From the NCBI GenBank assembly GCA_021324735.1, contig JAJPIO010000009.1, positions 1 to 64,000 of the forward strand: a DNA stretch of 64,000 nt. The letters are read 5' to 3'. The number at the start of each line of letters is the position of its first letter. The stretch's first letter is position 1. The DNA is from Bacteroidota bacterium (lineage in GTDB: Bacteria > Bacteroidota > Ignavibacteria > Palsa-1295). A program made the translations under genes and the position numbers. A model generated the notes under the pieces. The model made no database searches, was not told where the DNA came from, and was given only the letters and a program-made list of their open reading frames with translations. Of the stretch, positions 1 through 64,000 are shown one piece after another.

Positions 1-438
1 CTGTCAAAGAACGAGGTCCATCAATGTCTCCGAACCAGTAGCGCGGGTGGCTTCTTCTTTTCAGAGTTCGGACTTCGTGTAGGACCGTAGCGACGATCTA
101 TCTTCAATGTGGTAGGGATCACGCACGAAGTCTAATCTCTAGATGCCTGTACGGACAGAGGCGTGTTTGCCTGGTAGGATCGGAACCGCTAGGAGTATTT
201 TTTTTCGTGTCTGAGGGCACTCCAACCCGGAAGTAATAGAACACGAATCCATCTCCAAAGGTTCCCATATAGGCACCTATTTCTTTTGGAATAATAATTT
301 TGTGGAGAGACTTTATAGGACGCTGGATTTCAATCTACTTTCGTCCGTTGCTCGATTTGATGCAACTGCTAAGAAATAGATTTCCCATTGCATCGTCAAT
401 GTCCAATTTGGCCGTAATTCTTATTCGTATATTGCGAT
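1..438. other. gene-poor left edge, possible decayed coding on minus strand
   Basis: No convincing intact gene is visible. On the minus strand one frame reads protein-like from 334 to 119, with an ATG at 268 giving about 49 residues beginning MGTFGDGFVFYYFR. The same frame then has three stops in quick succession (119-121, 104-106, 98-100) and resumes from 97 to the window edge with a stretch that includes RYWFGDIDGPRSLT. This could be a decayed gene or chance. A 65-codon plus-strand TTG frame at 300-497 overlaps the start of the next gene and has no supporting signal. I recognise no family here. Confidence 0.25.
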
Positions 439-984
439 GTGACATTCTTAAAATTACTATTAATTCCTGTCATCGCTCTTTCAGTGTCCGCTTGTAATTC
501 GCAAAAGTGAGCGATACCTCTTGAAGAGGAAACTCCCTTAGTGCACGAGATTCAGGTTCCTCCTCCTGTCGTTAAGAGCGCATCGACTTTATGGGTTGGC
601 CTATCCAAAGAAGAGGTATACAAGCGAATAAGGCGGTCGAGACCTGATAGCAATTCCCATGATCATGAGTTCTTCAATGAAGTTTATTTATTAGGAACTC
701 ATGGCCGATGTATTCTTAAATTCGATAGTAATGATCGACTTTTAAATTTTATTTTTTCTGCTCCTAAATCTAGTTGGAATCTGTTGCTCGATAGCTGCAA
801 ACATGTTCTTGGAATCCCGTCGGCTTCTGTTTCTCGGTACAACGCGAATTATCGTCATGTGGACTGGGAGTTTACAGGGGAATGGTATTTTCTTTCGGAG
901 AATGACTATGGATGCGATTTTTCGGGAGATAAGCCTCCACGAGTTGCGCCTCCTATAAACGTACCTCCACCGCCTCCTAACTAA
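439..984 (+). pseudogene. lipoprotein gene interrupted by an in-frame TGA
   Basis: A GTG at 439 opens a lipoprotein signal peptide, MTFLKLLLIPVIALSVSAC, whose lipobox is VSAC. After NSQK the frame meets TGA at 508-510. The same frame then continues without a further stop to 984 through an acidic linker (AIPLEEETP) and the body of the protein. The downstream part can also be read alone from a GTG at 541 (147 aa), but then it has no export signal. It has mixed alpha/beta composition, a GLSKEEVYKRI segment near its N-terminus and a proline-rich C-terminus, and matches no family I recognise. Reading the two parts as one exported lipoprotein is inference from frame continuity. The TGA may be a real nonsense mutation, a sequencing error, or readthrough. 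Confidence 0.55.
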
Positions 985-1047
985 CAAGAGGTAATTTCGA
1001 CGGAGCGCCAAGAGGCGTTAATCTGGAAGAACCCTGCGGAAAAATCT

Positions 1048-1085
1048 CTTTGTAAGCTTGCAAGGTCAGTTTTGATCGGCAATGG
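1048..1085 (+). repeat. direct repeat copy A upstream of ankyrin gene
   Basis: This 38-bp segment starts CTTTGTAAGCTTGCAAGG and ends GATCGGCAATGG. It recurs at 1883-1919 with one substitution and one single-base gap. The two copies flank the first ankyrin gene in the same orientation. Confidence 0.8.
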
Positions 1086-1182
1086 TTTTAAATTAGAGTC
1101 ACTCTCGAATCGAAGCAGCTGTCTGATAGTTTTGGATATTAAAATTGAAGGTGACTTAGGCCATAGCTGCTAATTTCTCGAC

Positions 1183-1845
1183 ATGCTGACAAATCAATTC
1201 GTTTTAATTTGTTGTGCGGCGTTACTTATATTGGGTAACGCCGCGTGCGCTTCGCGTACGGAAGGCGAACTGACTAAGTCAGAACAGAGCGAGTTGGTGC
1301 ACGCGATACGGTATAATGATAATGAGACAGCGGCAGAACTGCTTAAACGTTTTTCGCATCCCAATACATGGGATACGGGTGAGAATTCGTTGATTCGGAA
1401 TGCAGTGAAGGCAGGTAATCCAGACATGGTATCGGAATTGGTGGCGCGTAAAGAGAATGTCAATGATATGGGCGACTTACAGTTCTCTCCGTTAATGGAC
1501 GCGGTTATTTTTCTGGAAGGGCATTCGAATCCGGCGCTACGCAAGTTTTCTGACTGGACGACCTGGCACGATTCGACAGGAGTAGTAAGAAGAAAAAGAT
1601 ATTCTCGTATAATAAATATATTATTGGATGCAGGTGCTTCTCCAAATATTCAAGATGCCAAATGGCGAATCACTCCTTTGCACGCGGCAGCTCAAGCGTG
1701 TGATCTAGAAACTATTCGACTACTGCTCGATCATAACGCTAACACCGCTCTTCGTGACTACAATAACCAAACTCCCTTCGATCTATGTAGTGCATGTCCC
1801 GATACAAACATTCGAAGGTTATTGCGTCCCGTGAGCCTTAAGTGA
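1183..1845 (+). CDS. exported ankyrin-repeat protein, short paralog
   Basis: A 220-aa protein with an N-terminal hydrophobic signal (residues 4-21) ending in NAAC; the lipobox is weak, so either lipoprotein or ordinary signal peptidase processing is possible. The body carries about four ankyrin-type helices. Recognisable repeats lie near 65-100 and in the last 70 residues (ITPLHAAAQACDLETIRLLL). Its C-terminal half aligns closely with the 311-aa protein at 3209-4144, including an unusual insert (DSTG followed by RR and Y) between repeats and the shared KWRxTPLHxAAxxCDL stretch. It therefore looks like a shortened tandem paralog. Ankyrin repeats mediate protein-protein contacts; the partner is unknown. 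The ATG at 1183 fits the signal peptide. Confidence 0.75.
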   Translation: MLTNQFVLICCAALLILGNAACASRTEGELTKSEQSELVHAIRYNDNETAAELLKRFSHPNTWDTGENSLIRNAVKAGNPDMVSELVARKENVNDMGDLQFSPLMDAVIFLEGHSNPALRKFSDWTTWHDSTGVVRRKRYSRIINILLDAGASPNIQDAKWRITPLHAAAQACDLETIRLLLDHNANTALRDYNNQTPFDLCSACPDTNIRRLLRPVSLK

Positions 1846-1882
1846 ATAGGGATGTACTTCAGAGGAGGGCAAAGAGAAAAAC

Positions 1883-1919
1883 CTTTGTAAGTTTGCAAGT
1901 CAGTTTTGATCGGCAATGG
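1883..1919 (+). repeat. direct repeat copy B downstream of ankyrin gene
   Basis: The second copy of the 38-bp element at 1048-1085 (37 bp here). It lies just after the first ankyrin gene and just before the preferred start of the next gene, inside the extended reading frame of that gene. This argues that the longer frame from 1842 is not used. Confidence 0.8.
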
Positions 1920-1937
1920 CCTTTTTATAAGAATTAC

Positions 1938-2570
1938 GTGCTCGCCTCCACTATTAAGGTTCTTTTTACTTGCTCACTGCTCGTAATTTTATCGCGATGT
2001 GATTTGCGCGCGCAGTCACAGCCTGAGCGGTTTACTTTTATATTTCACACTTTTGGTAACTCAACCGATCCTATCGAACACGCCGACACTATCCGACCAT
2101 ATTTAACTTCTGGTGGTGTCCCACGAGTCTTCGCTGCCGCTTTAGTTGATTCGAATTCAAAGTTCTTTTATCAGTTTTTACTTCAGCATAATATCGTGGT
2201 TATCTTTGGCACACCGGACTTCGGAATGATATCTTTGCCAACCGCTCTCAACTCGCGTTCTGGTCAGACCAGGCTAACAGTCGATTCAATACCGATGGCC
2301 CTTGGCGATTATATCACGACCAAAGGTAAGTGCCTTTTTGTCGGTGATACAGATTTAGCAATAAGCGGCCATTCTTATCACGTCAATCACTATGAATACT
2401 GGAATGAGATACGTTCAAAAGATACGTCTTCCTTACCTTCTCTTAGGACCACGGCCTCATTCTTTCTTGCGAACTCTGCTCCCTTTCTTATCAAAGAGAT
2501 TATATCCGCTTCTATGACAATTGGTCCTAAGGGAGATACTTACAGATCAAGTCTTGAATATAAACCATAG
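1938..2570 (+). CDS. exported protein of unknown function
   Basis: The open frame can be extended to a GTG at 1842 that overlaps the stop of the ankyrin gene, but that extension runs through the direct repeat. The GTG at 1938 instead gives a proper signal peptide (MLASTIKVLFTCSLLVILSR, with cleavage plausible after RAQS). The mature region of about 180 residues has alternating hydrophobic segments (for example NIVVIFGTPDFGMISL) and no motif I recognise. It sits in the middle of the run of exported island proteins, on the same strand as its neighbours. Confidence 0.6.
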   Translation: MLASTIKVLFTCSLLVILSRCDLRAQSQPERFTFIFHTFGNSTDPIEHADTIRPYLTSGGVPRVFAAALVDSNSKFFYQFLLQHNIVVIFGTPDFGMISLPTALNSRSGQTRLTVDSIPMALGDYITTKGKCLFVGDTDLAISGHSYHVNHYEYWNEIRSKDTSSLPSLRTTASFFLANSAPFLIKEIISASMTIGPKGDTYRSSLEYKP

Positions 2571-2589
2571 TGATGAACAAGCCGAAGGG

Positions 2590-3195
2590 ATGTCCCTGCC
2601 GGTTACATGGCCAATGAGATCTGCAATCTTTTTTGCTCTACTAGTTACACTAATTTATGCAAGCCAGAGCTATTCCCAGTGCTTGCCACGTACTAAAGTT
2701 CGTACGCTTGCGGATAGCGGTTATGAGTGGAGTATCGGGGGTGGAGCAAAACGTGTTAGTTTATCAGAGTTACTCAAAAGCCGGCGTCCGATTACTGTTG
2801 ATTCTTTCACCCCACGCCTTCCTGATGAGGTTGATCCTATAATAATCGATTGCCATATTCGAAAGATCGGAGTTGCTTTATCCGCGTCGGGCGAGCGCAC
2901 GATTGCCCTGGATTTATATAATGATCGGAGAAAACACGTCAGTGCGGAAGTTATCGATCCCAGAGCTCAGTGCATTCAAGGAGATTCGGATTTAGTCAAT
3001 TTGTTTGCGGGTATATATTCCTATTTTGAGAAATTTGAAGAAAGATTTCCCGATCCGAATAAGTCACGCTTTCTCGTGTATGGTTACCGCTTTTGGCAAC
3101 CCGGGAAAAAAAGGAGCTCGGCTAAACTCATTGTAACGCCAATCGTGTATTTTGTTAATATTTCCAAGTGGCCGCTTCGTAAGACGATAAGATAA
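2590..3195 (+). CDS. exported protein of unknown function
   Basis: The frame opens at a TTG at 2521 that overlaps the previous gene by 50 bp. In-frame ATGs at 2590 or 2614 remove the overlap and place a clean signal peptide (MRSAIFFALLVTLIYASQSYSQ) at the N-terminus. I chose 2590. The mature protein is about 175 residues with three cysteines and a basic C-terminus, and no recognisable domain. It ends 13 bp before the second ankyrin gene, so the two are probably co-transcribed. This is one of five consecutive exported products in the island. Confidence 0.6.
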   Translation: MSLPVTWPMRSAIFFALLVTLIYASQSYSQCLPRTKVRTLADSGYEWSIGGGAKRVSLSELLKSRRPITVDSFTPRLPDEVDPIIIDCHIRKIGVALSASGERTIALDLYNDRRKHVSAEVIDPRAQCIQGDSDLVNLFAGIYSYFEKFEERFPDPNKSRFLVYGYRFWQPGKKRSSAKLIVTPIVYFVNISKWPLRKTIR

Positions 3196-3208
3196 GCAAA
3201 CTAAAAGA

Positions 3209-4144
3209 ATGAAGATATCCAGGTGTTTCCTTTTTATTAGTTTGATTTATTTGCCTTTAAGTCAAAGTTATTGTCAGAATATTCCATCTCGACACACAAC
3301 TGCGCTTAATGATGCGATCAAGCGCCAGGACCACACTGAAGAACGTAAGTTGTTGGAGAGCGGCGCAGACCCGAATGCGGTTGACGAGCGATTTGCCACC
3401 CCATTGGAATTGGCGCTATCCACCGATGATACGGAATCAGTGTTATTATTGTTAGCTCATGGGGCAAATCCTAATCGTTATGATTCGATCGTCGGTCCCT
3501 TAGTGGTTCTGGGTGCTGACGAGAATAGCTTTCACACATTAGATATTCTTCTGAGGCACGGTGCAACTATCGACGCGAAAGATCCACTAGGCCAAACAGC
3601 TCTTCATGTTGCTGCTTACCGAGGTAACCTGGAAGCGATGCGGGTCCTTATTGCTAACGGCATAGAGCTAAATATAAAGAACAATAACGGTGAAACGGCT
3701 CTCTTTCAAGCAGTTCTTGGTCATCAAGAAGCGGCGGTTGAGCTTCTTCTTCAAAATGGGTCCGATGTTAACGATCTCAACGATGGTTTAGGATCCGCTT
3801 TGTTATTGGCAACCGACCTTTTCGTGGGCTCAAGAGATTCTTCCACTCTAAGTTCTTTTGATAAAATTACATTCGGAGATAGCACTGGTGCCTCACGCAG
3901 ACGTATTTATTTGGCCATTATCGATCTCCTTTTAAAATATCATGCTAATCCATCTTTGACAGATCGCAAATGGCGGCTAACACCATTGCATGTGGCGGCA
4001 GAGCGCTGTGATCTAGTTCTGGCGGAGAAGCTCTTGTCTCATGGTGCAAGTAATTCGATCAAAGATAAAAATGGCCTCACACCGAGCGACATTGCTTTAA
4101 AGGCTAATTGCAAACAGGTTTATGAGGCTATAATAAAGCATTAA
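3209..4144 (+). CDS. exported ankyrin-repeat protein, long paralog
   Basis: A 311-aa protein with signal peptide (MKISRCFLFISLIYLPLSQ, then SYCQ) followed by about six to seven ankyrin repeats. Clear TPLHxAA-type or related units occur near residues 60-90, 125-155 (QTALHVAAYRGNLEAMRVLI), 158-188 and 265-300. A non-ankyrin insert with an STGASRRRIY stretch splits the repeat array near residue 225, exactly as in the 220-aa paralog upstream. The protein is probably periplasmic or surface-located and binds a protein partner. Its base composition is A+T-richer than the respiratory genes downstream, consistent with an accessory island. Confidence 0.85.
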   Translation: MKISRCFLFISLIYLPLSQSYCQNIPSRHTTALNDAIKRQDHTEERKLLESGADPNAVDERFATPLELALSTDDTESVLLLLAHGANPNRYDSIVGPLVVLGADENSFHTLDILLRHGATIDAKDPLGQTALHVAAYRGNLEAMRVLIANGIELNIKNNNGETALFQAVLGHQEAAVELLLQNGSDVNDLNDGLGSALLLATDLFVGSRDSSTLSSFDKITFGDSTGASRRRIYLAIIDLLLKYHANPSLTDRKWRLTPLHVAAERCDLVLAEKLLSHGASNSIKDKNGLTPSDIALKANCKQVYEAIIKH

Positions 4145-4273
4145 TTGCATTGGTGTGTCGCCAATTATCAGTTTTGTAGTGAGGCAGCGAGCAGCTTGCT
4201 CATCGGCTGAAACCATCGAGCTTGATCGTATCTCGGATGTTGTGCGCTAAGAAGAGGGTATTGCCACCCCACG

Positions 4274-4519
4274 TTATCCCTCGGTCTCCATGTCATCAGT
4301 CAGGTCGTCCTCGGTCGAGTCGACGATCGCTTTGGCCCGATCGTAATCTTCCGGTTCGACGTAGAGGTGGAAGCCGTTAGCATAATCGACGGAGGGCAAA
4401 ACGTTGGAGCGGTCCTGAGCTTCGACCATAGCTTCAATGCCTTCACGCTCGAGCTTGGCACGGACGAGTTCAGCTTCAAATTCGGTTTGGTAGGTGGAGA
4501 GCAGTTTGAGGTTCTTCAT
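4274..4519 (-). CDS. DUF2007 family small protein
   Basis: An 81-aa protein starting MKNLKLLSTYQTEFEAELV. Its composition and layout match the DUF2007 (putative prokaryotic signal-transducing) family: a short alpha/beta fold with a conserved AELVRAKLEREGI helix and a C-terminal YVEPEDYDRAKAIV segment. The reading frame is open upstream to 4699, but that extension is Cys/Arg-rich and unlike the family, so the ATG at 4519 is preferred. A TATTTTTG promoter-like element lies 27 bp upstream. The biochemical role of the family is not established. It is transcribed away from the act operon. Confidence 0.75.
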   Translation of the reverse strand: MKNLKLLSTYQTEFEAELVRAKLEREGIEAMVEAQDRSNVLPSVDYANGFHLYVEPEDYDRAKAIVDSTEDDLTDDMETEG

Positions 4520-5057
4520 ACGCTGTATGTGATCAATTGTGTGCCGCAAAAATACGATTTCGTGCGAGGCCGCACATTTTTTATTATTTTTGCAGTCGTT
4601 GCAAGTGGATGAACACGTTATCCACCTCAAGACCGCAGCCGTTCGCAACCTCGCTTTTTCGTTTTTAGGGTAACAAAAAAATGTTGCGAGCGGTCTCAAG
4701 GGAATGATTCGTCATCGTTACGCGATGAATGAATCGTTGTGCGGTTGACTGGAAGCTTGCCGTTTCAATTTTCGTACGCGTCATAACCCTGATCCTGAAC
4801 GAGTTCGTCCTCGTCGGCGCAGGATTATAGCGTGTTCGAGGGGCAGGTCCGGTGCACGACTCTAGTAGAGCTATCTTTATCGATGGCTTCGGAGCACTAC
4901 CGACCCTGTCTGTTGCCAGATTTTTTAGTGGAAGGGTAACCCCGATGTCCCATTTTCTACACTCGCACGGAATGCGAGCGCAGGAGTGGAATGCAAAGTC
5001 GTCGGTTATCTGGTCCACGATGCACGGGGTCGTTTATCCCAAGGGCTTGATCAATTA
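4520..5057. promoter_or_regulatory. long gene-free leader between DUF2007 and actA
   Basis: About 540 bp with no gene I can support. It holds a short GTGCG/CGCAC hairpin (4562-4575) followed by a T-rich run, a plus-strand TATTTTTG element at 4585-4592 that could drive actA, a small GTGGAT/ATCCAC inverted repeat (4605-4625), and a larger imperfect hairpin with arms 4703-4717 and 4723-4738. If the element at 4585 is used, the act mRNA would carry a leader of about 450 nt. Small frames in both directions here have no family signal. Confidence 0.45.
4547..4554 (-). promoter_or_regulatory. TATTTTTG -7 promoter-like element for the DUF2007 gene
   Basis: Reads TCGTATTTTTGCG on the minus strand and matches the Bacteroidota TAnnTTTG consensus. 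It sits 27 bp before the ATG. A clear -33 TTTG is not present at ideal spacing (a TGTG lies 18 bp further up). Confidence 0.4.
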
Positions 5058-5720
5058 ATGGCTCAGATCTTTCGCAGAAGTACGAACGCGCTTGCACGGG
5101 CATCGCTCGTGGGCTCGGGTTCGATCGCGGTGCTCGCGATCTACATGATCTTCATTGGCATTCCGCGGTCATCCTATTGGAATCAGACCGATATCATAAA
5201 GACCCAGCCGGTGCAATTCAGCCACAAGCACCATGTTGGCGATGATGGTATCGACTGCCGCTATTGCCATACCTCGGTGGAAAGCAGCGCTTCGGCCGGT
5301 ATGCCACCGACGAAGACGTGCATGAACTGCCACTCCCAGTTGTGGGCTACGACCACCTACTTAGAGCCGGTCCGCCAGAGCTGGAAGACGGGAATCCCGA
5401 TCAAGTGGACCCGCATACACGATCTTCCCGATTACGTTTACTTCAATCACTCGATCCATATCAATAAAGGTGTAGGCTGTGCTACCTGTCACGGACGTGT
5501 CGATCAGATGCCGCTCGTTACACAAGTAGCGTCGCTTCAAATGGAATGGTGTATTCAGTGCCATCGTGCGCCGAAACAATACCTCCGCCCACGAAGCCAG
5601 GTCTTTAATATGGCCTATGCACCGCCATCCAATCAATTAGAGCTTGGGCGAAAATTGAAGAAAGAGTATAACGTTCTCGGCTCGGATGTCTTAACCAGTT
5701 GCTCGACTTGTCACAGATAA
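5058..5720 (+). CDS. actA: alternative complex III subunit ActA, pentaheme cytochrome c
   Basis: A 220-aa protein with one N-terminal membrane helix (about residues 17-35) and five CXXCH heme c sites at 67, 88, 141, 165 and 215, the number and spacing expected of ActA. In alternative complex III it is the peripheral multiheme subunit that passes electrons from menaquinol oxidation towards the terminal oxidase. The ATG at 5058 is preferred over the open GTG at 4986 because it gives the compact N-terminus and membrane anchor typical of the family. The stop overlaps the actB start by one base (TAATG). Confidence 0.93.
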   Translation: MAQIFRRSTNALARASLVGSGSIAVLAIYMIFIGIPRSSYWNQTDIIKTQPVQFSHKHHVGDDGIDCRYCHTSVESSASAGMPPTKTCMNCHSQLWATTTYLEPVRQSWKTGIPIKWTRIHDLPDYVYFNHSIHINKGVGCATCHGRVDQMPLVTQVASLQMEWCIQCHRAPKQYLRPRSQVFNMAYAPPSNQLELGRKLKKEYNVLGSDVLTSCSTCHR

Positions 5721-8700
5721 TGGCTGACGTGAATTCAATCAGCCCGGATGGGCTACAAACTAGCATTGCCGTCGAGCTTCCCGTATTAAGCGCGAACGGA
5801 AACCCGGTGCCCGCCAAAGAGCGCGCAGCGAACGGTAAGGAATACTGGCGTTCGCTCGAAGAGCTTGCCGATAGCCCGGAGTTCGACGAGTTTGTTAATC
5901 GCGAATATCCGTCGCAGTCGGAAGTGCTGATCGATCCGTTCAGCCGGCGTTCGTTCCTGAAGTTGATGGGCGCCTCTTTAGGCGTCGCGGGCTTGGCCGC
6001 GTGTACGGTCCAGCCGAAAGAGGAAGTCATTCCTTATATCAAGCAGCCGGAAGAGATCGTACCGGGCAAGCCGCTCTATTTTGCGACGGCCATGCCGCGC
6101 TCGGGTGGTGCTATTGGTCTTCTCGTCCGCAGCAATGAAGGCCGCCCGACGAAGATCGAGGGTAATCCCGATCATCCGGCAAGCCTCGGCGCGGCAGATA
6201 TCTATGCGCAGGCCGCTATTCTCGGATTGTATGATCCCGATCGCTCGCAGTCGATCAGCTACATGGGCGATATTCGGACCTGGGGCGACTTTGGTGGCGC
6301 CATCGCAGGGCGAGTCGGATTGCTTCAGTCCAGCAAAGGACAAGGGCTTCGCTTCCTGAGCGAATCGATCACGTCGCCTTCGATGGTGGCGATGATCCAG
6401 GGTATTATGGCTGATATGCCGCAAGCGAAGTGGCATCAGTATGAGCCGGCGCGTGGTAATGGCGAGATCACTGCCGTCGGCGGCAATACGAATTTAATGT
6501 ATCGCTTCGACAAAGCCGATCGTGTGCTTTCGCTCGACAGCGATTTTATGAGCGATCCATCGACCGGCGTTCGCTATGCGCGCGATTGGGCCCAACGCCG
6601 CCGCGTAAGCCAGGGCAGCCCCGATATGAGCCGCATGTACGCGGTCGAAACAACGGTCACGATGACCGGCGCCAATGCGGATAATCGTATCGCAGTGCGC
6701 CCGAGTGAGTTTGAGAATGTAGCGAGTGCTTTAGCATCGGCGCTTGGTGCGGGTGCCGCTACGACCGGACAGCTTACCGAGCGTCAACAGGCATTCGTCA
6801 ATGCGGTCGCGAAGGACCTTCTTGCGATGAAGGGCCGCTCGATCGTGATCGCGGGCGAGTGGCAGTCATCCTACGTTCATGCGCTTGCAGCGCAGATCAA
6901 TCAGGCCCTGGGTAACGTCGGGCAAACCGTATTTTACGGCGCGCCGGTCGAAATGGCGCCGACCGATCACCTCGGTTCGATCACCGATCTCGCACAGGAT
7001 ATGGCAAAGGGCGAGGTCGATACACTGGTTATTCTCGGCGGTGTTAACCCGGTCTATTCTGCACCGGTCGATCTGAATTTTGCGGATGCAATGAAGAAGG
7101 TGCCGTTCATCGTGCACCACGGCATGTACCGCGACGAGACGTCCGAGCTTGCGCATTGGCACATACCGGAAGCTCACTTCCTGGAGTCGTGGAGTGACGC
7201 GCGTGCCCACGATGGCACAGCGACCATTATTCAGCCGCTCATCGCGCCGCTTTACGGCGGTAAGACCGCGCATGAAGTGCTTACGACGTTCACGAAGAAC
7301 CCGACGCTCGAAGCACACGAGATCATCAAGAATTATTGGACTGGTGGAGCGAAGAGCGCCGATGTCGAGAAGACGTGGCGCAAGGCGCTGAACGATGGCT
7401 ACGTTCAAAATACCAGCTCGAATGCTGGCGGTGCCGCTCCGACGATCGCAGCGCAGCGCCCGATGCTCCAGGCTGCGGAAGGAATTGACATTGTCTTTCG
7501 TCCCGATCCATCGATCTTCGACGGACGCTATGCGAATAACGGCTGGCTGCAGGAGCTTCCCAAGCCGATCTCCAAACTGACGTGGGATAATGCAGCGCTG
7601 GTTTCTACTGCGACCGCAGAAAAGCTGGGGCTTCATTCCACGCTTCAAATGCGCGGCGGTGATTACGATGCCGATGTTATTCATATTGAAGTAGGTGATT
7701 ATAAGGTCAATGCGCCGGTCTGGATCGCTCCGGGTCATCCGGATGACACGATCACGCTGCATTTAGGATATGGCCGCAAACGCGCGGGGCGCGTTGGTAA
7801 CGATCTCGGTTTCGATGCCGGCCGTATTCGCACCACGAAAAACATGTGGTTTGCGACCGGTGCGAAAGTTCGCAAGACCGGTAAGACCTATCCGCTTGCG
7901 GGCACGCAGATCCACTTCACGATCGAAGATCGCGAAGCCATTCGGGCGGTCAGCTTCGAAGAGTTTAAGAATAAACCGGATTTCGTCCATGAGAAGGAGA
8001 AAGAGCCTTCGAAGGACATGGGCTTATTCCCGAAATACGAGTATAAGGGGTACGCCTGGGGCATGACGATCGACCTCAACTCGTGTATCGGCTGCAATGC
8101 CTGCATGATCGCGTGTGTATCCGAGAATAATATTCCAGTGGTCGGCAAAGAACAGGTACTGCGCAGTCGCGAAATGCACTGGATCCGCGTCGATCGTTAT
8201 TACACCGGAGCAGCGGAAGATCCAGAGACATACTTCCAGCCGGTGCCATGTATGCAGTGCGAAGAAGCGCCGTGCGAGCTCGTCTGTCCGGTCGATGCGA
8301 CGTCGCATAGCTCCGAGGGCTTGAACGATATGGTATACAACCGTTGCGTTGGTACCCGTTACTGCTCGAACAACTGTCCTTATAAAGTTCGCCGGTTCAA
8401 CTTCCTGTTATTCCAGGATTGGACAACGCCGCAATTCAAGATGATGCGCAATCCGGAAGTCAGCGTGCGCAGCCGCGGTGTCATGGAAAAGTGTACCTAT
8501 TGCGTTCAGCGTATTCAGAACGCGAAGATCCAGTCGGAAAAAGAGAATCGTCGCATTCACGATGGCGAGATCATTACCGCTTGTGAATCGGCATGTCCGA
8601 CGGATGCGATCGTCTTCGGAGATATTAACGATCCTTCGAGCCGCGTTGCCAAGCTGAAGTCAGACTCGCGCAACTACTCGCTGCTCGATGATCTGAATAC

Positions 8701-8800
8701 ACATCCGCGCACGACCTATTTGGGTGCTGTTCGTAATCCGAATCCAGAGATCAAGCGAATGGCAGAGAAGAAAGTAAGTTTTTGGGAGGAGAGCGCCTAA
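5720..8800 (+). CDS. actB: alternative complex III subunit ActB, iron-sulfur/molybdopterin-like fusion
   Basis: A 1026-aa protein. Near residue 76 it has a twin-arginine stretch (SRRSFLKLMG) followed by a lipobox-like LAAC at 92-95. The long middle part resembles the molybdopterin oxidoreductase fold; ActB proteins are known to lack the cofactor in this domain. The C-terminal 270 residues resemble a polyferredoxin with four cysteine groups (CIGCNACMIAC, CMQCEEAPCELVC, CVGTRYCSNNC, and CTYC with CESAC). The subunit forms the iron-sulfur wire of the quinol:acceptor oxidoreductase. The ATG at 5720 is chosen over an in-frame TTG at 5699 because of the tight coupling to actA. Confidence 0.93.
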   Translation: MADVNSISPDGLQTSIAVELPVLSANGNPVPAKERAANGKEYWRSLEELADSPEFDEFVNREYPSQSEVLIDPFSRRSFLKLMGASLGVAGLAACTVQPKEEVIPYIKQPEEIVPGKPLYFATAMPRSGGAIGLLVRSNEGRPTKIEGNPDHPASLGAADIYAQAAILGLYDPDRSQSISYMGDIRTWGDFGGAIAGRVGLLQSSKGQGLRFLSESITSPSMVAMIQGIMADMPQAKWHQYEPARGNGEITAVGGNTNLMYRFDKADRVLSLDSDFMSDPSTGVRYARDWAQRRRVSQGSPDMSRMYAVETTVTMTGANADNRIAVRPSEFENVASALASALGAGAATTGQLTERQQAFVNAVAKDLLAMKGRSIVIAGEWQSSYVHALAAQINQALGNVGQTVFYGAPVEMAPTDHLGSITDLAQDMAKGEVDTLVILGGVNPVYSAPVDLNFADAMKKVPFIVHHGMYRDETSELAHWHIPEAHFLESWSDARAHDGTATIIQPLIAPLYGGKTAHEVLTTFTKNPTLEAHEIIKNYWTGGAKSADVEKTWRKALNDGYVQNTSSNAGGAAPTIAAQRPMLQAAEGIDIVFRPDPSIFDGRYANNGWLQELPKPISKLTWDNAALVSTATAEKLGLHSTLQMRGGDYDADVIHIEVGDYKVNAPVWIAPGHPDDTITLHLGYGRKRAGRVGNDLGFDAGRIRTTKNMWFATGAKVRKTGKTYPLAGTQIHFTIEDREAIRAVSFEEFKNKPDFVHEKEKEPSKDMGLFPKYEYKGYAWGMTIDLNSCIGCNACMIACVSENNIPVVGKEQVLRSREMHWIRVDRYYTGAAEDPETYFQPVPCMQCEEAPCELVCPVDATSHSSEGLNDMVYNRCVGTRYCSNNCPYKVRRFNFLLFQDWTTPQFKMMRNPEVSVRSRGVMEKCTYCVQRIQNAKIQSEKENRRIHDGEIITACESACPTDAIVFGDINDPSSRVAKLKSDSRNYSLLDDLNTHPRTTYLGAVRNPNPEIKRMAEKKVSFWEESA

Positions 8801-8803
8801 GAC

Positions 8804-10246
8804 ATGGCCTACGACACCACAGCAGAAGTTCTCGAGCGTCCGGCGATGCGTACGGCGGCCAGTGCTAAACTGGACGTACCGGTGATGGCGCCGGGGCATA
8901 CGTTCGAGTCGATCACGGAAGCAATATCGAACGTCGTCCTGAAGGTGGGCACGCCACGGTGGTGGTTTGGCGCCTTACTGGTTGGCGTTGGAGGAACAGT
9001 TGCGCTACTCTTTGCCCTGACCGTCCTTGTTTTCAAGGGCATCGGTATCTGGGGTAATAACCAGCCAGTCGGTTGGGCCTGGGATATCACCAACTTCGTT
9101 TGGTGGATCGGTATCGGTCATGCCGGTACGCTTATCTCGGCAATTCTTTTACTCCTCAAACAGGAGTGGCGCACCTCGATCAGCCGTTTTTCGGAAACAA
9201 TGACGATCTTCGCCGTTATGTGCGCGGGTCTCTTTCCGATCTTCCATACTGGTCGTCCCTGGTTAGCCTACTGGCTATTCCCACTTCCGAATACGATGGG
9301 TGTGTGGCCGCAGTTCAAGAGTCCACTCGTGTGGGACGTATTTGCGGTATCGACGTACTTCACGCTTTCTCTCGTATTCTGGTACATCGGTCTCATCCCC
9401 GATCTTTCGACACTACGCGATCGCGCCAAGAGCTTGTTTGTAAAGAAGATCTATGGCACGCTCGCAATGGGCTGGCGCGGTTCGACACGTCATTGGAGCC
9501 GCTATGAAACGGCTTGCTTGCTGCTTGCCGGTCTTTGCACGCCACTCGTTGTATCGGTTCACTCGGTCGTTAGTATGGACTTCGCCGTTGGTATCGTACC
9601 CGGCTGGCATACGACGATCTTCCCGCCGTACTTCGTTGCCGGCGCCGTTTACTCGGGCTTTGCGATGGTATTAACGCTTGCAATTCCTGCGCGCAAGCTC
9701 TTCCACCTCGAAGATTTTATCACGATGAAGCACATCGACAACATGGGTAAGGTCATGTTGGCGACGGGTCTTATCGTTGGTTATGCTTACACGTTCGAGC
9801 CGTTCTTTGGTATTGTCTACTCCGGCAACCGTTACGAGAAGTTCTTGATGTACAACCGCATGTTCGGACCGTACGCGAGCTTCTATTGGACGCTCATTCT
9901 CTGCAACGTAATTACACCACAATTCCTCTGGTGGCGAAAAGTCCGCAGTAACGTGGTCCTGCTATTTGTGATCTCGATCATCGTCAATATCGGTATGTGG
10001 CTCGAGCGCTTCGTTATCATCGCCATTAGCTTGCACCGCGACTTCTTACCGAGCTCGTGGGGTGCATTCAAGCCGACGATCTTTGATATTCTGACTTTTG
10101 CTGGTACGCTTGGTTTCTTCCTGACTTTAATGCTGCTCTTCCTGCGTGCCATGCCGGCTATTCCGATGTTTGAATTGAAGACAAGTCTTGCGGTGGCGCA
10201 TTCTCCAGGTCACGAGGCCGACTTTGAAGAGGAGGTGGCGTCGTGA
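8804..10246 (+). CDS. actC: alternative complex III subunit ActC, NrfD-like quinol-binding membrane protein
   Basis: A 480-aa, roughly ten-helix membrane protein of the NrfD/PsrC family. It contains the typical VWWIGIGHAGTLISAIL segment in an early helix and FPLPNTMGVWPQFKSPLVWD between helices. It is the larger of the two NrfD-like subunits (the other is ActF) and is expected to hold the menaquinol site and to couple electron transfer to proton movement. It begins three bases after actB and overlaps actD by four bases (GTGA). Confidence 0.93.
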   Translation: MAYDTTAEVLERPAMRTAASAKLDVPVMAPGHTFESITEAISNVVLKVGTPRWWFGALLVGVGGTVALLFALTVLVFKGIGIWGNNQPVGWAWDITNFVWWIGIGHAGTLISAILLLLKQEWRTSISRFSETMTIFAVMCAGLFPIFHTGRPWLAYWLFPLPNTMGVWPQFKSPLVWDVFAVSTYFTLSLVFWYIGLIPDLSTLRDRAKSLFVKKIYGTLAMGWRGSTRHWSRYETACLLLAGLCTPLVVSVHSVVSMDFAVGIVPGWHTTIFPPYFVAGAVYSGFAMVLTLAIPARKLFHLEDFITMKHIDNMGKVMLATGLIVGYAYTFEPFFGIVYSGNRYEKFLMYNRMFGPYASFYWTLILCNVITPQFLWWRKVRSNVVLLFVISIIVNIGMWLERFVIIAISLHRDFLPSSWGAFKPTIFDILTFAGTLGFFLTLMLLFLRAMPAIPMFELKTSLAVAHSPGHEADFEEEVAS

Positions 10247-10794
10247 AGCAATCGAAAAAGTATCCGGTCTATGGTATCATGGCGGAGTTCGACAGCCCCG
10301 CCACATTGATCGACGCAACGCATAAAGCGTACGCCGCCGGTTACCGTGTGATGGACGCTTACACGCCGTTCCCGATCGAAGAAGTATCCGAGACGATCGG
10401 TTTTCAACGCCATCATAACAAGGTGCCGCTGGCAACACTGATCGGAGGGCTGCTTGGTGGGATCGGAGGATATACGCTGGCATCCTGTGCGGCATCGGTA
10501 TGGTACCCGCTGAATATCGCGGGCCGTCCGTTCATTCCGTGGCCGATGTTCATTCCAGTCACCTTCGAGTCGACGATCTTGATCGCCGGTCTTAGCTGCG
10601 CACTTGGAATGCTTATAATGAATGGCCTTCCGCAGCCATATCATCCGGTCTTTAATGTGCCGAATTTTAGTTTGGCGACCAATAATCGATTTTTCCTCTG
10701 CATCGAAGCACGCGACCCGATGTATGACGAAGATGCCATCATGGACATGCTAAAGTTAACCAGCGCCCGGGAGGTAACGAAAGTCAATGGCTAA
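10243..10794 (+). CDS. actD: alternative complex III subunit ActD (DUF3341)
   Basis: A 183-aa protein with two central membrane helices (around residues 63-85 and 107-126) and the N-terminal sequence YGIMAEFDSPATLIDATHKA characteristic of DUF3341/ActD. It is a structural membrane subunit of alternative complex III. It starts with GTG overlapping the actC stop by four bases, and its own 3' end overlaps the actE start by eight bases, so translation is probably coupled. Confidence 0.92.
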   Translation: MKQSKKYPVYGIMAEFDSPATLIDATHKAYAAGYRVMDAYTPFPIEEVSETIGFQRHHNKVPLATLIGGLLGGIGGYTLASCAASVWYPLNIAGRPFIPWPMFIPVTFESTILIAGLSCALGMLIMNGLPQPYHPVFNVPNFSLATNNRFFLCIEARDPMYDEDAIMDMLKLTSAREVTKVNG

Positions 10795-11503
10795 CTTAAA
10801 TAAGAATGAACAATTAAGAATGAAGAGTTGGGGATTAGGGATCCGTGCATTCCTTATTCTTACTTCTTCCTTCTTAATTCTTAATTCCGTCGGGTGTCGG
10901 CAGGATATGCAGGACCAACCAAAATATCTGCCCTATCGCGGTAGTGAGATCTTTCCGGATAGCTTGTCCTCCCGTACGCTTGTCGATGGTACGGTGCCGC
11001 GCGGTTATTTGCGCGAAGATCAAGCGTTTTATACGGGTAAGATGGGCGCTGGCGGAGCAGCGGCGAAAGGCGGAGATACCGCAATGAAAGGTGCAGCAGC
11101 TCCGGCTACCACCGTGCCGACAGCAACGCCCGCTAATGCCGCCGTTGGCGCGGACGTTAACGAATTTCCTTTCCCGATCACACGCGAGATCTTAGATCGT
11201 GGCCAGGAGCGGTACAATATCTATTGTTCGCCCTGTCATGGCGTCATGGGAGATGGAAAAGGTATGGTCGTGCTCCGTGGATTTCGCCCGCCGCCGACCT
11301 ATCATCAGGACCGCCTGCGTACGGCGCCACTCGGACATTTCTTCGATGTAATTACCAATGGTTTTGGTACGATGCCGGATTATTCGATGCAGATCCCGCC
11401 GCACGAGCGCTGGGCGATCATCGCATATATTCGTGCATTACAGCTTAGCCAGAACGCGCAGCTTGCGGATGTGCCACCGGACCAAGTCCAGAATTTGAAG
11501 TAA
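10787..11503 (+). CDS. actE: alternative complex III subunit ActE, monoheme cytochrome c lipoprotein
   Basis: A 238-aa protein with one heme c site, CSPCH at 147-151, followed by a cytochrome c class I fold (GVMGDGKGM). A hydrophobic signal at 13-36 ends in SVGC, so Cys37 is the likely lipidated residue. Residues 85-122 form a low-complexity Ala/Gly/Thr/Pro-rich linker before the heme domain. The DNA encoding the signal is an imperfect inverted repeat (see 10812-10886), and the first 11 residues are unusually polar, so the ATG within codon 12 is an alternative start. It passes electrons from ActB/ActA to the oxidase. Confidence 0.9.
   Translation: MANLNKNEQLRMKSWGLGIRAFLILTSSFLILNSVGCRQDMQDQPKYLPYRGSEIFPDSLSSRTLVDGTVPRGYLREDQAFYTGKMGAGGAAAKGGDTAMKGAAAPATTVPTATPANAAVGADVNEFPFPITREILDRGQERYNIYCSPCHGVMGDGKGMVVLRGFRPPPTYHQDRLRTAPLGHFFDVITNGFGTMPDYSMQIPPHERWAIIAYIRALQLSQNAQLADVPPDQVQNLK
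10812..10886. repeat. imperfect inverted repeat inside actE signal-peptide coding sequence
   Basis: The left arm AATTAAGAATGAAGA (10812-10826) pairs with TCTTAATTCTTAATT (10872-10886) at 14 of 15 positions. A second TAAGAATGAA lies at 10801-10810. The element encodes most of the lipoprotein signal of ActE. Confidence 0.6.
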
Positions 11504-11508
11504 GAGCT

Positions 11509-12696
11509 TTGGCAACGAATAATTATACCGCCCCCAGTTCGTTTGGCAAGTATCAGCGCAACGGCCTCATCGCTGCGGTGATCGGCTTTGTGTTGCTGCT
11601 TGCTTCGATCGCACTCGCCGGGCCTACGCAATTTTTCCATTCGTATTTACTTGGATACATGGTGTTCTTCGGGCTGAGCGTTGCCAGCCTGGGGTTGTTA
11701 CTGCTACAATATGTTAGCGGCGGCGCCTGGGGAGTCATGGGACGCCGGGTGTTCGAAGCGGGCTCTCGAATTCTTCCGGTCACGGCCGTCCTTTTTATTC
11801 CGATCATTCTCGGAATGCACGACCTCTATCGGTGGACCGATCCCAATATCGTCAATGCGAGTGAGGTCCTCCAGCAGAAGACCGGATATCTCAATACGCC
11901 GTTCTGGATCATTCGTGCGGTTATCTTCTTCGCATTTTGGATCATCGTCTCGATGGTCGTCAATAAGTATTCTGAGCGTTTGGACAATGAGCCAGGATTT
12001 CGCTGGAGCCGTAAGCTCGAGAATTTCTCGGGCGGCGCGCTATTCTTTTATTTCTTTATCGTATCGTTCGCGGCAATCGACTGGATGATGTCGCTCACTC
12101 CGGAGTGGTACTCGACGATTTATGCCTTTATCATCATCGTTGGCGAAGGTATCATGGCGCTCAGCTTTACGATCATCGTGCTCGTACTTCTAAGCAAGCA
12201 AGAGCCGATGGCGAGCGTTATTAAGCCGATCCACTTGCATGATCTCGGTAAACTGCTGTTCGCCTTTAACTTTTTGTGGGGATATCTCAGCTTCTCGCAG
12301 TGGATCATTACCTATGCAGGTAATCTTCCGGACGAGATCGTATGGTATCACCACCGCATTCATGGCGGATGGCAATGGGTCGCTTATCTGGTGATCTTCT
12401 TCCACTTCATTATACCGTTCGCGATCTTGCTATCGCGCGATCTCAAGCGCAATGGTCGGCGGCTTATCATTATGGCCGGTTGGCTCTTCGTTATGCGCAT
12501 TATCGATCTGTACTGGCTCATCGAGCCGAACTGGCATCGTGAAGTATTTTTCTTTAACTGGGCGGATATCGTAGCGCCTATCGGGTTTGTCGGCTTATTC
12601 GTTTATCTGTTCGTCTGGCAGTACAAGAAGCGTAATTTACTACCAACAGGTGAACCCGAACTTGAGCTTGCACTTCATCCGAAAGGCGCACACTAA
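11509..12696 (+). CDS. actF: alternative complex III subunit ActF, NrfD-like membrane protein
   Basis: A 395-aa membrane protein with about ten helices, the second NrfD-family subunit of alternative complex III. Family-like stretches include IDWMMSLTPEWYSTIYAF, SQWIITYAGNLPDEIVWY and a C-terminal FFNWADIVAPIGFVG segment. The start is a TTG at 11509, three codons before the first typical residues and five bases after the actE stop; no ATG suits better. It forms the proton-path membrane core together with ActC. Confidence 0.92.
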   Translation: MATNNYTAPSSFGKYQRNGLIAAVIGFVLLLASIALAGPTQFFHSYLLGYMVFFGLSVASLGLLLLQYVSGGAWGVMGRRVFEAGSRILPVTAVLFIPIILGMHDLYRWTDPNIVNASEVLQQKTGYLNTPFWIIRAVIFFAFWIIVSMVVNKYSERLDNEPGFRWSRKLENFSGGALFFYFFIVSFAAIDWMMSLTPEWYSTIYAFIIIVGEGIMALSFTIIVLVLLSKQEPMASVIKPIHLHDLGKLLFAFNFLWGYLSFSQWIITYAGNLPDEIVWYHHRIHGGWQWVAYLVIFFHFIIPFAILLSRDLKRNGRRLIIMAGWLFVMRIIDLYWLIEPNWHREVFFFNWADIVAPIGFVGLFVYLFVWQYKKRNLLPTGEPELELALHPKGAH

Positions 12697-12698
12697 CT

Positions 12699-13301
12699 AT
12701 GAAGGGTCAACGCAGTCACGTGAACGATCCGAAGCACGAGCGCGAGCACGAGCTCGATGTGGCGGACATCCGCAATGAGGGTGTCAAGCATGAAGAAGGC
12801 GACATCAATGTCGGGCCGGTCTATAAGTTTTTGATCTGGCTCGGCCTTTCGATGGTCGTCATTTACTTCATCGTCTATGGAATTATGAAGTGGAATGATG
12901 CTCGCACCGCAGAAATGGACCAGGTTGCGACGCATTTGTCGAAATCCAAAAGCGAGCAACTTCCGCCGGAGCCACGCTTGCAGTTGGCGCCGGGTCACGC
13001 GATCCATCCGCTTATTGAAGGTGCGCAGTACCGCGATAGCGTGATGCAGGGTTTACAGACCTATGGTTACATAAATAAGACGGCCGGTACCGTGCATATT
13101 CCGATCGATCTGGCGAAGGACCTACTATTAAAGAAAGGTCTCCCCGTTCGTGCACAACAGACACCGGAAGCGGTGCCTGCGATCATGCAGCCATCTGCTT
13201 CGAGCGCCGGTCGCGTACTGGAAAATCGCGATCAGCGAATTCCGGGTGGCACATATACCGTAACGGGTGGAAATTTGAACGTTCAGGGAGGCGCACAGTG
13301 A
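12699..13301 (+). CDS. small membrane protein linked to the ACIII-oxidase cluster
   Basis: A 200-aa protein with a charged, His-rich N-terminus (residues 1-40), one membrane helix at about 46-66 (IWLGLSMVVIYFIVYGIMKW) and a periplasmic domain. That domain contains PPEPRLQLAPGHAI and, near residue 118, the stretch YGYINKTAGTVHIPIDLAKD. From memory, proteins with this PxPRLQ plus IPID pattern often occur between act genes and sco1/cox genes; I know no assigned biochemical function. It lies two bases after actF and overlaps the SCO gene start by four bases (GTGA), so it is part of the same operon. Confidence 0.75.
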   Translation: MKGQRSHVNDPKHEREHELDVADIRNEGVKHEEGDINVGPVYKFLIWLGLSMVVIYFIVYGIMKWNDARTAEMDQVATHLSKSKSEQLPPEPRLQLAPGHAIHPLIEGAQYRDSVMQGLQTYGYINKTAGTVHIPIDLAKDLLLKKGLPVRAQQTPEAVPAIMQPSASSAGRVLENRDQRIPGGTYTVTGGNLNVQGGAQ

Positions 13302-14221
13302 AGAAGTTAATAGTGGCCTGCATAAACCAAGTGGGTACCGTCGGACGGTCGCTTCGTCTGCTGTGTCTACTGGTGGTCAGTGTAGCGCTACTTCATTCCT
13401 CTTCAGCGTTTGCCGGCAACTCCCCATTTTTCAAAGGTGAAGTGCAAGGGCAGCCTGCGGAGAAGGGCTTACCCCAATTAGTGCAGAATGTTGGGATCGA
13501 TCAGCATCTTGGAGACCAGATCTCGCTCGATCTTCCAATGCGGGATGAGAATGGAAATGCTGTGACGCTTGGCCAGTACTTTGGCACGCGCCCGGTCATT
13601 CTCGTCATGGCATACTACGAGTGCCCGAACCTCTGCACGATGGTTATGAACGGCGTGTGCAGCGGGCTTAAACCGCTCGAGTTCAAAGCGGGAAAAGATT
13701 TTGAGGTTGTTTCTGTAAGTATTAATCCGAAGGAAACGCCTGCGTTGGCGCTGAAGAAGAAGAATGCCTACATCTCCGGATTTCATTATGAGAGTCAGGC
13801 GAACGGATATCATTTCCTAACGGCGGACGAACCGGCGATCGAGCGGCTTACGAAAGAAGTAGGATTTCGATATCAATACGACTCGGTAAACCATCAGTTT
13901 GCCCACGCAAGCGGTATTATGCTCGCTACGCCGGATGGCAAACTGTCGCGGTATTTTTTCGGAGTCGAATTTGCGCCACGCGACCTTAAATATGGTCTGA
14001 TCGATGCTTCGAATCAGAAGATCGGGTCGCTTGCGGATAAGTTAGTACTGTATTGCTACCATTACGATCCCACGACGAGCAAATATGGGCTTGTCATTTC
14101 GAATTTACTCAAGATCGGTGGTGCGCTTACACTCCTTGCAATGGGCATTATGTTTTACGTATTTCATCGCCGCTCGAAGACGCAGGCCCAGCGCGGCAAT
14201 TTACAGATAGGGAACGCCTGA
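13298..14221 (+). CDS. SCO1/SenC copper chaperone for cytochrome oxidase
   Basis: A 307-aa protein with an N-terminal signal/anchor (about 18-39), a thioredoxin-like SCO domain and a C-terminal membrane helix (about 272-292). The copper ligands are visible as the CPNLC pair (Cys109, Cys113) and His203 in QFAHASG. SCO proteins deliver copper to, or reduce, the CuA centre of oxidase subunit II, which is encoded directly downstream. The GTG start overlaps the preceding stop. Confidence 0.92.
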   Translation: MKKLIVACINQVGTVGRSLRLLCLLVVSVALLHSSSAFAGNSPFFKGEVQGQPAEKGLPQLVQNVGIDQHLGDQISLDLPMRDENGNAVTLGQYFGTRPVILVMAYYECPNLCTMVMNGVCSGLKPLEFKAGKDFEVVSVSINPKETPALALKKKNAYISGFHYESQANGYHFLTADEPAIERLTKEVGFRYQYDSVNHQFAHASGIMLATPDGKLSRYFFGVEFAPRDLKYGLIDASNQKIGSLADKLVLYCYHYDPTTSKYGLVISNLLKIGGALTLLAMGIMFYVFHRRSKTQAQRGNLQIGNA

Positions 14222-14222
14222 G

Positions 14223-15344
14223 ATGATGTTAGGGAAATTCATACTTGGCATGTCTTGGATGCTGCCGGAGCAGGCTTCGACGTATGCGCCCGAGGTCGAT
14301 AATCTCTATCTGTTCCTCGTCGGCACGACGATCTTTTTCACCGTTCTGATCTCGGCGGCGATCCTCTACTTCTTCGTGAAGTTTCGCCGCCGCTCCGAAT
14401 CGGAAGTACCGCGTCCTGTCGCTGGCTCCATGGTATTGGAAACCGCGTGGACGGTCATTCCTTTTTTCATTTCGATCGGCATGTTCGCATGGGGTGCAAA
14501 GATCTATCTCGATCAATACACCATTCCAAATGATGCCCAGGACATTTACGTCGTTGCGAAGCAGTGGATGTGGAAATTCCAGCATCCGGAAGGACAGCGC
14601 GAGATCAACGAGTTACATATTCCGGTCGGCAAGAAGATACGCTTCGTAATGGCGACGGAAGACGTGATCCATAGCTTCTATATTCCGGCTTTCCGTATTA
14701 AGGAAGACGTTGTACCCGGTCCTAATCGATATTCGACGGTCTGGGCGGAAGCAACGATGACGGGTACATTCCATATTTTCTGTGCTGAGTATTGTGGTAC
14801 CAGTCACTCGGGAATGATCGGGTGGGTGACCGTCATGGACGACAAAGATTATCAGGCATGGCTTTCGGGCGGTGCAGCGCAAGGCAGTATGGCCGAGCGC
14901 GGGGCCAATCTGTTCCAGCAGTTCGGTTGCATTACGTGTCATAAGTCCGACGGTTCCGGGCAATGCCCCAAACTGGAAGGCAAGTATGGCACGATGGAAA
15001 CCTTGCAGGGCGGAGAAAAAGTATTGATCGACGACAGCTATATTCGTGAATCGATCTTGAGTCCGCTTGCGAAAATAGTAGCAGGATATCAGCCGATCAT
15101 GCCGTCCTTCCAGGGACAGGCCAGTGAAGAGCAGCTACAGATGCTGATCGCATATATTAAGTCGATCGGCCCGGCGGCGGCAGCCGCTCCGGGAGCTGGT
15201 GGCGGGTCATCGAAGATCAGTCCGCCCGGCATGAACCCTGCAGCACAGAGACCACCGATCATGTCGACGGGCGGGGCCAGCATGATCGCACCCGTCGGTC
15301 AGCCGGCGCAACCGGTACAAGCACCTCCACAAAGCCAGAAGTAA
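14223..15344 (+). CDS. coxB: caa3 cytochrome oxidase subunit II with fused cytochrome c
   Basis: A 373-aa protein with two N-terminal membrane helices (about 28-52 and 75-95), a cupredoxin CuA domain and a C-terminal cytochrome c domain. CuA ligands are His150, Cys187, Glu189, Cys191, His195 and Met198 (HIFCAEYCGTSHSGMIG). The heme c site is CITCH at 236-240, which makes this a caa3-type enzyme that can take electrons directly from ActE. The last 60 residues are a Pro/Ala/Gly-rich tail. It starts one base after the SCO stop. Confidence 0.95.
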   Translation: MMLGKFILGMSWMLPEQASTYAPEVDNLYLFLVGTTIFFTVLISAAILYFFVKFRRRSESEVPRPVAGSMVLETAWTVIPFFISIGMFAWGAKIYLDQYTIPNDAQDIYVVAKQWMWKFQHPEGQREINELHIPVGKKIRFVMATEDVIHSFYIPAFRIKEDVVPGPNRYSTVWAEATMTGTFHIFCAEYCGTSHSGMIGWVTVMDDKDYQAWLSGGAAQGSMAERGANLFQQFGCITCHKSDGSGQCPKLEGKYGTMETLQGGEKVLIDDSYIRESILSPLAKIVAGYQPIMPSFQGQASEEQLQMLIAYIKSIGPAAAAAPGAGGGSSKISPPGMNPAAQRPPIMSTGGASMIAPVGQPAQPVQAPPQSQK

Positions 15345-15368
15345 CGCTCAGCGCCAGAGAAAAGAAGT

Positions 15369-17081
15369 ATGAGTTTGATTGCAGTAGATCCGATCGAAAT
15401 GGGAGCGCCACAAGTTGATGGTGAGCCTCTCAGTTATTTGAATGATGGGCACGGCCTTCGCTCGTGGCTCCTGACGAAGGACCATAAGCGCATTGCGATC
15501 CTGTACCTGATCACCGTCAGTACGTTCTTCGTGATCGGCGGTATTTTCGCATTGCTCGTCCGTATCAATTTGCTTTCGCCGAACGGCGTGTTCGATGCCG
15601 ATACATACAATCGGCTGTTCACAGCGCACGGCATAGTGATGGTCTTCTTCTTCCTGGTGCCGGCTGTACCAGCGATCCTGGGTAACTTCCTTCTTCCGAT
15701 CATGATCGGTGCAAAGGACCTGGCATTTCCGAAGATCAATTTGCTAAGCTGGTACATGTACATGCTTGGCGCAACGTTCGGACTGATCGCCATCATCGCC
15801 GGTGGTGTCGATACGGGCTGGACCTTCTACACGCCTTACAGTACCAGTTACTCCAATTCGAATGTACTGCTCGCCGGTATCGGTATCTTCATCGTAGGAT
15901 TTTCTTCGATCTTAACGGGACTTAACTTCATCGTAACGACGCACACGATGCGTGCGCCGGGTATGACCTGGTTCCGGTTGCCACTTTTCGTGTGGGGACA
16001 ATATGCCACGGCGCTCGTTATCATGCTTGCGACCCCGGTGCTCGCTATCACGGTATCGCTTATGGCGCTCGAGCGTATAGCTCATGTCGGCATCTTCGAC
16101 CCGGCGATGGGCGGCGATCCTGTGCTGTTCCAGCATATGTTCTGGTTCTACTCTCACCCGGCGGTATATATCATGGTATTACCCGCAATGGGTGTCGTCT
16201 CAGAACTGATCGCGAATATGAGCCGAAAAAATGTCTTCGGCTACAAGTTCGTTGCCATGTCGAGTTTGGCGATCGCGGTATTTGGCTTCCTCGTTTGGGG
16301 CCACCATCTATTTGTGTCGACACAGTCGGTTTACCTCGGTCTCATCTTTTCATTCCTGAGTTATGCGGTAGCTATTCCGTCGGCTATTAAAGTATTTAAC
16401 TGGACAGCAACCCTGTATAAAGGCTCGATCTCGTACGATACTCCGATGCTCTACGGACTCGGATTTATCGGACTATTCCTTATCGGCGGTATGACCGGCC
16501 TGTATGTAGCAGCGTTGGGAATCGACGTTCACGTTACGGATACCTATTTCGTTATCGCTCACTTTCACTATGTAATGGTGGGTGGCTCACTGATGGGCTT
16601 TTTGGGTGGCATGCACTTGTGGTGGGGCAAAATGACCGGTCGGCAGTATCCCGAATATTGGGCGCGCGCCGCAATGGTCATACAATTCGTCGGTTTTAAC
16701 CTGACGTTCTTCCCACAGTTCATTCTTGGCTATCTCGGCATGCCCCGCCGCTACGCCGCTTACCCGCCGGAATTCCAAGTGTTGCACGTGCTTTCCACTG
16801 CGGGCGCCAGCATTCTCGGAATTGGAATGCTCATCACGATCGTCTACTTTATTTGGTCGTTAAAGAATGGTAAACGGGCTCCGGCAAATCCATGGGGTGC
16901 TTCCGGACTCGAATGGCGCACGAGTTCGCCGCCACCGACCGAAAACTTTTATGAGACGCCGATCGTGACATGGGAAGCGTACGAGTTTGCGCCGATCGAA
17001 TCGATGCAAGTGTTGGGATACCCGGGGGATTCGAGTCGTTCGACGCAGCCGGTCCCGAAAGAGCATGGTACCGAAGACTAA
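15369..17081 (+). CDS. coxA: cytochrome c oxidase subunit I, type A2
   Basis: A 570-aa, twelve-helix heme-copper oxidase core subunit binding low-spin heme and the heme a3/CuB site. The helix VI motif reads WFYSHPAVY: the Glu of the usual HPEVY is absent and a Tyr-Ser pair precedes the His. This is the signature of the A2 subfamily, where Tyr-Ser takes over the D-channel end role. The His ligands WGHHLF and HFHYVMVGG are present. It reduces oxygen to water and pumps protons. Confidence 0.96.
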
Positions 17082-17107
17082 ACGTTACTTAAGCAAGAGG
17101 TAAGAAG

Positions 17108-17998
17108 TTGGCTGTTATTGAAACAGAACATCGGGTGAGTGAGACCACCGATCGGATCGAGATCCACTCACACCATCATCCGCGGCTCGTGCATCATTTC
17201 GAGAGCATGGAGCAGCAGCGCGAGGCCGGTACACTCGGTATGTGGTGGTTTCTGCTTACGGAGATCATGTTCTTCGGCGGCATGTTCCTCGCCTACACGA
17301 TCTACCGCCATTTGTATTTCGATGCATTCGCTGCCGGTAGTAACGTCCTGAGTATTTGGTGGGGTGCATTTAATACCGCTGTCCTTATTGCCAGCAGTTT
17401 GACCATGGCGTTAGCCGTGTACCATGCACAAATGGGAAACTCGAAGAAGATCGTCTTCTTTCTTCTGTTTACGGTCGTGCTGGGTCTGGTCTTCTTGCGG
17501 GTTAAGTATATCGAGTATAGCGATAAGTTCGAAGAGCATGTATTCCCGGCTGGCGATTTCCGCTGGCCCCTGGCTGAACACCCAACGGCACCGTCGAACG
17601 TAGGTCAGTTATTGACCATGTTCATCGGCATTCCGCCTGCCGGCCACACCGCTGAAGCGCCCCAGCAGGCTTTGCCTGCAAATATCGATACGAAATATTC
17701 GGATAAATCGCCATACTTAGGTATCAGCGGAGCGATACCGGAAGAAGTATCCAAGATGGGCATGGCGGGGCATGTACGCATGTATTTCTGGCTCTACTTT
17801 GTCATGACGGGATTCCATGCGTTACATATGATCATTGGTATCGGCATCTTGCTGGTGCTGGCATTCCAGGCATGGAAAGGAAAATTTTCGAAAGAGTATC
17901 ATTCCTATATCGAGCTGACGGGACTGTATTGGCACTTCGTCGATATTGTGTGGATCTTCCTGTTCCCGTTATTATACCTCGTCGATAGACACTTATAA
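17108..17998 (+). CDS. coxC: cytochrome c oxidase subunit III
   Basis: A 296-aa protein with five to six helices; family stretches include [20 protein letters not shown] and the C-terminal [11 protein letters not shown] and [19 protein letters not shown]. The start is a TTG at 17108, giving [12 protein letters not shown]; a His-rich N-terminus ([11 protein letters not shown]) precedes the first helix. A loop of about 75 residues rich in Pro and Ala separates helices III and IV, longer than in most subunits III. It is part of the caa3 operon. Confidence 0.93.
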
Positions 17999-18042
17999 GA
18001 TCAGCGAACGAATTAGCAGCACTTTAGCACATAGTACTTCCC

Positions 18043-18339
18043 ATGTCTGAGCATATTGTATCGAAGAAGACGTATTATACGATATTCTTTGCGCTGCTGG
18101 TCGGCACAGCGCTAACGGTGGCTGCTGCCTTTGTTAATCTTCACAATTTTAACATTGTGGTCGCGTTACTGATCGCCGCTGTTAAAGCGACGCTGGTCAT
18201 TCTTTTCTTCATGCACATTAAGTATTCGACGCGCCTGACGAAATTATGGGTCGCCGTCGGTTTTATTTGGCTGTTTATTATGCTCTCCATCACCCTGACC
18301 GATTACCTCTCTCGGGCATGGTTGGTGTATAAGCCCTAA
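18043..18339 (+). CDS. caa3-type oxidase subunit IV
   Basis: A 98-aa protein with three membrane helices. The FMHIKYSTRLTKLWV stretch after the second helix and the YxxIFxALLxGTxLTV opening are typical of the prokaryotic caa3/bo3-type subunit IV family. It stabilises the oxidase core. It is the last gene of the act-cox run; a hairpin followed by a T run lies downstream at 18417-18459. Confidence 0.9.
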   Translation: MSEHIVSKKTYYTIFFALLVGTALTVAAAFVNLHNFNIVVALLIAAVKATLVILFFMHIKYSTRLTKLWVAVGFIWLFIMLSITLTDYLSRAWLVYKP

Positions 18340-18416
18340 CCCTACGTAGCCTCGAAAAAAGCGTCCAACTCAGCCGGAGTGGGCGATCCAGCCAGAAGGC
18401 TGTCATGTGAATTATA

Positions 18417-18459
18417 GAGTCTGAACATGGTTTCATAAGGTCAGACTCGTTATTTTTTT
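18417..18459 (+). terminator. probable Rho-independent terminator after cox operon
   Basis: The inverted repeat GAGTCTGA (18417-18424) / TCAGACTC (18441-18448) with a 16-base loop is followed by GTTATTTTTTT. It lies just before the kinase gene start at 18475. Confidence 0.6.
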
Positions 18460-18474
18460 AACAGAGCAGATAGT

Positions 18475-20196
18475 ATGATCGATTTGCTTACGGAAGCCAG
18501 TGAGCTGCTCGCAAGTTCGCTCGATTATGAGCGCACGCTTACGCGCGTGGCCGAATTGGCCGTACCGCAGATCGCGGATTGGTGTGCGGTCGATATCGTA
18601 AACGAATCGGGTGAACTCGAACGGCTCGCGGTCGCGCATATCGATCCCAAAAAAATTCAGTTTGTCCACGAGGTAGAAAAAAAATATCCTCCCGATCCTA
18701 ACGCTGTCACCGGGGTGCCACAAGTGATTCGGACTGGCAGATCGGAGTTCTATCCGGAGATACCGCAGGAAATGCTTACCGCTGCGGCCGTTGACGAAGA
18801 ACATTTGCGGATCATCAACGAATTAGCGCTCGTTTCAGCCATTGTCGTCCCGCTCGTCTCACGAGAAAAAGTGTTTGGTGCTATTACGTTTGTTTACGCT
18901 GAATCGAAACGGCATTATACGAAGGCTGATCTGGCTCTTGCCGAGGACCTGGGCCGATTGGCAGGATTAGCGATCGATAACGCAGGACATTATCGCAAGG
19001 CGCAGGAAGAGATTCAAGAGCGCAAAGCGGCGGAACAAGAGCTACGCGAGGCTAAAGAAAAGGCTGAAGAAAGCGAACGGCAACTCGCGATGGCCAGTCA
19101 GGCGAAAGACCGGTTCCTTGCGATGCTGAGTCACGAACTACGTACTCCGCTTACTCCTGTGTTAGCAGCGGTCGAAGCACTGCAATCGGAAGGAATATCG
19201 GCTGAACTGCGGCCCTGGTTTGAGATCATTCGGCGGAACATCGAACTCGAAGCCCGACTCATCGACGATCTGCTCGACCTTACGCGCGTCTCCAAAGGCA
19301 AACTGCAGCTTCGGTTCGAGACGGTCGATATTCATATTCTGATCCCACAGGTGTTGGCGATCTATCGAGAAGAGCTGCGTAATAAGAAGATCCGGTTAGT
19401 CTCTCATCTCGAAGCAGAAACGTCGGTCGTTAAGGCGGATCCCGCACGCTTACAGCAAATTATCTGGAATCTTGTCAAGAATGCTATTAAGTTTACATCG
19501 GAAGGAGGTGTGATCACGGTTCGCACACACGATGTGAGCCCTGGCCGAGTCGCTATCGAGGTAAAGGACACCGGAATTGGCATCGAACGCGATATGCTGG
19601 ACCGTATCTTCCAGGAATTCGAGCAGGTCAGCGAGCCGGGAAGTACGATGGGCGGTTTAGGCCTCGGGTTGACCATCAGTAAACGATTAGCAGAAGCACA
19701 GGGCGGCTCGATCGTAGCCCAAAGCGAAGGCAAAGGCAAGGGATCGACCTTCATCGTTGAACTCGCAACCACGAACGAACCATTTGCTCAGCCAAAAACA
19801 AAACCGAGGGAAAAAGTACAGGCTGACGGGTCGAAGCGAAGAATCCTGCTGGTCGATGACCATGTCGATACCAGCGAAGCGATTCGTATGTTGTTGGAAC
19901 GGCAGGGATACGAGGTTGTGACGGCATATTCTGCCGCCGAAGCACTCCAGATCATTCAGACGACGCCTGTCGATCTGATCATCAGCGATATTGGAATGCC
20001 GGACGAAAGCGGGCACGAAATGCTGCCCAAATTACGGAAGTTCTCTTCGGCACCTGCTATTGCGCTAAGTGGCTTTGGCAGCGATGACGATATTGAGCGA
20101 AGTTATGCGGCGGGGTTTGTCGAGCACATGACCAAGCCCATCAAGCTACATAAGCTAAGCGAAGAGGTCATGCGAATTCTCGAAGAAGCCCCTTAG
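18475..20196 (+). CDS. GAF-domain hybrid histidine kinase
   Basis: A 573-aa, apparently soluble kinase. The order is GAF-like sensor (about 10-170), coiled-coil linker (172-208), HisKA with phosphoacceptor His220 in MLSHELRTPL, HATPase with N-box NLVKNAIKF and G-boxes DTGIGI and GLGLGL, and a C-terminal receiver (456-570) with Asp461/462 and phosphoacceptor Asp505 (IISDIGMP). It has no membrane helix, so it probably senses a cytoplasmic signal or redox state. Its proximity to the oxidase cluster suggests, but does not show, a respiratory link. The receiver is closely similar to the stand-alone receiver that follows. Confidence 0.9.
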   Translation: MIDLLTEASELLASSLDYERTLTRVAELAVPQIADWCAVDIVNESGELERLAVAHIDPKKIQFVHEVEKKYPPDPNAVTGVPQVIRTGRSEFYPEIPQEMLTAAAVDEEHLRIINELALVSAIVVPLVSREKVFGAITFVYAESKRHYTKADLALAEDLGRLAGLAIDNAGHYRKAQEEIQERKAAEQELREAKEKAEESERQLAMASQAKDRFLAMLSHELRTPLTPVLAAVEALQSEGISAELRPWFEIIRRNIELEARLIDDLLDLTRVSKGKLQLRFETVDIHILIPQVLAIYREELRNKKIRLVSHLEAETSVVKADPARLQQIIWNLVKNAIKFTSEGGVITVRTHDVSPGRVAIEVKDTGIGIERDMLDRIFQEFEQVSEPGSTMGGLGLGLTISKRLAEAQGGSIVAQSEGKGKGSTFIVELATTNEPFAQPKTKPREKVQADGSKRRILLVDDHVDTSEAIRMLLERQGYEVVTAYSAAEALQIIQTTPVDLIISDIGMPDESGHEMLPKLRKFSSAPAIALSGFGSDDDIERSYAAGFVEHMTKPIKLHKLSEEVMRILEEAP

Positions 20197-20439
20197 CATG
20201 TCGTCGTTTGCTTATCGTTCTTGGTAGTATAAGGCATAGAGTTTGAAGCCATAGTTGAGTTGTTGAACTCAGCGCATCTGTTCTTGCATGCTTAAATAAT
20301 ATTTAATTTCTAAGCCCCTCCTCCATCGTTTTGAAAAAGTGTTCTGGTATCGTTATTGAAGTCCTAGCTTTCAAATCGAGCTCGGTCTGGCTTTGAGGTG
20401 AGGCAAACGTCCACGGGCTCCACAAAGAGTGGTTAACTC

Positions 20440-20880
20440 ATGGCGGATCTTACACCTCATCGAAACGACAGCGAGCCATTCGAACAGACGAGTTCGAAGC
20501 CGGTCATTCTGCTGGTTGACGATCATGCGGATACGAGCATGGCAGTAAAAATGCTACTCGAACGTCGCGGCTACGAAGTACGCACGGCCGGCTCTGGGCG
20601 GGCTGCACTTGAAATTGCGAAAGTGGCACCGCTAAACCTCATCATTAGCGATATTGGTTTGCCGGACGAGACCGGCCATACGATGCTGCCAAAATTACGC
20701 GAATTCACAAATGCACCCGCGATCGCTCTGAGTGGCTTTGGCACGGACGCCGATCGCGAACAGAGCAAAGCTGCCGGATTTGCGGCACATCTTACAAAAC
20801 CGTTCGACATTAAGATACTGCGCGAAACGATCGAAACGATCTTAAAGCAAAACCATAATGACGGTTCATCGCAAGCCTAA
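20440..20880 (+). CDS. stand-alone receiver-domain response regulator
   Basis: A 146-aa protein consisting of a polar 20-residue leader and one receiver domain (Asp27/28, phosphoacceptor Asp71 in IISDIGLPDETGH, Lys in the TKPF motif). It has no output domain. The sequence tracks the C-terminal receiver of the upstream kinase over its full length (LVDDHxDTSxAxxMLLERxGYEV, LPKLRxF, APAIALSGFG), so one probably arose by duplication of the other. A 243-bp gap separates the two genes. It could act as phosphate sink or diffusible partner of the kinase. Confidence 0.88.
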   Translation: MADLTPHRNDSEPFEQTSSKPVILLVDDHADTSMAVKMLLERRGYEVRTAGSGRAALEIAKVAPLNLIISDIGLPDETGHTMLPKLREFTNAPAIALSGFGTDADREQSKAAGFAAHLTKPFDIKILRETIETILKQNHNDGSSQA

Positions 20881-21052
20881 CGAGACAGAGACCGCCCCGA
20901 GTGATGCGCAAGCCCCACACTTAGTGGTCGAAAAAGAAGTGACCACAATGGCTGACGGCAAGCGCCAAATGATCTTTTACAATTTTTCGGAAGCCAAAAC
21001 GAATGGGCATAATGGCCATGGCTCGAATGGACATGACCGTCATGGCGCTTAA
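20858..21052 (+). CDS. possible small Gly/His-rich protein
   Basis: A 64-codon frame overlapping the receiver gene by 23 bp. It is charged and ends in an NGHNGHGSNGHDRHG run that could bind metal. An in-frame ATG at 20948 (MADGKRQMIFYNF) gives a 35-residue alternative outside the overlap. No family is recognised. The composition is not that of a random frame, but the evidence for expression is limited. Confidence 0.35.
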   Translation: MTVHRKPNETETAPSDAQAPHLVVEKEVTTMADGKRQMIFYNFSEAKTNGHNGHGSNGHDRHGA

Positions 21053-21101
21053 GCATTCGTTAGACATCACTCGTTATTATTAACTCGTTTACTATTGGCG
21101 T

Positions 21102-22085
21102 ATGTCTGAACTTCGCTGGAATCCGTTATTAGGCGAGTGGTTGGTAACTGCGACCGAGCGGCAGGAGCGTACCTTTTTGCCGCCGCCGGATTACTGCCCG
21201 CTGTGCCCAACGCGGCCGGGTGGATACGAGACCGAAGTACCAGCAGAGACGTACGATGTCGTTGTATTCGAGAACAAATTTCCAAGCTTTCACCGGCATC
21301 CGCCAGCACCAGCGATCGAAGACTCTGCGTTTTATCCCGTCCGGCCAGCTAAGGGCGTTTGTGAGGTCGTTCTCTACTCACCAGATCATAATGCAACACT
21401 CGCAGGGCTGCCGGCGAAACAATTTCTAAAGCTTATTCTTGCATGGACCGACCGCTATAAAGCGCTTGGCGATCTCGAGTTTATCAAGTACGTATTTATT
21501 TTTGAGAATAAAGGGAAAGAGATCGGCGTCACACTAACCCATCCGCATGGGCAGATCTATGCCTATCCGTTGATCCCACCTGTTATTGTAAAAGAGCTGG
21601 AGCAAAGTTTTCGCCATCACGAAGCGACCGGGCATTGCCTGATATGCGATATAAAAGATCAGGAGTTGCGCGACGGTCGTCGTGTGGTTGCTGAGAATGA
21701 GTGTTTCGTGGCCTACATTCCATTTTTTGCGCGGTGGCCGTATGAGGTACACGTTACGCCAAAACGGCATATCCGATCATTCCTCGAGTTTGAAGAACGC
21801 GACCGCAGTGATCTCGCGCTCATTATGAAACAATTGCTGGTTGCCTATGATGGCGTATTCAATAAGTCGATGCCCTATATGATGAACATTCATCAAGCGC
21901 CGACGGACGGGCTGCCATACGATCACTATCATTTTCACATCGAGTTTTATCCTCCGCTGCGGCAAGCCGAGAAGCTTAAATATCTTGCCGGCAGTGAGAC
22001 GGGAGCAGGATTTTTCATCAACGATACACTCGCCGAGGAAAAGGCGGCGGAAGTGCGCGCACTCATTAAGCCCATCGTATGGTAA
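21102..22085 (+). CDS. galT: galactose-1-phosphate uridylyltransferase
   Basis: A 327-aa HIT-superfamily enzyme that exchanges UDP-glucose with galactose-1-phosphate in the Leloir pathway. The active site HPHGQ is at 147-151, with His149 the uridylylated residue by family knowledge. A zinc-type CPLC pair is at 32-35 and the C-terminal HFHIEFYPP is conserved. The length is normal for bacterial GalT. The stop overlaps galK by seven bases, so the two are translationally coupled. No galE or galM is seen in the window. Confidence 0.95.
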   Translation: MSELRWNPLLGEWLVTATERQERTFLPPPDYCPLCPTRPGGYETEVPAETYDVVVFENKFPSFHRHPPAPAIEDSAFYPVRPAKGVCEVVLYSPDHNATLAGLPAKQFLKLILAWTDRYKALGDLEFIKYVFIFENKGKEIGVTLTHPHGQIYAYPLIPPVIVKELEQSFRHHEATGHCLICDIKDQELRDGRRVVAENECFVAYIPFFARWPYEVHVTPKRHIRSFLEFEERDRSDLALIMKQLLVAYDGVFNKSMPYMMNIHQAPTDGLPYDHYHFHIEFYPPLRQAEKLKYLAGSETGAGFFINDTLAEEKAAEVRALIKPIVW

Positions 22086-23269
22086 ACAACGAGCGAGTTC
22101 TGAACGCATTTCATGCTCATTATTCTCATATGGATGGTGTCCGGCTATTTCGTGCGCCGGGGCGCGTAAATCTCATCGGGGAGCACACGGATTACAATGA
22201 TGGATTTGTGTTGCCGGTTGCGATCGACTTAGATACGTTGGTTGCAATTCGGCCACGAAATGACTCGATCATTTCAGTGTATTCCGTAAATCGCAGTGAA
22301 CGTGGTGAGTTCGATCTTGAGCAACCCAAAGAAATTGAGCGAGGTAATTGGGTCAATTACATAGAGGGTACTGCTCGACGAATTTTGAAAAAAGGACATT
22401 CGCTCGTCGGAGCAGATATTGCGCTGGAATCCGATGTGCCGACCGGGGCCGGATTATCCTCTTCGGCATCGCTCGAGATCGCCGTTGGTATTGCACTGCT
22501 AACGATCTCAGGGGAACAGGTCGATCGGAAAGAGTTGGCACGAGCAGCCCAGGAAGGGGAGCACGAATATACCGGTGCACTCATTGGTATCATGGACCAA
22601 CTCTCTTCCGCACTTGGCGATGAAAATAGCGCGCTCCTTATCGACTGCCGCTCGCTCGACATTAACTATATCTGGATCGACGTCACCAAGCATGCGCTTA
22701 TGATCTGTAATACCGGTGTAAAGCATGACCTCGCAACATCGGCGTATAACGATCGGCGGCGCGAGTGCGCTGAGGCAACCAGTATTATAGGACATTATTA
22801 TCCCAATGTCATCTCCTTACGGGATGTTACGGAAACACAACTGATGCATGTGCGGGATAAGATGTCGCCCATGTTGTTTCGTCGTGCGCGACATGTCGTC
22901 ACCGAGAATCATCGTACACTCGCAGCCGCTGAAGCATTAAGGAATCGAAACTTCGATCGGTTAAGCGAGCTAATGTATGCCTCGCATGAATCGCTTAAGC
23001 TCGATTATGAAGTAAGTGCGCCGGAGCTCGATCTCCTTGTCGATACCGCTCTTACTATTCCAGGAGTTTATGGTACTCGAATGACGGGCGGTGGATTTGG
23101 CGGGTGCACCGTCAGTTTCGTGGTGAGGGACCGCCTGCTCGATTTTACCGAGCGAATGAAATCCATTTACAAACGGGAGACCGGTCGTAATTTAGAGATA
23201 TATCAACCGGAGATCGTTCGTGGTGCGGAAGAAGTCGCAGAGCGGTTTATGCCGGTTGCGAACGAGTAA
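22079..23269 (+). CDS. galK: galactokinase
   Basis: A 396-aa GHMP kinase that phosphorylates galactose at C1. It shows the galactokinase signature GRVNLIGEHTDYNDGFVLP near residues 28-46, the GHMP ATP loop PTGAGLSSSASLEIA, and the third motif MTGGGFGGCTVSF close to the C-terminus. The length is normal. It is coupled to galT and with it converts galactose to UDP-galactose/glucose-1-phosphate. Confidence 0.96.
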   Translation: MVNNERVLNAFHAHYSHMDGVRLFRAPGRVNLIGEHTDYNDGFVLPVAIDLDTLVAIRPRNDSIISVYSVNRSERGEFDLEQPKEIERGNWVNYIEGTARRILKKGHSLVGADIALESDVPTGAGLSSSASLEIAVGIALLTISGEQVDRKELARAAQEGEHEYTGALIGIMDQLSSALGDENSALLIDCRSLDINYIWIDVTKHALMICNTGVKHDLATSAYNDRRRECAEATSIIGHYYPNVISLRDVTETQLMHVRDKMSPMLFRRARHVVTENHRTLAAAEALRNRNFDRLSELMYASHESLKLDYEVSAPELDLLVDTALTIPGVYGTRMTGGGFGGCTVSFVVRDRLLDFTERMKSIYKRETGRNLEIYQPEIVRGAEEVAERFMPVANE

Positions 23270-23320
23270 CAGCCATGTAAGTATTTCACGAGTAGAGATT
23301 CGATTCTCTTACTGGATCGC

Positions 23321-24622
23321 ATGTCCAAAACGAATCACAATCACTCCCCGAAAACGAATAACAACTCACCGAATACTGTAAAATCGTTTTGGAAATCTTT
23401 AGGCCCCGGTATCGTCACCGGTGCTGCGGACGATGACCCCAGTGGCATTGCGACCTACTCTCAGGCCGGCGCACAGATGGGGATGTCCATCCTGTGGACG
23501 ATGCCGATCACGTGGCCACTTATGAGCGCCATACAAATGGTGAGCGCGCAGATCGGGCGCGTGACCGGGAAAGGGCTCGCCGCCAACATTCGGACCCATT
23601 ATGGGCGTCCGCTTACCTTTAGTATCATGGCGCTAATATTTTGCGCTAATGTTTTCAATCTGGGTGCGGATATCAGCGCAATGGGTGCTGCTGCGAACCT
23701 TCTTTTTGGTGGCGAGCCGCATATTTTCGCAGTGGTGCTTGCACTTATTTCCGTGGTCTTACAGGTACTGGTTCCGTACCATAAGTATGCGAGCATACTA
23801 AAATATCTTACATTCGTATTATTTGCTTATGTGGGTGTGATGTTCTTCGTACATGTGAACGTGGCCGAGGTGCTCCGTGGTACCTTTATACCGAAAGTTC
23901 AATGGGACGAGCGCTATATTACCACGTTTATTGCCGTTCTTGGCACAACGATCAGTCCGTATCTTTTTTTCTGGCAATCGTCCCAGGAGGTCGAGGAGAT
24001 ACGCACGCATCGATTCGAGCATCCGTTAAAGCAGCACCCTGAAGAAGCGCCGACCACCTTGAGTGTAATGCGTAATGATACACTCCTCGGAATGGCGTGG
24101 TCCAATATCGTCGCTTACTTTATTATTCTTGCCACTGCCACGACGCTGCATGCTCATAATATCACTCAGATTCAAACCGCATCGCAAGCCGCTGAAGCAC
24201 TACGTCCGCTGGCGGGCGATCTCTGCTTCCTACTCTTCTCGATCGGTATCCTCGGGACAGGCATGTTAGGGTTGCCGGTGCTCGCCGGTTCTGCGGCGTT
24301 TGCCGTCGGTGAAGGTTTTAAGTTTCCTGCAAGTCTCGAGAAAAAACCAGCCAATGCTAAGCGGTTCTACGGAGTTATCGTTTTTGCCACACTGCTTGGT
24401 CTGGTCATCACGTATAGTGGGATCAGCGCCATCCAGGCGCTGTACTGGTCGGCGGTGATCAATGGGCTGATCTCGGCGCCGATCATGGTCGTGGTAATGA
24501 TCCTGGCATCCAGGCCCAAAGTGATGGGGCAGTTTACCATATCGTTAATTTGGAAAATATTGGGTTGGCTGGGTACAATTCTTATGATCGGCGCAGCGAT
24601 TATGTTCTTTGTTATGTTATAG
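23321..24622 (+). CDS. Nramp-related divalent metal transporter
   Basis: A 433-aa protein with about eleven helices. The first helix carries DDDPSGIATYSQAGAQMG in place of the Nramp DPGN, and the sixth helix carries TISPYLFFWQ where canonical manganese/iron transporters have the metal-binding MPH. This places it in the Nramp-related family (annotated as Mn/Fe transporters) with a non-canonical metal site, so the transported ion cannot be assigned; magnesium or another ion is possible. A 7-base gap separates it from the porin gene that follows, suggesting they act together. Confidence 0.85.
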   Translation: MSKTNHNHSPKTNNNSPNTVKSFWKSLGPGIVTGAADDDPSGIATYSQAGAQMGMSILWTMPITWPLMSAIQMVSAQIGRVTGKGLAANIRTHYGRPLTFSIMALIFCANVFNLGADISAMGAAANLLFGGEPHIFAVVLALISVVLQVLVPYHKYASILKYLTFVLFAYVGVMFFVHVNVAEVLRGTFIPKVQWDERYITTFIAVLGTTISPYLFFWQSSQEVEEIRTHRFEHPLKQHPEEAPTTLSVMRNDTLLGMAWSNIVAYFIILATATTLHAHNITQIQTASQAAEALRPLAGDLCFLLFSIGILGTGMLGLPVLAGSAAFAVGEGFKFPASLEKKPANAKRFYGVIVFATLLGLVITYSGISAIQALYWSAVINGLISAPIMVVVMILASRPKVMGQFTISLIWKILGWLGTILMIGAAIMFFVML

Positions 24623-24629
24623 AGGGTAG

Positions 24630-25961
24630 ATGCCTTCTTTCCGCCGTGTCATTCTGTTCCTGTGGCTCATGCCTGCGCTCGTACACGCGCAAAATTCCGA
24701 TTCGTCACGTCGTGTCTCTTTCTTCCAAGACACAACACAAACGTCGGTTCACTTCCAGCTTACAACGATCTTCCAGTGGCACCCGGCATTCCATGCGCTA
24801 TATAGCGGCCGCTATAGTTTGGACTCCAACGAAGAACGAGCTACCTCGGTCACCTCGACGCTATTTACGGGACTGAAGTTATGGCATGACGGTGCGCTCT
24901 ATTTCAATCCGGAGTTAGCGGGTGGTAAAGGCATTTCGTCAGTCACGGGTATTGCCGGTTTCACCAACGGTGAGACGCCCCGTATTGGTGATCCTGCGCC
25001 GTCGGTTACGATCGCACGGCTATATCTTCAGCAGGTCGTCGGATTATCAACGGCTACGGAACACCTATCGGATGGGGTAAACCAATGTTCGATGGACGTC
25101 CCGATCGACCGCATTACCATTACACTCGGGAAGTTTGCGATCAGCGATTTTTTCGATTGTAATGCATACAGTCATGACCCACGTTCGCAATTCCAAAACT
25201 GGGCGCTTATGGAAAACGGCGCGTGGGATTATCCGGCGAATACGCACGGCTATACCGAGGGTGCAGTACTTGATGCTAAAATTTCTGATTGGTCGTTTCG
25301 GGCAAATACGGTTGCTGTTCCGACGGAAGCGAATGGCGAGACGCTCGAGTATCGCTCCGGGGCTCACGCCGAGGCGATCGAGATCGAACACCGCCATTCA
25401 TTCACCGAACATCCTGGCGTTGTTCGACTGCTGCTATTCAATAATACAGCACGGATGGGCAACTACGCTTTAGCAACGAACGATACACAGTATCATATCG
25501 ACATCACACAAACACGCGCTTATGGAAGAACGAAATATGGTGTAGGACTAAACATCGAGCAGGAAATAACGCCGAATATCGGTGCGTTCCTGCGAGCCGG
25601 ATGGTCGGATGGCAATAATGAAACGTGGGCGTTTACCGAGATCGATCGGACGATCTCGCTTGGCACCATGATGCAGGGGACTATATGGGGCCGTACGGGA
25701 GATTGTATCGGTATTGCAGGGGTGGTGAATATGCTCTCGCAGAACCACAGGCAATATCTTGCCGCCGGCGGTTATGATTTTAATATTGGTGATGGTCGCC
25801 TGAATTACAGCCCCGAAATCATTGCCGAAGCGTTTTATGCATGGCAGGTCCAGGAGGCCCTTACATTAACCGGGGACTATCAATTTGTGGCAAATCCAGC
25901 CTATAATGCGGACCGAGGGCCGGTAAGCGTATGGTCCGTGCGGGGGCATATCGCATTTTAG
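24630..25961 (+). CDS. OprB-like carbohydrate-porin family outer membrane protein
   Basis: A 443-aa protein with signal peptide (MPSFRRVILFLWLMPALVHAQ) and a beta-barrel-like body of alternating polar and aromatic residues ending in a terminal Phe, as outer membrane barrels do. Stretches such as GLKLWHDGALYFNPELAGGKG and the LSATEH-like region match the carbohydrate-selective porin (OprB) family. It follows the Nramp-related gene by seven bases. Given that partner, it may admit metal rather than sugar; the galT-galK genes upstream are the argument for sugar. Confidence 0.85.
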   Translation: MPSFRRVILFLWLMPALVHAQNSDSSRRVSFFQDTTQTSVHFQLTTIFQWHPAFHALYSGRYSLDSNEERATSVTSTLFTGLKLWHDGALYFNPELAGGKGISSVTGIAGFTNGETPRIGDPAPSVTIARLYLQQVVGLSTATEHLSDGVNQCSMDVPIDRITITLGKFAISDFFDCNAYSHDPRSQFQNWALMENGAWDYPANTHGYTEGAVLDAKISDWSFRANTVAVPTEANGETLEYRSGAHAEAIEIEHRHSFTEHPGVVRLLLFNNTARMGNYALATNDTQYHIDITQTRAYGRTKYGVGLNIEQEITPNIGAFLRAGWSDGNNETWAFTEIDRTISLGTMMQGTIWGRTGDCIGIAGVVNMLSQNHRQYLAAGGYDFNIGDGRLNYSPEIIAEAFYAWQVQEALTLTGDYQFVANPAYNADRGPVSVWSVRGHIAF

Positions 25962-26146
25962 CGCCTGTCTTTAAGAATATCTTGCCCTGCTTTTAAGAAT
26001 AACTTGAACGGATGCTCACGAACTTTCGGAAGGAGGGCCGGGTTCGAACCATACTGTCGGTAATAGGGCTGACAGCCACCAACACACAAGATCGAAGTAT
26101 GAAAGGTGAATATAAGTCCCCAAATCTTTACTCCGATTCTTTTCAT
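25958..26146 (-). CDS. possible small lipoprotein
   Basis: A 62-codon frame with an apparent lipoprotein signal (MKRIGVKIWGLIFTFHTSIL then CVGGC, lipobox VGGC) and a short basic mature part of about 38 residues containing a repeated LFLKAGQDILK-type stretch. The DNA for that stretch is a short direct repeat. It overlaps the porin stop by four bases. A competing plus-strand frame (26012-26338) has no such signal. Tentative. Confidence 0.4.
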   Translation of the reverse strand: MKRIGVKIWGLIFTFHTSILCVGGCQPYYRQYGSNPALLPKVREHPFKLFLKAGQDILKDRR

Positions 26147-26428
26147 AGCTCTGTCACCGCGCATAGCGGGCCCGAGCTTGCACGCGTTGTACCAGCCCCT
26201 GACCTCGCGCAACACCTCGCGCAGGCACTTCTCTCCGATCATGTCGAACTGACCCACCGCTCGTTTACTTCATCCAGCGTTGCCTCTGGTTTTTCCTCGT
26301 TCGACCGCGCAATGGCGGTAGGATTAGCGAGAAGGTAATAGTTACGAAGAGAAAAAATCATTTGGCACATTGATGCGAATGTGTCATTTCGCCGTATTTT
26401 TGTATTTATCATTTAGGAATGCCAGGGA
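26147..26428. promoter_or_regulatory. intergenic region before dapB
   Basis: No gene is supported on the plus strand. It holds the TATTTTTG promoter element at 26395-26402. Confidence 0.3.
26369..26402 (+). promoter_or_regulatory. Bacteroidota-type promoter for dapBA
   Basis: ATTG at 26369-26372, 22 bp, then TATTTTTG at 26395-26402 within CGTATTTTTGTA. This resembles the TTTG / TAnnTTTG promoter of Bacteroidota with slightly long spacing. It lies 26 bp before the dapB ATG. Confidence 0.5.
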
Positions 26429-27169
26429 ATGAAGATCGCGCTTTTAGGATACGGCAAGATGGGCCATGAGGTCGAGGCAGCAGCAGCGGAAGCCGGTCAT
26501 ACGATCGTTGCCAAATTCGATATTCATCATCATGCGACGCTCGACGCACTGCGAGAATCCGGTGCGAATGTTGCGATCGACTTTAGCCAGGCCGGTGCCG
26601 TTGAAACGAACGTTCGGCTTGCTGCAAAAGCGGCCATACCGATCGTTATTGGTACTACCGGGTGGGATAGTTCAGTTGACAAAGTGCGAAGGATGGTAGA
26701 TGAAGCGCGGATTGGCTGCGTCATCGGCTCCAATTTTTCGGTCGGTGTAAATTTGTTTTTGCAAATTGTTCGTGCCGCTTCGCGATTAGTAAGTACAGCC
26801 GGTTATGATGCGTATATTATGGAAGCACATCACCGCGGCAAAAAAGACTTTCCGAGTGGCACTGCACTACGATTAAGCGAAGCGGTCCTTTCCGGACTCA
26901 AATCGAAGTCGCGCGCCGTCGCCGAATTGAAGCGGGGAGAAGCGATTCCACCCGATACGTTACTCATCAGTTCGATCCGGGCCGGAGCCATTACTGGCAC
27001 ACATACGGTGGGATTCGAATCGGATGATGACTCGATCGAGCTAACACATCGTGCTCGTAGCCGCCGCAGTTTCGCGCATGGTGCCGTCGATGCCGCCGAA
27101 TGGATCGTTGGTAAGACCGGATTCTACCGGTTTGAAGAGCGTATAGCCGAAATTTTAGAGCGCAAATAA
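26429..27169 (+). CDS. dapB: 4-hydroxy-tetrahydrodipicolinate reductase
   Basis: A 246-aa enzyme that reduces the DapA product with NAD(P)H in the lysine/diaminopimelate pathway. The nucleotide loop is LLGYGKMG at 5-12; the catalytic region is EAHHRGKKDFPSGTA, with His134, His135 and Lys138 visible. The length is normal for the family. It is followed four bases later by dapA, the preceding step in the pathway, so the two form an operon. Confidence 0.96.
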   Translation: MKIALLGYGKMGHEVEAAAAEAGHTIVAKFDIHHHATLDALRESGANVAIDFSQAGAVETNVRLAAKAAIPIVIGTTGWDSSVDKVRRMVDEARIGCVIGSNFSVGVNLFLQIVRAASRLVSTAGYDAYIMEAHHRGKKDFPSGTALRLSEAVLSGLKSKSRAVAELKRGEAIPPDTLLISSIRAGAITGTHTVGFESDDDSIELTHRARSRRSFAHGAVDAAEWIVGKTGFYRFEERIAEILERK

Positions 27170-27173
27170 AAAA

Positions 27174-28076
27174 ATGAAGCATGTATTGCGCGGTACTGGT
27201 ACCGCAATCGTTACTCCGTTCAAAGCAGATGGTTCTGTCGATTACGACGCGTTTCGTAAGTTGGTCGATCTTCAATTGGAAGGCGGCGTCGAAATGCTCG
27301 TCCCGCTCGGTTCGACCGGTGAAAATCCGACGATCACACCTCAGGAGCGTCACGAGATCTTTCGTTGGATGGTCGAATATGTCGATCACCGCGCTGTCGT
27401 TATTGCCGGCACGGGTACCAACGATACACGCACGTCGATCGAGTATACACGCGAAGCAATGCAGCTTGGCGCCGATGCTGCGCTCATCGTGACGCCCTAT
27501 TACAACAAACCAACTCCGAACGGACTGTTCGAGCACTTCAAAGCAGTTGCCGATGTGGGGCTTCCTGTTGTAATGTATAATGTCCCCGGTCGTACCGGAC
27601 TTAACATGAATGCCGAGACGACGCTCCGCTGTGCGGAGATCGAGAACGTCTATGCGATCAAAGAGGCCAGTGCGGATCTTGCACAGTGCATGGAGATCAT
27701 CAATCATGCTCCACAAAAGTTTAATTTACTCTCGGGCGAAGATAACCTGACGGTGCCGCTCATTTCGCTCGGAGCCAAAGGTGTTATCAGCGTTGCCTCG
27801 AATGTCGTACCTCGAGAGTTTTCGAGAATGGTGCGCTTCGCATTAGCCGGGCAATTCGAAGAAGCAAAGGCGCTTCATTATGAGTTGCTCGAACTTATGA
27901 AGGTGAACTTCATTGAATCGAATCCGGGACCGGTCAAGGCAGCGCTTGCGATGCGCGGTTTAATACACGAGTATTATCGCTTGCCGCTGGTGCCAGTAAA
28001 GCCCGAGAGCAAGAAAAGAATAAAAGAAGTGCTGGAGCACCTGGATGCGGTGATCATGGAAGAAGCGGAGGCTTAA
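27174..28076 (+). CDS. dapA: 4-hydroxy-tetrahydrodipicolinate synthase
   Basis: A 300-aa class I aldolase that condenses pyruvate with aspartate semialdehyde. It shows GSTGE at 46-50, Tyr135 in YNVPGRTG and the Schiff-base Lys163 in AIKEAS. It provides substrate for DapB, encoded just upstream. The stop codon lies within a hairpin that separates it from the convergent gene. Confidence 0.96.
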   Translation: MKHVLRGTGTAIVTPFKADGSVDYDAFRKLVDLQLEGGVEMLVPLGSTGENPTITPQERHEIFRWMVEYVDHRAVVIAGTGTNDTRTSIEYTREAMQLGADAALIVTPYYNKPTPNGLFEHFKAVADVGLPVVMYNVPGRTGLNMNAETTLRCAEIENVYAIKEASADLAQCMEIINHAPQKFNLLSGEDNLTVPLISLGAKGVISVASNVVPREFSRMVRFALAGQFEEAKALHYELLELMKVNFIESNPGPVKAALAMRGLIHEYYRLPLVPVKPESKKRIKEVLEHLDAVIMEEAEA

Positions 28077-28086
28077 GCCTCTGCTT
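28063..28086. terminator. hairpin between convergent dapA and GlmU-like gene
   Basis: Arms AAGCGGAGGC (28063-28072) and GCCTCTGCTT (28077-28086) with a TTAA loop and one G-T pair; the dapA stop is at its centre. There is no strong T run, so terminator function is only likely. Confidence 0.45.
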
Positions 28087-28091
28087 ATCTT

Positions 28092-29276
28092 TCAGATTTC
28101 CACGCGATTTCTATCATCGAATAGAGCCTTAAGCAAAAGCATCTCTTGCTCCGTGAGTTGGCGATTTCGCCGCTCCATGACAGCCTGGGCTACGGCCATA
28201 GCTTTGTCGAACCGATACGTGGTAAGTTCTTTCGCTCCTCCCCATGAGAAGTTGGGTATCCACTTTGGTGGAAAGCCTGCGTCAAAAATATTGCAGCTTA
28301 CTCCAACTGCTGTCCCACTATTAAATTGGGTACCGATACTGCTTTTTGAATGATCGCCCATAAGGAGTCCGATGAAGAGAAGTCCGGTATTAAACTCTTC
28401 TCCTTCGATCGTGACTCTGACCGGCGAGTAGTCATTTTTCAGATCGCTGGTATTCGTGCCTGCACCAAGATTTACCCATTCGCCGAGGAAACTATGGCCC
28501 AGGTATCCATCATGCTGTTTGTTGGAGAATCCTTGAACGATCGATGTTTCAATTTCACCGCCCATTTTGCACGTTGGTCCTATCGATGTTCCTTCGTATA
28601 TCTTCGCACCGATCTTAATAAGAGAATTTTTGCCTATAAAAGCCGGTCCAATGATCGTTGAGTTAGGGTAGATCCGAACTGCTTCTTCGATGATGATCTC
28701 GCCATGAATGCAATCGAGAACGACATTAGCGCCGATCTCCGCGCTTGGATGGATAAGAAGATTTTCCGGTTTTACGATCGAGCAATTCGAGAATGCTGGT
28801 CGCTCGACGCTGCGATTCAGCATGGTCCATAATTCAACATCGGCATGAATTGCTTTCGCATTTGCATGTATGATATCCCAAATGGAGGCTGGAGCATCAT
28901 CACGAATGGGCCCCGGTGGCTCGATCGGTTCACCACGAGTGAGTGAATTGGCGATATCTTCGGGTATCTCATCGAACTCGTACCAGCTATTATTAGGATT
29001 GAAGATCAACGCTTCCCGTGCATTGAGCAAAAGCGTGCTGCCTTGAGGTACTTCATTGACGGGCAATCCATATCGCTCCGTAATGACCGTCTTTAATTCT
29101 GGCCGAGTGTGCAAGTATACTTGTGCGCCGCGAAATACGGATTGGACGCGTTCCAACGCAGAAAAGGCCCCGGTCCGAAGTTCGGCTATCGAACGGGTAT
29201 AGGTAAGAGGCAAAAAGCGGCGACTGCGAGCCAGGGTGTCCTCGTAGATTAGGACGTTCTGAAAGGTCTGAGCCAT
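28092..29276 (-). CDS. GlmU-family putative sugar nucleotidyltransferase/acyltransferase
   Basis: A 394-aa protein of the Bacteroidota-type GlmU family. The N-terminal half is a degenerate nucleotidyltransferase-like domain (DTLARSRRFLPLTYTRSIAELRTG). The C-terminal half (about 165-350) is a left-handed beta-helix with hexapeptide repeats (IHPSAEIGANV, GPAFIGKNSLIKIGAKI, GAGTNTSDLKNDYSPV). Probable role: nucleotide-sugar formation or amino-sugar acetylation for the envelope; the exact substrate is uncertain because the canonical pyrophosphorylase loop is not evident. Confidence 0.8.
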   Translation of the reverse strand: MAQTFQNVLIYEDTLARSRRFLPLTYTRSIAELRTGAFSALERVQSVFRGAQVYLHTRPELKTVITERYGLPVNEVPQGSTLLLNAREALIFNPNNSWYEFDEIPEDIANSLTRGEPIEPPGPIRDDAPASIWDIIHANAKAIHADVELWTMLNRSVERPAFSNCSIVKPENLLIHPSAEIGANVVLDCIHGEIIIEEAVRIYPNSTIIGPAFIGKNSLIKIGAKIYEGTSIGPTCKMGGEIETSIVQGFSNKQHDGYLGHSFLGEWVNLGAGTNTSDLKNDYSPVRVTIEGEEFNTGLLFIGLLMGDHSKSSIGTQFNSGTAVGVSCNIFDAGFPPKWIPNFSWGGAKELTTYRFDKAMAVAQAVMERRNRQLTEQEMLLLKALFDDRNRVEI

Positions 29277-29327
29277 GAGGAAAAGGATGAAATATTGTGA
29301 ACTATGAAAAGAGGAGGGACAAATAAA

Positions 29328-29355
29328 AAAGTCCCGGCAAAACTGCCGGGACTTT
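29328..29355 (-). terminator. Rho-independent terminator of rpmE
   Basis: A perfect 9-bp stem, GTCCCGGCA/TGCCGGGAC with a four-base loop. On the minus strand it is followed by a TTTTTTATTTG run. It lies downstream of the L31 gene. Confidence 0.85.
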
Positions 29356-29378
29356 ATATGGTCTATTAAAAACCTTAT

Positions 29379-29630
29379 TTAAGCAGCAGCCTTTTGGGCT
29401 TGCTTCTCTTTGCGCTCTGCGAGCTGCTTGCCAAACTTCTTTTGGAAGCGCTCCACACGGCCAGCCGTATCGACGAGCTTTTGCTTGCCGGTAAAGAATG
29501 GATGGCAACTGGCGCATATTTCAACGCGGAGGGTATCTCCGGCAGCGGTCGAACGGGTCTCGAACTCGGTGCCGCAGCCCGCGCAGTGAACCGTTACGGT
29601 ATGATAACTGGGATGTAAGCCTTCTTTCAT
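29379..29630 (-). CDS. rpmE: 50S ribosomal protein L31
   Basis: An 83-aa protein with the L31 layout: MKEGLHPSY start, zinc-binding cysteines 16, 19, 39 and 42 (CAGC, CASC) and [20 protein letters not shown]. The four cysteines make it the zinc-containing form. The last 20 residues are a basic, Ala/Lys-rich tail. It is followed by its own terminator. Confidence 0.95.
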
Positions 29631-29712
29631 AATTTCTCCTTTGGCGCTGACGGATTTGGCCGTACGCCTTGTGTTAAGTACTTTTAAATGGCCGGGTTTA
29701 ACAGCCTCGTTT

Positions 29713-30492
29713 CTATTTAACGTTCCGAGGTTCCCTGGCTATTACAGACCCCTCAGCATAATGGAGAAAAGCGTCATAAATAGCTCGAATTTGCGGATTT
29801 AGCGCTTTCAACGCTCGTTGATGCTTGCTGATAGTGGTATAGTCCTGCCGGGCGATAGGACCGGTTATAACATTCTTAGCGGGTTTGGATAAACCATTAG
29901 TTAACGCTTGCTCTATAAGTGGCCGAAGAGCAGATTTCATTCGCTTGGGGTCTTCGCCAAGCTTTTCGCTCATCTGTTCGATCGCTGCCAAAAGTAGCAC
30001 TGTAAAATTGGCTCCGAACACCGTCATGGTATGGTACAGAGGTAATGCTTCTTTCGGAAGAGAAATGATGCCTCTGCTGCCAAGCGACGCGACGAATTGA
30101 CGTGCCCAGCGAATTGCGGCAGGATCGTCCGACGAAGCCATCCAATAAATACCCTTTACAAGGCCGGCGTCAGGTTTTGGAAATGTCTGAATAGGATGAA
30201 GTGTGAGTCTCGCTACGCCTGAAGCAAAGGGAAGGACAGTGCTTTCGAGCGAGCCGGCAAGATGGACAATAAACCTCGGTTTTTTCTTAAATTGCTTTAA
30301 AGCTTTGCGAGCTACATCGCTAATTTTTTCATCTTTGGCAGCGACGATCAAAACGTCCGATTCGAACTCCGGAAATCGCTCCGAGCGGGCGGAAACAATG
30401 GACGAAAGTTTATAACGACCGCTCGCCCTGATCGCTTTTGCGAGCGACTGGCCAACTTTGCTTTTGCCAATAATTATAATAGAATCGGCCAT
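29713..30492 (-). CDS. Rossmann-like and DUF2520 domain protein
   Basis: A 259-aa protein with an N-terminal dinucleotide-binding fold ([17 protein letters not shown]) and a C-terminal helical DUF2520 domain ([30 protein letters not shown]). Members resemble F420/NADP-type or ketopantoate-type reductases, but the substrate is not known. The length is typical. It is transcribed towards rpmE with an 82-bp gap. Confidence 0.85.
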
Positions 30493-30578
30493 TTTTGTGA
30501 TGAATTCGAGAATAACACAGATCGAGCGTGATTATTGCCCGTACGGTGCGTTCTCATGTCACCAAAAGATCAAGTCCT

Positions 30579-32114
30579 ATGAAGACCTATAGTATTGCTT
30601 TTTTCGCCTGCATACTGCTTGCGTGGAATGTGTCTGCTCAGACAGTGGGAACATGTAAAATATTTCCTTCGAAGAATCCGTGGAATGAGCGGGTCGATTC
30701 ACTGGCGGTGCATTGGAATTCCGATAAGTATTTGGGTCACATTTCGGGTAAGCATTTGCAGCCTGATTTCAGCATCCCGTTCAATGTGGTAGGGGCATCG
30801 CAGCCGTTCGTCAATGTAACGGCTACACTTTATCCCGATGAGAGCGATCCGGGGCCAATGCCTATTCCACCGAATGCACTTCAGGAACAACCACTTCCTC
30901 CCAGCGGGGACGCGCACGTTCTCGTGGTCGATACTGGCAATCATCGGCTCTATGAACTATATCAAGGAATAAAGCAAAGCGATAATAGCTGGGATGCATC
31001 GTCAACCGCGATCTTCGCGCTCGACTCGAATAATTATCGGCCGGATGGCTGGACCTCGTGCGATGCAGCGGGACTTCCGATCTTTCCAGGACTCCTTCGT
31101 TACGATGAGTGTGCGGCTGGCGAGATCAAGCACGCGCTTCGATTTACGATCCCTACCACACAGCGCGGCTGGATCTTTCCAGCCCGCCATCATGCCGGCT
31201 CGACAAACGATACGACCGTTCTTCCGATGGGCGCTCGTCTCCGATTAAAAGCCAGCTTTGATGATTCGAAGTTTACGGGTTTCGGAAAAGTGATCTCTAC
31301 CGCTCTAAAAAAATATGGTATTATCCTCGCCGATAATGGATCAGCCATTTTTATTTCCGGCGAACCGAATGCGAACTGGCCGCAGGAAGTACAACAGATA
31401 CGCGGTATCTATGCCAGCGATTTAGAAGTGGTCTACACAGGCCCGGTCCGAACCCAGTCAAATCAATATCCAACACCGGTCATTCCGCTCGATCCGCCAT
31501 CCGGTAACTCTGGCACTGGAGTTTTCCACGTTACTTCCAATCCATTTAGTTTTGGCGCTGTAAAGATCGGTGAGGCCGATACGATGAATGTGTCGATGTC
31601 GAATAGTGGCAACGGCGCGCTCATCGCAACGCCACTGACATTCGTTAGCAGTAATCCCGATTTTTCAATTCTCGCCGTCCAGCCGCAGAAGTTTCCGCCA
31701 GATACGCTTCAGCCGGGGGAGGCGATCACTGCAACGATCCGGTTTGCTCCAACGAAATTAGGGCGTGATACAACCACCTTTAGCTTGCAGATTTCTGGGT
31801 CACCCGGTACGCAAAGTGATACGACCGTTATCCTCGCAGGCGAAGGGCTGGCAAATTCAGGGATCACGCCGGATAAGCCAGCAACCGAGTTAGTCGTATA
31901 TCCGAATCCTACGGCAGAGAAAATCATAGTAGAAGCCGTACCCGATGTTTGTTCAGCAGAGATCGTGAATCTTACGGGGCAGAGCCTTTTCTCGACATCC
32001 ATGACGCCAGGGACGAATGTTGTAAAAGTTGAGGTCCTTCCTAACGGGGTATACCTGCTGAGGCTAAGGGGAAATTTTGGTGTCATCAGCAAGCTACTAG
32101 AAGTCCGGCGCTGA
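30579..32114 (+). CDS. secreted T9SS-cargo protein
   Basis: A 511-aa protein. The ATG at 30579 is preferred over an upstream frame start because it gives a signal peptide (MKTYSIAFFACILLAWNVSAQ). A first domain (about 25-290) begins CKIFPSKNPWNERVDSL and ends KYGIILADNGSAIFISG; I recall similar secreted bacterial proteins but no named function. It is followed by a choice-of-anchor-like immunoglobulin domain (about 325-420, FGAVKIGEADTMNVSMSNSG) and a Por-type type IX sorting domain (last 75 residues, VYPNPTAEKI to LPNGVYLLRL). It should be carried across the outer membrane by a type IX system encoded elsewhere. Confidence 0.82.
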   Translation: MKTYSIAFFACILLAWNVSAQTVGTCKIFPSKNPWNERVDSLAVHWNSDKYLGHISGKHLQPDFSIPFNVVGASQPFVNVTATLYPDESDPGPMPIPPNALQEQPLPPSGDAHVLVVDTGNHRLYELYQGIKQSDNSWDASSTAIFALDSNNYRPDGWTSCDAAGLPIFPGLLRYDECAAGEIKHALRFTIPTTQRGWIFPARHHAGSTNDTTVLPMGARLRLKASFDDSKFTGFGKVISTALKKYGIILADNGSAIFISGEPNANWPQEVQQIRGIYASDLEVVYTGPVRTQSNQYPTPVIPLDPPSGNSGTGVFHVTSNPFSFGAVKIGEADTMNVSMSNSGNGALIATPLTFVSSNPDFSILAVQPQKFPPDTLQPGEAITATIRFAPTKLGRDTTTFSLQISGSPGTQSDTTVILAGEGLANSGITPDKPATELVVYPNPTAEKIIVEAVPDVCSAEIVNLTGQSLFSTSMTPGTNVVKVEVLPNGVYLLRLRGNFGVISKLLEVRR

Positions 32115-32206
32115 TCACGAATAAGTAGCTCACCAGTAATTCCTTCAAATTGGTTGCCGCGGCCGTGTTTCTGTAGCAGGTACAGGAATGGATGCTGTGA
32201 CCATCG

Positions 32207-32240
32207 TATTTTTGTACGAATCCTCTTTCGAGTGGATTCG
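32207..32240 (+). promoter_or_regulatory. promoter-like TATTTTTG and hairpin upstream of gap
   Basis: TATTTTTG at 32207-32214 within CGTATTTTTGTA, the same context as before dapB. It is followed by an inverted repeat CGAATCC (32218-32224) / GGATTCG (32234-32240). The GAPDH start is 101 bp downstream, so the hairpin would lie at the 5' end of the mRNA. Confidence 0.45.
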
Positions 32241-32243
32241 TAG

Positions 32244-33317
<1,074 letters not shown>

Positions 33318-33374
33318 CGGATGCAAGAGATCCTATTTTAGGCAAGAGACGATTTTTCTCAAAGCCGTTTTATT

Positions 33375-35150
33375 TTAAGGATCCTTCACACATCGGCAGG
33401 ACTGGGAAAGCGTCTTATTGCCTCCGGCGACTCCGGCAGCCGCATTTCCAATATATAATACGAGATCATACGCATTTCCGGAATTCGTCGGATCATCTGT
33501 TGCGGTCCAAAAGAACCCCTCGAAGTTAAGGTTTTGACCGGATGTGCCTACATTATACCCACCAGGAAGTGCCGTAAAACCACTGCTGTTAGTTGCTCCC
33601 ACATTTGGCGAAGGAGGCGTTGTAAACCATAATGCGGAAGTATCTTTCAGCTTGCCTCCTGCGACGGCACTTCCACCAACGAACGTAACTAACTGATCCA
33701 CCTCCTGCTTGCTCGGGATATGCCATCCCTTCGGACATACACCTTGAACGCCGCTCGGGCTCGCTGTGGAGGAAGCAGCGCCCTGCATCGCGACACTCCA
33801 TGGATATAGTCTTCCGTAGATAGCACCATTGGCAGCATCGTTATTATAGGTGGTACTTCCCGAGGCATTGAAATTCAGATTCCGGGCCATCCACTTTTGC
33901 TTGCCAATGCAAACGGTCGCATACTTTTGGCCATCGCGTGTATCCATAAGCGTATCACCGCACCGGAAATAGCTATAGTCATTTGCCGCAAAATGTTTTA
34001 AGTACAATTTCGGACCATTAGGCCACCTGATATTGTCATCGAACTCCGTACCATTCGATTTCAGGTAACAGTGTCCTGTGCTGTCGGTATTTGTTATGAG
34101 TTGGGTAAGAAGAGAATCCTCCATAGCTACCGCAAAGTCATTGGATACCAGTGCGGAAGACCCATCGCTATGTGCATAGCTGTAATAACTGATCGGATGT
34201 AGGGCGGCAAATGCAGGTTCGATCGCGAGTGGAATGCCTTGGGTTGCCGGTTGTGTCTGGCCGCCATAACACATGTTCGCAAAAATAACGGAACCCGAGA
34301 GACTACTAATTTTGGAAACGTAATTGCTGGTTAGGACCACATGAAATGGAGTCCGGTAGGAAGTTTTCACTTGTTTCGGCCAACCAGGTTTCTGCGGATT
34401 AAGGGAGAGCCCTCTGGCTAGCATCAGTTGCCCCGCCTGTAAGTTGTCATAACCTGATTTTCCCAAATTGACATTAACCAAGACCCTTTCTCCTGCCGCA
34501 TAGGAGCTGAATGTATCGGGGAGTTCTGTGCCAATTAAGAATCCGTTCGGTAAGCCATGTGTGTCGAGGATCACGAGTCCGTAAGAACCGAATTGATCGA
34601 CGACGTCCGACGTGCATTCGGAGTTTTTTTTAACAGTCACCGTGAGTCCGAGGCTGGAGTTAGAGAATATGTTGAGCACGCTCTGGAACGTCGCAGCTTT
34701 GTAGAACTCATCAAATACGGGTGCAAAGATCAGGACATTCGTATTGGTGATATTATGATTAGCAAGCGTTTCAAACTGATGAAGCGATCCGCCACCACCC
34801 GGGCCACCACGGTTAATGCTAAAACCTGAATCATCTATTTCATCGAGGTAATACACTCCCGAAAGCCCGGACGTAAGCGTGAAATAAAGATAGCTACTAT
34901 CGAGCACACCGGCTGACTGAATGTTTGGCTGATGTTGCAGCCACGTTCCAGTTCGCATGAGTGCTGTGTGGTCGTTACCGTTTGTTGAATCAGCGTAATG
35001 GAGTAACTGATCTTCGACAGTGTCGAGGGTTCGGCCGACCTCCGATACCAAAGGTCCGGGTGGGCCATCTTGCATCGTCTGCGTTGGAGCGGAACACTGC
35101 GAAAATGTAAACCCCAGAATAAATAAACCAATAAACGTAGATATTCTCAT
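33375..35150 (-). CDS. lipoprotein with caspase-like peptidase pattern and FISUMP domain
   Basis: 591 aa from the ATG at 35150, which gives a lipoprotein-like signal (MRISTFIGLFILGFTFSQC, Cys19). Residues about 135-345 have alternating beta strands with DTHG at 196-199 and ANMCYGG at 291-297. This His-Gly and Cys-Gly spacing is the pattern of clan CD (caspase/gingipain/CHAT-like) cysteine peptidases, with candidate catalytic His198 and Cys294. The C-terminal 190 residues are a FISUMP domain (GQKYATVCIGKQKWMARNLN, GVCPKGWHIPS, GFFWTATD). The peptidase reading is inference; the FISUMP call is firm. It is exported, probably surface-exposed, and stands alone. Confidence 0.75.
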   Translation of the reverse strand: MRISTFIGLFILGFTFSQCSAPTQTMQDGPPGPLVSEVGRTLDTVEDQLLHYADSTNGNDHTALMRTGTWLQHQPNIQSAGVLDSSYLYFTLTSGLSGVYYLDEIDDSGFSINRGGPGGGGSLHQFETLANHNITNTNVLIFAPVFDEFYKAATFQSVLNIFSNSSLGLTVTVKKNSECTSDVVDQFGSYGLVILDTHGLPNGFLIGTELPDTFSSYAAGERVLVNVNLGKSGYDNLQAGQLMLARGLSLNPQKPGWPKQVKTSYRTPFHVVLTSNYVSKISSLSGSVIFANMCYGGQTQPATQGIPLAIEPAFAALHPISYYSYAHSDGSSALVSNDFAVAMEDSLLTQLITNTDSTGHCYLKSNGTEFDDNIRWPNGPKLYLKHFAANDYSYFRCGDTLMDTRDGQKYATVCIGKQKWMARNLNFNASGSTTYNNDAANGAIYGRLYPWSVAMQGAASSTASPSGVQGVCPKGWHIPSKQEVDQLVTFVGGSAVAGGKLKDTSALWFTTPPSPNVGATNSSGFTALPGGYNVGTSGQNLNFEGFFWTATDDPTNSGNAYDLVLYIGNAAAGVAGGNKTLSQSCRCVKDP

Positions 35151-35222
35151 TGGAAGACACAATCAAATTCGAAATAAAGAACGACAAAGAATGAGTTAGA
35201 CGGTACTCATATATACCTATGA

Positions 35223-36128
35223 TTAAGCTTTTGAGGTTCCAGAGAGGCTTTCCGTTGCTTTTACTCTCGGATAATAGAACGCAAGCATATATCCGCCGAC
35301 GATGATCATCGCGATCGAGATCCATTGTGCCATGGAGAGACCCCAATAGAGCGGATTAATACGAATGAATTCGATGAGCAATCGCTCGATGCCCATTACG
35401 ACCATTACTATCGAGAATACTTTGCCGGGCTCTGTGTCGAACTTCTTGCGATTATTCCAGATGAGGATAAAAGCGATCACACAAAAGATCGTCTCGTAAA
35501 CGGGCGCCGGATGCACCGTTACGATCTCATCGAAGCGAGAGATGCGGCTACCCATCATATCCTTGCCAACCGTGATCGCTGCAAGTGAATCATAATGCCA
35601 TTGGGCTCTCTCGATGGGATGTGTTTTGAAAAAGTCGATGAGTGTGTAGGTCGGCTTAGCTGTTCCCTGCGGGTAAGACATTGCCCAGGGCAGCTTGGAA
35701 GGAATACCATAATCGCCATCGCCGGCAAGCTGGCAACCAATGCGGCCGATACCATAGGCCAGCAACACAACAGGCGAGATCATGTCCGCAAACAATGAAA
35801 AGCGGAGTCCTTTACGTTTGATATAGAGGTAGATCCATATCGTACAAACGAGAAAACCTCCGTAAAACGTAAGCCCGGCAGGAGAGAAGAGTTGGCCCGT
35901 CGGGTCGTGCATGAAGTCGGACCAGTTCTCAAGAATTGAAAAAAGCTTTGAGCCAGCGATGCCACCAACGAGGCAGATCATAGTGATCTGGCCAGCCATT
36001 CGAGGGTCAAATCCACGCCGTCGAATTTCGGATGTAAAGAAGTAATTCGCAACCAGAAATGCTGTGGCCATCATAAGGCCAAAGCTGTAGAGCGTAATGG
36101 GTCCGATGTGGAAAAGGACGGGATACAT
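35223..36128 (-). CDS. lgt: prolipoprotein diacylglyceryl transferase
   Basis: A 301-aa, seven-helix membrane enzyme that adds diacylglycerol to the lipobox cysteine of prolipoproteins. Family features: GLTFYGGF in the third helix region, GRIGCQLAGDGDYG, and the C-terminal VMGIERLLIEFIR. The Asn usual in GRxGN is Cys here, a variation also known in other lineages. It serves the many lipoproteins in this window. Confidence 0.93.
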   Translation of the reverse strand: MYPVLFHIGPITLYSFGLMMATAFLVANYFFTSEIRRRGFDPRMAGQITMICLVGGIAGSKLFSILENWSDFMHDPTGQLFSPAGLTFYGGFLVCTIWIYLYIKRKGLRFSLFADMISPVVLLAYGIGRIGCQLAGDGDYGIPSKLPWAMSYPQGTAKPTYTLIDFFKTHPIERAQWHYDSLAAITVGKDMMGSRISRFDEIVTVHPAPVYETIFCVIAFILIWNNRKKFDTEPGKVFSIVMVVMGIERLLIEFIRINPLYWGLSMAQWISIAMIIVGGYMLAFYYPRVKATESLSGTSKA

Positions 36129-36245
36129 GAGCGAGCTAAAGAAGTGCTAAGTGCCGGTGTCGAAAAATTCTTGAAATTGAGCTAACATGACCGCCCCGAA
36201 CGACGTTCTGCCAATACTTAGCACTGAACCCTACCCAGCACTACC

Positions 36246-36983
36246 GTGAAGCTTGGCATTATCGGCGCAATGCCGCAGGAGATCGATCTTATCGTCGACG
36301 ATTTTGAACGAGAATCTATCCAGGAAATCGCTGGCCGATCCTATCATCTCGGACGTTTTGCTGGCGTTGATTCGGTGCTCGTCTTTTCTCGATGGGGGAA
36401 AGTTGCCGCCGCATCAACGGCAACAGCCTTGATCGAGCGGTTTAATGTCGATTGCATCGTTTTTACCGGGGTGGCTGGTGCTGCAGCCGAAGCGCTTAAC
36501 CTGGGCGATGTTGTCGTTGCCGATCGTCTTATCCAGCATGATTTTGATGTGAGTCCCACCGGCATGTTTGCTAAGTTCGAGATCCCTCTCTTAGGTATTA
36601 GCCATTTCGAGGTTGATGATCGGCTGGTGGAACTCGGGAAAATAGCTGCGGAGGACTATCTTATCAATCATTCTCAATCCCTCGAGCAGGAAGGTCCCAA
36701 AGTTTATATAGGTACAATTGCGAGTGGCGATCAATTTATTGCCCATCCTGAGAAATTAGAATCGCTCCGAAGTGCAATTCCTGATCTTCTTTGTGTAGAG
36801 ATGGAAGGCGCCGCTGTCGCACAGGTCTGTCACGAATATAAAATACCGTATCTCGTAATACGCACTATATCGGATAAAGCCGATCACTCTGCGGCTGTCG
36901 ATTTCATTACGTTTATTCAGGAAATAGCTCGTCATTATTCGCACGGCATTCTGAAGCTTCTCGCTCCTAAGCTTGCGGAATAA
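36246..36983 (+). CDS. mtnN: 5'-methylthioadenosine/S-adenosylhomocysteine nucleosidase
   Basis: A 245-aa purine-nucleosidase-fold enzyme that cleaves adenine from MTA and SAH. Motifs: GAMPQE with Glu12, FTGVAGA, the EMEGAA segment with Glu187, and the catalytic Asp210 in RTISDKAD. The start is GTG at 36246. The length is normal. Confidence 0.94.
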   Translation: MKLGIIGAMPQEIDLIVDDFERESIQEIAGRSYHLGRFAGVDSVLVFSRWGKVAAASTATALIERFNVDCIVFTGVAGAAAEALNLGDVVVADRLIQHDFDVSPTGMFAKFEIPLLGISHFEVDDRLVELGKIAAEDYLINHSQSLEQEGPKVYIGTIASGDQFIAHPEKLESLRSAIPDLLCVEMEGAAVAQVCHEYKIPYLVIRTISDKADHSAAVDFITFIQEIARHYSHGILKLLAPKLAE

Positions 36984-37060
36984 ATAATTGTTGCAACGTG
37001 TTCGAAGGTCGTCGTTTGGCAGTGCCAAATTTTCTTTTCTTGATTATCTAGTCGTACGTC

Positions 37061-37564
37061 ATGCAAATTAAGATCACTCTTACACTCGTCTCTCTTGCTC
37101 TTGTTACGGGTATTATTTTATCGAATAGTTTAGCTGGGTCCGCAAAGCCGATCCCGGTCACCAGGAGTTCTGTTTCGTCGGCTACTAAGGCCGATACCAA
37201 TATCGATTGGAAGGCAATGTCTCGCCCGGAGCGTAAGGAGTATATGCGGGATGTTGTGTTACCAAAAATGAAGTCGCTGATGCATGACTTCGATGCTAAG
37301 GCGTTCAAAAACGTAAAATGCGTAACGTGTCACGGTAATGGAGCTCGCGAGGGTACCTATAAAATGCCGAACCCGGACCTTCCGAAATTACCCGCAACTC
37401 CGGAAGGCTTCGCTAAACTGAAGGAAAAACATCCGGCTATGATGAAGTTTATGTCCCAGACGATGAAGCCACAGATGGCGGAATTGCTTGGAATGCCGCA
37501 ATTTGACCCGAAGACCGGGGAGGGGTTTGGCTGCGGAAATTGCCATACCAGCAAGAAGAAGTAG
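37061..37564 (+). CDS. periplasmic diheme cytochrome c
   Basis: A 167-aa protein with signal peptide (about 1-25) and two heme c sites, CVTCH at 87-91 and CGNCH at 158-162, spaced by about 66 residues rich in Lys, Met and Pro. It resembles small photosynthetic-reaction-centre/diheme-type cytochromes only loosely; no named family is assigned. It is a possible electron carrier for, or branch from, the respiratory cluster. It stands alone, with gaps of 78 and 163 bp. Confidence 0.85.
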   Translation: MQIKITLTLVSLALVTGIILSNSLAGSAKPIPVTRSSVSSATKADTNIDWKAMSRPERKEYMRDVVLPKMKSLMHDFDAKAFKNVKCVTCHGNGAREGTYKMPNPDLPKLPATPEGFAKLKEKHPAMMKFMSQTMKPQMAELLGMPQFDPKTGEGFGCGNCHTSKKK

Positions 37565-37691
37565 CTGTTTTACGGGCTTCTTCATTATTCTTTCTGCTTT
37601 TGTAACAAGTTTGCCCTTTTCGCGTGTTTACGCGCGCGGTTGATAAGAATGTGCTCTTGCCGTACAATTTTTTGACGTTGGTACCGTCATT

Positions 37692-37716
37692 GGCGGTGGA
37701 TCATATATCCGCCGCC
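37692..37716 (+). promoter_or_regulatory. stem-loop just upstream of the efflux operon
   Basis: Arms GGCGGTGGAT (37692-37701) and ATCCGCCGCC (37707-37716) pair over 10 bp with one G-T, loop CATAT, 11 bases before the ATG. A smaller TGACG/CGTCA repeat lies just upstream. It could be an operator or an mRNA structure controlling translation. Confidence 0.4.
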
Positions 37717-37727
37717 TGACCATTACA

Positions 37728-39257
37728 ATGACCTTTATCACAATCTTTTCGCAACGATTGCAACATAAGCACGTGCTTAGACGGCCACTCTGGGTGATTT
37801 TGGCCTGTTCCGGGCTGCTTTTGGGATTTTATAGTCCGCTTCATGCTCAACCTCGGTCACTTTCGCTCGATGATGCCATTTCTATGGCTTTAGGGCGTGG
37901 CGAAGAAATTTCGCTGGCTAAAGCAGGTGTTCGCGCTGCCGAAGGAAATGTGGAAATAGCAACGAGCGGGATGTTGCCGCAGATCGCTGCATCGGCAAAT
38001 TACACGCGCCTTTTAAAGTCACAATACGGCTCGACCACGACCGGCACCGCTGATACTTCTGCTATCTCGAAAGCGCTCAATTCACTGTTCAAGAACTTCC
38101 CCTTTGGAAAGCCGAACGAGTGGACCTTAGGCTTGTCCGCTTCCCAAAATGTATTTACCGGTGGACGCCTTATCGCCCAACGCCAGGCAGCGGAAGCTCG
38201 AAAACATTCTGCCGATATCGATCTTACGGCGGCAGAAGCGCAGCTTGTGCTCAATGTGACTCAGAGCTACTACGATGCTGTGCTTGCAGATACCATAGTG
38301 AAGATCTCACGCGATGCCCTTGCCCAGGCGGAAGAAGTTGATCGGCAAACGGAATTACAATATAAGGTCGGTGAGAAGGCAGAGTTCGATGCACTGCGCA
38401 CTCGTGTCGCACGGGATAACCAAATACCGATCGTTCTCCAGGCGGAGAATGATCGATCCCAGGCATATTACCGCTTAAAGCAACTGCTTAATCTTTCTCT
38501 CGACGATTCGCTCGTTCTTACTACACCAGTAGTAGACTCACTGGCTCGTTTTGCTATGCAAAGCGATAGCTCCACGGAAAACCGATCGAGTGTTGTGCAG
38601 GCGTCCTTGAATGTGGACGCATCGCAAGCGCAAATACGTGTTGCCAAGGCATACCACTGGCCGCAGATATCACTCTTTTCACAATATTCTCCGGTTGCCT
38701 ATCCAGATAACTTCTTTCCCAATTTTAACGAGTGGCTGACCAACTGGACCGCCGGTGTCAATATTTCGATACCGATCTATACCGGTGGTAATATTGGTGG
38801 GAATGTGGATGTCGCGGAAGCAGGTGCCGATCAGGCAATCGCTCGATTGGAACAAGCCCGTGAAGCGGCCGCGATGGATTCGCGCATTGCGTTCGATAAT
38901 CTTCACGCTGCTCAAGCCAATCTTCGATCGACCGCCAGCACGGCCGCGGAAGCACAACGTGCGTATGAAATAGCGAGTGTTCGTTTCAGCCAGGGAATTT
39001 CTACGGAAGTCGAGTTGGATGACGCTCGCCTTCAGGAGGAACAAGCACGCGCCAATTGGGCTCGTGCGGTTCGTAATTATCAGGTTGCGCGAGCAAAGCT
39101 CGCGTTGTTAAAAGATCTGCCTGTTAATCCGGCACAAGCAACGGTTATGCAATCGACCGCACAAACTGCCGTTACCCAACAGCAGGCCTCATCGCCACAA
39201 CAGACTTTCACCGCGCCAGCTTCTGGCGCATCGCCTTCAGGAGCCACCGGACAATGA
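37728..39257 (+). CDS. TolC-family outer membrane efflux protein
   Basis: A 509-aa protein with a long signal region ending near HAQ (residue 41), then two outer-membrane-efflux repeats of long alpha-helical hairpins (for example EAQLVLNVTQSYYDAVLADT and EQAREAAAMDSRIAFDNLHAA). The last 40 residues are a Gln/Ala/Ser/Pro-rich tail. It forms the outer membrane exit duct of the tripartite pump with the two genes that follow. The stop overlaps the next start by four bases (ATGA). Confidence 0.93.
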   Translation: MTFITIFSQRLQHKHVLRRPLWVILACSGLLLGFYSPLHAQPRSLSLDDAISMALGRGEEISLAKAGVRAAEGNVEIATSGMLPQIAASANYTRLLKSQYGSTTTGTADTSAISKALNSLFKNFPFGKPNEWTLGLSASQNVFTGGRLIAQRQAAEARKHSADIDLTAAEAQLVLNVTQSYYDAVLADTIVKISRDALAQAEEVDRQTELQYKVGEKAEFDALRTRVARDNQIPIVLQAENDRSQAYYRLKQLLNLSLDDSLVLTTPVVDSLARFAMQSDSSTENRSSVVQASLNVDASQAQIRVAKAYHWPQISLFSQYSPVAYPDNFFPNFNEWLTNWTAGVNISIPIYTGGNIGGNVDVAEAGADQAIARLEQAREAAAMDSRIAFDNLHAAQANLRSTASTAAEAQRAYEIASVRFSQGISTEVELDDARLQEEQARANWARAVRNYQVARAKLALLKDLPVNPAQATVMQSTAQTAVTQQQASSPQQTFTAPASGASPSGATGQ

Positions 39258-40411
39258 ACCATCGGACCATCATCTCGCATCTTTTATCAGCCAGAGCTAA
39301 AAGCGTAGCGCTATCACTCCTCGTCGTGATGAGTTTTGCGGTAGCTGCTTGTAAAAAAGCAGCGCCGCCTTTGCCGCCCGCAGTCGTTCAAGTTGGACCG
39401 GAGAGTTATGCTGTTGCCATGGAAGGCACGATCGAAAGCGGCCCGACCATCAGCGGCACGCTTGTGCCGCGCGATCAAGCGATCGTTCGAGCGCAAATTT
39501 CGGGTTCGGTCCTACGGGTAATGGTCGATCAGGGACGTCCGGTTAGCGCCGGGCAAGTAATTGCCACTATTGATAACAGTGCTCTAACGGATGCAGTAAC
39601 GAGCGCTAAAAATGCTGTCGTGAATGCGGAGAACACCCTGGAAGTGGCAAAGCGCGAGCAGGAACGGCAGGAGAGCCTTCTTAAGGCAGGAGCGATCAGT
39701 CAACAAAGTGTCGATCAGGCGCGGCGCAATACGGTCGCTTCCGAAGCCGGTGTTGCACAAGCGAAGGCACAACTTGCAAGTGCTGCCAAACAGCTTGCCT
39801 ATGCAACGGTTCGTGCACCCTTTTCTGGTATTGTAAGTGAGAAGAGTGTATCGGTGGGTGATGTCGTTCAGCAGGGCACGGCAATGTTCACCATCGTCGA
39901 TCCATCCACTCTGGAGCTTCAGGGCACGGTGCCGGCCGATGCAATTGGGTACGTTCATGTCGGTTTGCCGATCCATTTCGATGTCACCGGTTACCCGGGT
40001 CATCAATTTACCGGTACGATCACTCGTATTAACCCAACGGCTGACCCGATGACGCGGCAGGTCCGTATTTATGCGGAGATTCCCAATAAGGGACAGGCAT
40101 TGGTAGCTGGTCTTTATGCAGAGGGGCGCATTGCGAGCGTTCAAAAGACGACACTGGTTGTGCCGCTGGATGCAGTCGATCATAAACTGATCACTCCGGC
40201 TGCCATCAAACTCGATCATGGTGTCGTAACCAGAGTACCGGTCGGTCTCGGTGCGGTCGATCAGAAGAACAATCTTATCGAGATCACTTCCGGGTTAGCG
40301 GCCGGAGATACCATTTTACGTGGTTCATCGCGTGATATTGCACTTGGTACTAAGGCTCGTACGATATCCGCCGTAAAACAAAGTTCTACGGATACTGCAC
40401 ATCACGAGTAA
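39254..40411 (+). CDS. RND efflux periplasmic adaptor lipoprotein
   Basis: A 385-aa membrane fusion protein with a lipobox VAAC (Cys33), lipoyl-like halves (SGSVLRVMVDQGRPVSAGQV and TVRAPFSGIVSEKSVSVGD) around a coiled-coil hairpin (about 110-175), then beta-barrel and membrane-proximal domains. It bridges the TolC-like duct and the RND pump. It is translationally coupled to the upstream gene. Confidence 0.94.
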   Translation: MNHRTIISHLLSARAKSVALSLLVVMSFAVAACKKAAPPLPPAVVQVGPESYAVAMEGTIESGPTISGTLVPRDQAIVRAQISGSVLRVMVDQGRPVSAGQVIATIDNSALTDAVTSAKNAVVNAENTLEVAKREQERQESLLKAGAISQQSVDQARRNTVASEAGVAQAKAQLASAAKQLAYATVRAPFSGIVSEKSVSVGDVVQQGTAMFTIVDPSTLELQGTVPADAIGYVHVGLPIHFDVTGYPGHQFTGTITRINPTADPMTRQVRIYAEIPNKGQALVAGLYAEGRIASVQKTTLVVPLDAVDHKLITPAAIKLDHGVVTRVPVGLGAVDQKNNLIEITSGLAAGDTILRGSSRDIALGTKARTISAVKQSSTDTAHHE

Positions 40412-40445
40412 GATGTGCACCTTTTTTAGTCGTTAAGAATAGCTT

Positions 40446-43400
40446 ATGTTTATTTCCGATTTTGCGATCAAACGACCTGTCGTTACGGTCACGACAATGA
40501 TCGCGCTGGTCATTTTCGGTCTCTTCTCGCTTCATAGCTTGCAGATCGACGAATTTCCGGACGTGTCGAGCCCACTCGTCGTGGTTGCCGTGCCCTATCC
40601 GGGCGCTTCTCCGGAGCAAGTGGAGCGGGAAGTGGTCGATCGCATGGAGGAAGCCTTCGGATCCATCAGTGGAATGGACGTTATGAATTCCCGCTCGATG
40701 GACGGCTTCGGGATGATCACGTGCCAGTTCCTTTTCTCCAAAAATCCGGATCAGGCGATGCAGGACGTACGAGATGCGATCAGTGGCATCCAGAACGATC
40801 TTCCGCCTGAGATGAAACCGCCTATTCTTAAGAAGTACGATCCGGATGATATGCCCATCATCTCCGTCATTTTGCGTTCGCCGGGTATGTCGCCTGCCGA
40901 TCTTACGGCGATGGCTGATCCTGCGATCACAAAAGAATTGCGAGCGATCAATGGAGTGGCGCAAGCCACTGTCAGTGGTGCTGTAACGCGCGAGATTGCG
41001 GTCGACCTTCGGCCACAAGATCTTCAGGCAAATAATATCAGCGTTTCTCAGGTCGTGCAGGCGTTGCAAGCGCAGAACCTCGCGACACCCGTGGGCGCCT
41101 TACAAAGTGCATCGACGGAACAGTCTATACGCCTTCAAGGACGTATAGAAGACCCCGAGCAATTTAAGACCGTGCCGATCATGACGAGAGGGGGACAGGT
41201 TATTCGGTTAAGCGATGTTGCCGATGTTCGCGATACTGCGAAAGAAGCACGGTCGCTTGCCATTTATAATGGGGTAGAGGCGGTCGGTATCGATGTTACC
41301 AAATCGAAGGGAGCGAGTACTGCAACGGTATCGGATAATGTTAAAGCCGCTCTCGATGATATTAAAAAGACGTTGCCGCCCGGTACTCAGCTCGATGTTA
41401 TTCGTGATGCCGGCGATCGGGTAACCCGTTCCGTAGATAATGTTGAAGAGACGCTTTTTGAAGGTGCGGGACTGACGGTGCTTGTTGTCTTTTTGTTTTT
41501 GAATTCCTGGCGCTCGACGGTTATCACTGGTATCGCATTACCGATCTCGGTGCTTGCAGCCTTTATTGCGGTAATGGCGGCCGGCTTTACGCTGAATGTC
41601 ATGTCGCTCATGGGTCTTTCGCTTGCCATTGGTATTCTCATCGATGATGCCATCGTCGTTCGAGAGAATATTGTTCGACATATCGAGCAAGGCGAAGATC
41701 ATATTACGGCTTCACACACGGGTACGAACGAGATCGGTTTGGCAGTTACTGCGACCACGTTTTCGATCGTTGCAGTATTCGTACCTGTTGCGTTCATGCC
41801 TGGCCTCTCGGGTCAGTGGTTCAAGCCCTTTGCGCTTACCATCGCATGCGCTGTGATGGTTTCACTCTTCGTCAGCTTTTCGCTCGATCCGATGCTTTCT
41901 GCTTATTGGCCGGATCCGCAAACAGAATCGCACGAGCGTAAGAATTTCATTGCACGCATGCTCGACCGATTTAACGACTGGTTCAATCGCAGAGCTGACG
42001 GATATAAGAGGGTTGTCGGCTGGGCACTCGATCATCGCTGGTCGATGGTCGGTCTTGCAACGTTCGCGTTCTTTGCGGCCTTGTTTATTCAAGGCAAGTT
42101 CGGTGGGTTCGGGTTTGCACCGAGCAGCGATCGCTCTGAACTCACCATGACCGTCGAAGCGCCGCCGGGTTCGAGTCTTGAATACACGAAAGCAAAATGC
42201 GAGGAAGTAGCTGCGATCGTTCGTGCACATAAAGAAGTGCCGTATACATATACAACGATCGGCAGCACCGCCACTATGTTGGGTACGTCTTCCAGCTCTG
42301 GGGATGTAACTGCGGCCAGCATCTATGTAAAGCTAGTACCTAAGAAGGACCGCAAAATATCGGCGGACAATTTTGCAACGATGCTGCGGCATGAGGTTGC
42401 GGGCATTGGCGGTATTAAAACGTACGTCTTTACCAATCCGTGGGGAGCAGCTCAGAAAGAGATCCAGCTTCAAATTCGTGGCACGAACGATGCCAGCATG
42501 GACCAAGCAGCGGAGATGATCGAAGACGTTGTGCAGCATACGAAGGGTGCTGTCGATGTCGGCCTCTCGACGAAGGGACAGAAACCTGAGATCGAAGTAG
42601 ATTTGCGTCGCGGGCTTATTGGTACGATGGGATTAACCGCCGGGCAAACTGCGCAATCGCTGATGCCGGCCTTCGCAGGCCTCAAGACGGGCGACTGGGT
42701 CGATCCTACTGGAAAAACACGCGACGTTACCGTTAGACTTGCGGCACCTGCTCGCGAGAATCCAGCTGACCTGCTTCAAGTACCGATCGTTGTTGGTGGC
42801 GCTGCGCCGCAATCGACGGCCGGTGCTGGTGCTGTACCTGCGGTTGGTACGATGCAGGGCGCTGCGGTCGTTCCGCTCGGTCAGATCGCGGATGTTAAAG
42901 AAGGGCTCGGACCAGCGGAGATCGATCACCTCGATCAGGACCGCGTTATTAATGTCGAGGCTAACACATCGGGCCGTTCGTTGGGCGAGGTCACCGCTGA
43001 TATTCAGAAGGGAATTGCCAAGCTAAAACTCCCACCAGGAATCGTTATCTCGAATGGTGCGCAGGCGAAGAATCAGGCCGAAATGTTCGGCGCTATGTTC
43101 GCAGCGTTGGGCCTTGCATTAATGCTGATGTACCTGATCCTGGTCATTCAATTCGGTTCGTTCCTCGATCCGTTTGCGATCTTACTTTCACTACCATTAT
43201 CGCTTATCGGTGTCGTACTGATGCTTCTTATTACCGGTGATGACATCAACATTATGTCGATGATCGGTATCATGATGCTCATGGGTATCGTAGCGAAGAA
43301 TGCTATCTTACTCATCGACTTTGCTAAAGCACAGCACGAAGCCGGAATGCCACTGCGCGAAGCCCTTATAGAAGCCGGTCGCGTTCGCTTACGTCCGATC

Positions 43401-43658
43401 ATCATGACGACCGTGGCTCTCGTTGCCGGCATGGTGCCAGTCGCCCTTGGGTTCGGTGAAGGCGCTGATTTCCGGGCGCCACTCGGTCGAGCCGTTATCG
43501 GCGGAGTTATTACCTCGACCATTCTAACGCTCGTTGTTATTCCGACGGTGTACGAACTCTTCAGTGGCTGGCGCGATAGATTCCGCAAACGGTTCAGACG
43601 CACTGCCCACGAACCTAAGGCTCATCCGATACAGACATTCGAGCCGCAGGAGGCTTAA
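40446..43658 (+). CDS. RND multidrug-type efflux transporter (HAE1 family)
   Basis: A 1070-aa, twelve-helix pump of the hydrophobe/amphiphile exporter type. The N-terminus FAIKRPVVTVTTMIALVIFG, the first periplasmic stretch IDEFPDVSSPLVVVAVPYPG, and the proton-relay pair Asp400-Asp401 in AIGILIDDAIVVREN are typical. A second copy of the fold follows (FGSFLDPFAILLSLPLSLIG). The substrate cannot be read from sequence; the acidic relay argues against heavy-metal RND. It is the last gene of the operon, followed by a strong terminator. Confidence 0.95.
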   Translation: MFISDFAIKRPVVTVTTMIALVIFGLFSLHSLQIDEFPDVSSPLVVVAVPYPGASPEQVEREVVDRMEEAFGSISGMDVMNSRSMDGFGMITCQFLFSKNPDQAMQDVRDAISGIQNDLPPEMKPPILKKYDPDDMPIISVILRSPGMSPADLTAMADPAITKELRAINGVAQATVSGAVTREIAVDLRPQDLQANNISVSQVVQALQAQNLATPVGALQSASTEQSIRLQGRIEDPEQFKTVPIMTRGGQVIRLSDVADVRDTAKEARSLAIYNGVEAVGIDVTKSKGASTATVSDNVKAALDDIKKTLPPGTQLDVIRDAGDRVTRSVDNVEETLFEGAGLTVLVVFLFLNSWRSTVITGIALPISVLAAFIAVMAAGFTLNVMSLMGLSLAIGILIDDAIVVRENIVRHIEQGEDHITASHTGTNEIGLAVTATTFSIVAVFVPVAFMPGLSGQWFKPFALTIACAVMVSLFVSFSLDPMLSAYWPDPQTESHERKNFIARMLDRFNDWFNRRADGYKRVVGWALDHRWSMVGLATFAFFAALFIQGKFGGFGFAPSSDRSELTMTVEAPPGSSLEYTKAKCEEVAAIVRAHKEVPYTYTTIGSTATMLGTSSSSGDVTAASIYVKLVPKKDRKISADNFATMLRHEVAGIGGIKTYVFTNPWGAAQKEIQLQIRGTNDASMDQAAEMIEDVVQHTKGAVDVGLSTKGQKPEIEVDLRRGLIGTMGLTAGQTAQSLMPAFAGLKTGDWVDPTGKTRDVTVRLAAPARENPADLLQVPIVVGGAAPQSTAGAGAVPAVGTMQGAAVVPLGQIADVKEGLGPAEIDHLDQDRVINVEANTSGRSLGEVTADIQKGIAKLKLPPGIVISNGAQAKNQAEMFGAMFAALGLALMLMYLILVIQFGSFLDPFAILLSLPLSLIGVVLMLLITGDDINIMSMIGIMMLMGIVAKNAILLIDFAKAQHEAGMPLREALIEAGRVRLRPIIMTTVALVAGMVPVALGFGEGADFRAPLGRAVIGGVITSTILTLVVIPTVYELFSGWRDRFRKRFRRTAHEPKAHPIQTFEPQEA

Positions 43659-43673
43659 ACTATCTTAAACTAT

Positions 43674-43706
43674 GAGGCTTAGCACTGCTAAGCCTCTTTT
43701 AATTTT
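43674..43706 (+). terminator. Rho-independent terminator of the efflux operon
   Basis: A perfect 10-bp stem, GAGGCTTAGC/GCTAAGCCTC with a three-base loop, followed by TTTTAATTTT. It overlaps the longest possible start of the next gene, favouring the later ATG at 43735. Confidence 0.9.
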
Positions 43707-43734
43707 GGCACCTCCTTTGTCCCATAGCACAACT

Positions 43735-44364
43735 ATGGGACTTGCATCTTTCATTACCCGACTGGGCAAACACCGAAGGCTTTGGGCCACTGCTAAAAAT
43801 CTGCAGCGAAGTCTCCGTGAGATCACTATTGACGGCGGGCGTCCGGGCCGCAAAACAAAGGCGGCGCTTAATGGTACCTGGTTCGGTCATCCGTTGCACC
43901 CAGTGATGACGGATATTGCTGTTGGTGGATATACGGCAGCTTGGTTTCTCGATATTCTTGCCGAGCTTACCGATAACGATCGGCTTAGGACGAGTGCTGA
44001 TGATGCGATCGCTGTTGGGTTGCTCGGTTCGGCAGTCTCTGCAATAACTGGTATTGCGGATTGGTCCGATACCCAGGATGATGCAAGAACCATAGGTCTC
44101 ATTCATGCCGCTACGAATATTACCGGTACCAGTATTTATCTTGCATCGTATCTTAACCGCCATACTAATCGCAGTGCTCGGTTTTGGTTATCGATGCTGG
44201 GCACCGTGGTGCTGACTGGCGGCGCTTATCTGGGTGGCTGGATGATCTATCGACAGGGAGTGGGCGTCGATACAGCGCCGATCAATGCGCTCGGGCGTGC
44301 ACCGTCCCGCTTTCGCGGATCACGACCGGATAACCCTCGACCTCTTTCGGAAGAGCGGCACTAA
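43735..44364 (+). CDS. DUF2231 membrane protein
   Basis: 209 aa from the ATG at 43735. It has about four helices and the DUF2231 signature LNGTWFGHPLHPVMTDIAVGG, then GIADWSDT and RTIGLIHAATN. Members are predicted membrane proteins, sometimes fused to or next to heme/Rieske proteins; the function is unknown. The open frame extends upstream to 43672 but would start inside the terminator stem. Its 3' end overlaps the convergent lipoprotein gene by 83 bp. Confidence 0.85.
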   Translation: MGLASFITRLGKHRRLWATAKNLQRSLREITIDGGRPGRKTKAALNGTWFGHPLHPVMTDIAVGGYTAAWFLDILAELTDNDRLRTSADDAIAVGLLGSAVSAITGIADWSDTQDDARTIGLIHAATNITGTSIYLASYLNRHTNRSARFWLSMLGTVVLTGGAYLGGWMIYRQGVGVDTAPINALGRAPSRFRGSRPDNPRPLSEERH

Positions 44365-44674
44365 GCTGTTGGGTCAGGCTGTCCACAAAGATCATGATCG
44401 CTGGCTGTCCATTCTTTTGCGTTTCGCCGGTACCTTGAACGCCTGAGATCTTCATCCATCCCGGAGTGTGTGCTGCTAACACATCTGAAATTGGTCGCAC
44501 CGGTTTGAGCGTGTCATTAAGAGAGGTTTTACCGGAATCCATTGCGGAGAGGTTCGTAGAATCGCTGGAGGAGTGATCATCACCAGGACGGGGAGTGCAA
44601 CCATATAATAAAACAAGTACTACAACAAAGAATGGAGAGCAGAGAATTTGTTGTCTTTGAACATTCTTCTTCAT
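44282..44674 (-). CDS. small lipoprotein sharing a domain with the adjacent protease
   Basis: A 130-aa protein. The lipobox LYGC (Cys26) is followed by a polar linker and then one domain (about 68-128: HTPGWMKISGVQGTG, PAIMIFVDS, VVIRESGTVH). That domain matches the N-terminal region of the neighbouring Nal1-like protease (HTTELMAIPGVIGCGTG, AAILVFTQ, RIEMVGTVH). It has no protease catalytic part. The start codon and signal peptide lie in an inverted repeat (44630-44690). The 3' end overlaps DUF2231 by 83 bp. It could be a regulator or decoy for the protease; that is inference. Confidence 0.75.
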   Translation of the reverse strand: MKKNVQRQQILCSPFFVVVLVLLYGCTPRPGDDHSSSDSTNLSAMDSGKTSLNDTLKPVRPISDVLAAHTPGWMKISGVQGTGETQKNGQPAIMIFVDSLTQQLSAALPKEVEGYPVVIRESGTVHARAH

Positions 44675-44690
44675 TCGCTACTCTCCATTC
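44630..44690. repeat. inverted repeat spanning a lipoprotein start and signal
   Basis: GAATGGAGAGCAGAGAAT (44630-44647) pairs with ATTCGCTACTCTCCATTC (44673-44690) at 16 of 18 positions. The right arm contains the start codon of the lipoprotein gene and the left arm encodes residues of its signal peptide. Confidence 0.65.
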
Positions 44691-44704
44691 ACCATGTTCC
44701 GTTT

Positions 44705-45886
44705 TTAGAACGAACTCGTTACAAACGACAGGCCGAAATCATGGGCGATGTAGTCCATGCGATTGGCAAAGGACGAACTTGTCGACCCTGCGAAGTTTAG
44801 TCCGATCGGCTTGTAAACACCGGAGCCGTCTCCACTCGAGCTGCCATCCGTGCACATCATCGAGCCACTATCGCCAGCCTGAATAAAGCTGCCGCTTGCC
44901 ACATAGATCTGATCGATGAACGTAGCAGTGTAATTCGTGTACGATACTCGGATCGTCACGTTGATACCAGCGATCGTACCTTGAGTGTGCCCGGTGGTGC
45001 GGCCCACTTTCGTTACCTTCGTTCCAACTGTCGGTGCCGGGATCGTGCTCGGGTTCGACGGTGTGTACCACGCGTCCTGCGACATCTCCGGATTCCATCC
45101 ACCCGAAAGCCCCGGATTGCACTCCGCTAATGCTGCATCATAATAATTATTATGATTGTGATCGATGTAATTCCAGGCATGCAATTTTCCGATCGCGCCG
45201 GAGGAGCCACAGCTTACATCGTATCGGCCCGGCTGGTCCATTTGATCGGGACCGGTCGCATTATTCTCGTTCGCGAACACATGGTTGCAACTCAGCATGT
45301 ATTTCGGGGTCCCGCTCCATGAGTATTGATTGCTATAGACGTTGATCTTATCCTTGCTGCTGCCGCTCGCTTCGTACGTACCACTATAGCTTCCCGAACT
45401 GGTAAGGCGTGACGTTGTTACGAACGCACCGATCGAGCCAGCGGCACACTGGTCGTTATCGCCAACGCTGACACCCGCAGGGCATGGACTGCGGTACGTT
45501 CCGGTATAACCGTAAGAATGGACCGTGCCGACCATTTCAATTCTCGTTGGTATTCCTTCCAGCGCTGCCGGAATGTTTGCTACTCCTGGATGCTGCGTAA
45601 AAACAAGGATCGCTGCACCATTGCCTTCTTGTGCAAGTCCGGTACCGCATCCGATCACGCCCGGAATGGCCATGAGTTCGGTCGTATGGCGGTTTTGGAC
45701 ATCCATGGCGTGTTGAATGTAAGCGGGCTGACCCGTTACATGGCCACCGGCCGGAGCGGCGATCGTAGGCGGAAGATAACCGGTGTTCGATGGTCCGCTA
45801 GACTGGCTACAGCTCGCGAATACTAACGCTAAGCCGCATACCAAAGCAAGGGCAAAACTAAATTTAGGGGTTCGTGTCGGGTTCAT
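44705..45886 (-). CDS. Nal1-like trypsin-fold serine protease lipoprotein
   Basis: 393 aa from the ATG at 45886, which gives a lipoprotein signal (ALALVCGLALVFASC, Cys26). The frame is open for a further 78 codons upstream without signal features. An N-terminal domain (about 67-123) is shared with the small lipoprotein next door. The chymotrypsin-fold protease domain shows candidate triad His202 (LSCNHVFA), Asp250 (NNYYDAALAE) and Ser340 (QAGDSGSM). The layout resembles bacterial proteins related to plant NAL1 peptidases. It is expected in the cell envelope; substrates are unknown. A 30-bp gap separates it from the partner lipoprotein. Confidence 0.85.
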   Translation of the reverse strand: MNPTRTPKFSFALALVCGLALVFASCSQSSGPSNTGYLPPTIAAPAGGHVTGQPAYIQHAMDVQNRHTTELMAIPGVIGCGTGLAQEGNGAAILVFTQHPGVANIPAALEGIPTRIEMVGTVHSYGYTGTYRSPCPAGVSVGDNDQCAAGSIGAFVTTSRLTSSGSYSGTYEASGSSKDKINVYSNQYSWSGTPKYMLSCNHVFANENNATGPDQMDQPGRYDVSCGSSGAIGKLHAWNYIDHNHNNYYDAALAECNPGLSGGWNPEMSQDAWYTPSNPSTIPAPTVGTKVTKVGRTTGHTQGTIAGINVTIRVSYTNYTATFIDQIYVASGSFIQAGDSGSMMCTDGSSSGDGSGVYKPIGLNFAGSTSSSFANRMDYIAHDFGLSFVTSSF

Positions 45887-46438
45887 GTTCGTGGAATTAG
45901 GACTATTGATTGTTAAGGACTTAGAATCAAAAGGCGAAGAAGAAGGCACGTACATCGAACCACGTTCAGGTTGCATAGTTCCGTCCGAGTGAATGGAGAG
46001 TGATGGATAGCCAGTTAAATTTGTGTTTGTTCTTTTCATTTTCATAATTGCTGCCCAATTTGATTCACAATCGACAAATATGAATTTTTTACTGATTTTT
46101 TCTCCTCGTTGTAAGGCCATTTAGCGGCTGATAATTTTGCAGCAGCCTCGTTATTCGTCTTAATAATATTAGTGAACAAATAGGCACCTATACCGGAGTT
46201 CCGAACCGGTGTACTGGCGATTTCTGATCACCAGCCACGAATGGAGTTCGCGGGTGCGGCGAGTTTTATCGGCTCGGATTCGGTGGGGTTTTTACAGTGT
46301 AAGAGCAAGCTAAAGCATGCTCTACAAAGCATGCTCTACAAAGCATGCTCTACATGCCAGCTTAACAATTAGTCATGGAAGCTCTCTTAAACTTCGGCGC
46401 CGCTTCTCTATCCAACCAAGCAAAGAGAGGAGATTAAC
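45887..46438. promoter_or_regulatory. divergent intergenic region
   Basis: About 550 bp between the protease (minus) and the next lipoprotein (plus). No gene is supported apart from the open extension of the protease frame. It contains the triplicated 14-mer at 46312-46353 and presumably both promoters. Confidence 0.4.
46312..46353 (+). repeat. 14-bp tandem repeat, three copies
   Basis: AAAGCATGCTCTAC is repeated three times without change at 46312, 46326 and 46340. Each unit carries the palindrome AGCATGCT. It lies about 85 bp upstream of the lipoprotein frame and could bind a regulator. Confidence 0.85.
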
Positions 46439-47398
46439 ATGATCGCTCCTCCGATTAAAAACCAAATTATATCAGAGACTATGAATTACTTATCGAATCT
46501 CATGATGCTGAACACTTATATTAGGAGCGGTTATGTGCGGAATGCAGCGCTTGCAGTAACGGCCGCGCTTATGCTCGGCCTTGCAAGCTGCGCGCAAACC
46601 ACAGCTCCTTCCACTTCCACGGAATCGGCGGAGCCGCAGAGCGTGCAGGTTGCGAACTCCGAAACGGCTGCGGACGTAACGGCCGCGTCAGTCGGCACGG
46701 AATCGGGAGGGGCGGGTATGGTCTTCGTCGATGCTCTCACGCTCGCCGAAGGCGGGCAGATCAATGGAGCGGCAGTGAAATATGCTACGCCGCAAAGTAA
46801 CGATACGCTGCACACGGTAACCGTCACGCGTTCGAAGTCGAATGGCCAGGTTTCGTATACAGGCACGTGGACGCACACCTGGATCTTCCGCGATGCGAAC
46901 GGTGTAGCCATGCCTCATTACGTCAAGGGCCAGACGGACCAGATTGAAATTTGGTCGAGCGGCAACCACGACCTGACGAATCCGCGCCTTTCGATGGCCG
47001 ATTCTTCGAACGGACACTGGATCATCACCGGCCTCATCGCAAATCCTGATTCGGCGCAGATGTCCGGCTCGCTCACTCGCGTTGGCGATCGCACTCGCCT
47101 CAAGAACGGAGAGACGATGTCGCATACCTTCACGATCAACTGGACGAACGACATCATCGTGAAGAAGCTCGATAAAGATCTCGATGACACGATAGCGGTT
47201 CTGCTCGGCACTGCTTCGAGCGATCTTAAAGTGACGAACTTCAATGGCAAGTCATTCGAGCGCCAGGTAAGTATCCTCTTCCACGGTGACGGCACCGCGA
47301 CGCTTACGGTCACTCGCACTAGCGCCAATGGCAAAGTTGATACGATCACGATCGACGTCAAGCGTGGTATCTGGATGAGAGACGAACATCTTGGATAA
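46439..47398 (+). CDS. lipoprotein of unknown function
   Basis: A 319-aa frame. In-frame ATGs at 46439, 46481 and 46502 are all possible; one of the later ones best suits the lipoprotein signal (AALMLGLASC). The mature part has a Ser/Thr/Ala-rich linker and then a beta-rich domain with repeated VTRSKSNGQVSYTGTWTHTW and ATLTVTRTSANGKVDTITID stretches. I recognise no family. The G+C and codon choice look like the core genome. A terminator follows directly. Confidence 0.75.
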   Translation: MIAPPIKNQIISETMNYLSNLMMLNTYIRSGYVRNAALAVTAALMLGLASCAQTTAPSTSTESAEPQSVQVANSETAADVTAASVGTESGGAGMVFVDALTLAEGGQINGAAVKYATPQSNDTLHTVTVTRSKSNGQVSYTGTWTHTWIFRDANGVAMPHYVKGQTDQIEIWSSGNHDLTNPRLSMADSSNGHWIITGLIANPDSAQMSGSLTRVGDRTRLKNGETMSHTFTINWTNDIIVKKLDKDLDDTIAVLLGTASSDLKVTNFNGKSFERQVSILFHGDGTATLTVTRTSANGKVDTITIDVKRGIWMRDEHLG

Positions 47399-47419
47399 CT
47401 GATTGGATTAGCCGTGATA

Positions 47420-47452
47420 AAGGGCACACCTTTAAGGGAGTGCCCTTTTTTA
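47420..47452 (+). terminator. Rho-independent terminator
   Basis: AAGGGCAC (47420-47427) / GTGCCCTT (47440-47447) with a 12-base loop, followed by TTTTATT. Confidence 0.8.
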
Positions 47453-47465
47453 TTAGTAAGAGGCA

Positions 47466-47621
47466 GTGAACGGATAGTGGATAGTGGAAAACGGATAGTG
47501 GTGAATGGTAAAGACGCAATCGCTTCAACTCACCACTCATCGTTCACCATTCATCGTTACCACTCATCATTCACCATTCATCGTTCACCATTCTCAACTA
47601 TCCTCTATCCACTCTCAAGTA
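47466..47621. repeat. cluster of degenerate short repeats forming an inverted array
   Basis: The left part repeats GGATAGTGG and GTGGTGAATGG units. The right part carries many complementary units (CACTCATCGTTCACC, ATTCATCGTT, CTATCCTCTATCCAC). The centre is TAAAGACGCAATCGCTTCAACT. It is non-coding; reading frames through it are artefacts of the repeat. It lies between a terminator and lipB. Confidence 0.75.
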
Positions 47622-47655
47622 AACCCTAACCCCTTTACTCGGTGTTAGGCGATTC

Positions 47656-48339
47656 ATGCGCCTGATCTCGCTCGGTCTGACCCCTTACGAACAAGCCTGG
47701 AAGCTCCAGAAGGAGTTATTTCAGGGCGTTGTGGAGTCGCGGGAAGAGGATACGCTCATTCTGGTCGAGCATACGCCGGTCTATACGTTCGGTCGTGCCA
47801 GCGACCGGAGCGCCGAAGGTGCACCGACCAATTTTCTATTAAGCAATGAGATGCTCCAACAGATCGGAGCAGAAAAATTCGAGATCGAGCGCGGCGGAGA
47901 TGTGACATATCACGGTCCGGGGCAATTGGTCGGGTATCCGATATTAAACCTCGCGCATTTCAAAGAAGACTTAGGCTGGTATCTTCGCTCGCTCGAAGAG
48001 ACGATCATCGAAGTCCTGAAGACGTATGGCATCGAGGGTTTTCGCGTTGCTGGCCGCACCGGTGTTTGGACGGGAGCTGCAAACCGAGAAGAGAAGATCT
48101 GTGCTATTGGAGTGCGTGCCTCAAGATGGTGTACCATGCATGGCTTCGCGTTCAACGTCAATACGGATCTTTCATATTTCAATTACATTATCCCGTGCGG
48201 CATCTCTGACCGGGGAGTAACGAGCTTAAAGAAGGTATTGGGCCCCGAAGTACCGTTCGAAGAAGTACGTGAGCGGTATATTGCTGCGTTCGAGGATGTG
48301 TTCGAAGTCGATCTTGTCAGTTCTCTCATTCAGCTATGA
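47656..48339 (+). CDS. lipB: lipoyl(octanoyl) transferase
   Basis: A 227-aa enzyme that moves octanoate from acyl carrier protein to lipoyl domains. It shows RGGDVTYHGPGQLVGYPIL, Lys147 in KICAIGVRASRW and catalytic Cys181 in IIPCGISDRGVTSL. It supplies lipoylation for 2-oxoacid dehydrogenases, relevant to the fused E1 encoded 2.3 kb downstream. The stop overlaps the next start by four bases. Confidence 0.95.
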   Translation: MRLISLGLTPYEQAWKLQKELFQGVVESREEDTLILVEHTPVYTFGRASDRSAEGAPTNFLLSNEMLQQIGAEKFEIERGGDVTYHGPGQLVGYPILNLAHFKEDLGWYLRSLEETIIEVLKTYGIEGFRVAGRTGVWTGAANREEKICAIGVRASRWCTMHGFAFNVNTDLSYFNYIIPCGISDRGVTSLKKVLGPEVPFEEVRERYIAAFEDVFEVDLVSSLIQL

Positions 48340-49619
48340 AAAAGATCATTGTCGTTGTTGCGCTCGTTGTTTTGGCAGGAGTGAGAGCTTTTGCACAGCC
48401 CTCTAAAGAAGTAGCGAGCCGCATCGATCAGGTCGCGGCGCTCTTCCGCGATAATCCTACAGGATACGATACGTTATTCACGAGCGGATTTTTAGCGGAA
48501 GTACCTGCCGATCGTCTGACGGCGATCTTTTCGCCATACTATACTTCATACGGTAAGATCGTCGGCTGGAATTACATCGACTCTTCCCATCAGTGGAGTG
48601 CGAAAGCGCGGCTGAGAACCTCTAAACACTATACGATCGAGCTTACGATCGATCTGGCAGATTCCGGTTCGCATCTGATCGACGGATTGCTCTTAGGCTT
48701 GGCCAGCCCCGAGTTAAAATCGCTTGCAGAAGTTCGCAACAAGTTTGCGAAGATGCGCGGGGTTACAGCAATGATGATTGCTCGCTTGCAGGACGATGGG
48801 AAGATTGTACCAATAGAGGAATATAATCCCGATACGGCGCTCGCTATCGGTTCGGCATTCAAGCTCTACGTGCTGGCAACACTACTAAAAGATATCAATG
48901 CCGGGAAGCGCCATTGGGATGATGTGATCGTTTTGGATTCTGCTTCGCGCTCATTTCCATCAGGTCAGATGCATGAGTGGCCGGTTGGTACTCCTGTAAC
49001 GCTGGCTACAGCTGCGGCAATGATGATCTCTATTAGCGATAATACAGCAGCCGATCTTCTCATACATACGCTCGGTCGGGAGCACGTTGAAGCAATGCTA
49101 TCGGAGGCGGGCAACTCGCACGCCGATCTCGATAAACCGTTTCTTACTACCCAGGAAGCGTTTAAGCTCAAAGAAACGAACCACGATCTGGGATCGAGAT
49201 ATATCACTCTTTCGCAGGAAAAAAAGCGTGCGTTTTTAGATCGAGAGGTCGCACCGTTTCCACATGATAGCATCGGCCATGTGGAAGGCTTGATCGATAA
49301 AGTAGAGTGGTTCGCATCGCCGCGAGATATTGCGAACGTGTATAAGTATATACTCGAGCATTCGAAGAGCGGGGAAGGTGCGAAAGTGCGTGGCATCCTC
49401 GCAATAAATCCCGGTCTCTCGATCGATAAATCGCGATGGGATTACGTTGGCTATAAAGGTGGCTCCGAGCCCGGTGTGCTCAACATGTCCTTTCTGCTAC
49501 ACTCCAAACTAAATGGCGGGTGGTATGTGATCACTGCATCGTGGAATGATGCGGGCGCACCGCTTAAAGATACGCAGTTCTACGGCATCGTTCAGCGGAT
49601 GATCGAACTCGCGCAGTAA
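48336..49619 (+). CDS. class A beta-lactamase-fold serine hydrolase
   Basis: A 427-aa protein with signal peptide (1-20). An N-terminal domain (about 25-130) resembling a DUF3887/NTF2-like module precedes the serine hydrolase domain. Catalytic motifs: SAFK at 173-176, SDN at 234-236 and KGG at 374-376. It is larger than true class A lactamases and may act on cell-wall peptides or other esters/amides; antibiotic hydrolysis is not implied. It is coupled to lipB and to the kinase-like gene two bases downstream. Confidence 0.88.
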   Translation: MKKIIVVVALVVLAGVRAFAQPSKEVASRIDQVAALFRDNPTGYDTLFTSGFLAEVPADRLTAIFSPYYTSYGKIVGWNYIDSSHQWSAKARLRTSKHYTIELTIDLADSGSHLIDGLLLGLASPELKSLAEVRNKFAKMRGVTAMMIARLQDDGKIVPIEEYNPDTALAIGSAFKLYVLATLLKDINAGKRHWDDVIVLDSASRSFPSGQMHEWPVGTPVTLATAAAMMISISDNTAADLLIHTLGREHVEAMLSEAGNSHADLDKPFLTTQEAFKLKETNHDLGSRYITLSQEKKRAFLDREVAPFPHDSIGHVEGLIDKVEWFASPRDIANVYKYILEHSKSGEGAKVRGILAINPGLSIDKSRWDYVGYKGGSEPGVLNMSFLLHSKLNGGWYVITASWNDAGAPLKDTQFYGIVQRMIELAQ

Positions 49620-49620
49620 C

Positions 49621-50151
49621 ATGTCTTCCTTTCCATTTAAGCATATTTGCGTCATTGGTACTTCCGGAAGCGGGAAGACAACGTTCGCGCGCGTACTTGC
49701 AGAGAAGATTGGCGGCGACCACATCGAACTCGATGCGTTGTATCATGGCCCCAATTGGAGCGAGCCGACTGAGGAAGAATTTACCGCACGGATAAGGAAT
49801 GCGATGAAGAGTGAGCGGTGGATCATCGATGGCAATTATATTAGTCGTGCCAGTCAGCTCCAATATGCTGACCTCATTGTCTGGTTGGATTATTCTTTTG
49901 TGCGCGTTTTGAGCAGAATCGCCCGTCGAACATTGAAGCGTCTGATCACAAATGAAGAGTTGTGGAATGGCAATAAGGAATCGTGGCGCTTGGCATTGAC
50001 CAAAAATGGAATGATCTATTGGGTCCTGCATACGTACTCTCGTCGGCGTCGGGAATTCCCGGTGATGCTGAGCTCGAAATATTCGCACATCGCCCAACAA
50101 CGATTTCAGCGCCCTCGAGATGCCGATGAGTGGCTTCGTAGTATTTCATAG
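49621..50151 (+). CDS. small P-loop kinase, adenylate-kinase/FlaR-like
   Basis: A 176-aa protein with Walker A GTSGSGKT at 13-20, then ELDALYHGPNW, a stretch common in proteins annotated as topology modulation or FlaR-like, and SERWIIDGNY. It is probably a nucleotide or small-molecule kinase; the substrate is unknown. It starts one base after the hydrolase stop. Confidence 0.82.
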   Translation: MSSFPFKHICVIGTSGSGKTTFARVLAEKIGGDHIELDALYHGPNWSEPTEEEFTARIRNAMKSERWIIDGNYISRASQLQYADLIVWLDYSFVRVLSRIARRTLKRLITNEELWNGNKESWRLALTKNGMIYWVLHTYSRRRREFPVMLSSKYSHIAQQRFQRPRDADEWLRSIS

Positions 50152-50235
50152 TATACTGTAGAGTTGTAATACTCAGCTTTTAAGTGCGCGGCACGTTGCT
50201 TGTAGTTTTCCGCTCAAAACTAATTAAGGAAAGCG

Positions 50236-50637
50236 ATGACAAAAAAACTACATCTTCACTTGCTTGCAGCGATTCTGTCGATCGCTGTTGTGCTCGGCGG
50301 TTGCTCGAGCTCACAAAATTCCCAGGCTGGGACGACGTACACTCGTACTGCGAATGGCAGTTATGTCACAGTACTCGAAGACGAATACCACATCCATATG
50401 CCGGCTGCCTTTCCGGCTGGTGTCGTGACGTTCCACATCACGAATCAAGGGCAGCATAATCACAACTTTAAGATCAGCGGTAATGGTGTAGAACAGCAAT
50501 TACCGGCAGACCTTCTGCCGGGTACGTCCGCCGATATGACGGTATCGCTGCCACCGGGGTCGTATCGTGTGATCTGCCCGTTGTTAGGCCACGCCGATCT
50601 TGGCATGCGCCTCGACGTGACGACGTTCACACCGTAA
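50236..50637 (+). CDS. cupredoxin-domain lipoprotein
   Basis: A 133-aa protein with lipobox LGGC (Cys23) and a single blue-copper-type beta sandwich. Candidate copper ligands are His76 (HNHNF), Cys114, His119 and Met124 (CPLLGHADLGM), the full type 1 set. It is probably an envelope-anchored electron carrier, possibly between quinol oxidation and oxidase; the partner is not shown by context. A convergent hairpin follows. Confidence 0.85.
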   Translation: MTKKLHLHLLAAILSIAVVLGGCSSSQNSQAGTTYTRTANGSYVTVLEDEYHIHMPAAFPAGVVTFHITNQGQHNHNFKISGNGVEQQLPADLLPGTSADMTVSLPPGSYRVICPLLGHADLGMRLDVTTFTP

Positions 50638-50652
50638 GAAAGTAGCGTGAAT

Positions 50653-50682
50653 AAAAAAGGGATGATCTGTGACCATCCCTTT
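50653..50682. terminator. terminator between convergent genes
   Basis: AAAGGGATG (50656-50664) / CATCCCTTT (50674-50682), loop of nine. On the minus strand it is followed by a T run, so it probably ends the fused E1 transcript, and possibly also serves the plus strand. Confidence 0.75.
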
Positions 50683-50686
50683 GCTG

Positions 50687-53209
50687 TTAATTAAGCTCGG
50701 GATATTTTATCGGGTCGCTTTCATGCATCATATCATAGATGCGTTCGAACAGCGATTCCATGTTCGGCTTCGAAAAGTAGTCGCCATCTGAACCATAGGC
50801 TGGGGCATGCTCTGTACCGGTAATGGTAACCGGATCGGAATCGAGATAACGATAGCCACCTTGTTTTTCAAGGACCTCTCGCATCATGTATGCTGTGGCC
50901 CCTCCGGGGACGTCTTCATCCGCAAAGACAATGCGATTCGTCTTTTTTAACGAATCCCCGATCATTCCATAGCGGTCGAACGGAAGCAGCGTTTGCACGT
51001 CGATCACTTCGACAGATATATCGAACTTGGCAAGCTCTTCTGCGGCTTCCATTGCAATACGGCACATCGCACCATAAGTCACGAGTGTGACGTCCGTGCC
51101 GTGACGTAAAATTTCCGGTACGCCAAGAGGAACGGTAAACTCGGCAATATTAGCGGGGATGGTCTCCTTAATTCGATAGGAGTTCAATACCTCTACAATA
51201 AGCGCCGTGTCATCCGAACGGAGCATCGTATTGTAAAAGCCCGCAGCCTGCGTCATATTGCGGGGGACCAGCACATACATACCTCGCAAAGCGCTGAGGA
51301 TCATGGCCATCGGCGAACCGGAGTGCCACACACCTTCCAGGCGGTGACCACGCGTACGAACGATCACCGGTGCTTTTTGTCCACCTTTGGTGCGCCAGCG
51401 AAGTGTCGATAGATCGTCCGCCATGGGCTCCAGTGCGAACAGCAAGTAATCGATGTATTGGATCTCTGCGATCGGACGGAGACCTCGCATCGCAGCGCCG
51501 ATTGCCTGACCGAGGATCGTGGCTTCTCGAATACCCGTGTCCGTTACGCGCAGTTCGCCATGCTTGGCTTGAAGATCTTCAAATGCTTTATTGACGTCAC
51601 CGATAACGCCGACGTCCTCGCCAATTGCAAAAAGCCTTGGCTCACGAGTAAGCGCAGCATCGAAACATGCTTGCAGGACCTGACGGCCATCGACGCGGGA
51701 TTCATCCCCGTTATAGATCGGCTTAATTTCTTCAACGAGAAGAGCAGACTCTGCTGACTCACTATAAATATGGGAGGAATACTCATCATAGTGTCGAGCA
51801 TCAGCCGCCCGTTTCCAGCTTGCTAATTCTTGCACGGGCCGTAGATTCGGGTTACGCGCTGCTCGAATTACCTGGCCGACCGCCTGATAAATATCCTTTT
51901 GGATCGGCTCTTTGATCGAATTGAGAGAGTCCTTTATTGCGCGAACTTCATCGCCATTCGGAATTTCATTCGCAATACGATCGAAAAGTTCGCTGACCTC
52001 CTGAATGTCTTTGCGAATTGGAGTGAGATAAGCCGTCCATGCCGCCGCTTTTGCATCATCGACGATCTTCTTATCCTCGGCATCGATGGTGTCCATTTCC
52101 TCGGCTGTTGCAATACCGACCGAGATCATCCACGAACGCATTCGCTTTACACAATCGTGTTCGTCTTCCCAGGCAAGCCGCTCTTTCGATTTATAGCGCT
52201 CATGACTTCCCGACGTCGAATGGCCCTGCGGCTGTGTAAGCTCTTTGATATGAAAGAGCACCGGCGTATGCTCGCGGCGCGACCGTTCGACACCTTCACG
52301 ATACGCTTCTAAAAGCGCCGGGTAATCCCAGCCATTTACTCTATAAATGAGATAGCCTTCGCCATGTTCATCGGTTTCGAAGCCGCTAAGTATCGCTGAA
52401 ATATCTTCTTTTGTCGTTTGGTACTTTGCTGGTACGCTGATGCCATAACCGTCATCCCACACGCTGATCGCCATTGGGATGCGTAATACACCGGCTGCAT
52501 TGAACGCTTCCCAGAACAACCCCTCGGATGTGGAAGCATTACCGATGGTACCAAACGCTACCTCGTTACCGTGATCGGAAAATTGTTCGAAGCCGTGCTG
52601 AAGCTCAGGCGTATTACGGAAGAGTTTCGACGCATAGGCAAGTCCGACCAACCGAGGCATTTGACCGCTCGTTGGCGAAATATCGGCAGAAGAATTCTTC
52701 TGAGTCATCACATTCTTCCATGAGCCGTCCTCATTGAGGCTGCGTGTTGCAAAATGACCGTTCATCATGCGGCCGGCACTTGCTGGCTCAGCTTCGACGC
52801 TCGTGTGAGCATAAAGTTGTGCGAAGAACTCCTGGACCGAGCAGAGTCCGGCGGCCATCATAAAGGTCTGGTCGCGATAATAGCCGCTGCGCCAGTCGCC
52901 GTTCTTAAAGGCGCGCGCCATTGCCACCTGTGGCACTTCCTTGCCATCGCCAAAGATGCCGAACTTTGCTTTACCGGTGAGCACTTCACGGCGGCCAAGC
53001 AGACTCGCAAGCCGGCTCTGGTGCGCTACGCGATAGTCTTGTAAAATCTCTTCGCGTGTAAGACCTGTGTTATTTTCCACAGAGGAAGTGGATGTTTTCT
53101 TAGAGTGAGATTGGCCATTCGTCGCGGAGCCATTGGAGGACTCGCGGGGGAGGATAGACGAGGCAGCGCCCGTCTTTACGGCCTTCGATTTCGATACATT
53201 TGTGGGCAT
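50687..53209 (-). CDS. fused 2-oxoacid dehydrogenase E1 alpha/beta
   Basis: 840 aa from the ATG at 53209 (a TTG five codons upstream is possible). The N-terminal 55 residues are a Ser/Lys-rich, probably disordered leader. The alpha-like half (to about 430) holds the thiamine diphosphate region, here GTIGNASTSEG and SVWDDGYGIS in place of the usual GDG-NN. The beta-like half (about 490-830) contains GEDVGVIGDVNKAFEDL and ADEDVPGGATAYM. Such fusions serve branched-chain or pyruvate-type dehydrogenase complexes; E2 and E3 are not in the window. Which oxoacid is used cannot be read. Confidence 0.9.
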   Translation of the reverse strand: MPTNVSKSKAVKTGAASSILPRESSNGSATNGQSHSKKTSTSSVENNTGLTREEILQDYRVAHQSRLASLLGRREVLTGKAKFGIFGDGKEVPQVAMARAFKNGDWRSGYYRDQTFMMAAGLCSVQEFFAQLYAHTSVEAEPASAGRMMNGHFATRSLNEDGSWKNVMTQKNSSADISPTSGQMPRLVGLAYASKLFRNTPELQHGFEQFSDHGNEVAFGTIGNASTSEGLFWEAFNAAGVLRIPMAISVWDDGYGISVPAKYQTTKEDISAILSGFETDEHGEGYLIYRVNGWDYPALLEAYREGVERSRREHTPVLFHIKELTQPQGHSTSGSHERYKSKERLAWEDEHDCVKRMRSWMISVGIATAEEMDTIDAEDKKIVDDAKAAAWTAYLTPIRKDIQEVSELFDRIANEIPNGDEVRAIKDSLNSIKEPIQKDIYQAVGQVIRAARNPNLRPVQELASWKRAADARHYDEYSSHIYSESAESALLVEEIKPIYNGDESRVDGRQVLQACFDAALTREPRLFAIGEDVGVIGDVNKAFEDLQAKHGELRVTDTGIREATILGQAIGAAMRGLRPIAEIQYIDYLLFALEPMADDLSTLRWRTKGGQKAPVIVRTRGHRLEGVWHSGSPMAMILSALRGMYVLVPRNMTQAAGFYNTMLRSDDTALIVEVLNSYRIKETIPANIAEFTVPLGVPEILRHGTDVTLVTYGAMCRIAMEAAEELAKFDISVEVIDVQTLLPFDRYGMIGDSLKKTNRIVFADEDVPGGATAYMMREVLEKQGGYRYLDSDPVTITGTEHAPAYGSDGDYFSKPNMESLFERIYDMMHESDPIKYPELN

Positions 53210-53263
53210 CGGGCGCGTAAACAATCGCCGGAGAGCTTTTCTTCCCCAGCTGATTTAAACGCT

Positions 53264-53911
53264 TTAATCCCGATAACGCTCTAAAACTTCCGGGTACGTG
53301 GTATCAAAATCGGTCGAACTTTGCACGCTAAACCCGAGGTCGTGAATGAGGCCGTCATTAATGCCGTAGATCCATCCATGCACGCGCAGTTGTTGCCGTC
53401 GCTGCCAGGCATCCTGCACGATGTTTGTTTGGCACACATGCTTGACCTGTTCGATGACATTTAGCTCGGCAAGTTTCGCGCGAGCGGTGACCTCATCTTC
53501 CGCTTTGTCGATAATATCGTGGTGATGATCGCGAACATCCTGCACATGCCGAAGCCAATTATCGATAAGACCCAAACGTAAGTTATTGTACGCAGCCAGG
53601 ACGCCGCCACAACCATAGTGGCCGCATACGATCACGTGCTCGACATTCAATACATCGATCGCATACTGTAAGACCGACAGGCAATTGAGGTCGGTAGGAA
53701 TAACGATATTGGCTACATTGCGATGTACGAACATTTCGCCGGGCAGGAGACCTACGATCTCATTCGCGGGTACTCGGCTATCGGCGCAGCCGATCCACAA
53801 ATATTTCGGAGTATGTTGTTTTCCAAGTTCACTAAAAAAAGACGGTCGTTCGGCTGTAATACCGGCTACCCACTTACGATTATTTTCGATGAGATGCTCT
53901 AACCCGCTCAC
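53264..53911 (-). CDS. beta-class carbonic anhydrase
   Basis: A 215-aa enzyme interconverting CO2 and bicarbonate. Zinc ligands and catalytic residues: Cys42, Asp44 and Arg46 in CADSRVPANE, then His98 and Cys101 in CGHYGCGGV. The length is that of the Can/CynT type. It lies upstream of the fused E1 on the same strand with a 54-bp gap, which may link bicarbonate supply to decarboxylation or carboxylation chemistry. Confidence 0.95.
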   Translation of the reverse strand: MSGLEHLIENNRKWVAGITAERPSFFSELGKQHTPKYLWIGCADSRVPANEIVGLLPGEMFVHRNVANIVIPTDLNCLSVLQYAIDVLNVEHVIVCGHYGCGGVLAAYNNLRLGLIDNWLRHVQDVRDHHHDIIDKAEDEVTARAKLAELNVIEQVKHVCQTNIVQDAWQRRQQLRVHGWIYGINDGLIHDLGFSVQSSTDFDTTYPEVLERYRD

Positions 53912-54001
53912 ATTCCCTCCTTGACTAGATCCAGGCGACGCATAAAAACGGTTAGAGGCCGAGGGCGTTCCGGAAACCGTAGCCGTTTGTAGATCGAAAA
54001 G

Positions 54002-56014
54002 TTATCGGACTAATAACAAGGGTAAGTTCGTTACACCAAATGCGGTCGATAGCCGAATAATTTTTGGACCGGTAGGAAGGTCTGATAGATCGATCTTGAT
54101 AGAACCCGTTCGAATCGAAGTAGCGGAGTGAAGTTCGGCAATGCCTAAGTTATTCATTATGTCGATAGTGACATCTTCATTCGGTGCGAGGTTATTGGTG
54201 AAAATTTCAATCACATTCGTTGCCGGATTTGGAGCAACACTAAACGCAGGCACCGAACCAGTTCTCATATATCCCGAGAGTAACGGTTGACCGCAATTGC
54301 CGTTGCCACAGATCTGGCTGACCGTACCTTGAACGATCCCGCAAAAGGATGTGTCGGGGAAGAACCGTGCTGAGTCGAATGTAACATTCGCACAATTTTG
54401 CGCCGTCGGATAAAACTTGAAGTGAAGCAACGCGATCGTGCTATCCATCGCAAGGCCAGCCGTTGCCTGGATATGGACCGTCGACATACCAGGCACTGAC
54501 GGCTCTTTATCGATACGACCTTCACCCACATTATAGGCTCCGTCAAACACCAAGACCGAAGTATCGTACTTCATTCTAAGATCGAATGCTGACGGAATGT
54601 CGCGGTCCGTTTTGATGGGAAGTATCATGTCGCCGATCGTATCCGTCGTAATGGACTGGGCAAGCAGTCGAATCATCGCTTTATCAGTGCCGTGTCCGCC
54701 GAGATCAAGATTCATGGTCGTGCCATCCGAGAGCTGCACGACGAGCGTCGCAGAATAATCTCGGTCGGCATCCGGCATAAACAGTACGACTTCCGAATCA
54801 AGCGCTGTGAGATTCGCGGACGCGACGTGCTCGAGCGCATAATACTCGGAGTCCGGCCCGGTAATATGCTGCGACGCGATCGTGGGCGGAGTGCAAATAA
54901 AGCCGGAGGAGGGAAGCACAACGGCACTTGCCGATCTCGTTTCGCAACCGGCAAGCGTATCGCTCGCAAACAGTTTCGCGACCGACAGCGCCGGCGCTCG
55001 ATAAACATCCGGAATTTCCACTCCGCCGGAATTCTCCGTTCGCCATATACTACCATTTGCGTCGACCACGATCAGCAGGCTATCGTTAATGGCACAAAGT
55101 GACCGCATATCGACGCCACAATTCGGGCCACCGATCGACTTCCATGCGGACTGATCGTACCGGAACACTCCGCCGGTCGACGTTGCGGTGTAGATGACAT
55201 GCTTGCCTTCCGCGAGCGAGCCACTAAAGAACTCCGGATCGCTCGAGATACTGATCTGCCATGATGTTCCGCCATCCGTCGACGTAATAATATTCGACTG
55301 GTCCTGTGGCTCGAAGCCTTCATTCGTCATGTACATCGTGCCCTGGCACGAATCGAACATAACCGTATAGCTATCCGAAGAAAATTGGCCGGGCAGGCTT
55401 CGCCATGTTGCGCCGCGATCCGTCGAGCGATAGAGCACACCAAAGAAATCGCCCCAATTCACAAAGGACGACGCCAGCAAGTAGAGGTCACCCTTATGGT
55501 AGACGATCTGCGAGGCGTTCGAATCCACGCGCTGAATGCTCCAGTAGGCGCCGCCATCGTTACTCAAGTAAACTTCGCCGCCAAAATCGGCGACGGCAAT
55601 GCGCCTCGGCGAAGAAAGCAACGTAACGCTTGCCACCGCATTGATCTGGTTATCGAGCGTATCCATCCAATGCCGGCCGCCATCGGTCGTCAGGAAGGCG
55701 CCGAAATAGGTCGTCACGATGCCGGTATTCCGGTCGAAGAACTGGATATCGTTAATGCGGTCGCCGCTTTCGCGGAAATCAAGCGGGACGCTCTGCCAGG
55801 TTCTGCCGCTATCGGCCGAGCGGAGCAGGTTCTTACATCCGGCCCAAACCACGCCATCGCAATAGGTGATCGCCGTATTCTCTACGTTATCGCGCAGGAT
55901 CGCGCGCGGGCTTACCACGGACCATTGCGCCACACTAGGCGCGGCGGCCAGTTGCACTGCGGTCAGCAGGAGGGCGATCAGCAGCGCTAACCGCCAACGG
56001 GATACTCTTTCCAT
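54002..56014 (-). CDS. secreted BNR/YCF48-like beta-propeller with T9SS domain
   Basis: 670 aa from the ATG at 56014 (a GTG three codons upstream is possible), with signal peptide (ALLIALLLTAVQLAAA). Residues about 30-330 are repeats of the SxDSGRTWQS/STDGGTSW type found in sortilin/YCF48-like propellers. A cohesin-like or Ig-like region (about 440-580) follows, and the last 80 residues are a Por-type type IX sorting domain (VAPNPATNVIEIF to LPTGPKIIRL). It should be exposed on or released from the surface. Confidence 0.85.
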   Translation of the reverse strand: MERVSRWRLALLIALLLTAVQLAAAPSVAQWSVVSPRAILRDNVENTAITYCDGVVWAGCKNLLRSADSGRTWQSVPLDFRESGDRINDIQFFDRNTGIVTTYFGAFLTTDGGRHWMDTLDNQINAVASVTLLSSPRRIAVADFGGEVYLSNDGGAYWSIQRVDSNASQIVYHKGDLYLLASSFVNWGDFFGVLYRSTDRGATWRSLPGQFSSDSYTVMFDSCQGTMYMTNEGFEPQDQSNIITSTDGGTSWQISISSDPEFFSGSLAEGKHVIYTATSTGGVFRYDQSAWKSIGGPNCGVDMRSLCAINDSLLIVVDANGSIWRTENSGGVEIPDVYRAPALSVAKLFASDTLAGCETRSASAVVLPSSGFICTPPTIASQHITGPDSEYYALEHVASANLTALDSEVVLFMPDADRDYSATLVVQLSDGTTMNLDLGGHGTDKAMIRLLAQSITTDTIGDMILPIKTDRDIPSAFDLRMKYDTSVLVFDGAYNVGEGRIDKEPSVPGMSTVHIQATAGLAMDSTIALLHFKFYPTAQNCANVTFDSARFFPDTSFCGIVQGTVSQICGNGNCGQPLLSGYMRTGSVPAFSVAPNPATNVIEIFTNNLAPNEDVTIDIMNNLGIAELHSATSIRTGSIKIDLSDLPTGPKIIRLSTAFGVTNLPLLLVR

Positions 56015-56173
56015 TTCGGACACGCTCTCTCGGGACTCGTACTCTCGGGGTGGAGTCTCTATAAAGAAGACCCATTAACCATGCAAAAGTAACAGGTAGA
56101 AGTATTAATAAGCGCGAGAATTGAGTTTTGTTTTCATAATTCATTCCTTTAAGAAAGAAATGCCATAAGAATA

Positions 56174-56181
56174 TATTTTTG
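56174..56181 (+). promoter_or_regulatory. TATTTTTG promoter-like element
   Basis: Matches TAnnTTTG, 17 bp before the ATG at 56199. No clear -33 element is present. Confidence 0.3.
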
Positions 56182-56198
56182 TTTTTCGTTTTCATTTC

Positions 56199-57119
56199 AT
56201 GAATAAAGGGCGGGTTCCCGGATTTCCAGAATACTGTAGGAGGTGGCAAAAATTTCCGATCCGTGAAGTTCGCTTGAATGAAGGAACTCCGGATTCAAAC
56301 GGATATGCTTCACATAGCGCAATCCGCGACTCTTTGTTCAAGACGGAGTGGTTCGACTGGCCGGTGAGCGCTGAAATTAAGTACGATCGGCTCATGCTGT
56401 TCCAGCAGGCTGGCATCCTGACGTTCAATATCGATACCATGGTTACCTATGACACAATTGGTGACACGGTGCTGGTGTTTGACACGATTCCCGGCACATT
56501 CACGATCGATTCCTCTCGAAGAACGGATTCGTGCTTTATCGGTTCAGGTATACAAATGAAGTATACGGTCGAATTAGTACACTCCAACAGTCATGTCGAT
56601 ACGGTAGAGCAACTTATTTATAATCCGTATCTCAATAAGTACATTTGGCCGATGACAACGAAGATCGCACACGTCGGCTTTGCCGATGATACGGTGATGC
56701 TCCGCGTTCGCGGTGACTTTACCGGTATACCGGATGCTGATTCGAATGTGGCTTTCCTTCGTGAGATAATGCTCGACACTTATCCGAGTTGGCTCGATAC
56801 GACCGTGGCTATGACGACCGGCGGCGGTTCCCTTTCACCACCGGACACGTGTTTTTATGCTGCGGGACCATTTTCCAATCCCTCGCATCCAGCAGCCAAT
56901 GATGTGTCCATCCTCGTACACTATTGTATAAGTGGTCCGACCATTACGGCTCAAGTATATGATGGGTTAGGAAACCCGGTTGGATCACCATCAACATTCG
57001 TTGCGGACGGTCAGACATGGGACCGCCTTCCCATTACGGCGCCCGGAACCGCAGGATCGTATCACATTCTAGTGACCGCTGGCACCTACTCGACTACACT
57101 GGGTTATGCAGTTTACTAA
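56199..57119 (+). CDS. protein of unknown function, no export signal seen
   Basis: A 306-aa protein beginning MNKGRVPGFPEYCRRW. There is no signal peptide and an in-frame stop lies 11 codons upstream, so no longer start exists. The body is rich in Thr, Asp and Ser with beta-like stretches (TVLVFDTIPGTFTIDSS, VMLRVRGDFTGIPDADSNV), a composition usual for secreted proteins of this group. It may be the remnant of a secreted protein that lost its N-terminus. No family is recognised. A perfect 15-bp terminator follows. Confidence 0.65.
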   Translation: MNKGRVPGFPEYCRRWQKFPIREVRLNEGTPDSNGYASHSAIRDSLFKTEWFDWPVSAEIKYDRLMLFQQAGILTFNIDTMVTYDTIGDTVLVFDTIPGTFTIDSSRRTDSCFIGSGIQMKYTVELVHSNSHVDTVEQLIYNPYLNKYIWPMTTKIAHVGFADDTVMLRVRGDFTGIPDADSNVAFLREIMLDTYPSWLDTTVAMTTGGGSLSPPDTCFYAAGPFSNPSHPAANDVSILVHYCISGPTITAQVYDGLGNPVGSPSTFVADGQTWDRLPITAPGTAGSYHILVTAGTYSTTLGYAVY

Positions 57120-57125
57120 TGCTTC

Positions 57126-57164
57126 AGCTTCGGGAATAGCCTTATGCTATTCCCGAAGCTTTTT
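57126..57164 (+). terminator. strong Rho-independent terminator
   Basis: A perfect 15-bp stem AGCTTCGGGAATAGC/GCTATTCCCGAAGCT, loop CTTAT, then TTTT. Confidence 0.92.
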
Positions 57165-57174
57165 AGAAAAAAAG

Positions 57175-58440
57175 ATGAGAAATTTGCTGACATTCATTCC
57201 CTTGCTTCTGATCGGTCACTCGAGTACCGCTCAATGGCACAGGGTCAAAGACTTTTCTGATGCAAATGGCTTACTGGAGCAGGTCACCTGTATTTACTTT
57301 CTTCCGACTCAGCCGAATATTGGCTATGTGGGTACTACATCTGAGCTGTGGAAAACAACTGACAGTGGAAAAGAGTGGAGCGTATGTTGGCCCGAAACAC
57401 ACGGGCGATTGGTCTTTGTGTCTGATATCTGTTTCAAAGATAGTACTACGGGATGGTTCTCCTACAATGGAGCAAATGGTGGTGCGGTTTATAAGACTGT
57501 AAATGGCGGACTCTCTTGGTATATCTTGCAAAATTCGATTACACAGTACCCGGTTGGCGGTATCCGATATTCTGCAACCACTAATCGATTATTCCTTTGC
57601 CTTAATACCGGAGGATTGATTATGTCACCGGATCTGGGTGAGACTTGGTATCCGGTGACGTCTAGCGAAGCTTTAGGAATCACATTCTTTTCAGACAAGA
57701 TTGGGATTGTAACCACGGCTGACACGAGTCTTGATTTACTTCGAACATCGGATGGAGGTCTTACTTGGTCCCTCATTCCTGTACCATTTGGCGCCTGTAT
57801 TCAACCTCTGGCCATCCAAGGCACTTCAACGTGCTTTGCTGCTACCACGGCAGAAATTGGAATATTTCAAAGTGATGACTTCGGAAAGACTTGGAAACAG
57901 GTATACGACTTCGGCCCTCCTTGGGACTCTCTCTATAGAAGAACCGCTCCATATGGCACGGGAGTCATTGAGGGTGATTTATCCCATCTCACGATTCAGA
58001 CTGATATTGGGCTTTATGTTTCGACAGATGAGGGCAATTCTTGGAATTCTATCGGGGGGCCTCCTGCAATTAACTCCGGGGAATCCCACCGCTTCTTCAG
58101 TAGCGGAGGTGCTATATTTGCAGGATTGGATACAGGCGGGGTGGATGGCTACGGAAGTTTTTGGAGATATAGCTGGCCACAATCCTCCGTTCACGAGCAG
58201 CCCCCGCCAACTGATGGCACTACCCTTTCACTCACAAATAACTCACTTAGTATTTCCTCAGGTGCTCGGCTTATTTCCGGGGAGTTATTAGATATTACTG
58301 GCCGCACACTTCTCACTCTTCCCGGCGAGCGGCGCACTTCGCTTCAAGCCAACATCGGAGAACTTCCGAGCGGCATTTATTTCGTCCGCATCGAAACCGA
58401 TCGAGGAAGCGAGATGAAGAAGATCGCGGTGATGCGGTAA
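57175..58440 (+). CDS. secreted BNR/YCF48-like propeller with T9SS domain
   Basis: 421 aa from the ATG at 57175, chosen because it gives a signal peptide (MRNLLTFIPLLLIGHSSTAQ) and avoids translating through the upstream terminator. There are about six propeller units with the TTDSGKEWSV, KTVNGGLSWYI and TSDGGLTWSLI pattern, then a Por-type sorting domain (last 70 residues, ISGELLDITGRTLL to LPSGIYFVRIET). It is similar in plan to the 670-aa protein on the other strand but shorter. Confidence 0.85.
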   Translation: MRNLLTFIPLLLIGHSSTAQWHRVKDFSDANGLLEQVTCIYFLPTQPNIGYVGTTSELWKTTDSGKEWSVCWPETHGRLVFVSDICFKDSTTGWFSYNGANGGAVYKTVNGGLSWYILQNSITQYPVGGIRYSATTNRLFLCLNTGGLIMSPDLGETWYPVTSSEALGITFFSDKIGIVTTADTSLDLLRTSDGGLTWSLIPVPFGACIQPLAIQGTSTCFAATTAEIGIFQSDDFGKTWKQVYDFGPPWDSLYRRTAPYGTGVIEGDLSHLTIQTDIGLYVSTDEGNSWNSIGGPPAINSGESHRFFSSGGAIFAGLDTGGVDGYGSFWRYSWPQSSVHEQPPPTDGTTLSLTNNSLSISSGARLISGELLDITGRTLLTLPGERRTSLQANIGELPSGIYFVRIETDRGSEMKKIAVMR

Positions 58441-58455
58441 CGTTATTGCGAACAA

Positions 58456-59379
58456 TCACTGTATCTCTATCGCGATCTTACCTCGAACGTGGCCATTCTC
58501 TTTGGCTTCGAAGGCTTCGCGAATGTCGTCGAGCGGATAGGTCTCTTCCACATGCACGAGAAGGACGCCCTCTTCCAGGAGCTCGGTCAGCTTTTCCAAA
58601 TGGTCGCGCCGCACTTGCGTGAATTCGTAAATAGCCTTCACGCCATACTGCTTCATCGATTTTTCGTCCGGCTTCTCGAGCATCGAAACAATAATGCCGC
58701 CTCGCTTTAGGACTTTGAACGAACGCTTATAGGTATCGCCGCCCACGGTATCGAGCACAGCATCGATGCCTGAAAGCTTAGCCGAAAAATCTTCCTTGTC
58801 GATATCGATGACTTCATCCGCGCCTAATTGCCGGACGTAATTCACTTCTTCACCGTGCGTTGTCGCTACAACGGTTGCACCGATGTGCTTTGCGATCTGC
58901 ACGGCAGCGGTGCCAATGCCACCGGCAGCTCCGTGAATGAGGATCTTCTGGCCGGGCTTCAACTGCATGTGATCGTAGAGTGCTTCGATCGCACTGGTAC
59001 CGACGAGTACCATGGAAGCGGCACCAGGAAAATCGAGATTGTCCGGCATTTTCGCGATGAGATCGCGTGGCATGGTTGCAAACTCGGCAAAGGCACCCGA
59101 ACCGCCTCGAAAGACGCTGGCTTGTCCATAGACTCGATCACCGGCATGGAGCCCATCGATATCCTTCTTCAATACGCCGGCGACATCACATCCAAGGATA
59201 AGCGGCATCTGCTTGAGATAATCGGGCCTCATGCCTTCACGCATTTTAATATCGACCGGATTTATACTCGAGGCATGCACCTCAACAAGCGCTTCGCCAC
59301 TGTGCGGCTGTGGTGTTGGAACATCAACGATTTCCACGGCGTCGGCATGACCGAAATGAGTGATCTCTGCTGCTTTCAT
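58456..59379 (-). CDS. zinc-independent MDR-family quinone oxidoreductase-like protein
   Basis: A 307-aa medium-chain dehydrogenase/reductase. The N-terminal GroES-like domain (SSINPVDIKMREGM) lacks the structural zinc cysteines. The nucleotide-binding domain has IHGAAGGIGTAAVQIAKHIG. It probably reduces quinones or enones with NADPH; the substrate is not known. It is divergently transcribed from the mutase gene. Confidence 0.88.
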   Translation of the reverse strand: MKAAEITHFGHADAVEIVDVPTPQPHSGEALVEVHASSINPVDIKMREGMRPDYLKQMPLILGCDVAGVLKKDIDGLHAGDRVYGQASVFRGGSGAFAEFATMPRDLIAKMPDNLDFPGAASMVLVGTSAIEALYDHMQLKPGQKILIHGAAGGIGTAAVQIAKHIGATVVATTHGEEVNYVRQLGADEVIDIDKEDFSAKLSGIDAVLDTVGGDTYKRSFKVLKRGGIIVSMLEKPDEKSMKQYGVKAIYEFTQVRRDHLEKLTELLEEGVLLVHVEETYPLDDIREAFEAKENGHVRGKIAIEIQ

Positions 59380-59447
59380 ATCTCAACTGCGATTAGTGTG
59401 AACGATGAGTCTATCGGAGGGATAGGATTATTCGAATGCTAATCGCA

Positions 59448-59470
59448 CGCGGCGTGCCGATAACGCCGCG
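59448..59470. promoter_or_regulatory. hairpin in the divergent intergenic region
   Basis: A perfect 8-bp stem CGCGGCGT/ACGCCGCG, loop GCCGATA, followed by AAATTTT. A second inverted repeat, TGCGATTAG (59388-59396) / CTAATCGCA (59439-59447), lies just before. No cobalamin-riboswitch consensus was found despite the B12-dependent gene downstream. Confidence 0.4.
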
Positions 59471-59610
59471 AAATTTTCAATCCATTAAGAAAAAGGATTA
59501 AAAGATAGGTGAGCCTTAAAGCTTCTATGCACCTTGTACCCAGGGGACGAAACCCAAACCTCCATCGTTGAGCCGGAGAATCGGAAGAATTTGAGCCTAA
59601 GGGGATATTT

Positions 59611-61347
59611 ATGCCGAAAGTGAATGAAAAAGGGGAGTTAGTTGCTAACGGACAGATGAGTGGCCATTCGAACGGGCACGCCAGCTCGTTCGAAAATAGT
59701 CCCGAATACCAGGAGGCGTACCGGCTATGGAAGTCGAAGGCCGAAACCGGCTCGACTACGGGGATGAAGTTCACGACGCTTTCCGGGAAACCGCTCGATA
59801 TCCTCTATACTCCTTCGGATGAGACCCCGGCCAACTACCTCGCGAATGTTGGCTTCCCCGGACAATATCCTTACACGCGCGGCATTCATCCCAATGGCTA
59901 TCGCGGTAAAGTATGGACGATGCGCCAGTTCGCCGGATTCGGTACGCCCGAAGACACGAACGAGCGATTCAAATACTTGCTCGCACACGGACAGACCGGC
60001 CTCTCGACCGCTTTCGACCTTCCGACACTCATGGGCCGCGATGCCGACGATCCGTGGAGCGAAGGCGAGGTAGGAATCTGTGGCGTCGCGATCTCCTCGC
60101 TTCAGGATATGGAGACGCTCTTTAGCGGCATCCCGCTCGATAAGGTCTCGACCTCGATGACGATCAACTCGCCAGCGGCGATGATCTTCGCATACTATTT
60201 ATGCGTTGCCGAGAAGCAGGGCGTTACGTTCGATAAGCTTCGCGGCACCCTTCAGAATGATATCCTGAAAGAGTACATCGCGCAGAAGGAGTTTATCTAT
60301 CCGCCGGAGCCCTCGATGCGTATCATTACCGATATGATCGAGTTCACGACGAACGAAGTACCGCAGTGGAATCCGGTATCGGTTTCGGGTTATCACATTC
60401 GCGAAGCGGGTTCGACCGCCGCACAGGAACTTGCCTTTACGCTTGCCGATGGATTTACGTACGTCGAGCACTGCATCGCGCGTGGAATGGACGTCGATTC
60501 GTTTGCGCCGCGCATTTCCTTCTTCTTCAATTCGCATATCGATTTCTTCGAAGAGATCGCAAAGATGCGTGCTGCTCGACGTATCTGGTCGCGCCGAATG
60601 AAGGAGAAATACGGTGCAAAGTCGGCGAAATCGCTTACGCTCCGATTCCATACGCAGACGGCGGGCTGCTCGCTCACAGCTCAGCAGCCGGAGAATAATA
60701 TCGTTCGTACCGCATTTGAAGCACTTGCCGGTGTGCTCGGCGGCACGCAGTCGCTCCATACCAACTCGATGGACGAAACGCTCGCGCTTCCGAGCGAGAA
60801 AGCGGTAAAGATCGCGTTGCGTACGCAGCAGATCCTTGCGTATGAGACCGGTGTACTGAATACGGTCGATCCTCTGGGTGGATCGTACTTTATCGAATCC
60901 GAGACCGACCGCCTGGAGCGCGAAGCGAATGTTTACTTCGATCAGATCGATGCATTGGGCGGCGTTATTCCGGCTATCGAAGCTGGATTCTTCCAGCGTG
61001 AGATCGCGGACGCGGCATACCGCTACCAACTTGAGCTCGATAAGAAGGAGAAGTTCATCGTTGGCGTAAACGAGTTTATCGAGTCGGATGAAAAGATCGA
61101 TATTCCGATCCTTCAGATCTCGCCGGAAGTCGAAAAGGCTCAGCGACAGAAGCTTGCAGAACTGCGAGCGAACCGTTCGAATGCTGCAGTGGAGGAATCG
61201 GTCGAAGAGATTCGTGCCGCCGGATTCGGTCATACGAATCTGATGCCGGTGCTTATCAAAGCCGCCCGTAATTATGTGACGCTTGGCGAAATGATCGGCG
61301 CCCTCAAAGTGCCGTTCGGCGAATATCAGGAGTCGGTGGTATTTTAA
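59611..61347 (+). CDS. icmA: B12-dependent acyl-CoA mutase large subunit, isobutyryl-CoA mutase type
   Basis: A 578-aa TIM-barrel catalytic subunit without a cobalamin-binding domain. Substrate-contact positions read Phe107 (RQFAGFG) and Gln225 (EYIAQKEF). Methylmalonyl-CoA mutase has Tyr89 and Arg207 at the equivalent places, 118 residues apart as here; isobutyryl-CoA mutase has Phe80 and Gln198. It is therefore predicted to interconvert isobutyryl-CoA and n-butyryl-CoA. The conserved [17 protein letters not shown] core is present. The small B12 subunit must lie elsewhere. It has a good Shine-Dalgarno (AAGGGGA) before the ATG and a 35-residue polar leader. Confidence 0.85.
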
Positions 61348-61391
61348 TCGCTGGTCCTAATAAGCGGCGCACTGTAGTGGCTTCCGGGAGT

Positions 61392-63035
61392 ATGCGTTAT
61401 TCTCGCGTTGCAGAATTATTTCTTATCTTTGCGGCTCTGCTGCTGGTTGTTGGCAGCATTCTCGGTAAAGCGGTCGGCACCGATGGGATGAACCAAGTCT
61501 ACTGGTTGCATGATTACGCGGCGCTTGTCTCTCAGGGCACATTTCTTCCTCGCTGGATCCCTAACGGCTTTCATGGTCTAGGCGCGCCTTCGTTTTATTT
61601 TTACCCTCCGTTAGCGTTTTATCTTGGGGCAATTATACATATTGTTACCGGGATCTCCGATGGTTATGCGCTCTTTCAGGCTACAGCACTTGTTTCAGCG
61701 GTGGGTGGCTTTATTGCGACATGGCTGTTTTTACGCAGAATACAGCCGTCTAACTATCGGGCGATACTGGGCGGTGTATTATATGCAATAGCCCCGTATA
61801 AGATCGCCGAGTGGTATTCCCGATCTTCAATATCAGCGACCGTAGGCTTTATTTTTCTTCCCCTGTTTGCCCTAGCATTGTTCGATATCGTTCAGAACGA
61901 TCGAGCTTCCCGTATGCGAGGTATGATAGTGCTGGCCATCTCGTTCACATTAATGCTGCTGGGGAGCATTCCGCTTGCCCTTGTCGCAGTGATATGCGGC
62001 GGAATAACGATCATTGTATTTAGAAAAAATATCAAGCGGCAAACGATCCCCTATGGGATCGGAGCTATTCTGCTTTGCATCGGGCTTAGTGCTTTTTATA
62101 CACTACCTGTTTATTACTTCGGAAATTACACGCAGCTCCGGCATTTAGAAAATATACCAGAATATTTCGTGAATGACATAGTAGCCTTACGAATTACGCC
62201 GGTTACGTATCATTACAGTATTATGTATGCGGCGATCGTGGCCATCGTTGCTACTGGTTTCTATTTAATAAAAAAGAACAAGCTGACAACGAGCGAAGAA
62301 ACAGCTCTAAAAGTTTTTCTTTCGATCGCTGCCTTCATTTTTGTTCTTGAAATTCCTCCTATCAGCATCCCTCTTTGGAAAGCACCTATTCTCTATCTTA
62401 TTCAGGGGTCCTGGAGATTCTACATTGTGCTCGTGCTGTTGGTGGTTGCAGTGGTTGCGGTGGCGGAGAATGCTATGCTAAGACGGGCGACGAGCGCTGC
62501 TATCATCGTATGGAGCTTAGGTTCAGGCATTGCGCTTATTGTTGCGATCTCCGGCCATCATTTCAATCGTCATAAGGATGGTGACATTGTCGATCCGCCC
62601 GAGTATGCAACGATCTACAGTTTGCGGGATCGCGATGCTTTCGAAGCGATGACTCGTGAACATGCAGACGACCCGATCGCATTTATTTCCTCCTCTCAAC
62701 CGGGCGACTCGATCCAACGACGAACAGCCACGGGGACCAATCAAAACTTGGATGTGCGACTCGCTTCCGCTCGTATGGTTACATTTCACCAATTGTATTG
62801 GCCGCCTTGGCGACTTTCTGTTGGAGATAAGGAGCTCCAGACAACACCTGATAGTATCGGTCGTGCCCTGGCGACATTGCCTTCTGGTCATTATACTGCG
62901 CATTGGTATTTAGAAGTGACCCCGATCGAGCGCCTCGGGCGATGGATTTCGGGACTTACGTTGCTGGGTCTGGTGTTGATTTCTGTAGCGTCGTTCGCAC
63001 GATCGCGACGAAAAAATGTGGTGACTAATCCATAG
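61392..63035 (+). CDS. polytopic membrane protein, COG5617/YfhO-like
   Basis: About 547 aa from the ATG at 61392 (a GTG at 61377 is possible), with ten or more helices. The first loop WLHDYAALVSQGTFLPRWIP and APSFYFYPPLAFYLG are typical of large predicted glycosyltransferase-like membrane proteins of the GT-C/YfhO kind. The last 120 residues are a soluble domain followed by one helix. It is probably linked to polyprenyl-glycan work given the UbiA-type gene three bases downstream; the exact role is unknown. Confidence 0.75.
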   Translation: MRYSRVAELFLIFAALLLVVGSILGKAVGTDGMNQVYWLHDYAALVSQGTFLPRWIPNGFHGLGAPSFYFYPPLAFYLGAIIHIVTGISDGYALFQATALVSAVGGFIATWLFLRRIQPSNYRAILGGVLYAIAPYKIAEWYSRSSISATVGFIFLPLFALALFDIVQNDRASRMRGMIVLAISFTLMLLGSIPLALVAVICGGITIIVFRKNIKRQTIPYGIGAILLCIGLSAFYTLPVYYFGNYTQLRHLENIPEYFVNDIVALRITPVTYHYSIMYAAIVAIVATGFYLIKKNKLTTSEETALKVFLSIAAFIFVLEIPPISIPLWKAPILYLIQGSWRFYIVLVLLVVAVVAVAENAMLRRATSAAIIVWSLGSGIALIVAISGHHFNRHKDGDIVDPPEYATIYSLRDRDAFEAMTREHADDPIAFISSSQPGDSIQRRTATGTNQNLDVRLASARMVTFHQLYWPPWRLSVGDKELQTTPDSIGRALATLPSGHYTAHWYLEVTPIERLGRWISGLTLLGLVLISVASFARSRRKNVVTNP

Positions 63036-63038
63036 TTG

Positions 63039-63929
63039 ATGTTCTTGCGCACCGTTCTACGCCTCCTCCGTCCTAAGCAGTGGACGAAGAACTTGTTTGT
63101 GTTCGCAGCCTTGGTGTTCTCGTTGCATCTGGGGGATGCATCCTACGTATGGCTCTCGCTCCGAGCGTTCTTTGCCTTTTGTGCAACGGCGAGCTTCGTC
63201 TATGTGGTCAATGACATCGCCGATCGAGAACATGACAGGCTGCATCCGAAAAAGCGTTTACGGCCTATTGCCTCCGGTGAAATTTCGGTCGCAGTGGGAT
63301 ATATAATCGCGTTGCTTCTCCTTGTTATTGCAACGCTCCTGGTCTGGAATCTCGATTGGCGGTTTGTGATGTGCCTCGGCGCATATTTGCTGATGAACAT
63401 CACCTACAGTTTTTATCTCAAACGTGTGGTGCTTATCGATGTATTTGTGATCGCGATCGGTTTCATGCTGCGCGTTGTGGGGGGAGCCCTTGCTATCAAT
63501 GTACCTCGAAGTTCATGGCTAATTATCACGACGATGTTTCTTTCTCTCTTTATGGCGATCGCAAAGCGAAGAGGAGAATTAGTGGCGCTTGGGTCGGAAG
63601 AGGCCAACGGTGCCACTTATAGTACCCGAAAAGTGCTCGCCCATTATTCGGTCGAGTTTACCGAGCAAATGACAACGATCTGCGCAGCAGGATTCGTCTT
63701 TAGTTATGCGCTCTATACCGTATCTGATAGAACGAAAGAGATGTTCGGTACGGAGAACCTGATCCTTACCACACCGTTCGTGCTATACGGCGTATTTCGA
63801 TACCTCTATTTATTACATAAAAAGCATTTGGGAGAAAGCCCGACCGATATGGTGCTTTCCGACATTCCAATGCTTATTAATTTTGCTGCCTATGCGATCG
63901 CAATGTTAGCGATCATCTACCTAAAGTGA
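63039..63929 (+). CDS. UbiA-family prenyltransferase, decaprenyl-phosphate phosphoribosyltransferase-like
   Basis: About 296 aa from the ATG at 63039; a TTG directly before it is also in frame. It has eight to nine helices. The metal/diphosphate motif NDIADREHDRLHPKKRLRP and the N-terminal LRPKQWTKNLFVFAAL are those of the subgroup that transfers phosphoribose to polyprenyl phosphate, the first step in polyprenyl-arabinose formation. The assignment to this subgroup is by resemblance. It follows the large membrane protein closely. Confidence 0.85.
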   Translation: MFLRTVLRLLRPKQWTKNLFVFAALVFSLHLGDASYVWLSLRAFFAFCATASFVYVVNDIADREHDRLHPKKRLRPIASGEISVAVGYIIALLLLVIATLLVWNLDWRFVMCLGAYLLMNITYSFYLKRVVLIDVFVIAIGFMLRVVGGALAINVPRSSWLIITTMFLSLFMAIAKRRGELVALGSEEANGATYSTRKVLAHYSVEFTEQMTTICAAGFVFSYALYTVSDRTKEMFGTENLILTTPFVLYGVFRYLYLLHKKHLGESPTDMVLSDIPMLINFAAYAIAMLAIIYLK

Positions 63930-63931
63930 CC

Positions 63932-64000
63932 ATGGCGGCGCTTTCTCTTCTCGCCAAAAAATATCGCATCGAATTATGGCTCATTCTCTCGGGCCTGATC
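63932..64000 (+). CDS. start of a further membrane protein, truncated by window end
   Basis: An ATG two bases after the previous stop opens 23 codons to the edge (MAALSLLAKKYRIE then a hydrophobic run). The short spacing suggests it belongs to the same operon. Too short to identify. Confidence 0.5.
   Translation, partial: MAALSLLAKKYRIELWLILSGLI

Follow-up and report, generated by a model that had tools for sequence, protein, structure and literature searches.

Bacterial caspase-like proteins have mostly been seen as cytoplasmic cell-death or defence effectors, and the CHAT/C-type-lectin effectors of retroelement defence act in the cytoplasm. Among the peptidases of clan CD, the His and Cys lie just after strands, with a Gly next to the His; by residue numbers, the two residues are 42-49 positions apart in caspase-7, PmC11 and MARTX-CPD, and the gingipain prodomain is removed after an Arg (PMC4357240). 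The clostripain family C11 has a conserved Asp two positions ahead of its catalytic Cys, which is the S1 residue (PMC4850288); this residue makes C11 enzymes specific for Arg/Lys. Caspase-like domains have also been described together with other modules, i.e. FGE-sulfatase is the fifth most spread partner of metacaspases (PMC3501461), and CHAT proteins with C-type-lectin modules are diversified by retroelements (PMC10907252). Lipoproteins display FISUMP and FGE-type domains as binders, and DUF1566 and Fib_succ_major have been reported to be similar (PMC4159848); the Legionella protein Lcl binds glycosaminoglycans via a C-type-lectin-like domain (PMC11162425). Finally, the signal for surface export of Bacteroidota lipoproteins is C-x-K-(D/E)2 following the lipidated Cys (PMC5080379).

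Here, we analysed a gene in a stretch of 64,000 nucleotides, referred to as the window, from a Bacteroidota bacterium. Metacaspase plus FGE-sulfatase (PMC3501461), CHAT plus C-type lectin (PMC10907252) and FISUMP lipoproteins (PMC4159848) are already known singly; the novelty lies in their combination within a predicted exported lipoprotein whose core Pfam and NCBIfam leave unclassified. Among the papers searched, none named Fib_succ_major together with caspase.

Results

Domain layout of the protein

The gene is an open frame with its ATG at 35150, and its product divides into a lipoprotein signal, a small N-terminal domain, a caspase-like core and a FISUMP domain (Table 1). TIGR02145 (FISUMP) matched residues 400-590 with E 1.8e-40 (139.5 bits vs a cut-off of 41.65) and PF09603 matched residues 413-589 with E 2.6e-25 (90.2 bits vs a cut-off of 33.9). 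When the whole protein was compared with Pfam at E up to 10, only FISUMP and Lcl_C were matched, and residues 1-398 had no Pfam or NCBIfam match at E up to 10. Similarly, a search of solved structures by sequence, with the window protein as well as with the family profile, found no peptidase. The initial annotation, made from the letters of the DNA, had read the protein as a lipoprotein in which a caspase-like His/Cys pattern with the motifs DTHG (196-199) and ANMCYGG (291-297) is joined to a FISUMP domain behind it; both motifs lie at exactly these positions, the FISUMP domain follows them with a score above the cut-off, and the fusion of export signal, caspase-like core and FISUMP proved to be a real architecture that recurs among relatives.

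Table 1. Features of the caspase-like/FISUMP lipoprotein gene and its upstream neighbour in the window
Feature	Position	Strand	Basis
Caspase-like/FISUMP lipoprotein gene, 591 aa	33375..35150	-	Whole-length architecture shared by relatives
Lipoprotein signal peptide MRISTFIGLFILGFTFSQ and putative lipid-acceptor Cys19	35094..35150	-	Sequence; Cys19 in 20/20 N-terminally complete relatives
N-terminal domain, residues 34-105, two helices and three strands	34836..35051	-	Model pLDDT about 90; alignment, both branches
R114-G115-G116 motif before low-confidence linker 115-128; candidate processing site	34803..34811	-	Conservation; pLDDT <50
Caspase-like (clan CD) core, residues 131-396, predicted	33963..34760	-	Structure comparison; family profile
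H198, predicted catalytic His, with Gly199 next	34557..34559	-	H 30/30; directly after strand 192-196
C294, predicted catalytic Cys	34269..34271	-	C 32/32; directly after strand 288-292
Large element between His and Cys strands, residues 201-286	34293..34550	-	Spacing counts; secondary structure
FISUMP domain, residues 400-590, C-type-lectin-like fold	33381..33953	-	TIGR02145; Lcl C-terminal domain match
lgt, prolipoprotein diacylglyceryl transferase; context, outside the protein	35223..36128	-	PF01790 E 4e-45

The core has a predicted caspase-like fold

We modelled the full-length protein with AlphaFold2 using an alignment of 22 sequences (pLDDT 84.6, pTM 0.72) as well as residues 30-398 alone (pLDDT 86.6, pTM 0.89). 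In a structure comparison with the latter model, clan CD folds were found throughout the 50 matches listed. SAVED-CHAT (8tl0_A; Z 14.4 over 175 residues, 2.9 A), separase (5fc2_B; Z 14.1 over 178 residues, 3.2 A) and the gingipain RgpB (4ief_D; Z 13.8) tied as the best matches, and were followed by Csx29 (Z 12.7), the anti-sigma factor DdvA (12.4) and Kgp (11.3) as well as, lower in the list, by legumain (Z 9.9), metacaspase (9.6), Raptor (9.5) and caspase-3 (9.2). Foldseek alone placed CED-3 first for residues 30-398 (E 1.3e-4, prob 1.00) and DdvA first for the full-length model (E 2.6e-4). 

The predicted model contains a caspase-like alpha/beta/alpha core (Z up to 14.4) in which H198-G199 follow strand 192-196 while C294 follows the neighbouring strand 288-292, i.e. 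neighbouring strands carry the His and the Cys at their C-terminal ends and a Gly is beside the His. In the model, the two motifs are thus at strand ends as in clan CD, as the initial annotation had proposed, and the fold prediction and search, set beforehand as the refuting test, returned a caspase-like fold with clan CD matches throughout the list. We conclude that, at the level of a predicted fold, the caspase-hemoglobinase type is well supported for the core, which carries a conserved His198/Cys294 dyad. Because this clan also includes dead folds such as Raptor, the protein is a putative peptidase.

The His/Cys pair is invariant and widely spaced

In a mixed alignment of both branches of the family (see below), H198 was present in 30/30, G199 in 31/31, C294 in 32/32 and N292 in 31/32 sequences, and Y190 and G191 were each present in 30/30. 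By branch, H198 was found in 15/15 and 15/15 and C294 in 17/17 and 15/15. Within residues 21-396 of the window protein, H198 and C294 are the only His and Cys that are conserved in both branches; because no other His or Cys is so conserved, the pattern goes beyond chance. Moreover, in a core alignment of 31 sequences with a mean column identity of 32%, the invariant columns were Y190, G191, H198, G199 and C294, and at this level of identity, a dyad that is invariant in about 30 relatives would hardly be expected in the absence of catalysis. Loss of the His and Cys among homologs had been named as a second way in which the caspase-like reading could fail, and both residues were kept throughout these counts. 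One array unit (L046/L056) has no His because its N-terminal half is missing; the L067 sequence is cut by a contig end.

The His and Cys are 96 residues apart in the window protein, 87-102 in branch A and 77-78 in branch B, vs 42-49 in the three proteins cited above; thus, the family is marked by an element that is inserted between these two strands. An Asn is located two residues before the Cys in 30/31 members (Asn292 in the window protein), and branch B has a CES-type motif at the Cys.

A conserved RGG motif precedes a disordered linker

The RGG motif at 114-116 lies between the putatively lipid-anchored N-domain and the core, directly before linker 115-128, which had a pLDDT <50 in the full-length model. 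In branch A, R114 and G115 are each present in 21/21 members. In the mixed set, R114 is present in 24/28 and GG in 28/28, the exceptions at R114 being Leu in three and Lys in one branch-B member. By analogy with the gingipain prodomain, self-cleavage near RGG could free the core. Against this, no acidic S1 residue is conserved at the C11 place among 31 members, and since an Asn replaces the S1 Asp of C11, a specificity for Arg114 is without support from the known pocket.

Predicted export signal and putative lipid anchor

The N-terminus, MRISTFIGLFILGFTFSQ-C, resembles a lipoprotein signal in which a hydrophobic segment is followed by Cys19, and this Cys is found in 20/20 of the relatives whose start is intact. 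In the lipobox (FSQ-C19), the Gln at -1 is atypical, a small residue being usual there; at this position the relatives carry Ser, Ala, Gly, His or Arg, many of them Ala, Ser or Gly. From the sequence and its conservation, we infer that the window protein is probably exported and lipidated on Cys19. 

Four branch-A members from Bacteroidia (two from L057, and those from L062 and L065) fit C-x-K-(D/E)2 with CKKEE, CKKDE, CKKED and CNKDD. This signal is absent after Cys19 in the window protein (CSAPTQTM); it is a Bacteroidota signal and may not be that of Kapaibacteria. The window protein may be exposed at the surface or in the periplasm. The gene lies downstream of lgt, which is directly upstream on the same strand. 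Because no Lgt homolog was present among the neighbours of the relatives checked, this adjacency is probably a coincidence.

The C-terminal module varies around a constant core

In the comparison with the full-length model, the FISUMP part matched the C-terminal domain of Legionella Lcl (8q4e_A) with Z 8.5, a value close to those attained by common arrangements; the weak match of the Lcl_C profile (E 0.045), the similarity between DUF1566 and Fib_succ_major (PMC4159848) and the C-type-lectin-like fold of Lcl (PMC11162425) agree with this fold match. An adhesion or recognition module had been proposed here and called unknown; the module itself stands as FISUMP, and "unknown" can be sharpened to a C-type-lectin-like fold by the match to Lcl (PMC11162425). 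The only two FISUMP proteins encoded in the genome of the window are both caspase-like/FISUMP fusions. In a relative from Prolixibacteraceae (L058), FGE-sulfatase replaces FISUMP at the same junction (PF03781, E 3.5e-49), and branch B ends in choice-of-anchor L (NF038133, above the cut-off in the four proteins scanned). Thus, all members have the core while the C-terminal binder is swapped, and this points to the core as the seat of the shared function.

Two branches with a patchy distribution

Branch A, to which the window protein belongs, has the order signal, N-domain, core and FISUMP. Branch B shares the N-domain and core, and has an extra N-terminal region of ~150 residues in addition to choice-of-anchor L; its members (L021, L023-L026, L028, L030-L037) form a separate group of larger lipoproteins. 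A paralog with 41% identity is present in the same genome as the window protein (G000:C2:4234-5985), and 6/13 genomes of the taxonomic family carry the gene. 

Scanning genome contigs with the window protein alone gave no relatives; these were found only with an alignment. When the 294 genomes of the class were searched with a profile, 26 had matches at E 0.001, and in two of these the match was a non-member. These weak matches were discarded: by eye, L039 looks like a protein of the alcohol-dehydrogenase type, and L040 is of the TPR-CHAT type. L005 matched with 26% identity over 103 residues (E 9.5e-4). In an even sampling of 395 genomes from across the phylum, the family profile matched just 3 at 1e-6 and, therefore, the family has a patchy distribution. 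Degenerate patterns run against 84,980 species genomes located 16 loci, from Kapaibacterium, Sphingobacteriales, Bacteroidales, Prolixibacteraceae, Flavipsychrobacter and the cultured isolate Terrimonas ginsenosidimutans NA20 (L068); judging by these relatives, the window probably comes from a Kapaibacterium-type bacterium. Viral contigs contained no relatives whether a single sequence or the alignment was used as query, and plasmids and phages gave no match; because of the latter, the gene is unlike mobile-element cargo.

Tandem copies are present in L045 (three), L046 (five units, one of them decayed), L052 (two) and L057 (two). In L056:6717-9851, and equally in L046, a 1045-aa frame joins two family units, the first of which is without the N-domain and the catalytic His, like a decayed copy read into its neighbour. 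Beyond tandem copies of the family itself, no conserved gene neighbourhood was found around the relatives, and a scan for promoters and terminators near the gene in the window gave counts at chance level. As individual observations, in a relative, a gene for a TIR-TPR protein (L047:3483-5198) is directly upstream of a caspase-like/FISUMP gene; two Sphingobacteriales loci (L057:3581-4018 and L062:5348-5767) encode homologous proteins of 140-146 aa with no Pfam match just upstream of the caspase-like gene(s); and window positions 30528-32114, flanked by the genes for DUF2520 and gapdh, encode a secreted protein that has an Ig-like domain and ends in a tail for type IX secretion.

Discussion

Altogether, we consider it likely that the window protein is an envelope-anchored clan CD (caspase/CHAT/gingipain-like) cysteine peptidase, its catalysis being presumed, that is aimed by its own recognition module. 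In the mechanism that we propose, the protein would be exported and lipidated on Cys19, and the core, for which a fold is predicted, would act as a cysteine peptidase by means of the His198/Cys294 dyad. More tentatively, the enzyme would probably be held in a latent or tethered state by the small N-domain together with the disordered linker that follows RGG, and a cut near RGG might release or activate it. FISUMP would most likely bind a surface glycan or protein, and this binding could direct cleavage to a particular envelope or extracellular target.

An account that we regard as rather unlikely is that the caspase-like part is a pseudo-enzyme or processing-only domain, which matures or sheds a FISUMP adhesin in a single self-cleavage event, so that the protein is in effect an adhesin. 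Such a function would fit the conserved RGG in front of the disordered linker, the display of FISUMP/FGE-type domains as binders on lipoproteins (PMC4159848), and the multicopy arrays with varied C-terminal domains, which resemble adhesin families; however, it is the caspase core that is constant and the binder that is swapped, suggesting that the core holds the shared function, and R114 is not universal in branch B. It is improbable that the fold serves as a structural sensor that relays an envelope signal without proteolysis, as the part of DdvA with a caspase-like fold might. With the full model as query, Foldseek ranked DdvA first (E 2.6e-4), and DdvA has Z 12.4 in the structure comparison, but the full model shows no transmembrane or cytoplasmic segment besides the lipoprotein signal, and a dyad that stays invariant in about 30 relatives, with a mean column identity of 32%, also argues against a sensor.

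The structure model and the relatives contradict a chance likeness, i.e. that short HG and NxC motifs happen to occur in an unrelated alpha/beta protein. No peptidase family was matched above its cut-off by sequence, as would be expected for such a protein; yet clan CD folds occur throughout the listed structure matches, conservation of the His and Cys is complete, and the nearest sub-threshold Pfam family, touched by 7/31 members, is CHAT. We therefore hold a chance likeness to be highly implausible. Equally remote is the idea that the protein is the target of a diversity-generating retroelement with the caspase domain as a defence effector, even though retroelements are known to target FISUMP as well as FGE domains (PMC4159848, PMC8143477) and CHAT plus C-type-lectin targets exist (PMC10907252). 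For this genome, of 3.55 Mb and rated 100% complete, it was ruled out by a whole-genome search for PF00078, which found no reverse transcriptase; it could still hold in relatives. Moreover, the window protein is predicted to be exported, whereas the defence effectors of this kind are cytoplasmic.

The family, which Pfam and NCBIfam miss, would put an apparently intact caspase-type active site, with presumed catalysis, in the envelope, and joins this site to a type of binding module that is used by adhesins and hypervariable receptors. It thus provides a first concrete candidate function for some uncharacterised FISUMP lipoproteins, and bears on whether lectin-fold modules aim bacterial proteases.

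By sequence, the core belongs to none of the named clan CD families, and CHAT is the nearest, below threshold. PF12770 was touched below its cut-off by 7/31 members (best E 0.01); no member reached the gathering score and the window protein was unmatched. In a profile-profile comparison, the family and CHAT aligned over 50 columns around the strand and THG turn (P 0.0005, with a probability of only 31%). Proteins with CHAT (SAVED-CHAT, Csx29/TPR-CHAT) are the best or tied-best fold match (Z 14.4), and share the short similarity over the strand and THG turn and, with branch B, the CES-type motif. Unlike the cytoplasmic CHAT proteins, the window family would be exported as lipoproteins, and has an N-domain of its own, an Asn two residues before the Cys and a His-Cys spacing of 77-102. 

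Gingipains (C25) resemble the family in fold (RgpB Z 13.8, Kgp Z 11.3), and are peptidases of clan CD that Bacteroidota export and that are extended at the N-terminus. By contrast, gingipains carry a T9SS tail and an Ig-like domain instead of a putative lipid anchor and FISUMP, and the His-Cys spacing by RgpB numbering is about 23-33 vs 77-102; neither Peptidase C25 nor C14 in Pfam was matched by the window protein (E up to 10) or by any member scanned. The separase catalytic domain (C50) ties with CHAT and RgpB in fold (Z 14.1), but separase is eukaryotic, cytosolic and securin-regulated, and has no sequence match with the window protein. The C11 peptidases (PmC11, BT C11) are caspase-like in fold as well (Z 7.9 for 6n9j_A among the matches of the full-length model), with His and Cys at neighbouring strand ends; the family differs in that it has neither the Asp two residues before the Cys nor the helical C-terminal domain of C11. 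Membership in C11 was rejected: Asn replaces the S1 Asp, PF03415 was not matched, and the profiles gave no alignment.

Other FISUMP/DUF1566 lipoproteins, such as the Mfa2-FISUMP lipoprotein (PMC4159848), have the same lipoprotein signal and C-terminal FISUMP; the window protein is set apart from them by its caspase-like domain and by a genome without a retroelement. Finally, orthocaspases also combine a caspase-like domain with a C-type-lectin-like FGE domain, the same partner as in L058; while their core is Peptidase_C14, that of the window family is unclassified and is accompanied by a predicted lipoprotein signal and, in most cases, by FISUMP.
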